NCBI GenBank assembly: GCA_026392115.1
Contig: JAPLCQ010000144.1
Span: 1 to 35,007, forward strand
Source: Armatimonadota bacterium
Lineage (GTDB): Bacteria > Armatimonadota > Chthonomonadetes > Chthonomonadales > CAJBBX01
Length of the DNA: 35,007 bases
Direction of reading: 5' to 3'
Each line of letters begins with the position of its first letter. Position 1 is the stretch's first letter. A model generated the notes under the pieces. The model made no database searches. It had not been told where the DNA came from and saw only the letters and a program-made list of their open reading frames with translations. The position numbers were made by a program, and so were the translations under genes. Below, piece by piece: positions 1 through 35,007 of this stretch.

Positions 1-195
1 GCCAACGGCTGCGGCGAACCGCACAAAGCCGGCCTGTGGCGCCTCGATCTCGACCGCCGCCTTGCTCGTCTCGATCTCGCAGATGGGCTGCCCCTCGGCG
101 ACTGCGGCGCCATCCTCGACGTGGAGGGCAACCAGCCGAACGGAATCGTCGTTGACCGTTTCGCGCGGAACCAGGACCGGCGCCTGCTCAGTCAA
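1..195 (-). CDS. Lipoyl-domain protein (E2-like acyltransferase), N-terminal part only
   Basis: The visible 65 residues form a biotinyl/lipoyl domain with the lipoylation lysine at residue 45 in the context IETSKAAVEIEAP. Such a domain carries acyl groups between the E1 and E2 active sites of 2-oxoacid dehydrogenase complexes. I chose the TTG at 195 because GGAGG (206-210, read on the minus strand) lies 10 nt upstream; an in-frame GTG at 204 is too close to that site. The start overlaps the end of the E1 gene by 4 bases, so the two are probably translationally coupled. The opening VPRETVNDDSVRLV resembles lipoyl domains of E2-like acyltransferases that travel with fused E1 genes, some in polysaccharide clusters. 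The catalytic domain is outside the window, so E2 proper, a polysaccharide acyltransferase or a stand-alone carrier all remain possible. Confidence 0.8.
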   Translation of the reverse strand, partial: MTEQAPVLVPRETVNDDSVRLVALHVEDGAAVAEGQPICEIETSKAAVEIEAPQAGFVRFAAAVG

Positions 196-2174
196 AGTCC
201 ACACACCTCCACACAGGCGGCCAGGATGGCCTGTGTGCCCGGCAGCATCTGCTCCTCGGTCGGCTTGCAGGATGGGACGGCCGCGGGCGCGGCGGACAGG
301 CGCCGGTAATGGAACCGTGAACCAGGGCTCTCCTCCACAATACGGGCTATCACCTCGGCGCCGAACGCGCAGAAGCCCTGCCCCTCTTCGACCACCACGA
401 GGCGGCCCGACCTGGTTACTGAATCGATGATCGGCTTCACGTTGAGCGGGTAGAGCGAGACCGGGCACACGACCTCAGGGATGAGCTCGAACTCGTCGAC
501 CAGAGCGTCCACGACGCCCTCGACCTCCGGCAGCATTCCCCCATAGCAGAGGATCGTCACATCGGGTCTCTGCTCCACGATTAGGCGCGACGTCGGGAAC
601 ATCTCGTCGGAGTGCTCCCAGTGGAAGCCCTCCGGGGCTGTCACTTCCGAGTACCGCCCGTACAGCGTTTTGTTCTCGATGACAATGGTCGGCATCTGAA
701 TGCCAGCAAATATGCGGCGATATATCTCGAACGGGTCAAAACGGTGGTGGATCGCCAGCATCATCGTGTCCGGGATGCCCAGAAAGTGCTTCTCTATGCT
801 CTGGCTATGCGTTGCCCCGTAGCCGCGTCGCCCGCCCATCGGTGTGCGGACGACCAGCGGGACACGCACCTGCCCGTTATACATATATCGGAACTTCGCC
901 GCGTGATTCAGTATCTGATCCATTGCCAGCGTCATGAAGTCGCCGAACATGATCTCACAGATCGGCACCAGGCCCCCGAGCGCCAGGCCATTGCAGGTAC
1001 CGACGAGCGCGGCCTCGCTGATCGGCGTGTTCAGGACGCGGCCGGGGAATGCCGTGCTGAGCCCGCTGGTGACCTTGAACGCGCCACCGTAGGGGTCCTG
1101 TATGTCTTCGCCAAGGCAGACGACACGCCCGTCGTCAGCCATCGCCCTGTGCAGCGCGGCGCCGATACGGGCGGCGATCCGCTCGCGCCCGTCGGGGGCC
1201 TTCGTCGCCTCCCACCGCACCGAGCCCGGAGCGGGCTCAGTCGCGACGGCGGGGCTCGCAAACGCCACCGGCTCCGCGGCGCCGATGGCGGCTTCGATGC
1301 GCTCGTCGGCGCGTCGGCGCATGTCCGCGTACCGATCGGGATTCGAAGCCTGAAATCGGCTGATCGGATCGATCTCCCAGTGGTGACGCAGCTCGTCGGC
1401 GTCGCGCTGGTCATCACCCTTGGAGTGCGCCATCAGGCGGTAGGTGTCGATGGCCAGAAACGCCGGTTGCGCCGCGCTGCGCACATAACCGACCGCGGCA
1501 CGCGCCACGTCGAATAACTGGTCCGGGCGCCAGGTATCGGCCTCGAAGGCCCTGATCCCGAACGCGCCGGGGCGCGCCATCACATCGCCGGCCAGCGTCT
1601 GCGACGACGAACTGCTCTGCGCGTAGTGGTTGTTCTCTAGGACGATCAGGAGAGGGATCGTCCACTTCGAGGCCATGTTCAGCGCCTCGTAGAGCACGCC
1701 CTGGCCGAGTGTGCCGTCACCGATGAACACAACGCCGATACTCGTCGATCCCTGAATCTTGCGCGCCAGGGCCAGGCCGCCGGCGATCGGGACGCCTCCG
1801 CCCTGGATGCCGTTGCTGAACACATTGCCGGAGCAGATGTGCTGGCTGCCTCCGCGACCGCCGCAGATGCCGGTCTGGCGGCCCATGATCTCAGCCATCA
1901 GGCCATCCACGTCGTCGGTGCGGGCGAGGTAGTGCCCATGACACCTGTGGTTTGAGAAGATCACGTCGTCGGGTTCAATCGCCTGGGCGATCGCCACGCC
2001 GGTAAACTCCTGCCCGATGCAGGTGTGGACGGTCCCGAAGATGGCGCCCTCCGTGAACAGGCGTAGGAGCCGCTCCTCAAAGGACCGTATGAGAATCGCC
2101 GACTGCCAGCACGCATCGGGCACAGCCGACAGACCGGCCATGCCCCGCGCGCCGAGCTCTGGTTCTGCCATCAT
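192..2174 (-). CDS. 2-oxoacid dehydrogenase E1, alpha and beta subunits fused
   Basis: Thiamine-diphosphate-dependent decarboxylating subunit of a 2-oxoacid (pyruvate, branched-chain or acetoin type) dehydrogenase, 660 aa. The alpha half holds the ThDP/Mg motif: GDG at 152-154, closing with ENN at about 180-182. The beta half begins near residue 335 and carries VVCLGEDIQDPYGGAF, SEAALVGTCNGLALGG and the conserved FGDFMTLAMDQILNHAAK stretch. Alpha and beta are separate genes in many bacteria; fused E1s of about 650-700 aa are a known variant. An upstream in-frame extension to 2264 is Arg-rich and unlike the family, so I start at the ATG pair 2174/2171. There is no good Shine-Dalgarno sequence, but a TACAAT lies 8 nt upstream, which fits a leaderless message. 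The lipoyl-domain gene follows with a 4-base overlap. The substrate cannot be told from sequence alone. Confidence 0.88.
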   Translation of the reverse strand: MMAEPELGARGMAGLSAVPDACWQSAILIRSFEERLLRLFTEGAIFGTVHTCIGQEFTGVAIAQAIEPDDVIFSNHRCHGHYLARTDDVDGLMAEIMGRQTGICGGRGGSQHICSGNVFSNGIQGGGVPIAGGLALARKIQGSTSIGVVFIGDGTLGQGVLYEALNMASKWTIPLLIVLENNHYAQSSSSSQTLAGDVMARPGAFGIRAFEADTWRPDQLFDVARAAVGYVRSAAQPAFLAIDTYRLMAHSKGDDQRDADELRHHWEIDPISRFQASNPDRYADMRRRADERIEAAIGAAEPVAFASPAVATEPAPGSVRWEATKAPDGRERIAARIGAALHRAMADDGRVVCLGEDIQDPYGGAFKVTSGLSTAFPGRVLNTPISEAALVGTCNGLALGGLVPICEIMFGDFMTLAMDQILNHAAKFRYMYNGQVRVPLVVRTPMGGRRGYGATHSQSIEKHFLGIPDTMMLAIHHRFDPFEIYRRIFAGIQMPTIVIENKTLYGRYSEVTAPEGFHWEHSDEMFPTSRLIVEQRPDVTILCYGGMLPEVEGVVDALVDEFELIPEVVCPVSLYPLNVKPIIDSVTRSGRLVVVEEGQGFCAFGAEVIARIVEESPGSRFHYRRLSAAPAAVPSCKPTEEQMLPGTQAILAACVEVCGL

Positions 2175-2182
2175 GGCTAACG

Positions 2183-2188
2183 ATTGTA
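2183..2188 (-). promoter_or_regulatory. Candidate -10 element for a leaderless E1 transcript
   Basis: TACAAT on the minus strand ends 8 nt before the ATG at 2174. That spacing would put the transcription start on or next to the start codon. I see no clear -35 hexamer, and the ATG has no Shine-Dalgarno sequence. It may be chance. Confidence 0.35.
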
Positions 2189-2286
2189 CCCGCCCCTGCT
2201 CCAGCGCCCTTCGGACCCGCCAGCGACGTGAATGCTGCCCGTGCCGGCAGCGCAGGCGCGTCACAGAGCGGCGGTCGGCCGCGTGG

Positions 2287-3966
2287 TCAGCGCCTGGCAG
2301 CCTCCTGCCGGGTCGCGATGGGCACGTAGCCCACCTCCAGCCCCTTGGGCGGCTTGACGATCTGGGCGGGGTCGAGGTCGGCCGGCTTGCCCATCGTGGG
2401 CGGCGCCAGGTAGTCGCGGCTCTTCGGCCAGGCGCGGTGCAGCTTCTCCACCCTCGCCTGCATGCGCTCCCGTTCTGCGTCGGTCAGGTCGGCGTTGAGC
2501 AGCGCAGGCTGGTCGGCGAACCGGTACCAGTAGTAGGTCACCACGCTGCCGTCGCCCAGCCGCGCCTGGAATGGCCCGGCTGCGGGGCCCGGCTTCTTCC
2601 AGCAGCTTTTCGGGTCGTCGGGCGTCGAGTAGGCATCTTCCTGCGCCTCAACGGGTCGGTCCCAGGTTAGCCGCTGGAGCCCTGTCTCCGGCGGGACATC
2701 GGCCGGGGCGACGGGCATCCACTTCGCCTTCTTCTCATCGCCGGCGTTCTCCAGGCGGTAGTACTCCGGCAGCGTCACAAGGCGGCCGTCCTTCGTGTCG
2801 GTCTTCGTGGCGCCGGCGTAGTTCCACTGGTACCCGAACGTGCCGGCATCGATGGCCGTGGGCGTCGCGAACGCGCTCCATTCGATCGGCACACGCTTCT
2901 CCGGCTTGTCGGGTTCGGAGGAGCGGATCTCCCAGGTCGCGGCGCCGTTGCCGGGGAAGGTGCGAACGTGCGCGCCTCGGGGGCTGACCGCGCCGGACGC
3001 GGCAGGCCCGCCCGCGAACCACGCCGAGACCGAATCCCAGAGCGCGGTCTTGTCGTAAGCGGTGTCCTGGTGCACGAGGACCGACCTTCCGTCGGACCTG
3101 CGCGGAAACGCAGTGGGCGCGATCCGCGCGTACGACCGGCCATCGGCTCCCACGGCGGTGCGGCACGGGATGTACTGCGTCTCCATCTGCACGTGACGGT
3201 TGGGATCCACCGGCCGGCTGTCGAGGAGCCGGCCGATCAGACGAGGCTCCTTGATACCGGCGTGGGACCAGAAGTGGGGCGTAAAGAAGGCGACCGGCCC
3301 CTTGAAGTTGCCCGTGCTCAGGAACAGTGTCCAGAACTGGCCGCCGGTCGGCACGTTCCGCCCTTCAGTGGTCGCCTTGGCCTCGCCAAGCGGCAGCGAC
3401 AGATACCCGTAGCCGAACAACTGGCCGCACGTGCCCTGTTTCACGTTGAGGCCGTCGATCGGGAAGAGCAGCCACGGGCTCAGTTGCGCCACGCCATAGA
3501 GCCCGCGCGGCTCCTCCCAGGAGCCCCAGCCGTGCGCCGGTCCGTTGGCAATCTCCGAGAAGTTGGGGCCCACGCCGCCCATGATGAACTTCGGGGTCTC
3601 GGTGGGGAAGCGCGTGTCCCGCCACCACCCAAGGCCGCCCTCAACGTCCGAGTACATGTCCTTCAGGGCCGGGCCATCGGGCTGCGCGAACATCCACGTG
3701 CTCGGCAGCCCTGTCTGGAAGCGGCGCCCGGGGTAGGCGCGCAGCAGCGGCCATGCGGCTACATACATCGAGAACCCGGCGCCGTACCGCGCCTCGACCC
3801 TCCCGGCCGTTGGGATGATCAGGTAGCCGGCCAAGTACTCATCGGGTTCAGCGGGAGCCGCTCCGGCCCAAACGGACAGCGCCGCGGCCGCTACCGTACG
3901 CCACGCCGAGGCCCGCGTTCGCGCCCCAACACGCAACCGCGGATGCGTTAAGCAGGTCAGCTCCAT
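2287..3966 (-). CDS. Secreted protein of unknown function
   Basis: Encodes 559 aa. The ATG at 3966 is preceded by GGAGG 9 nt upstream (3976-3980), so I reject the longer frame to 4068. A signal peptide is clear: a basic start, the hydrophobic run TVAAAALSVWAGAAPA, and probable cleavage before EPDEYLAG. The mature protein is Trp-, Tyr- and Pro-rich with many short aromatic motifs (GGLGWWRDTRFP, GPAHGWGSWEEPRGLYG, TPHFWSHAG), and the C-terminal third contains charged segments (DLTDAERERMQARVEKLHRAWPK). I recognise no enzyme signature and no membrane anchor. The gene is divergent from the Gfo/Idh-like gene across 205 bp and runs toward the E1 gene, leaving 112 bp before its start. Role unknown. 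A periplasmic or cell-surface location is the only supported inference. Confidence 0.75.
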   Translation of the reverse strand: MELTCLTHPRLRVGARTRASAWRTVAAAALSVWAGAAPAEPDEYLAGYLIIPTAGRVEARYGAGFSMYVAAWPLLRAYPGRRFQTGLPSTWMFAQPDGPALKDMYSDVEGGLGWWRDTRFPTETPKFIMGGVGPNFSEIANGPAHGWGSWEEPRGLYGVAQLSPWLLFPIDGLNVKQGTCGQLFGYGYLSLPLGEAKATTEGRNVPTGGQFWTLFLSTGNFKGPVAFFTPHFWSHAGIKEPRLIGRLLDSRPVDPNRHVQMETQYIPCRTAVGADGRSYARIAPTAFPRRSDGRSVLVHQDTAYDKTALWDSVSAWFAGGPAASGAVSPRGAHVRTFPGNGAATWEIRSSEPDKPEKRVPIEWSAFATPTAIDAGTFGYQWNYAGATKTDTKDGRLVTLPEYYRLENAGDEKKAKWMPVAPADVPPETGLQRLTWDRPVEAQEDAYSTPDDPKSCWKKPGPAAGPFQARLGDGSVVTYYWYRFADQPALLNADLTDAERERMQARVEKLHRAWPKSRDYLAPPTMGKPADLDPAQIVKPPKGLEVGYVPIATRQEAARR

Positions 3967-4171
3967 TGGCTCGATCCTCCGTGCCGCGCCCGCCTTGCCG
4001 GGCAGGGGGCTTGGCATTCCCCGACATGGTACCGCGCGTGGGCGGCGGTGATCCACCATCGCGCGCACCTCGAGAGGACTCTGCCCGCGCCGCGACGAAA
4101 TGGGATGCGTGGCCGCGCATCAGCGGTTGCACGCGGCCGGCACGGCCGTATAAGAGAAGGAGGACGCAACC
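3967..4171. other. Divergent intergenic region
   Basis: This 205-bp gap separates the secreted unknown (minus) from the Gfo/Idh-like gene (plus) and must hold promoters for both. Strong ribosome sites lie at each end: 3976-3980 for the minus gene and 4157-4164 for the plus gene. I see no convincing -35/-10 pair or operator palindrome. Confidence 0.5.
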
Positions 4172-5491
4172 GTGGATCGTCGTCAGTTCATCGTGGGCGC
4201 CGCCGCACTGGCGGGGATGCCCGAGGTCGTCGCTGCCGGCCAGTCGGGACGGGCAGACAAGCTCAACATCGCGCTGATCGGCGTCTGGGGCCGCGCGTTT
4301 GCGTTCTACGACGTCCTGGCCACCGAGAACGTCGTGGCGGTGTGCGACGTCTACGAGGATCGCTTCGCCGACGCGCTGAAGCGCTTCCCGCAGGCCAAGA
4401 CCTACATCGACTGGCGCAAGTGCCTGGACCACAAGGGCCTCGACGCCGTCGTCATCTGCACGCCGGACCATCACCATGCGCTGATCGCCAACTGGGCGCT
4501 GAACCGGAACCTCCACGTCTACTGCGAGAAGCCCCTTGCCATCAGCGTCGAGGAGGCCCGCGTCGTCCGCGCCAACTGGCTCAGGAAGAAGGGCAAGCTC
4601 GCCACGCAGGTGGGCATGCAGCGCCACGCCTACCCGAACTTCAACCGCGTGCGCGAGCTGATCCGCGACGGCGCCGTGGGCGACCTCCGCTCGGCTTGCG
4701 CCTGGGGCAACCGGCAGATACGCAGGCCCGCCTACCCGGCCGCGCAGGGGCAACCCCCGGCGGGGCTCCACTGGGACCTCTGGCTGGGCGCCGCGCCCGA
4801 CCATCCCTACAGCCCCAGCTACCTGGAGGGCGGCCCCGGCATGAACTGCCTCTCATGGAATATGTACTGGGACTTCGGCGCGGGCCAGATCGGCGACATG
4901 GGCAGCCACACCATGGACCTGCTCTGGAACGCCGTGGACGCCAAGCTGCCGACCTCGGCCCAGGCCAAGGGAGAGAAGTTCAACCCGGATGTGACGCCGG
5001 TTGAGTGCGAGTCGCACTTCGACCACCCGGCCAACTCGTGGCGAGGGCCCATCGACGTCAGCTGGTACCAGGGCGGCGCCATGCCCGAATCGCCCAGCTC
5101 GTGGCTCGACCTGCGCAGGATCGACCACGGCGCCATGTTCGAGGGAACACGGGGCTACCTGATTTCCGACTTCGGCGGGCGCATTATCCTGCCCTTGGGC
5201 GACAGCGCCGACATGAGCTACTACAAGCCGCGGGTTAAGGAGGCCATCCTGCCGAACCTGGGCGACTTCACCAAGCAGTGGCTCGACGCCTGCCGCAACC
5301 CAAGCCTCAAGACGGCCTGCGACTTTGAATACAGCGGCAACATGATCGAGCAGCTCCTGCTGGGCCTGGTGGCGTACCGCGCCGGCGCGAAGCTCACATA
5401 CGACGGCGCCACCGGCGCGGTGACCGGTAGCCCCGAGGCCGCCCAACTGCTCAAGCGCACCTACCGCAAGGGCTGGACGATCAACGGGTGA
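4172..5491 (+). CDS. Tat-exported Gfo/Idh/MocA-family oxidoreductase
   Basis: A 439-aa protein with a GTG start 7 nt after AAGGAGGA. The N-terminus has a twin-arginine-type signal (DRRQFIVGAAALAG), so a folded, cofactor-loaded protein may be exported, as for glucose-fructose oxidoreductase. A Rossmann domain follows, then the family's catalytic EKP (CEKPLAISVEEA, near residue 120) and the C-terminal GDMGSHTMDLLWNAVDA segment. These enzymes oxidise or reduce sugars and cyclitols with NAD(P). Odd point: the dinucleotide motif reads ALIGVWGRAFAF where relatives usually read GVGGRG, so two expected glycines are Trp and Ala. Either cofactor binding is altered or the export-type subfamily tolerates it. 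The gene stands alone on its strand, convergent with the isomerase-like gene 31 bp away. Substrate not predictable. Confidence 0.88.
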   Translation: MDRRQFIVGAAALAGMPEVVAAGQSGRADKLNIALIGVWGRAFAFYDVLATENVVAVCDVYEDRFADALKRFPQAKTYIDWRKCLDHKGLDAVVICTPDHHHALIANWALNRNLHVYCEKPLAISVEEARVVRANWLRKKGKLATQVGMQRHAYPNFNRVRELIRDGAVGDLRSACAWGNRQIRRPAYPAAQGQPPAGLHWDLWLGAAPDHPYSPSYLEGGPGMNCLSWNMYWDFGAGQIGDMGSHTMDLLWNAVDAKLPTSAQAKGEKFNPDVTPVECESHFDHPANSWRGPIDVSWYQGGAMPESPSSWLDLRRIDHGAMFEGTRGYLISDFGGRIILPLGDSADMSYYKPRVKEAILPNLGDFTKQWLDACRNPSLKTACDFEYSGNMIEQLLLGLVAYRAGAKLTYDGATGAVTGSPEAAQLLKRTYRKGWTING

Positions 5492-5522
5492 GGTAGGCGG
5501 GAACGGCTGGACGGCGGCCTGG

Positions 5523-6917
5523 TTACCTGCCCCCGTCCAGCCGCACCGCCTCCAATCCCGGCACGTACTTGCAGGCCTCCTGTAGCGCGTCGCCGTAGTG
5601 GCCGTAGGCCATGGCCACGTGGTGAATGAAGGGGCCATGCATGAGGGTCCGCTCCCAGCGGGGCCAGTCGTCCACGCGCATCCAGGCGTAGTTGTTCAGC
5701 GTCTCGGGGCCCTCCATGGTATGGCCCTGACCGATGGCGAGGGCGTAACGGCCGCCGTCGCCGTCGAAGCGGGCCACGGTGATGGGACCGTCCTGTAGCC
5801 TGAAGTGGGTCATGCCCGCCAGTGGGCTGGGGAGAATCCAGTGCCGACCCAGGCGAGGCCGCACGTCCGGGTGGAGCATGGATGTGGGCGCTCCGTCGTG
5901 CCATAGCAGGATGCCGTTGTCATCTTCCGGGTGGCGCACGGTGAACTCGGCAAGGTAGGCGGGCGGGCCCATGGCGGCGCGGCGGAGCATGAGGTCGCTC
6001 AGGGTGCCGTGCAGGTCGCTCTCCGAGGCCATGGGGCAGACGTCGGCCACCAGGCTCTGGGCCAGCGAGCAGTAGGACCCGACCGCGTCCACGGCGGACA
6101 TGAAGGTCTGCATGGCGACGCCGTCCAGCCCGTGCCGATCTCGAAGGGCCATGATCTGGTCGCGAATCGCCAGCACCCGCATGAGCGGGCCATCGTCGTC
6201 GAAGCCCTCCACGATGAGGCGCCGGCGGATGGCCTCGGCGGCTTCCGCGTAACCCGCGGGATCGCGCTCGACACGACGGCGGGCTTCGGCCAGGAACTCC
6301 ACCATATCGATGGGCAGCACCTCGACGCCGAAGCGCTCCAGCAGTTCGCTCTCGTTGACGATTGTGGTCCAGAAGAAGTCGATCCGCTGGCCGATGAGGC
6401 CGATCCGGGCGCCCTTGCGCAGCACTTTGGCGGCGTTGACGGCGCGCAGGAAGGTGTCGATCCCCCGGCGCAACGCCTCCTCGTCCGGCCTGTAGTTCCC
6501 AATGTAGGTGAATGGCACGCCAAGCTTGTGGAGCACCTTGCTGCTCGCGAAGAGCCCGCACAGAGTGTCGCGGAGGCGGCGGCCGTCGGGCAGGGGCGCT
6601 TCGTCGCGCGGCCCCCAGAGCAGCACCGGCAGGCCCAGCTTCTTGCCGATCATGCCCACGGCGCCCTCGGTGCCGAAGTTGCAGTGCGGCATGAAGAGGC
6701 AATCCACGCCCGCCTCCCGGAACCGCGCCACGGCGGCATCGACATAGGCCTGGTCCTTCACCAGCCCGTCCTCCAGCACGCCCTCAAGGTCAACGAAGCG
6801 CACTCCCATCTCGGTCAGGAGGGCCTGCACGATCTGCTTCTGGCGGATGGCGTCCTCGTGGCTGAAGACGAACTTGCCGATGGGGCAGAGACCAAGAAGA
6901 GGACCGGCGCCGCTCAC
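5523..6917 (-). CDS. L-fucose/L-arabinose isomerase-family protein
   Basis: Cytoplasmic protein of 464 aa related to the fucose/arabinose isomerase fold, whose members interconvert aldoses and ketoses with a divalent metal. Visible hallmarks are a Rossmann-like N-terminal region (FMPHCNFGTEGAVGMIGKK, LLWGPRDEAPLPDGRRLRD), ASESDLHGTLSD with a candidate metal-binding Glu and His, and a late LLWHDGAPTSM containing His and Asp. The start is a GTG at 6917 with GGTGGAG 8 nt upstream. It overlaps the stop of the upstream hydrolase by four bases (GTGA), so translation is almost certainly coupled. The open frame continues to 7874, but that extension is a shadow of the hydrolase. Shorter than the roughly 590-aa true fucose isomerase, so it is a family member of uncertain sugar specificity. 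Confidence 0.82.
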   Translation of the reverse strand: MSGAGPLLGLCPIGKFVFSHEDAIRQKQIVQALLTEMGVRFVDLEGVLEDGLVKDQAYVDAAVARFREAGVDCLFMPHCNFGTEGAVGMIGKKLGLPVLLWGPRDEAPLPDGRRLRDTLCGLFASSKVLHKLGVPFTYIGNYRPDEEALRRGIDTFLRAVNAAKVLRKGARIGLIGQRIDFFWTTIVNESELLERFGVEVLPIDMVEFLAEARRRVERDPAGYAEAAEAIRRRLIVEGFDDDGPLMRVLAIRDQIMALRDRHGLDGVAMQTFMSAVDAVGSYCSLAQSLVADVCPMASESDLHGTLSDLMLRRAAMGPPAYLAEFTVRHPEDDNGILLWHDGAPTSMLHPDVRPRLGRHWILPSPLAGMTHFRLQDGPITVARFDGDGGRYALAIGQGHTMEGPETLNNYAWMRVDDWPRWERTLMHGPFIHHVAMAYGHYGDALQEACKYVPGLEAVRLDGGR

Positions 6918-7735
6918 CTGCAGTGCTCCACCAAGAAGCGGATCACCGGCTCGGGGTCCTCCAGCCCGTGCGGGTGGTGGCCGATGCCGGGTTTGTGGAT
7001 CACCTGCATGGTCCCGCCCAGCTTCCGATATCGCTCCTCGACGATGGCCGTGTTCTCGTTCGGCGGCACGACGTCGTCGGCGTCGCCCACCACGTGGATG
7101 ATCGGTATCCTGGCGCGGGCCAGCGGCCGCAGTGCGTCGATGGGGTTGCCCCGGTAGGCCAGCGCCTCGGCCTCGTCCCGGAAGCCGTAGCAGCGGATCA
7201 GCTCCTGCCAGTCGCCGGGGCTGCCCGCCCCCTTGCCGGGTCCCGCGGGCCAGCTCTTGAAGTCGCACACGGGCGCGTCGCCGTAGATGGCCCCGACCCA
7301 GCCGGGGTGCTCGGCCGCCCACCGGTAGGCGTAGAGCCCGCCGCGGCTCAGGCCGATGAGCGCGGGCTTGCGGCTGAGCCCAAGGCGGGTGACGAGCTTG
7401 TAGAAGAGCGTGAGCTTCTTCAGCGCGTCCGGCGAGCCGAAGGTGTTGCCCACGGCGATATGCCCGTGGTGGAAGCCCCGCGCAAGCAGCCCCGGCGCGG
7501 CGCAGCGCTCGGTGAAGGCGTCCGGGAACTCCAGGCACCAGGACCAGGGCCGGCCCGGCGCCGCCTGCTTCGGCTCGACCACCCAGGCCGTGCAGCCCGC
7601 TACCGTGAACTGGTGCCGCGTATAGCCGTGCCACGTGTCCGTGGCGCCCTCGGGCCATGCGATGGGCGCCGGCCCGCCCGCCTGTCCCGCCGCGCAAGCC
7701 ACCGCGCAGAGCCCCGCCGCCATCAGCCAGACCAT
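6914..7735 (-). CDS. Secreted alpha/beta hydrolase (serine esterase-like)
   Basis: A 273-aa protein starting at ATG 7735, with GGGAGG 5 nt upstream; the open frame to 7882 has no such support. A short signal peptide is present (MVWLMAAGLCAVACAAG). Catalytic features of the alpha/beta hydrolase fold are visible: nucleophile elbow IGLSRGGLYAYRW (Ser), an acid-loop candidate HVVGDADDVVPP (Asp), and a late His in KPGIGHHPHGLEDP. Such proteins hydrolyse esters, for example acetyl or acyl groups on sugars. The tight four-base overlap with the isomerase-like gene suggests linked roles, perhaps ester removal followed by sugar conversion, although one product would be exported and the other cytoplasmic. 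Substrate unknown. Confidence 0.85.
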   Translation of the reverse strand: MVWLMAAGLCAVACAAGQAGGPAPIAWPEGATDTWHGYTRHQFTVAGCTAWVVEPKQAAPGRPWSWCLEFPDAFTERCAAPGLLARGFHHGHIAVGNTFGSPDALKKLTLFYKLVTRLGLSRKPALIGLSRGGLYAYRWAAEHPGWVGAIYGDAPVCDFKSWPAGPGKGAGSPGDWQELIRCYGFRDEAEALAYRGNPIDALRPLARARIPIIHVVGDADDVVPPNENTAIVEERYRKLGGTMQVIHKPGIGHHPHGLEDPEPVIRFLVEHCR

Positions 7736-7900
7736 GATGCCCTCCCGACCCGCCCGTTCTGATGCGAGAGTACCACGCGGCGGGGCGATAGGGCGTGAAG
7801 CCGCGGCGGCCCTGGCTACCTGCCCTGTAGATCTGACCGACCGACCAAGACCGCAGGCCAGATAGATTGGGCACTTTTCCATCGTGTGCCTTCCGTCTTC

Positions 7901-7929
7901 TTGACTCGTCCGAGACCGAGTGTTACAAT
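7901..7929 (+). promoter_or_regulatory. Sigma70-type promoter of the first pseudopilin locus
   Basis: TTGACT (7901-7906), a 17-nt spacer and TACAAT (7924-7929) match the housekeeping consensus at 5/6 and 5/6. It is the clearest promoter in the window. It leaves a leader of about 165 nt before the first start codon at 8103. Confidence 0.7.
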
Positions 7930-7960
7930 GGAGAGCTTCAGATCATCGTCAGTTGATGTG

Positions 7961-8024
7961 ATGGCTCTGACTTCAGTGGGAAGAGCCATTGATCGGCACG
8001 AGTGCACACTGTGGAATACAGTGT
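7961..8024 (+). promoter_or_regulatory. Two-hairpin 5' leader upstream of the first pseudopilin locus
   Basis: Two perfect inverted repeats lie in the untranslated leader. ATGGCTCT (7961-7968) pairs with AGAGCCAT (7982-7989) around a 13-nt loop. ACACTGT (8006-8012) pairs with ACAGTGT (8018-8024) around 5 nt. Neither has a T-tract, so they are not simple terminators. They may be RNA structure in the mRNA leader, or the second may be a DNA operator. I match it to no known riboswitch class. Confidence 0.45.
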
Positions 8025-8102
8025 CAACGGTCGGGCGTGTCATGGGGAGAGTCTGTCGGCGTGGCGCTGTACACAATCTGTTCGCCCAAGGAGGGCGCAA
8101 AC

Positions 8103-8240
8103 ATGGCATTGCGGAACGGTACGTCTCGGCCACTGGCTCTGCTCGGCCTCGTGGCTCTGCTGGTCGGCACGGCTTCTCTGGCTACCTGCCCGGACCATGT
8201 GGCCCACGCCGCCGAATCGGTGTGCCCCGGTGGCCCGTAG
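8103..8240 (+). CDS. Small membrane or secreted peptide, 45 aa
   Basis: A 45-residue ORF with ATG 8 nt after AAGGAGG (8088-8094), the best ribosome site in this unit. It encodes a basic start, a hydrophobic run (PLALLGLVALLVGTASLA) and a short tail with two cysteines and a possible signal-peptidase site (VAHAAES). It ends by overlapping the GTG start of the pseudopilin by 11 bases, so it could act as a translational leader for it. The pseudopilin has no good ribosome site of its own. No family recognised. The alternative is a non-functional upstream ORF, but the strong ribosome site argues for translation. Confidence 0.5.
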   Translation: MALRNGTSRPLALLGLVALLVGTASLATCPDHVAHAAESVCPGGP

Positions 8241-8934
8241 AGCTGCAACCGGTCCTGGGGCCACCTCCTACCTGGACCGGCCACGCTGGCACGGCGGTCG
8301 CATCGCCCTTGCCGCCTTCACGCTGGTGGAGGTCCTCATCGTTATCGCCATCATCGCGGTGCTTGCGGCCCTGTCGGTCTCGGCGGCATTCCAGGTGCGC
8401 CGGTCCGGGCGCACCGCCGTGTGCTCCTCCAATGCCCGACAGATCGGCATGGCCCTCCGCCTGTACACAAGCGACAACGATGGCGCGTGGCCCTCGACCG
8501 CCGCTTGGCTCTCCGGCCTTCCCAAGTATCTCGGGCGAGACCGCAGGCAACTCGGTTGCCCGGACGCCAGGGCGCCGATCATTGTGGTCGCATGGCCGGC
8601 GGTGCCGGGCTACGCCTACTCCACTGCGCTCACGTCGGGGGTTGTTTCGCTGACCGGCAATACGCCACCCGCGCAGGACGCAGCAGTCCGGTTCCCTGCC
8701 GTAACGGTTGCGCTATGCGATGCGGCAATCGGCGTCTACATCACAGGGGCCCCTGATCCGTACCAGTTTGATCCTAACGCTCGACCACCCGGCCAAGAAG
8801 ATGGTTGGCGGCGACACTCCGGTGGCGCGAACTACGGGTTCTGTGACGGGCACGTGAAGTGGCACCTGCCGGACGCTGTTGGCCACAACCAGCTCGGCAG
8901 CAACGACGGCTCGCGCCCGTCGTTCGCGCTGTGA
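8230..8934 (+). CDS. Type II secretion/type IV pilus-like pseudopilin with H-X9-DG motif
   Basis: A 234-aa pseudopilin. The class III signal gives cleavage after Ala29, before FTLVEVLIVIAIIAVLA, with the usual Glu at mature position 5. Alanine instead of glycine at -1 is unusual but tolerated in some systems. The C-terminal motif is H, nine residues, then DG (HSGGANYGFCDGHVKW), the H-X9-DG signature common in Armatimonadota and Planctomycetota. The GTG at 8230 overlaps the 45-aa ORF; a longer frame from 8002 exists, but its extra residues are not pilin-like. Its stop (8932-8934) overlaps the next ATG by one base. No assembly ATPase, prepilin peptidase or secretin is in the window, so the machinery must be elsewhere. 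Its role (secretion pseudopilus, surface fibre or other) is not known for this family. Confidence 0.82.
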   Translation: MARRAATGPGATSYLDRPRWHGGRIALAAFTLVEVLIVIAIIAVLAALSVSAAFQVRRSGRTAVCSSNARQIGMALRLYTSDNDGAWPSTAAWLSGLPKYLGRDRRQLGCPDARAPIIVVAWPAVPGYAYSTALTSGVVSLTGNTPPAQDAAVRFPAVTVALCDAAIGVYITGAPDPYQFDPNARPPGQEDGWRRHSGGANYGFCDGHVKWHLPDAVGHNQLGSNDGSRPSFAL

Positions 8935-9137
8935 TGTTGCGTTTCGACCGTGTGTTTCCGCGCCGGGCGGTTCTTGGCATGCTGCTCGGCGCGGCGGCGA
9001 CAGCGGCCGTCGGCGTGGTGCTGGTTATAGCCGCTCCGACTTCCGACGGCTGGAGCGCTCAGCCTTCGATGCAACAGCTTGCGATGAGGCGACGGGTGGC
9101 GGCAGCAGACCCTCCGCTGGGGACGGTCATGCCGTGA
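8934..9137 (+). CDS. Small single-pass membrane protein, 67 aa
   Basis: The ATG at 8934 shares its A with the TGA of the pseudopilin, which makes termination-reinitiation likely. The protein has a basic start (MLRFDRVFPRRAVLG), one long hydrophobic segment (GMLLGAAATAAVGVVLVIAAP) and a polar tail of about 35 residues. It lacks a lipobox. No family recognised. It parallels the small proteins that follow the second pseudopilin at 14.4-15.0 kb but does not share their GYY motif. Confidence 0.5.
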   Translation: MLRFDRVFPRRAVLGMLLGAAATAAVGVVLVIAAPTSDGWSAQPSMQQLAMRRRVAAADPPLGTVMP

Positions 9138-9153
9138 TGGGTTGGCTCGATCG

Positions 9154-9197
9154 CCTGCCGGAGTGATGCCGGGCACGGTCGAAGCGGCGCCGGCAGG
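9154..9197. repeat. Inverted repeat between the pseudopilin unit and the mannosidase gene
   Basis: CCTGCCGG (9154-9161) and CCGGCAGG (9190-9197) are perfect 8-bp arms with a 28-nt loop. There is no T-tract. It could be a weak terminator of the upstream unit or a regulatory site for the mannosidase gene that starts at 9260. Confidence 0.3.
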
Positions 9198-9259
9198 AAT
9201 CGCCGGGCGGGACGGTGAACTCGGAAACCGCACCGCAACCGCCCCGTCCGGAGGAACCT

Positions 9260-11989
9260 ATGCACGCCACGCCCCTGACCGCCCACGTCGTCTTGCACAC
9301 CCACTGGGACCGCGAGTGGTACCGCACCTTTGAGGTCTTTCGCTTCCGCCTGGTGGACCAGGGCGACGCGGTGCTGGACCTCCTGGAGAGCGACCCCGCC
9401 TACGGGCCCTTCTACTGGGACGGCCAGACCTGCGTGATCGACGACTACCTGGAGATCCGGCCGGAGATGGCCGACCGCCTCCGCAAGGCCTGCACCGACG
9501 GACGGCTGGTCACCGGGCCCTGGTTCGTCCAGCCCGACGAGTTCCTCGTCAGCGGCGAGTCCTTCGTGCGCAACCTGCTCCTGGGCCGCCGCATGTGCCG
9601 GGAGTGGCAGACCGGCCAGCAGGTCGGCTACGCGCCGGACGCCTTCGGCCACACCAGCCAGATGCCGCAGATTCTGCGCGGTTTCGGCATCGACAACGCG
9701 GTCTTCTTCCGCGGGATCACCGCCGACCAGGTGGCCTCCGAGTTCCTCTGGCGCTCGCCCGACGGGTCCGAGGTCCTGGCCGTCAAGATGCCCGACAACA
9801 CCGCCTACAGCAACTTCTACTACCGCTTCCGCGAGACGCTGGGCGACACCGACCGCGGCATCGCCCTGGACCCGGAGCGCGTGGTGGCCGAGGCCACGCA
9901 GCTGCTGGAGGAGAGCCTGGCAGAACGCCCCACGACACCCTACATCCTGTGGATGGACGGCGTGGACCACGTCCTGCCGCAGCCGCGCACGCCGGAGATC
10001 ATCCGCATCGTCAACGAGCGTCTGGGCGACCGGGTTCAGGCGAAGACGGCCACCCTCCGCGAGCATGTGGATGCCGTGCTGGCCGCCGCGCCCGACCTGG
10101 AGACCCATACCGGCGAGATGCGCATCGCCAACCGCGCCTGGAACCTGCAGGCGCTGCTGGCCCACGTGGCCTCGTCGCGCATCCACACCAAGCAGCTCAA
10201 CCACCAGTGCGAGACGCTCCTCGAGCGCTGGGCGGAGCCCTGGACCACCTTCGCGTGGCTTCTGGAGAAACAGCACGGACCCGTGGTCGGAGGCGAGCGG
10301 CGGCCCGAGTACTGGCAACGGCCGCCCGTGGGCCTTCTGCGCCACGCATGGAAGCAGCTCCTCCTGAACCAGCCCCACGACTCCATCTGCGGTTGCTCGG
10401 TGGACCAGGTCCACCGCGACATGATCAACCGCTACGAGCGCTGCCTGCAGGTGGGCGAGAAGCTCACCACCGAGGCCCTGGAGCGCATCGCCGCACGGGT
10501 CGACACGACGCCGCCGGTGAGCGCCGACCCACACACGCCGGAGGCGCTCGATGCCCTGGTGGTGACGAACCCATTGGGCTGGGACCGCGCCGCGGAGCCC
10601 GTCGATGTCGTGGTGCGCATCCCCGGCGACAGCCAGGCCGAGAGCATCCGCATCGTCGGTCCGGAGGGCGAAACGTGCGCGCGCATCACGCCCATGGGCC
10701 ATGCGCATACCATGAGCCAGGCCCCGCACGATATCCCTGTCGCCTTCGGCTGGAAGCGCTTCAGCGTCCGCTTCCTGGCCCAGGCGCCCGCTTTCGGCTA
10801 TTCCACGTATCATGTGGTCGCCAATCCCGGATCCGTGCGGGTGGCTCCCTCCGAGGGCGCCGTTCGGGTGGCTGACGGCGCGCTCCAGAATGAGTACCTG
10901 CGCGTGGAAGTGGCCGAGGACGGCTCCATCTCCCTCACCGACCTCGCCACCGGGCGCACCACGTCGGGCGGCCTGGTCTTCGAAGACGGCGGCGACTTCG
11001 GCGACGGCTACAACTATGTCGCGCCGCCGAAGGACATGGTGATGACCACCGCCGGCTCGCTCCTGGGCGACGGCCTGACCATCCTCACCGAGCGCGACGA
11101 GACCGAGGGGCGGCTCATCATCCGGCGGCAGTGGTTCGTCCCCGCCGACCGCGACGGCGACACCCGCAACGACGTGGTCCAGGCGCCCATCGACATCCGC
11201 GCCGTGGTGGCGCTTCGCCGGGGCGCCCGCCGGGCCGACATCACCATCGATGTGGTGAACGCGGCCAAGGACCATCGCTTGCGTGTGCTCTTCCCCAGCG
11301 GCGCGACCGAGGCGACGCACTTCGACGTGGAGCAGGCCTACGACGTGGTGGCCCGCCCCATCGTCCAGCCCGATACGACCGGCTGGCGCGAGAAGCAGCC
11401 CGCCACCGGTCCGCAGAAGACCTTCACCGATGTCTCCGACGCCTCCGGCGGCCTCTGCGTCATCAACAAAGGCCTCCCCGAGGTCGAGGTCAAGGACGAC
11501 GCCCAGCGGACCATCGCCGTAACGCTCCTGCGCGCCACCGCCAACGGCGTCGGCGCGCCCGACGAGCAGCACGATGGGCAGATGCAGGGCGCCTACCGCT
11601 TCGAGTTGGCCCTGCTGCCCCACGCCGGCGACTGGCGGGAAGCCCGCGTCTGGCAGGCCGCCCACGGCTTCAGCGCGCCGCTCCGAGCCACCCAGACCGG
11701 CCTGCACGCGGGCCCGCTGGCCGCATCGGCGTCGCTGCTCACGGTCGGCCCCGACACCATGGCCGCCACCGCCGTCAAGGTGACCGACGACGAGCAGGCG
11801 TGGCTGGTTCGTGTCCTGAACCTGGGCGACGAGCCCGCGGAGGCGGCCATCGCCGGCCCGCTACTCTCCGGACGGGCGACGGTGGGCAACCTGGCCGAGG
11901 AGCCCGGCTCGCCGCTGGTCATCAACGACGGCGCGGTCACCGTCACGGCTCGCCCGCGCGGGCTGGTCACGGCGCTCGTGGAGGCGTAG
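9260..11989 (+). CDS. GH38 alpha-mannosidase
   Basis: A 909-aa glycoside hydrolase family 38 enzyme, expected to release alpha-linked mannose in a Zn-dependent retaining reaction. Visible residues are HTHWDREW with the zinc ligands His15 and Asp17, GYAPDAFGHTSQMPQI with the nucleophile and zinc ligand Asp127, and LNQPHDSICGCSVDQVHRD of the middle domain with the fourth zinc ligand. The long C-terminal beta-sandwich region follows. Length is normal for bacterial GH38 (about 850-1050 aa). The ATG at 9260 is directly preceded by GGAGGA; an in-frame GTG at 9215 lacks such support. No signal peptide, so it should act in the cytoplasm on imported oligosaccharides or on mannosylglycerate-type substrates. 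The next gene, a secreted glycosidase, follows after 63 bp on the same strand, probably as one operon. Confidence 0.93.
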   Translation: MHATPLTAHVVLHTHWDREWYRTFEVFRFRLVDQGDAVLDLLESDPAYGPFYWDGQTCVIDDYLEIRPEMADRLRKACTDGRLVTGPWFVQPDEFLVSGESFVRNLLLGRRMCREWQTGQQVGYAPDAFGHTSQMPQILRGFGIDNAVFFRGITADQVASEFLWRSPDGSEVLAVKMPDNTAYSNFYYRFRETLGDTDRGIALDPERVVAEATQLLEESLAERPTTPYILWMDGVDHVLPQPRTPEIIRIVNERLGDRVQAKTATLREHVDAVLAAAPDLETHTGEMRIANRAWNLQALLAHVASSRIHTKQLNHQCETLLERWAEPWTTFAWLLEKQHGPVVGGERRPEYWQRPPVGLLRHAWKQLLLNQPHDSICGCSVDQVHRDMINRYERCLQVGEKLTTEALERIAARVDTTPPVSADPHTPEALDALVVTNPLGWDRAAEPVDVVVRIPGDSQAESIRIVGPEGETCARITPMGHAHTMSQAPHDIPVAFGWKRFSVRFLAQAPAFGYSTYHVVANPGSVRVAPSEGAVRVADGALQNEYLRVEVAEDGSISLTDLATGRTTSGGLVFEDGGDFGDGYNYVAPPKDMVMTTAGSLLGDGLTILTERDETEGRLIIRRQWFVPADRDGDTRNDVVQAPIDIRAVVALRRGARRADITIDVVNAAKDHRLRVLFPSGATEATHFDVEQAYDVVARPIVQPDTTGWREKQPATGPQKTFTDVSDASGGLCVINKGLPEVEVKDDAQRTIAVTLLRATANGVGAPDEQHDGQMQGAYRFELALLPHAGDWREARVWQAAHGFSAPLRATQTGLHAGPLAASASLLTVGPDTMAATAVKVTDDEQAWLVRVLNLGDEPAEAAIAGPLLSGRATVGNLAEEPGSPLVINDGAVTVTARPRGLVTALVEA

Positions 11990-12052
11990 GCAGGGCGGGG
12001 GACCGCGTCGGTCGCGCACTCCTCCGCCGAGGCCGGGCCATAGGGGGTCGCC

Positions 12053-13336
12053 TTGAACTCGCTGATCCGCTCCATCATAACGGTCTGGGCGCTCTCCGCC
12101 CTGGCTCCCGCCTGCCTCGCCGCCGAGGATATCGTGGTCTGGCAGCGGTCGGCGGCGGAGACCGTGCTGTACGATGCGCGCCCCGAACTCGGCATCGGGA
12201 TGCACGCGTTCACGCCGCAGCAGGTCGCCGTGCTCAAGCCGCTGGGCATCCGCTTCGTGCGGCTTACGCTCTACTGGAACCAGATGGAGCCCGGCGCCGA
12301 GGCGCAGTACGCACCGGACTACCTGAAGTCGTGGGACGACCACGTGCGCCTTGCCGGCGAGCAGGGCATTGAGTTGGTGGCTGTGGTCCACGCGCCGCCG
12401 CCGGGCATGGACTGGGCGCACAAGGAGTTGGCCTACGAGCGCTTTGCCCGCTTCATGGCGGCGATGGCCAAGCGCTACCCGACTGTGCGCTACTGGGAGC
12501 TCTTCAACGAGATGGACGGCGCCTTCACGGACATCTTCGGCGCCAACGAGAAGGGCGTCGCCATGGTGGAGCGCGGCAAGCTCTACGCCCGGATGCTGAA
12601 GCTGGCCTACCCGGCCATCCGGGCGGCCAACCCCAACGCCTGGGTGCTCACCGGCGGCATGACCGACTTCCGCGACTTCCCACGCGGCATCTACGAGGGC
12701 GGCGGCAAGGAGTACTTCGACATCCTGGCGATCCACACCTACGGGGTACCGGTCACCTGGTCCTTCATCGACAGAGGCAGGACCGTCCGCGAGGTCATGC
12801 GCTCCTACGGCGACGGCGACAAGCCGCTCTGGAACACGGAGTTCGGGATCGACGGCGGCAACGTGATCGGCGCCTGGGGCTATCCGCATGCCGACAAGCC
12901 GCCGCGCGACGACGCGCAGGTCCTGGACCAGACCCAGGTCGACCAGTGGCGGGAGTGCATCGAGTGGAACGCAAAGAACCGGCTCTACCAGAAGATTCTG
13001 CCCTACCAGCTCGCCGCTGGCAATGAGCGCGACGACGCCGAGGGCAAGATCAAGGAGCGCATCAAGCTGCCGGCGGGGCGGACGATCGACGACTACGGCT
13101 TCGGCATCCTGCGCTCGGACGGCAAGACGCCGCGGCCCGTCTACGACTGGATCGCACGCGCACAGCCCAATGCCGCCATCCTGGCCCGGCCCAAGCGGAA
13201 GGCCGACGTTGCCTTCAACCCCATCTTTGACGCGCTGCCGGCCGGGGCCTCTCCCGTCCAGTGGCACAGCGAGGCGGTGATCAAGGCCGCCGATGTCGAT
13301 GCGCGATGGCCGGTCCGACTGCCTCCAGCCCGGTAG
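12053..13336 (+). CDS. Secreted TIM-barrel glycoside hydrolase (clan GH-A type)
   Basis: A 427-aa protein starting with TTG after AGGGGGT. A signal peptide is clear (IITVWALSALAPACLA, cleavage before AED). The fold is a (beta/alpha)8 glycosidase of the GH5/GH39/GH-A kind. Its candidate acid/base is Glu153 in WELFNEMD and its candidate nucleophile is Glu263 in LWNTEFGID, at the ends of strands 4 and 7 as expected for this clan. Strand 1-2 features include GIRFVRLTLYWNQMEPG. The clan holds cellulases, mannanases, xylosidases and others, so the bond cleaved cannot be named. Its position 63 bp after the GH38 gene suggests it works outside the cell on a polymer whose products the mannosidase trims. 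Confidence 0.82.
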   Translation: MNSLIRSIITVWALSALAPACLAAEDIVVWQRSAAETVLYDARPELGIGMHAFTPQQVAVLKPLGIRFVRLTLYWNQMEPGAEAQYAPDYLKSWDDHVRLAGEQGIELVAVVHAPPPGMDWAHKELAYERFARFMAAMAKRYPTVRYWELFNEMDGAFTDIFGANEKGVAMVERGKLYARMLKLAYPAIRAANPNAWVLTGGMTDFRDFPRGIYEGGGKEYFDILAIHTYGVPVTWSFIDRGRTVREVMRSYGDGDKPLWNTEFGIDGGNVIGAWGYPHADKPPRDDAQVLDQTQVDQWRECIEWNAKNRLYQKILPYQLAAGNERDDAEGKIKERIKLPAGRTIDDYGFGILRSDGKTPRPVYDWIARAQPNAAILARPKRKADVAFNPIFDALPAGASPVQWHSEAVIKAADVDARWPVRLPPAR

Positions 13337-13344
13337 CCGGCCCC

Positions 13345-13363
13345 AAAAAAGCCGAGTACGGCT
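13345..13363 (-). terminator. Weak minus-strand terminator-like hairpin
   Basis: On the minus strand AGCCG-TACT-CGGCT is followed at once by a run of T (AAAAAA at 13345-13350 on plus). The stem is only 5 bp. No minus-strand gene feeds into it, so it would only stop antisense transcription coming from the pseudopilin promoter region. On the plus strand it lacks a T-tract. Confidence 0.3.
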
Positions 13364-13394
13364 AAGAAATCGCTCCGGACGGGGCCCAGACCTC

Positions 13395-13423
13395 TGGACA
13401 AGCGGCCCTCTGGAGGCTAGACT
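13395..13423 (+). promoter_or_regulatory. Candidate promoter of the second pseudopilin locus
   Basis: TGGACA (13395-13400), a 17-nt spacer and TAGACT (13418-13423) make a moderate sigma70-type match. It sits directly upstream of the hairpin-rich leader and downstream of the glycosidase stop, where a promoter is expected. Confidence 0.4.
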
Positions 13424-13443
13424 ATAGAATGACGTACTGGCAG

Positions 13444-13502
13444 GCGTCAGCGCCGACGCACTGCCAAGGGGCAGTGGTGACACCTCCGAGGCAACCTCTC
13501 GG
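13444..13502 (+). promoter_or_regulatory. Three consecutive hairpins in the second pseudopilin leader
   Basis: Three stems follow one another. GCGTC (13444-13448) pairs with GACGC (13455-13459). CACTGCC (13459-13465) pairs with GGCAGTG (13470-13476) around the tetraloop AAGG. CCGAG (13486-13490) pairs with CTCGG (13498-13502). The third overlaps an alternative GAGG-CAA-CCTC fold. The first two share one base, so they are exclusive at that position. No T-tract follows. The start codon is about 80 nt downstream. It looks like a structured mRNA leader, but I match it to no known riboswitch. Confidence 0.45.
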
Positions 13503-13584
13503 CGATGTCGTATCGCTACCGTTTCCCGCCCCGTGGCGCGCAAGGGTCCAAGCGGCCCAACTACACTCCAGAGGAGAGTACACA

Positions 13585-14373
13585 ATGTCCCACAAGAGAT
13601 CGGGTTTCACCCTGATCGAACTGCTGGTCGTGATCGCGATCATCGCGATTTTGGCCGCCATCCTCTTCCCGGTCTTCGCGCAGGCCCGTGAGAAGGCCCG
13701 CTCGGTCGTCTGCCTCTCCAACACGAAGCAGATCGGCACCGCGGTCCAGATGTACGCGCAGGACTACGAAGAGTCCATCGTTCCGTGGATCACCTGCGGC
13801 GCCAGCCTCGGCTGCGGCACTCCGACCCAGGCCGAGCGCCTGTGGACCGGCAAGCTCCAGCCCTACATCAAGAACGGCGGCCAGCCCGGTCCCACCGGTA
13901 TGTTCAAGGATCCCGGCTACTCCGACGCCAAGCTCTTCGAAGGCGCCGACAGCGTTGAGTGCGACGGCCCCGGCGGCCTGGCCCCCTACTTCCCGGCCAC
14001 CGCTCGCTACGCCGACTACGGCTTCGCCTGGCATCAGGCCGCCATGGTTGGCTCCGGCACCCAGGTCGACCCCTACTGGCAGTATCCCGGTTCCTACGCC
14101 TACCCGGCCGCCAACGGCCCCGTAGTCCGCTTCCTGGCTGAGATCAAGCGCCCGGCCGAGACCGCCATCGTGACCGACGGTATCACCAACGTCGGCGGCG
14201 GCTACTTCATCATCACCTTCGGTTGCGAGGCCGCGGCGATGCATACCGGCGGCGGCAACCACACGTTCGTCGACGGTCACTCCAAGTGGCTCGCCCGCAA
14301 CTCCGAGCGCTACCTGGCCCAGACCGCGAGCGGCGCGTGGTTCAAGCGCTACTTCACCTTCCCGCTGGAGTAG
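13585..14373 (+). CDS. Major-type pseudopilin with H-X9-DG motif
   Basis: A 262-aa pseudopilin with ATG 8 nt after GAGGAG. The six-residue leader plus Gly7 is followed by [18 protein letters not shown], a textbook class III signal with Glu at mature position 5. The next stretch, [20 protein letters not shown], is the typical Armatimonadota form. The C-terminus carries [12 protein letters not shown], the H-X9-DG motif, and ends in a compact beta-rich domain. Codon use is strongly biased to C-ending codons, suggesting high expression, and unlike the first pseudopilin its processing site is canonical. Two small membrane proteins follow within 10 and 84 bp. The prepilin peptidase and assembly motor are not in the window. 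The exact surface structure built by this family is not established. Confidence 0.92.
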
Positions 14374-14382
14374 GCGTTTCTC

Positions 14383-14604
14383 ATGCCATCGGATATCCGG
14401 CGGAACCTTAGTCTGAGGGCGGCGTTGCCGCTCTGTCTCCTGGCATGCTGCCTGGCCGGTCTGGTCGGTTGCGGCAAGGAGAAGCCCGAGCCAACGGTGC
14501 CCGGCTACTACGAGGGCCCGATCAAGTCGAAGAACGACGTGGCTCCGGGGCCGGGCGGCGCTGAGGCGAAGCCGGGCGCCAAGGGCGCATCTGTCGGCCA
14601 GTAA
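14383..14604 (+). CDS. Small lipoprotein with GYYxGP motif, 73 aa
   Basis: Starts 9 bp after the pseudopilin stop; the ribosome site is poor, so coupling is likely. The N-terminus is a lipoprotein signal with lipobox LVG-Cys (LLACCLAGLVGCGKEK). The mature part is only about 40 residues, Gly-, Pro- and Lys-rich, and contains VPGYYEGPIKSKND. That motif recurs in the next protein (SGYYSGPMRNKNN). Predicted to be anchored by lipid in the inner or outer membrane. No known family; role inferred only from its place beside the pseudopilin. Confidence 0.7.
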   Translation: MPSDIRRNLSLRAALPLCLLACCLAGLVGCGKEKPEPTVPGYYEGPIKSKNDVAPGPGGAEAKPGAKGASVGQ

Positions 14605-14688
14605 GGTCAGAACCGGTTCGTCGTGCGCCGCCATGCACAAGGATGTGCCGGCGGCGCACGGTGGACCCGAAACACGGAACGGAAAGCC

Positions 14689-14955
14689 ATGCGACTGCAG
14701 CGTAACCACTACATCCTGTTGGGAGCCCTGATCGTTCTGGCCGTGGTCCTAGCGATAACCATGCGCCCGGGCAAGAAGGTGGAGGCCGCTCCGTCCCAGT
14801 CGGGGTACTACTCGGGCCCGATGCGCAACAAGAACAACCCCTCGATGTACACCACCGAGGATGGTAAGGTTGTGCCGCCCCCCGCCGGCGCCTCCACCTC
14901 GTCGGAATGGTCCAAGTCGACCGTCACGAAGTCAGGCGCCATCCAGACGAACTAG
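14689..14955 (+). CDS. Small single-pass membrane protein with GYYxGP motif, 88 aa
   Basis: I choose ATG 14689 because the residues before it are Arg-rich and not membrane-like; the ribosome site (GGAAAG) is modest. One transmembrane helix (YILLGALIVLAVVLAIT) follows a short basic N-terminus, giving a periplasmic tail of about 60 residues. The tail contains SGYYSGPMRNKNN, matching the lipoprotein upstream, then a Pro/Ser/Thr-rich end. The pair looks like two differently anchored forms of one peptide module. The gene ends 28 bp before the strong terminator, closing the pseudopilin unit. Confidence 0.65.
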   Translation: MRLQRNHYILLGALIVLAVVLAITMRPGKKVEAAPSQSGYYSGPMRNKNNPSMYTTEDGKVVPPPAGASTSSEWSKSTVTKSGAIQTN

Positions 14956-14983
14956 CCTCCAACCGGTTCGCTTCCATGTATGA

Positions 14984-15020
14984 AAGAGGCGCCCGCCATG
15001 TGGAATGGCGGGCGCCTCTT
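14984..15020. terminator. Bidirectional terminator hairpin, 16-bp perfect stem
   Basis: AAGAGGCGCCCGCCAT (14984-14999) pairs perfectly with 15005-15020 around a 5-nt loop. It lies between the convergent pseudopilin unit (plus) and the helicase gene (minus). The A/T ends of the stem provide short T runs in both directions, as in bidirectional intrinsic terminators. Confidence 0.85.
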
Positions 15021-15042
15021 CGTTGTCTGCCGCTCGACGACC

Positions 15043-16437
15043 CTACCGGGCGCCGCGCATGGCGGCTCGGGGCTGGTCCAGGTCCGGAGGCCTGACGCCC
15101 TCGGGCCGGTTGCGGCGCGCCGGGCGTACGGCGGCATCGGCCACCGGTTCGGCCACCGTCGCGCGGAGCGACGTGAAGCGCTCCTGCAGCACGGCGCGCT
15201 CCGGGCCGCGGCGGCGCACCGGCTTGTTTCCGGCAGAAGCGGGGCGCGGGGCCTGCTCGCGGGGCGCTCCCCAGTTCTCCAGGCTACCGGAGGGCGTATG
15301 CTCCTCCATTCCGTCCACCCGCACGCGGGGCAGGCGCTTGTTCACCAGCTTCTCGATCTGCTGCAGGAAGGGAATCTCCTCGCCGCAGACCAGCGAGATG
15401 GCCGCGCCCTGTGTTCCGGCTCGGCCCGTGCGGCCGATGCGGTGCACGTAGTCCTCGGGGACATTCGGCAGGTCGAAGTTGATGACGTGCGGCAACTGGT
15501 CGATATCCAGCCCCCGCGCGGCGATGTCCGTGGCTACCAGCACCCGCGCCCGGCCGGCCTTGAAGTCGCCCAGCGAGCGGATGCGCTGGTTCTGGCTGAG
15601 GCTGCCATGGATCGGCACGGCGTTGATGCCCGAGTGGTCCAGGTGCTTGGCCAGTTTGTCGGCGCCGTGGCGAGTGCGGACGAAGACGAGCGCACCGGCG
15701 CCGACCTCGTTGCCCAGCAGGTGGACCAGCAGGGCCTTCTTGCCCTCCTTGGTTGCCGGGTAGACGCACTGCTCCACCAGGTCGCTTTCCACGGTCTCCC
15801 GCGGAGCTTCCACGGTGGCAGGGTCGCGCAGCAGTCCGGCAGCCAGGCCGCGCACCTCGTCGGTGTAGGTCGCCGAGAAGAGGAGGCTCTGGCGCTGGGT
15901 CGGCAGGAGCTTGAGGACGCGGCGGATGTCGGGTAGGAAGCCCATGTCGAGCATCCGGTCCGCCTCGTCCAGCACCACGGTCTCCACGGCGCTCAGATCG
16001 ACGGAGCGACGCTCGGAGTGGTCCAGCAGGCGGCCGGGAGTGGCCACCAGGATGTCGACGCCGCGGGCCAGTGCGTCCAACTGGCCGCGCATGCCCACGC
16101 CGCCGTAGACGACCGCGGAGCGCACGGGCAGGAAGCGGCCGTACTCGCGGATGCTCTCTTCCACCTGTGCGGCCAGCTCGCGGGTGGGGGTGACGATGAG
16201 GGCGCGGATCATGCGGCGCCCGCGGCCCGTGGGCGGACCGCCTGCGGTGAGGCGCTGCAGGATCGGGAGCACGAAGCCCGCGGTCTTGCCTGTGCCGGTC
16301 TGTGCGCCGGCCATCACGTCGCGGCCCTGAAGCACCAGCGGGATGGCTTGCCACTGGATGGGGGTGGGCTCGGTGTAGCCGGCCTTGGCGACGGCGCGAA
16401 GCAGCTCGGGCCTGAGGCCGAGTTCGTCAAACGACAT
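15043..16437 (-). CDS. DEAD-box RNA helicase, RhlE-like
   Basis: A 464-aa ATP-dependent RNA helicase. Motifs appear in order: Q motif (F3 and GYTEPTPIQ, residues 20-28), Walker A AQTGTGKT (45-52), PTRELA, TPGR, DEAD, SAT, the second RecA domain with LVFVRTRHGADKLAKHL, ARGLDID and HRIGRTGRAG. A basic, Pro/Arg-rich tail of about 80 residues follows, typical of RhlE-like proteins and likely an RNA-binding tail. Such helicases remodel rRNA or mRNA structure and are often cold-induced. I start at ATG 16437 next to the Q motif; the frame continues upstream but without family similarity. AGGAG lies 12 nt upstream inside a small palindrome. The gene is monocistronic between the bidirectional terminator and the glycyl radical enzyme gene, 212 bp upstream. 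Confidence 0.93.
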   Translation of the reverse strand: MSFDELGLRPELLRAVAKAGYTEPTPIQWQAIPLVLQGRDVMAGAQTGTGKTAGFVLPILQRLTAGGPPTGRGRRMIRALIVTPTRELAAQVEESIREYGRFLPVRSAVVYGGVGMRGQLDALARGVDILVATPGRLLDHSERRSVDLSAVETVVLDEADRMLDMGFLPDIRRVLKLLPTQRQSLLFSATYTDEVRGLAAGLLRDPATVEAPRETVESDLVEQCVYPATKEGKKALLVHLLGNEVGAGALVFVRTRHGADKLAKHLDHSGINAVPIHGSLSQNQRIRSLGDFKAGRARVLVATDIAARGLDIDQLPHVINFDLPNVPEDYVHRIGRTGRAGTQGAAISLVCGEEIPFLQQIEKLVNKRLPRVRVDGMEEHTPSGSLENWGAPREQAPRPASAGNKPVRRRGPERAVLQERFTSLRATVAEPVADAAVRPARRNRPEGVRPPDLDQPRAAMRGAR

Positions 16438-16441
16438 GTTG

Positions 16442-16453
16442 GGAGAAATCTCC
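16442..16453 (-). promoter_or_regulatory. Palindrome covering the helicase Shine-Dalgarno sequence
   Basis: On the minus strand GGAGA-TT-TCTCC contains the only ribosome site for the helicase start at 16437. Folding as a 4- or 5-bp hairpin would hide it. The helix is short and would melt easily, so it could be a weak control point or chance. Confidence 0.35.
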
Positions 16454-16649
16454 TGAAGCTGTCCAAGCCCCGCGCAGAGGCGCAGGTCCGGCTTCGGACG
16501 CTTCGAGTTGGGTGCAAAGGTCGGGGCTGTCCAATGGGACGCCTCGAGCGAGCTGAGGGCGCAAACCGGGGTGCGACACGAAGCAGCGATGCACTGGGGA
16601 GGTACGTCACGCTTATTATGGCACATTCGGGCAGGTATTGCGCACGGGG

Positions 16650-18878
16650 CTACAGCCCGTGCTCCGTGCGCGCGATGATGGCCTCCTGCAGGTCCCGTTC
16701 CAGCGCCACAAACCGCGCCGAGAAGCCGCCGACCCGCACGACCAGGTTGGCGTGGGCCGCCGGGTCGGACTGGGCCGCGCGGAGGGCCGCGCCGTCGACC
16801 ACGTTCACCTGGAGCTGCTGCCCGCCCAGGCCGAAGTAGCCGGCGAAGAGTGCCGTGGCGCGGTCGATGGCGTCGGCGTCGTCAGGCCGGAGGGCGCTGG
16901 GCGAGAGCTTCAGGTTCAGGCAGAAGCCGCTGGTGGCCAGCCGCTGCGGCAGGCGCGCCGCGGAGCGGAGGAGGGCGGTGGGACCCACGCGGTCGCGACC
17001 CGGCGCGGCCCCGCAGGAGTCGGCGACGGTCTCGCCGGCGCGTCTGCCGTCGGCCCCGGCAGCCAGGTGCTTGCCGTATCCCGGTGCGCGCGTGAAGGTG
17101 CAGAGCCCGCCGGAGTAGCGGCCGCCGCGCCAGGTCGTGAGAGTGTTGAGGCAGTCGAAGTACCAGCCCAACACCTCGGCGGCCAGGGCGTCCACGTCCG
17201 GCAGGTCGTTGCCGAAGCGCGGCGCGCAGCTGCGGATGCGCCGCAGGAGGGGCTCGTCGCCGGCCCAGTCGCGGTCCATCGCCTCGACGAGGCCGGAGAG
17301 CGTGAGCGCACGCTCGTCGAAGACCAGCATCTGGATGGCGGCCAGCGCGTCGGCCGTGTTGGCCACTCCCTCGGTCAGGAACTGGCCATGGTTGTAGAGC
17401 GCCCCGCCGCGCTTCATGTCCCGCCCGCGGCCGATGCAGTCCGCCAGGAAGAGGGACCGGTAAAGGTGCGGCGCGCTCGCGGCGATCACCTCCTGGAAGA
17501 CGTTGGCCCGCCGGGTGAGGAGCCGCGTGGCGTGCTCGATGTGGATGCGGACCTGCTCCTTGAGCCGGCCAAGGCTGGTGATGGAGGCCGCGGGCGCCGT
17601 CTTCGGGCCGACCTGCCTGGCGGTCACAGGGCTGCGGCCCTCGTGCAATGCCAGCTCCAGGCACTTGGCGAGGTTCAGCTCGCCGTCCTCCAAGCCCATG
17701 TGGCTCATGCCCTGGATGTCCACCTGCATGCAGCCGTTCATGGCGTAGTTGCGGGCATGCTCCAGCGGGATGCCCAGGTCGGTCAGGGCGGGGACGAGCG
17801 TGTCGTCGTTGTATAGCGCGGGCATGCCGGCGCCCAGCGCGATCACCTCGGTGCAGCGTCGCCGCAGGGCCGGGTCAGATCCCGCGAAGAGCCGCACGCT
17901 CAGGTTCGGCGCCTCGCGGCGGTGCTTGGCCTGCAGGTCGAGGAAGGCGAACGAGAGGGCGTTGGCGGCGTCGCGGCCGTCGGCCGTCTGGCCGCCCAGG
18001 CAGACGTTCCAGCTGCGGCACGCCACGAACCGCCCCCAGAGCGCGTCCAGCACGGCCATGGCCGAGGCGGCTCGCCGGGCGTCGGTCTCGCCCGATTCGG
18101 AGGCGAGGAAGGGGTAGAGGAACTGGTCGATGCGGCCAGGCGAGTCGGTTTCGTCCAGCACATGGAGCATCCAGAGGAGCTGCACGGCCTCGCGCATATC
18201 GCGCGCGCCGCTTCGCGAGACGTGGCGGCAGGTGCGGCCGACCTCGGCGAAGTGGCGCGCGTCGTCGGGGTCGGCGGCTTCGGAGGCCAGGGCCTCGGCG
18301 AGCGCCGCGTGGGCTGCGATGAAGTCGCCGATGCCGCGGGCCACATGCAGAGCGCCGCGCCGCCAATCGATCTCGGCGTCGTCGGCCCCGGCCGACCGCG
18401 CGGCCTCCTCGGCGGCTTCCAGACGGGCGACGACGGCGCCGATGCCGTCGCGCAGCGGCTCCTCGTAGCCCAGGATCGCATGGCCGCCCCAGCCTCCGCC
18501 CCAGCCGAACGAGGGCTCGTCCATGGCCTCGCGCTCCTCCGGCGAGAAGCGCGCCAGGATCGCCTCGGCGAAGCGCGCCCCCGTGGTGCGGGGCGCCCAG
18601 AGCGCGATGGCCGCGCGGGCCTCGTCCATCTCGGCGCCCGAAAGGTCGGCCGGCGGCTCGCCCTCGCAGGTGAGCCCGCCGACGCCCATGCGGACCAGCG
18701 ACCGCGAGCCCGGCATGCCCGCGAGCAGGCAGTCGGGCACAACCACGGGCTTCCGAGCCCGCCACTCCTCGGCCCACGCCCAACCCAGAGCCTCATCGTG
18801 CCCCATGCCCTGCGCTTCGGCCCACGCATGGGCGCGGATGAAGGAGAAGCGGGGATCGGCTTGGCTCGTCGGCGACAT
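16650..18878 (-). CDS. Glycyl radical enzyme (pyruvate formate-lyase superfamily), atypical active site
   Basis: A 742-aa enzyme of the glycyl radical superfamily, which uses a protein radical to start C-C, C-N or C-O chemistry. The C-terminal radical loop is VRVGGFSARFVAL, with Gly718 as the radical site. The active-site loop is MNGCMQVDI, with Cys383. In most dehydratases and lyases of the family the residue two after Cys is Glu (GCxE); here it is Gln385. The start ATG 18878 is 7 nt after GGAGG. The middle region (GGQTADGRDAANALSFAFLD) is also typical of the family. Such enzymes need a radical-SAM activase; none is encoded in this window. The gene appears monocistronic. Substrate unknown; the Gln makes a standard diol-dehydratase or choline-lyase assignment unsafe. 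Confidence 0.88.
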   Translation of the reverse strand: MSPTSQADPRFSFIRAHAWAEAQGMGHDEALGWAWAEEWRARKPVVVPDCLLAGMPGSRSLVRMGVGGLTCEGEPPADLSGAEMDEARAAIALWAPRTTGARFAEAILARFSPEEREAMDEPSFGWGGGWGGHAILGYEEPLRDGIGAVVARLEAAEEAARSAGADDAEIDWRRGALHVARGIGDFIAAHAALAEALASEAADPDDARHFAEVGRTCRHVSRSGARDMREAVQLLWMLHVLDETDSPGRIDQFLYPFLASESGETDARRAASAMAVLDALWGRFVACRSWNVCLGGQTADGRDAANALSFAFLDLQAKHRREAPNLSVRLFAGSDPALRRRCTEVIALGAGMPALYNDDTLVPALTDLGIPLEHARNYAMNGCMQVDIQGMSHMGLEDGELNLAKCLELALHEGRSPVTARQVGPKTAPAASITSLGRLKEQVRIHIEHATRLLTRRANVFQEVIAASAPHLYRSLFLADCIGRGRDMKRGGALYNHGQFLTEGVANTADALAAIQMLVFDERALTLSGLVEAMDRDWAGDEPLLRRIRSCAPRFGNDLPDVDALAAEVLGWYFDCLNTLTTWRGGRYSGGLCTFTRAPGYGKHLAAGADGRRAGETVADSCGAAPGRDRVGPTALLRSAARLPQRLATSGFCLNLKLSPSALRPDDADAIDRATALFAGYFGLGGQQLQVNVVDGAALRAAQSDPAAHANLVVRVGGFSARFVALERDLQEAIIARTEHGL

Positions 18879-19007
18879 GGGCGGCCTCCACGGTCTGTGC
18901 GCCGCGCGGGCGCTCAAAGGCATTCTACCTTCGCCGGGTCGAGGGGCGGGCGTTCATCCGTGGGTCGCGGACCGGCTTGCACACCCCCGGCCCGCCTGAA
19001 GCGGTAG

Positions 19008-19211
19008 GGCTCCAATCCGGCGGCAGCGGCCTCGGGGCTGGAGGAGCAGCCGGGGATCGTCAACTACCTCATCGGCGGAGACCCGAAGCAGTGGCGCACC
19101 AACGTCCCCACCTGCTCCCGCGTGAAGGTGGCGGGGGGCTACCCCGGCGTCGACCTGGTTACCCACGGCGCGCCCACGGTGACCGCGCCGACCGCGGGCG
19201 GGCCCGACTAG
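19008..19211 (+). pseudogene. Remnant of an SBBP/DUF7948-type surface protein gene
   Basis: In the plus frame ending at TAG 19209-19211 the translation contains LEEQPGIVNYLIG, GDPKQWRTNVPT and YPGVDLV. These are the hallmark stretches of the N-terminal domain that precedes beta-propeller (SBBP) repeats in large secreted proteins. There is no start codon: an in-frame stop lies at 19005-19007. The protein breaks off at the point where the domain normally continues. It is therefore a short decayed fragment of a much longer gene lost here, in the 414-bp gap between the glycyl radical enzyme and the histidine kinase genes. Confidence 0.65.
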
Positions 19212-19228
19212 CCGCCACCGGCGATTGG

Positions 19229-19291
19229 GGGGGGCGGTCTTCGTCGGACTGGTCGGGCTCGTCGGACGAGTCGGACGTCGATCCGCCCCCC
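19229..19291. repeat. Inverted repeat enclosing four 9-bp tandem units
   Basis: GGGGGGCGG (19229-19237) and CCGCCCCCC (19283-19291) are perfect 9-bp arms. Between them lie four units of 9 bp with core GTCGG: CGTCGGACT, GGTCGGGCT, CGTCGGACG and AGTCGGACG (19242-19277). The structure abuts the stop of the histidine kinase gene and could act as its terminator. Similar GTCGGAC-type short repeats occur in other high-GC environmental genomes (recollection, not searched). Confidence 0.6.
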
Positions 19292-19292
19292 T

Positions 19293-21659
19293 TCAGCCCC
19301 TGACGCCGGCCTGGCGCCGGGGCCTCCACACCTCGAGCTTCTCGCGCAGCTCCTGCAGCCTGACCGGCTTGGAGACGTAGTCGTCCATGCCGGCCTCGAT
19401 GCACTTCTCCCGGTATCCGTCCATGGCGTGCGCCGTCATGGCGATGACCGGAACGTAGCCGCCGGTTTCACGCTCGGTGCGCCGTATCTCGGCCGTGGTC
19501 TCAAACCCGTTCATCCCGGGCATCTGCACGTCCATCAGTACCACGTCGAACGTGGATCGCTTCAGTGCCGCGAGCGCATCGGAGCCGCTGGACGCGGCTT
19601 CCGCCCGACATCCGAGGCGTTCCAACTGCCGTGCCGCCACCCTCTGGTTCACGGCGTTGTCCTCCACGAGCAGCACGTACAGGCCGAGCGGCGCCGGCTC
19701 GGCCGGGCTCGGCGCAGGCGTTGGCGGTGCGGTTCCGGCCTCTTTGCGGCCACCCAGCGCCGCCACCAGCGTCTCGCGCAGGTGCGACTGCCGGACCGGC
19801 TTGGTCAGGCAGGCGGCGAAGCCGGGCCCGCCGGCGTCGGCGTCCGGGTCGCGCGGGCCCATGGAGGACATGAGCACGATCGGGATGGATGCCAGTCTCG
19901 GGTCTTCCGCCATCGCCCGGGCGACGTCCATTCCGTCCATATCGGGCATCTGCATGTCCAGCAGGACCAGCGAGTAGGCGTCGGGCCTGGCGCGCAGCAC
20001 GGACAGCGCTTCGGGGCCGCCCGGCGCCTGGGCGGGCCGGCATCCCCACGAGAGCAGTTGGGCGAGCAGAATCCGGCGATTGGTCGCGTTGTCATCCACG
20101 ACCAGCACCGGTAGGGCGGCGAGCGCGGCCGGTCTGTCGGACGCGTCGCCGCCGGCGGCGTGGCGGGGCAGCTCCAGCTCGATCCAGAAGGTGCTGCCCC
20201 GGCCCGGCTCGCTCTCCATGCCGATGCGGCCGCCGAGCAGCTCCACGAGTTGCCGTGAGATGGCGAGGCCCAGACCCGTCCCGCCGTACCTGCGCGTGGT
20301 GCTGCCATCGGCCTGCGTGAAGCTGTCGAAGATGGCGGCGTGCCGGTCCGCCGGGATGCCGACCCCGGTGTCTCGGACCGATATGCGGAAGTGCGCGTGG
20401 CTGGGCGTCTGGTCGAGGAGGCGCGCCTCCATGGCGACCTCGCCCACATGGGTGAACTTGATGGCATTGCCCACCAGGTTCGTCAGCACCTGCCGCAACC
20501 GGCCGGGATCCCCCCTGAGGAAGTCGGGGAAGTCATCCGGCGTCACGCAGGTGAGCTCGATGCCGGCCTCCCACGCCTTTGGTGCGAGCAGGTCGGCGAC
20601 GTCCTCCATCAACCTCCGCAGGTGGAAGTCGGTCACCTCGAGGGTCAGCTTGCCCGCCTCGATCTTGCTGAAGTCGAGGATGTCGTTGATCACCGTGAGG
20701 AGTGCGTCGGCGCTGCCCTGGATCGTCTCCGTGATGTTCCTCTGCTCAGGGCTCTGCTGCGTCTCGAGGAGCATTCCGGTCATGCCGATGATCCCGTTCA
20801 TCGGCGTGCGGATCTCGTGGCTCATATTGGCCAGGAACTCCGACTTTACGCGGGACGCCTGCAGCGCCTGGTCCCGGGCCTCGGAAAGCTGGCCGAGCGC
20901 ACTGGTGAGAGTCTCCTCCGCGCGCTTCCGGTCCGCAATCTCCGCGCTCAGCGAGGCATCGCGCCGCTCCACCTGCGACAGCATCTCGTTGAAGGAGGTC
21001 ACGAGCGTGCCCACCTCGTCGCGGCTGTCGCTCCGCACACGGGTGGAGTAGTCCTTCCTCAGCGCGACCTCGTTCGCGGCCTCGGCGAGGAGCAGGATCG
21101 GCTGCGCGATGATCCGCTGGAAGAAGAACGACAGCCGATATGCGACCGCCAGGGCGACGATCAGGATAGCGACCACGATCCAGACGGTGCGCTGGAACCG
21201 CTCCTGCCCGGCCTTCAGGTCGGACCGCAGGTAGACCGTGCCGATGGTCTTGCCGCCGACCTGTACCGGTCGCACGCACTCCAGGTAGCCCGGCTTGAAC
21301 TGGTACGGCAACGCCGGCGGCGGCGACGGGAAGCGAAACCCCGTCTGGCCGCGCCGCACATACCGCGCCACCGGTCGTCCGAGGGAGTTGTAGAGGCATG
21401 CTGCGACGATGTGCGGGTCCGAGTCCAACACGGCCAGCGTGTCGTTTGCGCCCTTCTCGTCGGCGAAGGCCAGCGCGGCGGTGCAGCTGTCCGCCGTGAC
21501 GGCGGCCTGCGTGCTCAGGTTGCGGATCAGGTCCCGGCGGAAGACGACGGCGGCTTCGGTGACCAGCGCGGCGGAGACGAGAGCCAGCACGACCGCGCTG
21601 GTACACATGAGCGCGGCGGTCAGCTTCTTCTGGATCGGCAGTTCCCGGAAGGACCTCAT
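19293..21659 (-). CDS. Hybrid sensor histidine kinase with two receiver domains
   Basis: A 788-aa inner-membrane kinase. Domain order: TM1 (about 13-35), a periplasmic CHASE8-like sensor (about 36-155), TM2 (157-175), HAMP (176-230), coiled coil (230-270), HisKA with phospho-His281 ([15 protein letters not shown]), HATPase_c with N box ([19 protein letters not shown]), G1 (DTGVGIP) and G2 ([10 protein letters not shown]). It ends with two receivers: the first has acidic DD near 522 and Asp568, the second has ED near 666 and Asp710. No HPt domain is present, so phosphotransfer needs a partner encoded elsewhere. The ATG at 21659 lies 1 nt after the stop of the YfiR-like gene, so it is co-translated. 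With the receptor and YfiR it forms an envelope sensing unit. The output is unknown: no DNA-binding or GGDEF domain. Confidence 0.93.
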
Positions 21660-21660
21660 C

Positions 21661-22278
21661 TCATGCGCCGATCACGCGTCGAGCCACCTTCAGCAGGCGT
21701 CCGCTCGGCCTGATGCCGGACTTGGACGCGGCGGACAGGTTCACCTCGAAGCCGACCCGGCGCTCGACCACCACGAGCCGAATCATGCCGCCGGACCCGA
21801 GGAACTGCTCGCTTTCGCCGACGGTGAGGACCGGCGATCCGCGCAGATCGGACAGAACGTCGGCGTGCCGCGCGAGCTCGGACGTGCCGACGAAGAGGAT
21901 GTGGCAGGCCCTCATCTGGTCGAGCCCAGTGACGCGGCGGTAGACCATCGGGTGGCCGTTGATGGTCTCGCCGCGGATCGTGCTCTCCAGCCGTCCGGCA
22001 AACGGGTCCTCGCCGAGGACGCCGACGACGAACGGCGAGCCGGCTGTCGGAAACGCGGAGGCCGGCCACGACACGAACCCCGCGAAGTTGTACAGGAATG
22101 CCGCCTTGACATCGTATTCAGAGGCGACGCGAGGGGCCTGCGCAACGACCGGGGTGGTTGCGGCGGCCGCCATGACCATGAACGCCACCATGGCGAGGAG
22201 TGCGCGGACAGGCGCGGACGGCGCCCAACCGTCGTCTCGCCGGCGCCGTCCGATATGGGGCATATCGCGTAGCTGCAT
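21661..22278 (-). CDS. YfiR-family periplasmic protein (DUF4154)
   Basis: A 205-aa protein with a long N-terminal signal or anchor ([21 protein letters not shown]). The mature part follows the DUF4154 pattern closely: [58 protein letters not shown] and [14 protein letters not shown]. In Pseudomonas, YfiR is a periplasmic repressor of the diguanylate cyclase YfiN. Here the partner is a histidine kinase, so the protein may damp or trigger its CHASE8 domain instead; that is inference. The gene is 12 bp downstream of the TonB receptor and 1 bp upstream of the kinase. ATG 22278 is used; a second Met at residue 6 is possible. No strong ribosome site. Confidence 0.88.
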
Positions 22279-22290
22279 GCTCGGTTGTCC

Positions 22291-24354
22291 CTACAGCCTG
22301 CGGGTCATCTTGAGCTGAAAGGTACGGCCGTCCTGGCGAATCGCGTCTTGCTGGAAATCCTCCGGCACCGGGTCGGCGTAGTGCGTGTCGAGCAGGTTGC
22401 GGATGCTTAGCGACATCTCGGTGCGTCCCGCGAGCCGCGCGCGGGAGAGCGTCAGGTTCGCTACGGCGTACGCCCCGCAGTCGCCGCCGCGGGCCGTCTT
22501 CCGGCTTCCAACGGCCTGCAGCTCGAACCCGAGCGTGAGCCCGCCGGTGATCGGGGATGCCAGACCGAGCTGCATCAGGTGCATGGGCGAGTTGCTGAGC
22601 CGCGCCCTGGTCGTTGTGTCGGCGCCATCGGCGAACGTGTAGCTCAGCCGTCCGCGAAGCCCGTTCGCCCACCTGCCCTGGACCTCGAACTCCGCGCCGC
22701 GCGTGCGTGCGCCGCCAAGGTTGTCGTTGTAGAACTCGTCGGTCGCCGGATCGTAGGCCTGGCCGATCAGGCGTCCGATGTCGCTGAGGAAGAGCGAGGC
22801 GTTGGCCCGAAGGTGCGCGTTCAGGCCGTGTTCCACGGCGAGCTCCAGTGCGCGGGTCGTCTCCGGCTGCAGGTTCGGGTTCGACCGATAACCGGGCATG
22901 ATATTGCCGTACTCGTAGTAGTTCGGCGCGCGGACGGCCTGGCCGTAGAGCAGCTTCACCGTCGTGTCGTGGCCGGCGCTCTGGATCAGCGCCGCCCGCG
23001 GCGTCACCGTGCTGCGGAACCGGCTGAACCAGTCATACCTGAGGCCCGCGTTCAGGGCGAGCCCGGCGGTCAGCGGGACCATGTCCTGGAAGTAGGCGCC
23101 GGCCGTCCGTGCGCTGTCGTGGTTGTCGCGCCAGGTGAAGGCCGGGTCGACGTCGATGTTCCTGAGGTGGAGCAGCGGGTCCCATCGGAACTCGGCGCCC
23201 AGCATCACTTCGTGCTTGCGCCACAGCGTCTTGCTAACCTGGGCCTCCGCGCCGAGGCTGCGGGCCGTGTCCAGTTCGATGTTCAGCGTTCGGTCGCCCA
23301 GGAGCGGCGGCACGCTGTAGTTGTACTCATAGGGGAACTGCTGTCGCCCGGCGTAGTGGTCGTAGTAGGCCCGCACGCGTAAATCCAGCTGGTTGGCGTA
23401 CTCGTGGTCATACCGCAGGTCGACGAACGCCCGTTCGTCTGCGGTGGTATAGGTCGGATCGCCGAAGAGGGTGCCGTACGGCGCGTTGGGCACGTGCTTG
23501 TTGCGGCGGCCATAGACGGCGGCCAGGGCGTAGTCGCCGCGGCGCACTTCGCCGAACAGGCTGCCGCCCGACTCGCCGTTCATGTTCTCGGCGACGCCGC
23601 CGTTCACGGCCTCGAACTCGGGGTAGAAGAGGCGGCGGGGTCCGGCGCTCCCTGCGAGCGTGCCCGAGAGGGTGACTTCCGCCCCGCCCTCAAGCTGGTT
23701 GCCATAGGTCAGACGGCCGTTGGCGGTGCGGTATGTGCCGCCGCTTGCCGACAGCTCGGTTCCGCCGATGTCGCCGCCTCGGCGCGTGACCACGTTGATG
23801 ACGGCGAAGAAGGCGTTGTTCCCGTAGAGCGAAGACGCGGGCCCTCGGATGACCTCGATTCTCTCGACCAGCGCGAGGTCCAGCGGGAACTCCGTGCCGG
23901 CGAAGTTGCTGTCGTAGACGGCGTCGTTGATGCGGTGCCCGTTGATCGTGACCGGCGTGCGGCCGCCGAAGTCGCCGGGCCGGTTGAAGCCGCGAACGCC
24001 GATGAAGTCGTAGGCCCGGTCGTTCGTCACATAGAGCCCGTGCACGCTCCTCAGCGCATCGGCAAGGGTGCGGTAGCCGAACTGCCGGATGTCCTCGCGC
24101 GTGATGATCGTGACGGACGACGGCGCCTCGGTGGTCCTTTGGGCGCGCTGGGAGGCGCCGTAGACGACGCCGACCTCGACCTGGGTGAGGTCCTCCAGAC
24201 TGAGCCGCTTCAGCGGGGCAGGCGAAACCGGCTGAGGTTGCGCGGCGGGTTGCGGACGGGCAGCCGTTGCGGCGCCTATGGCGAGGAGGGAGGCTAACAG
24301 ACGGCCCAGCACACGCCTGCGCAACGACCGGTCCGGCTGTGCTGAAGTGGTCAT
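22291..24354 (-). CDS. TonB-dependent outer-membrane receptor
   Basis: A 687-aa beta-barrel receptor. After a signal peptide (VLGRLLASLLAIGAATAA) comes a Pro/Gln-rich linker and LSLEDLTQVEVGVVYGASQ, which precedes the plug domain (SSVTIITREDIRQFGYRTL, VEVIRGPASSLYGNNAFF-like stretch near 165-185). The rest alternates beta-strands with aromatic girdles and ends FQLKMTRRL. Plug and barrel lengths are normal for colicin I/vitamin B12-type receptors. TonB, ExbB and ExbD are not in the window. It leads the operon with YfiR and the hybrid kinase, suggesting transport coupled to signalling. Substrate unknown; I found no cobalamin riboswitch signature upstream. The start at 24354 has GGGGGGAAG about 10 nt upstream. 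Confidence 0.92.
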   Translation of the reverse strand: MTTSAQPDRSLRRRVLGRLLASLLAIGAATAARPQPAAQPQPVSPAPLKRLSLEDLTQVEVGVVYGASQRAQRTTEAPSSVTIITREDIRQFGYRTLADALRSVHGLYVTNDRAYDFIGVRGFNRPGDFGGRTPVTINGHRINDAVYDSNFAGTEFPLDLALVERIEVIRGPASSLYGNNAFFAVINVVTRRGGDIGGTELSASGGTYRTANGRLTYGNQLEGGAEVTLSGTLAGSAGPRRLFYPEFEAVNGGVAENMNGESGGSLFGEVRRGDYALAAVYGRRNKHVPNAPYGTLFGDPTYTTADERAFVDLRYDHEYANQLDLRVRAYYDHYAGRQQFPYEYNYSVPPLLGDRTLNIELDTARSLGAEAQVSKTLWRKHEVMLGAEFRWDPLLHLRNIDVDPAFTWRDNHDSARTAGAYFQDMVPLTAGLALNAGLRYDWFSRFRSTVTPRAALIQSAGHDTTVKLLYGQAVRAPNYYEYGNIMPGYRSNPNLQPETTRALELAVEHGLNAHLRANASLFLSDIGRLIGQAYDPATDEFYNDNLGGARTRGAEFEVQGRWANGLRGRLSYTFADGADTTTRARLSNSPMHLMQLGLASPITGGLTLGFELQAVGSRKTARGGDCGAYAVANLTLSRARLAGRTEMSLSIRNLLDTHYADPVPEDFQQDAIRQDGRTFQLKMTRRL

Positions 24355-24654
24355 CTAGCTAACGCTTCCCCCCATGCCGCACCAGGCCGTACAGCCACGG
24401 CCCGGCAGACACCCTCCGGCGACGGCGCGTCGCGCACCTTGTCGGCACATGGACTCAGTCTGACCGCCGGACTGAGCGAACGGGAACGTACGGAGGCCCA
24501 ACCGCCGCGGGCGGAGCGCGCCGACGTGCCCTTGGGCGTCCGCAGGACGGTTGGGAACAGCTGGCAGCCCCATGTCCCGCGTTGTAGTGGAGGCGACGAA
24601 GCAGCGGGCTGATACCCGGTCAGGCCGCGGCCGTCGCCGCGGCGGGGCCGACAG
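24355..24654 (-). other. 300-bp gap upstream of the TonB receptor, with an inverted repeat
   Basis: No gene is supported here. The gap should hold the promoter of the receptor operon. CTCAGTC (24454-24460) and GACTGAG (24470-24476) form a 7-bp inverted repeat with a 9-nt loop, about 100 nt before the start. It is a candidate operator or leader hairpin. No clear -35/-10 pair and no recognised riboswitch. Confidence 0.4.
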
Positions 24655-25179
24655 TCAGCCACGCCGGCACGGCTGGCGGTTGAGGCACTGGACAAGCTCA
24701 CCCACCGTGGTTACCTTGCCGGCGAGGGGGTCCTTGTGAACCCGAGACAGGTCGTAGCCGGCTCGTTCAGCGACCCGCACGGCGATATCTTCCAGGTCCT
24801 CGTCGTCCAGGTGTAGGTCCTCGGCAATCCGATCGGTCGCTCGGAGCGGGAAGGCCGGGTTCGCGTTGCCCAGACATGCCTGCAGCTCCTCGTAGACGGC
24901 CCGGATGACCCATGTATCGACGGAGCGGCAGTCGAAGTCCCGTGCGAAAGCGCCGATATCTCCGTCGCCGCGCCTCGAGGTCAGGTCCCGCAGTGTGCGG
25001 CGGTAGGCGATGTTGTGGGCAAGCGACGCAACGGCGATGAGGGCCGGCAGGGCAAGCAGCCACGGAGCCAGGTAGCAGGCCCACGCGAACCCCAGCAGCA
25101 TGGCGGCAAGGAGCGCGTAGCCCGCGGGCGTCACGGGCTGGAGCGATGCGGCCGGCATCCGCCTCGATGGAACCCTCAT
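24655..25179 (-). CDS. Membrane-anchored acyl-carrier-like protein lacking the phosphopantetheine serine
   Basis: A 174-aa protein. Two hydrophobic stretches (YALLAAMLLGFAWACYLAPW, LLALPALIAVASLA, residues 21-54) anchor it. A C-terminal domain of about 85 residues looks like the four-helix acyl carrier fold (VIRAVYEELQ, DRIAEDLHLDDEDLEDIAVR, GKVTTVGELVQCLN). Where carriers have DSL, this protein has Asp126 (DLHLDDEDL), so it cannot take phosphopantetheine the usual way. DUF1493-like small proteins share this trait. It lies 13 bp downstream of the rhamnosidase gene, on the same strand, with no strong ribosome site at ATG 25179. Function unknown: perhaps a structural or interaction domain rather than a carrier. 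Confidence 0.6.
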   Translation of the reverse strand: MRVPSRRMPAASLQPVTPAGYALLAAMLLGFAWACYLAPWLLALPALIAVASLAHNIAYRRTLRDLTSRRGDGDIGAFARDFDCRSVDTWVIRAVYEELQACLGNANPAFPLRATDRIAEDLHLDDEDLEDIAVRVAERAGYDLSRVHKDPLAGKVTTVGELVQCLNRQPCRRG

Positions 25180-25192
25180 GGTATACGCGCCC

Positions 25193-27871
25193 CTACCGCG
25201 CCTCCGCCGTCTTGAATACGTATTGCCCTGATCCTACCCGGTAGATCGCGAAGCAGCCCCGGCGGCCTGCGGCGGTAACGCCGGGGGACTTGGCTGCCGG
25301 CGTTCCTCCCTCGGTGATTGTTGCGCCGGGCGGAGCGGGCACGCAGACCGTGGCCTCGGCGTTGGGCGGAACCGTCACATCCATCTGCAGCCCTTGGGCC
25401 GAGCGGCGCCACTTGACCTCGATGCGTCCGTGTTGCGAGTTGTAGCTACCCTTGGCCCACTTCAGTTGCCTGGTGACGCCGGGCTTGATGATGAACGACG
25501 CGTAGCCGGGGCGGCTCGGGCCGGGCCGGATTCCCGCCGCGCCTTCGATGAACCACTGGCCGATGGAGAGGAAGGAGCTGTGCAGCAGCGAGTTCTGGCC
25601 GTCCCACTGCTCCCAGATGGTGGTGGCGCCCTGCGTCAGCATGTGGCCCCAACCGGGGTAGTCGGTCTGCCGCGCCATGAGGCAGACCAGGTCTTCGCGG
25701 CCCATGGCCAGCAGTTGCTGGATCAGGAAGTAGGTCCCGTGGATGCCGGTGTCGACGTGCCCGCGCTTGACGTCGGTGATCTCGCGCACCAGGTTCGCCT
25801 CAACGGCCGGGCGGAGCTGGGAGGGCGTCACGCCCGTCAGTAGCGGAAGGGCCAGGTTCAGCTGCCCGCCGGCGGCGTAGCTGCGCTCGGCCGGGCGGTA
25901 GAAGCGGGCATGCACCGCCGCCGCGCAGGCCTCGGCCCGGTCGGCGTAGGCGCGGGCATCGGCGCGCCGGCCGAGCAGCGCGGCCACCCGGGCGGCGATG
26001 CGCAGGTTGTAGACCTGGTAGCAGTTGTTGTAGAAGAGCGTGGAGAGGGCGTCCACGCGGTTGGCGCCCTGGTCGCGGCCAGGCGGCACCCAGTCGCCCA
26101 GGAAGTCCCAATCGCCGCCCCACTTCTCCAGCAGGCCGCTACGGGTGTGCGTCTGCAGGAAGGCGAGCCAGCGCCGCATGGTGGGGTAGTTGGCGGCAAG
26201 CACGCCCGTGTCGCCCGTGGCGCGGTAGAGAGCCCAGGGCATGGTGACGCAGATGCCGCTCCACGAGGGGCCGCCGCCGCCGTTGTAGGTGGGCGCGGTA
26301 TAGGGCAGGTCGCCGTTGGGCTGCTGCACGTCGCGCCAATCCTGGAGCCACTTGGTGTAGAAGGCGCCCATGCCGTAGTTGCGCATGGCCGTCTCCATGG
26401 TGGCGTGGGCGTCGCCGCCGTAGCCCATGCGCTCGCGGTGCGGGCAATCGACGGTGTAGCCGCTCACGCTGAGGGACTCAAAGGTATGCAACGTGGTCTC
26501 GTAGATGCGGTTGAGAAGCTCATCTGAGCAACGGAACCCGGCGGCGCGCTCGTAGCCGCTCCGCACCAGCCATCCCCGCACGTCGTCGCGCCCGGGCGTC
26601 TGATCGATGCCCGTCACGGTGATCCACCTGCCCGCCACGTAGTTAAAGCGGCTGCGGAAGAGGCCCCAGCCGTCCGGCCCGAGGACCAGCTCGCTCCGCT
26701 GGCGGAAGCTGTCGTCGTCGCCCGGTCGCTCGGAGACGGTGATGGTGGCCACGCCGCCCGGCTTGCCGTGCAGGCGCAGGGCCAGCCAGCCGCTGAAGCT
26801 GACGCCCATGTCGATCCGGCATCCGTTCGACCGCCCGGCGATGGAGGCGGGCCGGTACTCCCGCACCTTGCGGTTGGGCTCCAGCATCTCGGCCGAGAGG
26901 GTCACGTTCGGGTCGCGGAGCGCCACCGGCTCCCAGCCCGCCGCGGCGCCATCGGAGCACCACCCGGCGGGCGCGTCGGGCGTCTCCACGCGCTCTCCGC
27001 CGTGGGTGGGGAAGCCGCCTACGGCCCATGTGCCCGAGGGGCGCCACCGCCAGCTTGCGTCGGTCACCATCGTGGTCCGGCCGGAGGCGGTCCAGGCGTC
27101 GAGGCGCGCGATGGCCAACGGGTGGTGCGGCTGTCGGAAGCGGTCGAATCCGCCCCAGCCCGACGCGAGCCAGAGCCCCACGGTGTTGCGGCCGGGGTGT
27201 AGGTACGAGGCCACGTCGTAGGTGACGGCGCGGATGCGCTTGCCCATCTCGCTGATGCTGGGACTGAGGACCGCGTCCCCCACGCGCCGTCCGTTGATCC
27301 AGAGCTCGTGGAAGCCCAGCGACCCGACCGTCATCTCGGCGCGCGCCGGGGCGGCGGGGAGGTCGAACGTGCGCCGGAAGAGCGGCGCGTTGCGGCCCGG
27401 GCCCGCCACCGGCGCAGAGGCGCCGATCCACTCGGCCGCCCAGTCACCCGGCTTCAGCAGGCCCATGCTCCACCCGGCGGGGTCGCTCCATGCCGAGGGG
27501 CGGCCGGCCTCGTCCCAGAGGCGGACCTTCCAGAATGCCCGGGTGCGCGTGGCCAAGGATCGGCCCGCGTAGGGCACGAAGGTGGAGGCGGAGGATCGCA
27601 CCGTGCCGCTGTCCCACAGGTCGCCCTTGCCGTCCGCAAGCGTCGCCGGGCTGGTCGCCACCAGCACCCGGTAGGCCGTCTGCCGGGCGCCTCGCCGTGC
27701 CGGGGCGCTGGTTGCCGCCTTCCACGCGAGGCGCGGGCGGGGAGTGTCGATGCCCAGCGGGTGGGTCAGGTACTCGCAGGTAAGCTGGACCGGGCGTAGG
27801 GGCGACGCCGTCGCGCCGGCGGGCGCGGGTCCGACGATGAGGGCCAGGAGGCAGGCGAGAACCGAGGGCAT
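25193..27871 (-). CDS. Secreted GH78 alpha-L-rhamnosidase
   Basis: An 892-aa enzyme that releases alpha-linked L-rhamnose from glycans or glycosides by the inverting GH78 mechanism. Start ATG 27871 follows AAAGGA 9 nt upstream; the in-frame GTG at 27889 sits before that site. A signal peptide (VLACLLALIVGPAPAGATA) directs export. The N-terminal beta domains include PRPRLAWK and TAYRVLVATSP, then LWINGRRVGDAVLSP of the carbohydrate-binding part. The (alpha/alpha)6 catalytic domain has VDCPHRERMGYGGDAH near residue 475, containing the general acid Glu, and TTIWEQWDG near 753 with the candidate base Glu. The C-terminal beta-sandwich is present, so it is full length. It leads a two-gene unit with the acyl-carrier-like protein. 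Confidence 0.94.
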   Translation of the reverse strand: MPSVLACLLALIVGPAPAGATASPLRPVQLTCEYLTHPLGIDTPRPRLAWKAATSAPARRGARQTAYRVLVATSPATLADGKGDLWDSGTVRSSASTFVPYAGRSLATRTRAFWKVRLWDEAGRPSAWSDPAGWSMGLLKPGDWAAEWIGASAPVAGPGRNAPLFRRTFDLPAAPARAEMTVGSLGFHELWINGRRVGDAVLSPSISEMGKRIRAVTYDVASYLHPGRNTVGLWLASGWGGFDRFRQPHHPLAIARLDAWTASGRTTMVTDASWRWRPSGTWAVGGFPTHGGERVETPDAPAGWCSDGAAAGWEPVALRDPNVTLSAEMLEPNRKVREYRPASIAGRSNGCRIDMGVSFSGWLALRLHGKPGGVATITVSERPGDDDSFRQRSELVLGPDGWGLFRSRFNYVAGRWITVTGIDQTPGRDDVRGWLVRSGYERAAGFRCSDELLNRIYETTLHTFESLSVSGYTVDCPHRERMGYGGDAHATMETAMRNYGMGAFYTKWLQDWRDVQQPNGDLPYTAPTYNGGGGPSWSGICVTMPWALYRATGDTGVLAANYPTMRRWLAFLQTHTRSGLLEKWGGDWDFLGDWVPPGRDQGANRVDALSTLFYNNCYQVYNLRIAARVAALLGRRADARAYADRAEACAAAVHARFYRPAERSYAAGGQLNLALPLLTGVTPSQLRPAVEANLVREITDVKRGHVDTGIHGTYFLIQQLLAMGREDLVCLMARQTDYPGWGHMLTQGATTIWEQWDGQNSLLHSSFLSIGQWFIEGAAGIRPGPSRPGYASFIIKPGVTRQLKWAKGSYNSQHGRIEVKWRRSAQGLQMDVTVPPNAEATVCVPAPPGATITEGGTPAAKSPGVTAAGRRGCFAIYRVGSGQYVFKTAEAR

Positions 27872-28094
27872 GGAGACGCGTCCTTTCACGCCGGGCCGGC
27901 AGGCGGCCGCGGCACTGCCCTAAGCATACCGGACCGAGGCGTGGGGCGTCGTCAGATTGCGTCTGCCCGAGGATGGCGCCGAATCGGTCCCGTGCAGGCG
28001 CACTCGAGCGGCTGCCGGTGGTATATCAGGTGTGGAGAGCGCCGGTTGGCCGGGTTTCGGCCGGGGAGCGAACCTACTGGAAGGAGCCTACGCC
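27872..28094. other. Divergent intergenic region
   Basis: This 223-bp gap lies between the rhamnosidase gene (minus) and the lipoprotein gene (plus). It holds the ribosome site for the plus gene (AAGGAG, 28081-28086). No other gene, clear promoter or repeat is visible. Confidence 0.45.
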
Positions 28095-28483
28095 TTGAGA
28101 GTGCAGTCAACTATTATTGCGATCTTCGGAACGGCCGCCGCCGCCGCGTTGCTGATGTACGGTTGCGCCGGCGAGCCGCCGAAGAAGCCCGGGGGCGCCG
28201 CACCGCCGGCGTTGCCCATGTCAAGGCCGCCGCCGATGCCGAAGAGGGGCTGAAGGCCAGTCCCGGTGACGCGGCTCTCAAGAAGAAGACAGCCGACGCC
28301 GTCGCCGCGGCGGGCGACGCGATGATGGTCAAGTCGACGCTGCCCTCCAAGCCCAAGTACCGCGGCGCCCTTCGCTACTTCCGCCGCGCCCTGGAACTGG
28401 ACGGCGCGAACCAGCGGGCAGTGGGCGGTCGCGACCTCATCGAGGGCATCTACAAGAGCATGGGAATGCCTGTGCCAGAGTAG
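28095..28483 (+). pseudogene. Lipoprotein with a TPR-like C-terminus, interrupted by a frameshift
   Basis: Start TTG 28095 lies 8 nt after AAGGAG. The first frame encodes a lipoprotein signal (IIAIFGTAAAAALLMYGCAG) and a Pro-rich stretch, then stops at 28251-28253. A different frame, shifted by one base, runs from about 28200 to the stop at 28483. It encodes EEGLKASPGDAALKKK and a TPR-like helix pair (ALRYFRRALELDGANQRA). Both halves are protein-like and together make a plausible 130-aa lipoprotein. One added base in or near the CCCGGGGGCGCC tract around 28190 would join them. A sequencing or assembly error at that G run is as likely as a true mutation. No canonical -1 slippery heptamer is present. 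Confidence 0.6.
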
Positions 28484-28518
28484 GGGCCGTTCCGCTCGGG
28501 CGAGCGGAGGGGCGCGGT

Positions 28519-29139
28519 TCACGTCGGCCGGGCCGCGCCCGTAGCCTCCGACGTCCCTGCGGCAGCATCGAACGCGATGCCCTCGTAGAGTTCGGCCAGC
28601 TCGATGGTGCAGCCCAGGCTCGGCGCCTCGATCATCGACGCGAGCCCTTCGGCGGAGGCATAGAGCCACCTGCCGCCGTCGGCACGGCTGAAGACCTCGA
28701 CGAGCGGCTGGTCCTGGCTCACGAGGATGTAGTCCCGCAGTGCCGCGATCCCCTGGTAACGCCGGAACTTGGCGCCCCGGTCATAGGCCTGGGTGCTGGG
28801 AGACAGAATCTCAACCAGCATGGTCGGGTTGAGCAGCGTATCGCCCTGATCGTCCTCCAGCAAGACCTCGCCACAGACGACAGACAGGTCCGGGTAGGTG
28901 TACTGGTCAGGTTCGCCGGCCCGAACGCGCAGATCGGAACTGAACGCCTGACAGCCGCACCCGCGTAGTCGTTGGTAGAGGATGCCGGACAGCTTGGCGG
29001 CGAGGGCCGCATGCGCCCGGCTCGCGCCCGACATGGCGACCAGGCGCCCGTCGATCAGCTCGTGCTTTGCATCGCTTTTCCGCTCGAAGGCCAGGTAGGC
29101 CTCCGGCGTCCACTGCTCCGGGTTCCGTGCAAGGCTCAT
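28519..29139 (-). CDS. Uma2-family putative restriction-type endonuclease (DUF820)
   Basis: A 206-aa protein of the PD-(D/E)XK superfamily Uma2/DUF820 group. Visible landmarks are KHELIDGRLVAMSG, YPDLSVVCGEVL with the conserved Asp, and LVEILSPSTQAYDRGAKFRRYQ with Glu and Lys of the nuclease core. Length is normal. The family is abundant in cyanobacteria and other environmental bacteria, but its biological role is poorly known. Start ATG 29139 lacks a strong ribosome site. It is divergent from the zinc-ribbon gene, 154 bp away, and convergent with the frameshifted lipoprotein gene. No methyltransferase or toxin partner is adjacent. Confidence 0.88.
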   Translation of the reverse strand: MSLARNPEQWTPEAYLAFERKSDAKHELIDGRLVAMSGASRAHAALAAKLSGILYQRLRGCGCQAFSSDLRVRAGEPDQYTYPDLSVVCGEVLLEDDQGDTLLNPTMLVEILSPSTQAYDRGAKFRRYQGIAALRDYILVSQDQPLVEVFSRADGGRWLYASAEGLASMIEAPSLGCTIELAELYEGIAFDAAAGTSEATGAARPT

Positions 29140-29293
29140 TTGGGACCCCCATCGGCCCGTCGCCGTCTTTCGGCAACGAGACCTCTGCCTCGGTACACCA
29201 AATATTATCCACGAACGCCGCGATTGCTCGGTCCATCGGACAGCCGATGCGCTTGGGGTACCCTCCCTCGAGTTGCCAGGCTTGGGGGATCAC

Positions 29294-29818
29294 ATGACCG
29301 AACGGCTCTGCCCGGACTGCCACCGGGCGCTGACGATGCGCGAGTTCGAGGGCATACAGCTGGACGTCTGCGGCGCGTGCGCCGGCATCTGGTTCGACCG
29401 GCTCGAGTTCGACGAGCTCCGCAAGCAGGGCCGCCGGGCGGCGCATCAGGTGGAAGCCGCCGTGTGGCCCGCGCCCAACCACGCCCGGCGCAGTCGCCCC
29501 GAGCGCTGGTGCCCGGTCTGCCCGCGCCCGCTACGGCGCTATCCCTACGAGGGCACGCACGTCGAGGTGGACGGCTGCCCCTTCTGCGGCGGCATGTGGG
29601 TGCAGGATGCCGCGCTGGAGCAGATGGTCCTGGCGCTCACGGCCCCGCCGTCGGCGCGCTTGCCGGGCGAGCGCCCTCGGCAGCAGATCGACGCCGACCG
29701 CCTGCTGGCCGAGGCCACCATGGAGCACGAGCGGTTCATGGCCCGCGCGCAGGCGGCCACGGCGTTCTTCAAGGCCATGGGACGTCGGAACGGCTATCGG
29801 GCGTGGTGGGGATGGTAG
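29294..29818 (+). CDS. Double zinc-ribbon protein (TFIIB-type zinc finger)
   Basis: A 174-aa protein with two zinc ribbons of the zf-TFIIB type. The first uses Cys6, Cys9, Cys26 and Cys29 (CPDCHRAL, DVCGACAGIWFD). The second uses Cys73, Cys76, Cys95 and Cys98 (CPVCPRPL, GCPFCGGMWV). The GIWFD and GGMW tails after the last Cys are typical. Between and after the ribbons are charged helical segments. Small bacterial proteins of this type are of unknown function. GGGGGAT lies just before ATG 29294. Its end overlaps the beta-helix gene start by 7 bases, so the two are probably coupled, an odd pairing of a cytoplasmic and a secreted protein. Confidence 0.82.
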   Translation: MTERLCPDCHRALTMREFEGIQLDVCGACAGIWFDRLEFDELRKQGRRAAHQVEAAVWPAPNHARRSRPERWCPVCPRPLRRYPYEGTHVEVDGCPFCGGMWVQDAALEQMVLALTAPPSARLPGERPRQQIDADRLLAEATMEHERFMARAQAATAFFKAMGRRNGYRAWWGW

Positions 29819-31731
29819 CGGCGCGGTGCGCCCGTGCGGCCCTGGGTATCCTGGCCGCGGTGTGGCCGTTGGGTCCGGCCGCTTCGGCGACCACGCTCCA
29901 TGTCTCGCAGAGCCCGCTCGCAGGCGTGCCGGTCACGGCTCAGGTTCGCACCCTGGGCGAAGCCGCGGCACGGGCGCGAGCGGGCGACAGGGTTGTCATC
30001 CACGGCGGGACCTACCCCGAGGCGGTGACCATCGAGGCCGATGGAACGCGCGAGCGGCCCATCCGGTTCGAGGCCGCGCCCAACGCGGTGGTGGTCGTCA
30101 CCGGCGCGGATCGCCTGCTCGACTGGCGCAAGGAGCCCTCGCCGGAGGGCGAGAACGTCTGCTCGGCTCCGTGGCCCCATCGGTTCATAGGATGGTCGCC
30201 CACCGGCACGCATCCGGCGGACGACTACCACAAGCTCATCGGACGCGCCGAGCAGGTCTTCGTCAACGGCTATGCCCTGCACCAGGTCCTGTCGCGCACT
30301 CAGGTCGGCCGCGGGACCTTCTACGCCGACCTTGAGGGCAGGCGGCTCATCGTGCAGGCCTCGAACAACGCCGCCCTGGGTCCGGACTCCGCGTGGAGCC
30401 CGCGCGTCGAGGCGAGCGTGCGCCAGACGCTCTGGGACGTGCGCGGCGACCGCGTCCTCACGCGGGGCATCGCCTTCCGCTACGGCGCCACGCAGGCGCA
30501 GCAGGCCCTCGTGCGGCTCGGAGGGGCGGGCGACGCCATCGAAGACTGCACCATCGAGCATTCGAACACCGACGGCGCCGACTTCCGAGGGCCCGGCCAG
30601 GCGGCGCGCCGGTGTCGCTTCATGGACAACGGACAGGACGGCTTCACGGGCGGCAACGCCCATGGGCTGCTGATCAGCGACTGCGTTATACGCAACAACA
30701 ACACGAAGAACTTCGATCGGGGCTGGGGCGCCGGCGGCTGCAAGGTCGTGCTGTCGCGCGGCGTCGTCATGGAGCGGTCGCGGTTCACGCGGAACCGGGG
30801 CCACGGCATCTGGTTCGACATCGGCAACGAGGCCTGCGTGGTGCGCAACTGCCTCATCGCCGACAACGAGGACGCGGGCGTCTTCTACGAGATCAGCTAC
30901 GGGTTGCACGCCCACGACAACGTGATCGCGCGCAACGGCCTGCTCAGCTCGGGCGGGGCATGGGGCGCCAACGGCGGCATCGCGCTCTCGTCGTCGCCCG
31001 GTTGCCTTATCGAGCGGAACCTCTTCTTCGGCAACAAGGAGGGCTTCCAGTTCCGTGAGCAGATGCGCCGGACGCCGCGCATCGGGGCCGCGGAGGGCGC
31101 GCCGGAGGTATGGGTCTGGAACCACCACGACACCGTGCGCGGCAACCTGTTCGCGTACAACCGCGACGCCCAGGTCTGGGGCTGGTGGACCACCTTCGAC
31201 GAGCGGCACTGGCCGGAGCGGATGCAGACCGCCCGGCGCGAGCGGCCCTCCTACGTGCCCGAGGCCGACTTCGCCCGCGAGTACCAGGCCGCGCTGGACG
31301 GCGGCGCCCCGCGGGGCCTCAGCCTGGAGGCGCTGGCGCTCGGGTTCAGCGGGAACGTCTACGCCGTGGAGGAGGGGCGGGGCCTCTTCCACTGGGCCGC
31401 CCCGTGGCTTCGCAATCGACGGTACACCCGGCTGGACGAGGTTCGAAGAGAGCTCGGCCTTGAGCAGGGCGGCGTTGTCGCGACCGTGGCGTTCGCCGAC
31501 CCCCTGCGCGACGACTTCCGCCTGCCCGCCGATGTCTCGGCGCAGGTGCGCAACGCCGCCCCTCGAGGGGTCGTACCGGGCGCTCAAGCGGGCGTCGCGG
31601 CTCCGGTCGCCGGGGCCGCGACCCGCCCCGCGTGCGCCTCTCGCCGGCGCGCCGCCACCAGTTCGAGGAGGGCGTCCGGCTCCCCAGGCTCGAGGGCGCG
31701 ACCGGGCGGGTGGCCTCGGGCGAGGCCGTGA
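29812..31731 (+). CDS. Secreted right-handed parallel beta-helix protein
   Basis: A 639-aa protein with start ATG 29812 inside the end of the zinc-ribbon gene. The signal peptide is ALGILAAVWPLGPAASA. The early part, RTLGEAAARARAGDRVVIHGGTY, is the classic entry to pectate-lyase-like helices. Successive short Asn-rich rungs follow (CTIEHSNTDGADF, CVIRNNNTKNF, CLIADNEDAGVF, NVIARNGLLSS, NLFFGNKEGFQF). Such proteins bind or cleave acidic polysaccharides; the catalytic residues cannot be assigned. After about residue 590 the sequence turns to Arg/Ser/Pro-rich text, unlike the rest, so the true stop may have been lost. Only 37 bp separate it from the convergent D-serine-dehydratase-like gene. Confidence 0.85.
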   Translation: MVAARCARAALGILAAVWPLGPAASATTLHVSQSPLAGVPVTAQVRTLGEAAARARAGDRVVIHGGTYPEAVTIEADGTRERPIRFEAAPNAVVVVTGADRLLDWRKEPSPEGENVCSAPWPHRFIGWSPTGTHPADDYHKLIGRAEQVFVNGYALHQVLSRTQVGRGTFYADLEGRRLIVQASNNAALGPDSAWSPRVEASVRQTLWDVRGDRVLTRGIAFRYGATQAQQALVRLGGAGDAIEDCTIEHSNTDGADFRGPGQAARRCRFMDNGQDGFTGGNAHGLLISDCVIRNNNTKNFDRGWGAGGCKVVLSRGVVMERSRFTRNRGHGIWFDIGNEACVVRNCLIADNEDAGVFYEISYGLHAHDNVIARNGLLSSGGAWGANGGIALSSSPGCLIERNLFFGNKEGFQFREQMRRTPRIGAAEGAPEVWVWNHHDTVRGNLFAYNRDAQVWGWWTTFDERHWPERMQTARRERPSYVPEADFAREYQAALDGGAPRGLSLEALALGFSGNVYAVEEGRGLFHWAAPWLRNRRYTRLDEVRRELGLEQGGVVATVAFADPLRDDFRLPADVSAQVRNAAPRGVVPGAQAGVAAPVAGAATRPACASRRRAATSSRRASGSPGSRARPGGWPRARP

Positions 31732-31768
31732 CGGCCGAGGAGGCGCCCCCCGCCGACGCTGGAGAAGG

Positions 31769-32842
31769 CTACCAGACGCAACCCCGCGCGGCCACGGACC
31801 AGGAGGCAACCACGGCGTCGCCGCTGACGACGGTGAGATGGTCGGCCAGGTTCACCGCCGGGCAGACGTGCGCCGGCACGAGCCGCAGCCTGTCGCCCAC
31901 GTTCAAGCCGTCGGCGTCGGCGCCCGTGACGAAGCCGTGTTCCTCGCTGAGGCGGCGGACCAGCAGGTCGCGCCGGTCCAGGTCGGCGGCCGCGAGGCCG
32001 TCGGGCGTTCGGTCGCTGCTGAAGCACTTGCTGCCGGCGTCAACGATGGCCAGTCCCGGCTCGGGCCGGTCGACGACCGTGGCCAACACGCTCAGCGCGA
32101 GGCTCGACCAGGGCATGACGGGCCGCGTCCGCGCCAGTGAGAGGTCGCCGAAGACGTAGGTGCCCGGTCGCACCGCGTGGACGCCCTCGATCTGCGCCAT
32201 GGCCTCGGCGGTCACGCTGCATCCCGGCCAGAGCGGCAGGGCCGGGTCCAGAGCGTCGCGCACGGCCGATGCCGCACGCAGGGCTTCCGCCGCGCAGGCC
32301 TCGGGCCGCTCGGGCGACGTGTAGGCGTGTCCCTCGTGCGTGTAGAGCCCGTGCAGGCGCATGGTGGGGCAGGCCGTGATGCGCGCGGCCAGCCGGCGCG
32401 CGGCGGCCCTGTCCCGGACACCCTCGCGCCCCAGACCCGTGTCCACCGCCATCAGCACCGGCAGCCGCAGCCCGGCGACCCGAAGCAGCGCCTCCAGCGC
32501 CGGGAAGTGCGCCTCGCTGGTGCAGGCGACGATCAGCTCGTCCAGCCGGTCGGCCAGCGCACGGAGGCGCGGCGCCAGGCCCGGGTCCGCCAGCGAGTGC
32601 GCCACGAAGAGCCGCCGCACGCCGCAAGGAAGGAGCGCCTCGGCCTCGCTCAGCTTCGCGCAGCAGAGCCCGGCCGCGCCCGCCTCCATCTGCATCCGGG
32701 CGATCTCGACGCACTTGTGGGTCTTGGCGTGGGGCCAGAGCTCCACCCCGCCCGCACGGCAGGCGCGCTGCATCCGGTCGATGTTGGCCCGCAGGCGGTC
32801 CAGGTCGACGAGCAGGGCGGGGGTAGGCAGGTCGGAGGTCAT
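31769..32842 (-). CDS. D-serine dehydratase-like / D-threonine aldolase-family PLP enzyme
   Basis: A 357-aa fold-type III pyridoxal-phosphate enzyme, starting at MTSDLPTPALLVDLDRL, the usual family opening. Lys40 in WPHAKTHK is the cofactor lysine. VPAHVCPAVNL with His325 and Cys327 matches the zinc-binding pair of D-serine dehydratase-type members. Members degrade D-serine, D-threonine or 3-hydroxyaspartate; which one is not clear from sequence. The barrel and C-terminal beta domain are both present, so length is normal. No good ribosome site precedes ATG 32842. It is 98 bp downstream of the glycosidase-like gene on the same strand, so one transcript is possible. Confidence 0.87.
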   Translation of the reverse strand: MTSDLPTPALLVDLDRLRANIDRMQRACRAGGVELWPHAKTHKCVEIARMQMEAGAAGLCCAKLSEAEALLPCGVRRLFVAHSLADPGLAPRLRALADRLDELIVACTSEAHFPALEALLRVAGLRLPVLMAVDTGLGREGVRDRAAARRLAARITACPTMRLHGLYTHEGHAYTSPERPEACAAEALRAASAVRDALDPALPLWPGCSVTAEAMAQIEGVHAVRPGTYVFGDLSLARTRPVMPWSSLALSVLATVVDRPEPGLAIVDAGSKCFSSDRTPDGLAAADLDRRDLLVRRLSEEHGFVTGADADGLNVGDRLRLVPAHVCPAVNLADHLTVVSGDAVVASWSVAARGCVW

Positions 32843-32940
32843 GGGCCGAGGCGCAGGGGACGCCCCGGCGCAAGGGACCCCGCTGACATCATTGACCGAA
32901 CTGGCAACCGAGAGCCGCGCCCCTTCTCCCCTTCGTCCCT

Positions 32941-34407
32941 TCACCGTCCCGCCACGGTCACGACCTGCTCCTCCAGCACGGTCGCGGGCTTGTCGTCGTA
33001 GAGCCTCCTGCCGGGGTCGTCCGGTATGCTCCTGGCTGTGACGCGCGGCCGCTCGCCGGGCTTGGCGGCGCGGTCCAGCGTCAGGATGGCCAGGGAGCCA
33101 TCGACGCGCACCGAGACCACGCGTCGGCCCTTCACCGTATAACGCGACGCCTGGGCCGCGTCGGCGCCGAGGCGCTTGGTGAAGCTGAGCGTGAGCGCGT
33201 TCCCGTCCAGCGCGGCGGCGGCGATGCGGGGCGGATCGCTGTACATGTAGCCGCCGATGAAGTACTCGTAGAGCGTCGTGGCCCGGGCGCCGAGCTTCTC
33301 GCACGCGGCCTCGAACCGGCGCACCCAGTCCCAGCCCCACCGGTTCTGCTTCTGCGATCCGATGTCGGCCTGGATCAGCACGGGGATGCGCGGCGAATGC
33401 GCCAGCAGCGGGTCGATGAAGGGTTTGTAGGCGCGCACGTAGTCCGGCGGCAGGTCGCCGCGTATCCAGTCGGGCCAGTGCGTCTGGAGGCCGTGCAGGT
33501 CCGGGCGAACCGTGCGGGCCACGAGCGCGGCGTCCTCGCCGCTGTCCTCCAGCACGCGGCGGAGGCCGTCGGGCTGGGCCAGCGCCAGCGTCCATGTGCA
33601 GACCTTCACGCCCGGCGACGAGGTGCGCAGACCTCCCGGCCCGTTCACCAGGTCGTTCAGGAACCCGGTCAACGTGTCGCGCCGGAACTCCAGCCACTTG
33701 CGCCAGAGGCCGGGGTTGCGTTCGGGCGAGCGGGGCGACGCGTGATCCAGGATGTCGGGCAGGCCCGCCTCGCCGGGGTTCCGCCTGGCGAACTCGGCCT
33801 TGCAGGCGGCGCAGAAGCAGGCGTAGGCGGGCGACTCCTTGCCGGGGTACTCGGGCCAGTGGGGCTCGGCGATCTCCAGCCCGTCGAAGCCGCCTTTGGC
33901 CAGGATGGCCGCCATGTTCGCCTTCTTCCAGCGCCGGTAGTCGGCGTTGTTCAGGCAGAGGCGCGTGTAGCCGTCGTTCAGCGCCTTGCCCTGCAGGTCG
34001 GTGCGGGTGACCATCTTCCAGACCTCCCAGCCGGCGGGGAGGTCGGCGGTGGTGTAGCACCCGTTGCCGAAGACGAGGCACCAGACCCCGATGCCCTGCC
34101 GGTGGAAGGCCTCCACGAGCCTGGGGTCGGCCTTGTCGGCGCTGGTGACCACGTAGTGGACCACGCCGTAGCCGTTGGCCCGAATCTCGGCGGCGATGCT
34201 CTCCGGCGAGCGGTCCTTGTAGTATCCGAACGCCGGGTCCACCTGCACGCTCCGCCCCAGCATGGGGTAGCGCCCGACCGGGCCTTGCCGGGCGGTACGC
34301 CGGGGAGCTTCGTCCTGCACGAATGTGCCCGAGACGCGCGGAGGAGCGGGCGCAGCCGCCGAGCCCGCCAGGGCGGCGCCAGCCGCCAGAGCCATGAGGG
34401 TAACCAT
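32941..34407 (-). CDS. Secreted TIM-barrel glycoside-hydrolase-like protein
   Basis: A 488-aa protein. I start at ATG 34407, which opens a signal peptide (MVTLMALAAGAALAGSAAA). The longer frame to 34632 runs into repeat DNA and is rejected. The body looks like a (beta/alpha)8 barrel: YGVVHYVVTSADKADPRLVEAF, then NMAAILAKGGFDGLEIAEPHWP with candidate acidic residues 178 and 181. A cysteine cluster CFCAACKAEF (197-202) follows, seen in several hypothetical glycosidase-like families. The C-terminal 90 residues look like a beta-sandwich (RYTVKGRRVVSVRVDGSLAIL). No family name is safe. Its place near the rhamnosidase and beta-helix genes supports a carbohydrate role by context only. Confidence 0.7.
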   Translation of the reverse strand: MVTLMALAAGAALAGSAAAPAPPRVSGTFVQDEAPRRTARQGPVGRYPMLGRSVQVDPAFGYYKDRSPESIAAEIRANGYGVVHYVVTSADKADPRLVEAFHRQGIGVWCLVFGNGCYTTADLPAGWEVWKMVTRTDLQGKALNDGYTRLCLNNADYRRWKKANMAAILAKGGFDGLEIAEPHWPEYPGKESPAYACFCAACKAEFARRNPGEAGLPDILDHASPRSPERNPGLWRKWLEFRRDTLTGFLNDLVNGPGGLRTSSPGVKVCTWTLALAQPDGLRRVLEDSGEDAALVARTVRPDLHGLQTHWPDWIRGDLPPDYVRAYKPFIDPLLAHSPRIPVLIQADIGSQKQNRWGWDWVRRFEAACEKLGARATTLYEYFIGGYMYSDPPRIAAAALDGNALTLSFTKRLGADAAQASRYTVKGRRVVSVRVDGSLAILTLDRAAKPGERPRVTARSIPDDPGRRLYDDKPATVLEEQVVTVAGR

Positions 34408-34551
34408 ACCGGCATGATACAGCCCATCGGACACGTAGTCAACAGGGCGGCGCCGCCGAACCGCGGGAAGTCCGGTCCACACGGTCAACACGGTCAAGCC
34501 GCGCCCGTCGTCGGTGGCTCGGGCCACTGCGCCTGCGAGACCACGGTCGCC

Positions 34552-35007
34552 CCGCCGTTCAGCGCGACGCCAACGGAAGCGCCGTGCAACGCGGAAGCGC
34601 GGCGGGCGGCATACGGGGGGTCCTTCGGCCATACGGCGGCCTCAGGATGACGGCAAAGGCAAGCGGCGCCCGCCTGTGCCTTTGCCGTCATCCTGACGCG
34701 AAGCGGAAGGATCCCCCGGCCTGAGCCGCCGCGCCTGCGGGACCACTCCTCCCCGCCGTTCAGCGCGCCGCCAACGGAAGCGCCGTGCAACGCGGAAGCG
34801 CGGCGGGCGGTTTACGGGGGGTCCTTCGGCCATCCGGCGGCCTCAGGATGACGGCCCGGGGGGGGGGGCAGTGCGCCCGTGCCTTTGACGTCATCCTGAC
34901 GCGAAGCGGAAGGATCCCCCGGCGTGAGCCGCCGCACCTGCGGGACCACTCCGCCCCGCCGTTCAGCGCGCCGCCAACGGAAGCGCCGTGCAACGCGGAA
35001 GCGCGGC
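34552..35007. repeat. Tandem intergenic repeat, about 202-bp period, running off the window
   Basis: Copies start at 34552, 34753 and 34956 with the block CCGCCGTTCAGCGCG (periods 201 and 203 bp); the third is cut by the window end. Each unit holds a conserved first 50 bp with CGGAAGCGC twice, then GGGGGGTCCTTC, a CCTCAGGATGACG/CGTCATCCTGACG palindrome and GGAAGGATCCCCC. The second unit has lost most of the central stem and has a run of 11 G (34858-34868). No coding gene; apparent reading frames here only repeat the unit. Confidence 0.88.
34643..34695. repeat. 19-bp perfect palindrome in the first repeat unit
   Basis: CAGGATGACGGCAAAGGCA (34643-34661) and its exact complement (34677-34695) flank a 15-nt loop. 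An outer pair, GGGGGGTCCTTC (34615-34626) and GAAGGATCCCCC (34706-34717), extends the symmetry with one mismatch. In the second unit only 10 bp (34844-34853 with 34889-34898) remain. Confidence 0.85.

Follow-up and report, generated by a model that had tools for sequence, protein, structure and literature searches.

Small anchored proteins with a shared YYxGPMxxK peptide accompany one clade of H-X9-DG pseudopilins in Armatimonadota

Several phyla carry huge expansions of DUF1559 pseudopilins, and the lipoproteins GspS/PulS, PilF and PilP serve type IV filaments or secretion machines. In the excerpts of the literature considered here, pilotins are presented as lipoproteins serving a secretion machine (PMC3276575), 68 DUF1559 paralogues are counted in P. 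limnophila, two of them essential (PMC10632474), and 79 PulG-type genes are reported in Fimbriimonas (PMC4072686). The same excerpts of the P. limnophila and Fimbriimonas accounts describe neither a small anchored partner nor a YYxGP motif. Lipoproteins can also be involved in the assembly of other machines: LptM, which is tiny (~6 kDa), helps the LPS translocon protein LptD to mature (PMC10567701). Here we analysed a window of 35,007 nucleotides (the whole stretch of DNA considered) from a genome of 5.72 Mb, in which a pseudopilin gene is followed by the genes of two tiny anchored proteins, ORF A and ORF B, carrying a common peptide.

The pseudopilin cassette and its two small proteins

The pseudopilin is encoded at positions 13585-14373 of the + strand. 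It has the N-terminal methylation motif (N_methyl, 38.6 bits; cut-off, 21.2), the DUF1559 domain (PF07596, 35.8 bits; cut-off, 23.3) and the H-X9-DG motif (TIGR04294, 21.4 bits; cut-off, 19), all above the Pfam and NCBIfam thresholds, and is accordingly an H-X9-DG pseudopilin. It also bears the marker of its clade, a C-terminal extension reading ARNSERYL followed by 11 further residues. Among solved structures, the only sensible match to the pilin head was the pilin 1ay2, over ~60 residues and with a poor E-value.

ORF A (14383-14604, + strand) starts 9 bases past the pilin stop and encodes a 73-residue lipoprotein, MPSDIRRNLSLRAALPLCLLACCLAGLVGC-GKEKPEPTVPGYYEGPIKSKN..., with the lipobox LVGC. 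The lipobox cysteine, Cys30 as read from the sequence (codon at 14470-14472, + strand), is invariant across 11 aligned A proteins. ORF B (14689-14955, + strand) encodes an 88-residue single-pass (bitopic) membrane protein with an N-terminal helix, MRLQRNHYILLGALIVLAVVLAITMRPGKKVEAAPSQSGYYSGPMRNKNN...; the start at 14623 in the list of open reading frames was rejected as too early, and the ATG at 14689 was retained. The sequences and the alignments of the A and B proteins place the motif at 14503-14535 in A (GYYEGPIKSKN) and at 14803-14835 in B (GYYSGPMRNKN), both on the + strand. Direct reading therefore agrees with the initial annotation, which described an adjacent lipoprotein and single-pass protein following a pseudopilin and sharing GYYxGP[IM][KR]xKN. 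In both proteins the anchor (lipid in A, membrane helix in B) is followed by a spacer that is charged or rich in proline, the motif and a low-complexity tail, which together make up most of the chain.

The pseudopilin, A and B appear to form one transcription unit. Upstream of the cassette lies a promoter-like, sigma-70-like site (TGGACA-17-TAGACT; 13395-13423, + strand), a match to the consensus only, whose -10 region is identical in two congeners. Downstream of B, the putative unit is closed by a GC-rich, terminator-like hairpin (GGCGCCCGCCA...TGGCGGGCGCC; 14988-15016, + strand), which is conserved in two congeners and was not flagged in a terminator scan of the + strand. An inverted repeat (GTGCGCCGCC...GGCGGCGCAC) is found between A and B, at 14623-14659, and is only partly kept in the congeners. 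A riboswitch in the pilin leader was considered and discarded, since the Rfam search of the leader gave no match and 14 related loci gave rRNA genes only.

Both small genes are under purifying selection. Within a genus trio, dN/dS ranged from 0.15 to 0.18 for A, from 0.05 to 0.32 for B and from 0.04 to 0.06 for the pilin, and the values of A and B rule out non-coding or junk ORFs. They constitute an undescribed family, as the initial annotation had supposed. No Pfam family was found for A or B, neither protein had an NCBIfam match above cut-off, no PHROGs family covered them, and an A-profile search of the solved structures in the PDB gave no relevant match. Nor did we find a publication on A or B in the openly searchable literature.

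Conservation of the motif and linkage to one pilin clade

From the window alone, the likeness of the two motifs is suggestive only: the shared 11-mer has 7 identities, a count matched by 101 of 20,000 shuffles (~0.5%). Chance resemblance was rejected because homologues exist across the phylum. When 61 genomes were searched with B, relatives beside which a second copy lies turned up in several families, and the comparison of the A-family and B-family profiles gave an E-value of 1.1e-13 over the motif segment. The window's own genome contains no further small anchored ORF with YYxGP.

In the initial pattern, GYYxGPxxxKN, the leading glycine and the final asparagine vary among these homologues; judging from the alignments, the core should be refined to YYxGPMxxK. 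Among the 72 distinct proteins obtained by reading the loci (39 A and 33 B), methionine is found at +5 in 63 and lysine at +8 in 69, and neither position played a part in selecting the proteins. Position +9 is mostly glycine, serine or asparagine. The invariance of the tyrosines, glycine and proline is partly built in, because the loci were gathered by the pattern YYxG[PA], and the proline is not absolute, since a member found via the profile alone (L100) has YYTGEMKGK. The window's own A carries isoleucine in place of the core methionine. Beyond the motif, the tails are poorly conserved. The distance to the anchor varies little: the lipid cysteine of A precedes the first tyrosine by 11-16 residues (median, 12), and the helix of B ends 12-17 residues before the tyrosine (median, 14). 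The window's pair thus has the features of the proposed YYxGPMxxK family, which are an anchor, a spacer of 11-17 residues, the motif and a position directly after a pseudopilin of the clade. The conserved methionine and lysine, the phylum-wide homologues and the dN/dS values bear out the earlier proposal of a selected peptide placed after diverged anchors. A likeness between the pilin C terminus and the motif (RYYTFSME versus GYYTGPMK) ranked best in a few lineages only and was poor in most.

Profiles of B (built on 12 proteins) and of A (built on 11) were run on 291 Armatimonadota genomes, most genomes surveyed being metagenome assembled, and revealed the A/B family in at least 8 family-level groups. 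The B profile was positive in 51 of the 291 genomes (E-value up to 0.01, the weakest matches not all being members). For A, only strong matches were counted, because many of the weak ones are signal-peptide matches.

The alignment of 21 cassette pilins showed a conserved C-terminal extension past H-X9-DG (NxERYL...YKRYYT), and the profile of this clade had 62 matches at E-values up to 1e-60 in the 291 genomes. All 43 matches of at least 340 bits had A, B or both directly downstream, closely related genomes not counting as independent evidence of linkage because the profile was built from the A/B cassettes themselves. These 43 span families f1, f3, f6, f9, f14, f15 and f29 and substantiate a link of the motif to one H-X9-DG pseudopilin clade across Armatimonadota. 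Below 340 bits the linkage fades: the pilins of G062 (family f25) and G029:C107 have A, and those of G201:C3 (329 bits), G217:C61, G080 and others do not; the pilin at L157 (329 bits to the clade profile) has no partner. On a tree of 98 pilins, made with a quick method, 4 changes suffice to explain the distribution of the YYxGP label, whereas shuffled labels take ~32 on average. Homologues, a pilin-linked context and selection were all observed, whereas the initial annotation had listed a lack of homologues, occurrence in unrelated contexts only or a lack of selection as grounds for giving it up.

The composition of the cassettes varies. Certain loci carry A alone or B alone, the order is pilin, B, A in the four f15 loci that were read, and B is found with no intact pilin nearby at L058 and L113. 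In family f6, loci L105, L118, L124 and L125 have B remnants lacking both the anchor helix and an intact pilin, as if the cassettes had decayed. At L106, the cassette pilin has an in-frame TAG within the gene and the A gene is intact.

The pilin had no match in plasmid records. A pattern search of GTDB contigs gave 21 matches. One locus on a contig titled Verrucomicrobia (L139), with a pilin start upstream, may be misnamed, because its A-like gene closely resembles that of Fimbriimonadaceae locus L119. A pattern match in Phytohabitans looks like chance and was rejected as a member beyond the phylum.

Possible roles of the anchored peptide

We propose, with a probability of about one-half, that a single pseudopilin clade has A and B as its dedicated accessory proteins, acting as anchored docking or assembly peptides. 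The motif stands at a near-fixed height on two types of anchor, is confined to a single pilin clade and comes with no folded domain, all of which suggests an anchored recognition peptide. With its anchor and a spacer of near-constant length, each protein would keep YYxGPMxxK at a defined distance from the membrane. There the peptide might bind the cognate pseudopilin, or a protein assembling that pilin, and in this way retain the filament subunit, pass it on or dock it. In Escherichia coli, lipoproteins whose residue after the cysteine is not aspartate are sorted to the outer membrane. Glycine follows the cysteine in 29 of the 39 A proteins and aspartate in none. By this rule, which may not hold in Armatimonadota, the destination of A would be the outer membrane and B would remain in the inner one, so that the pair would display one peptide from both membranes. 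Such a double display is not general, because of the loci carrying only A or only B.

We modelled the pilin joined to A (window) or to B (L101) with AlphaFold, reading the in-frame stop as glycine, which is a modelling device only and implies no read-through in the cell. The pilin was predicted with confidence; the motif was disordered (pLDDT of ~30 to 60) and undocked in both models, a weak negative given the monomer mode, the shallow alignments, the few fused rows and the inclusion of the signal peptide. These undocked models, the single-gene loci, the L157 pilin with no partner and the B genes with no intact pilin are counted against a docking or assembly role. Of the functional peptide initially supposed, selection and the link to pilins stand, but the two models lent nothing to a role as pilus anchor, chaperone or docking signal.

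A and B might instead be assembly chaperones or quality-control peptides, binding new prepilin transiently in the membrane, where they would protect it or time its cleavage and extraction, and remaining outside the finished structure, in a manner comparable to the help of LptM in LptD maturation; this is possible but doubtful. Their tiny size, lipid anchor, glycine after the cysteine and short conserved segment near the anchor are consistent with such a role, and so are the linkage of the genes to one pilin clade and the precedent of LptM itself, a protein of ~6 kDa with glycine after the cysteine that acts in LptD assembly (PMC10567701). However, it would leave two differently anchored versions unexplained, A and B have no homology to LptM, and the models show no docking.

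Other roles would give the pilin a different part. A and B could be clients moved or presented by the pseudopilus, or processed and released as signals, with the motif as a recognition or cleavage site. This is improbable: a processed peptide, too, would be expected to have a short conserved core and disordered tails of low complexity, but the conserved spacing to two different anchors fits an anchored role better, the tail past the motif is poorly conserved, and the small neighbours of other pseudopilins have no YYxGP motif. It is quite improbable that the pilin linkage reflects mere envelope co-expression and that YYxGP is modified (e.g., on its tyrosines) or touches peptidoglycan. Two tyrosines at a near-constant height and a spacer rich in lysine, glutamate and proline would suit this role, which does not account for the motif being so tightly confined to a single pilin clade and leans on a tyrosine, glycine and proline invariance partly due to the search pattern. 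An anchored docking or assembly peptide is the reading we prefer. The nine-residue core of these conserved partners provides a handle on these questions, as a bait peptide, as a target of point mutations and for predicting the pilin served.

Other pseudopilins and comparison with known systems

The finding is wider than the initial annotation, since it includes single-gene loci and many other pseudopilins with unrelated small anchored neighbours. A small anchored protein lies downstream of 15 of the 35 pilins outside the YYxGP clade, versus 14 of 521 non-pilin genes (Fisher test; P = 1.6e-12), under one strict rule for all genes, with a misfiled YYxGP cassette (L051) removed and a control set that may contain spurious long ORFs, which would depress its rate. 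These neighbours have no YYxGP motif, and the arrangement of a pilin with a small anchored neighbour looks general.

The window's own genome has 24 H-X9-DG matches, and about 10 of its H-X9-DG pilins (L177-L200) are closely followed by an unrelated lipoprotein or single-pass protein of 60-90 residues with a Gly/Pro-rich tail. Elsewhere in the window, another H-X9-DG pseudopilin (motif, 8809-8862) has directly downstream a membrane-anchored ORF of 68 residues with no YYxGP (GTG start at ~8931, end at 9137). At L166, a tandem pair of small lipoproteins downstream of a related pseudopilin shares EEASGATVIxxSPFAxGGPA, and at L171 and L172 lipoproteins with NSxYxxxGNTxADKIGAxRA follow a pilin ending in NPLNYV...YFTMSE. 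These lineages are real but narrow, the latter occurring in 3 of 85 genomes of the family and the former in 1 of 85.

A partner code in Armatimonadota is possible but doubtful. In it, particular pseudopilin clades would each have cognate tiny anchored proteins presenting a clade-specific short peptide close to the membrane (ideally from the inner and the outer one alike), so that dozens of parallel pseudopilins could assemble or dock separately in one cell. Should other pseudopilins come with partners too, to which the enrichment points, one could then study how dozens of similar pilins are kept separate within a cell.

Among known systems, the cassette pilin belongs to the DUF1559/H-X9-DG expansions of Planctomycetes and Armatimonadetes, from which its clade is set apart by the conserved C-terminal extension. 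A shares with the pilotins and the lipoproteins of type IV pili (GspS/PulS, PilF and PilP) that it is a lipoprotein linked to a filament of type IV or a secretion machine. Those lipoproteins, in contrast, contain folded domains and act on secretins or on the alignment complex, whereas A and B adjoin a pseudopilin and gave no domain match; no recognisable folded domain of the pilotin/PilP type was found in either by Pfam or NCBIfam. LptM/YifL (PF13627, NF047847) is also a tiny lipoprotein with glycine after the lipobox cysteine and a short conserved segment by the anchor. By profile, A is not a member of that family, as PF13627 did not match it and NF047847 matched 1 of 11 A members with an E-value of 0.0066, too weak to count. 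LptM serves the assembly of an envelope machine (PMC10567701) and is the closest functional analogue of A and B, which differ from it in their conserved peptide, their linkage to a pseudopilin and the presence of a bitopic twin.
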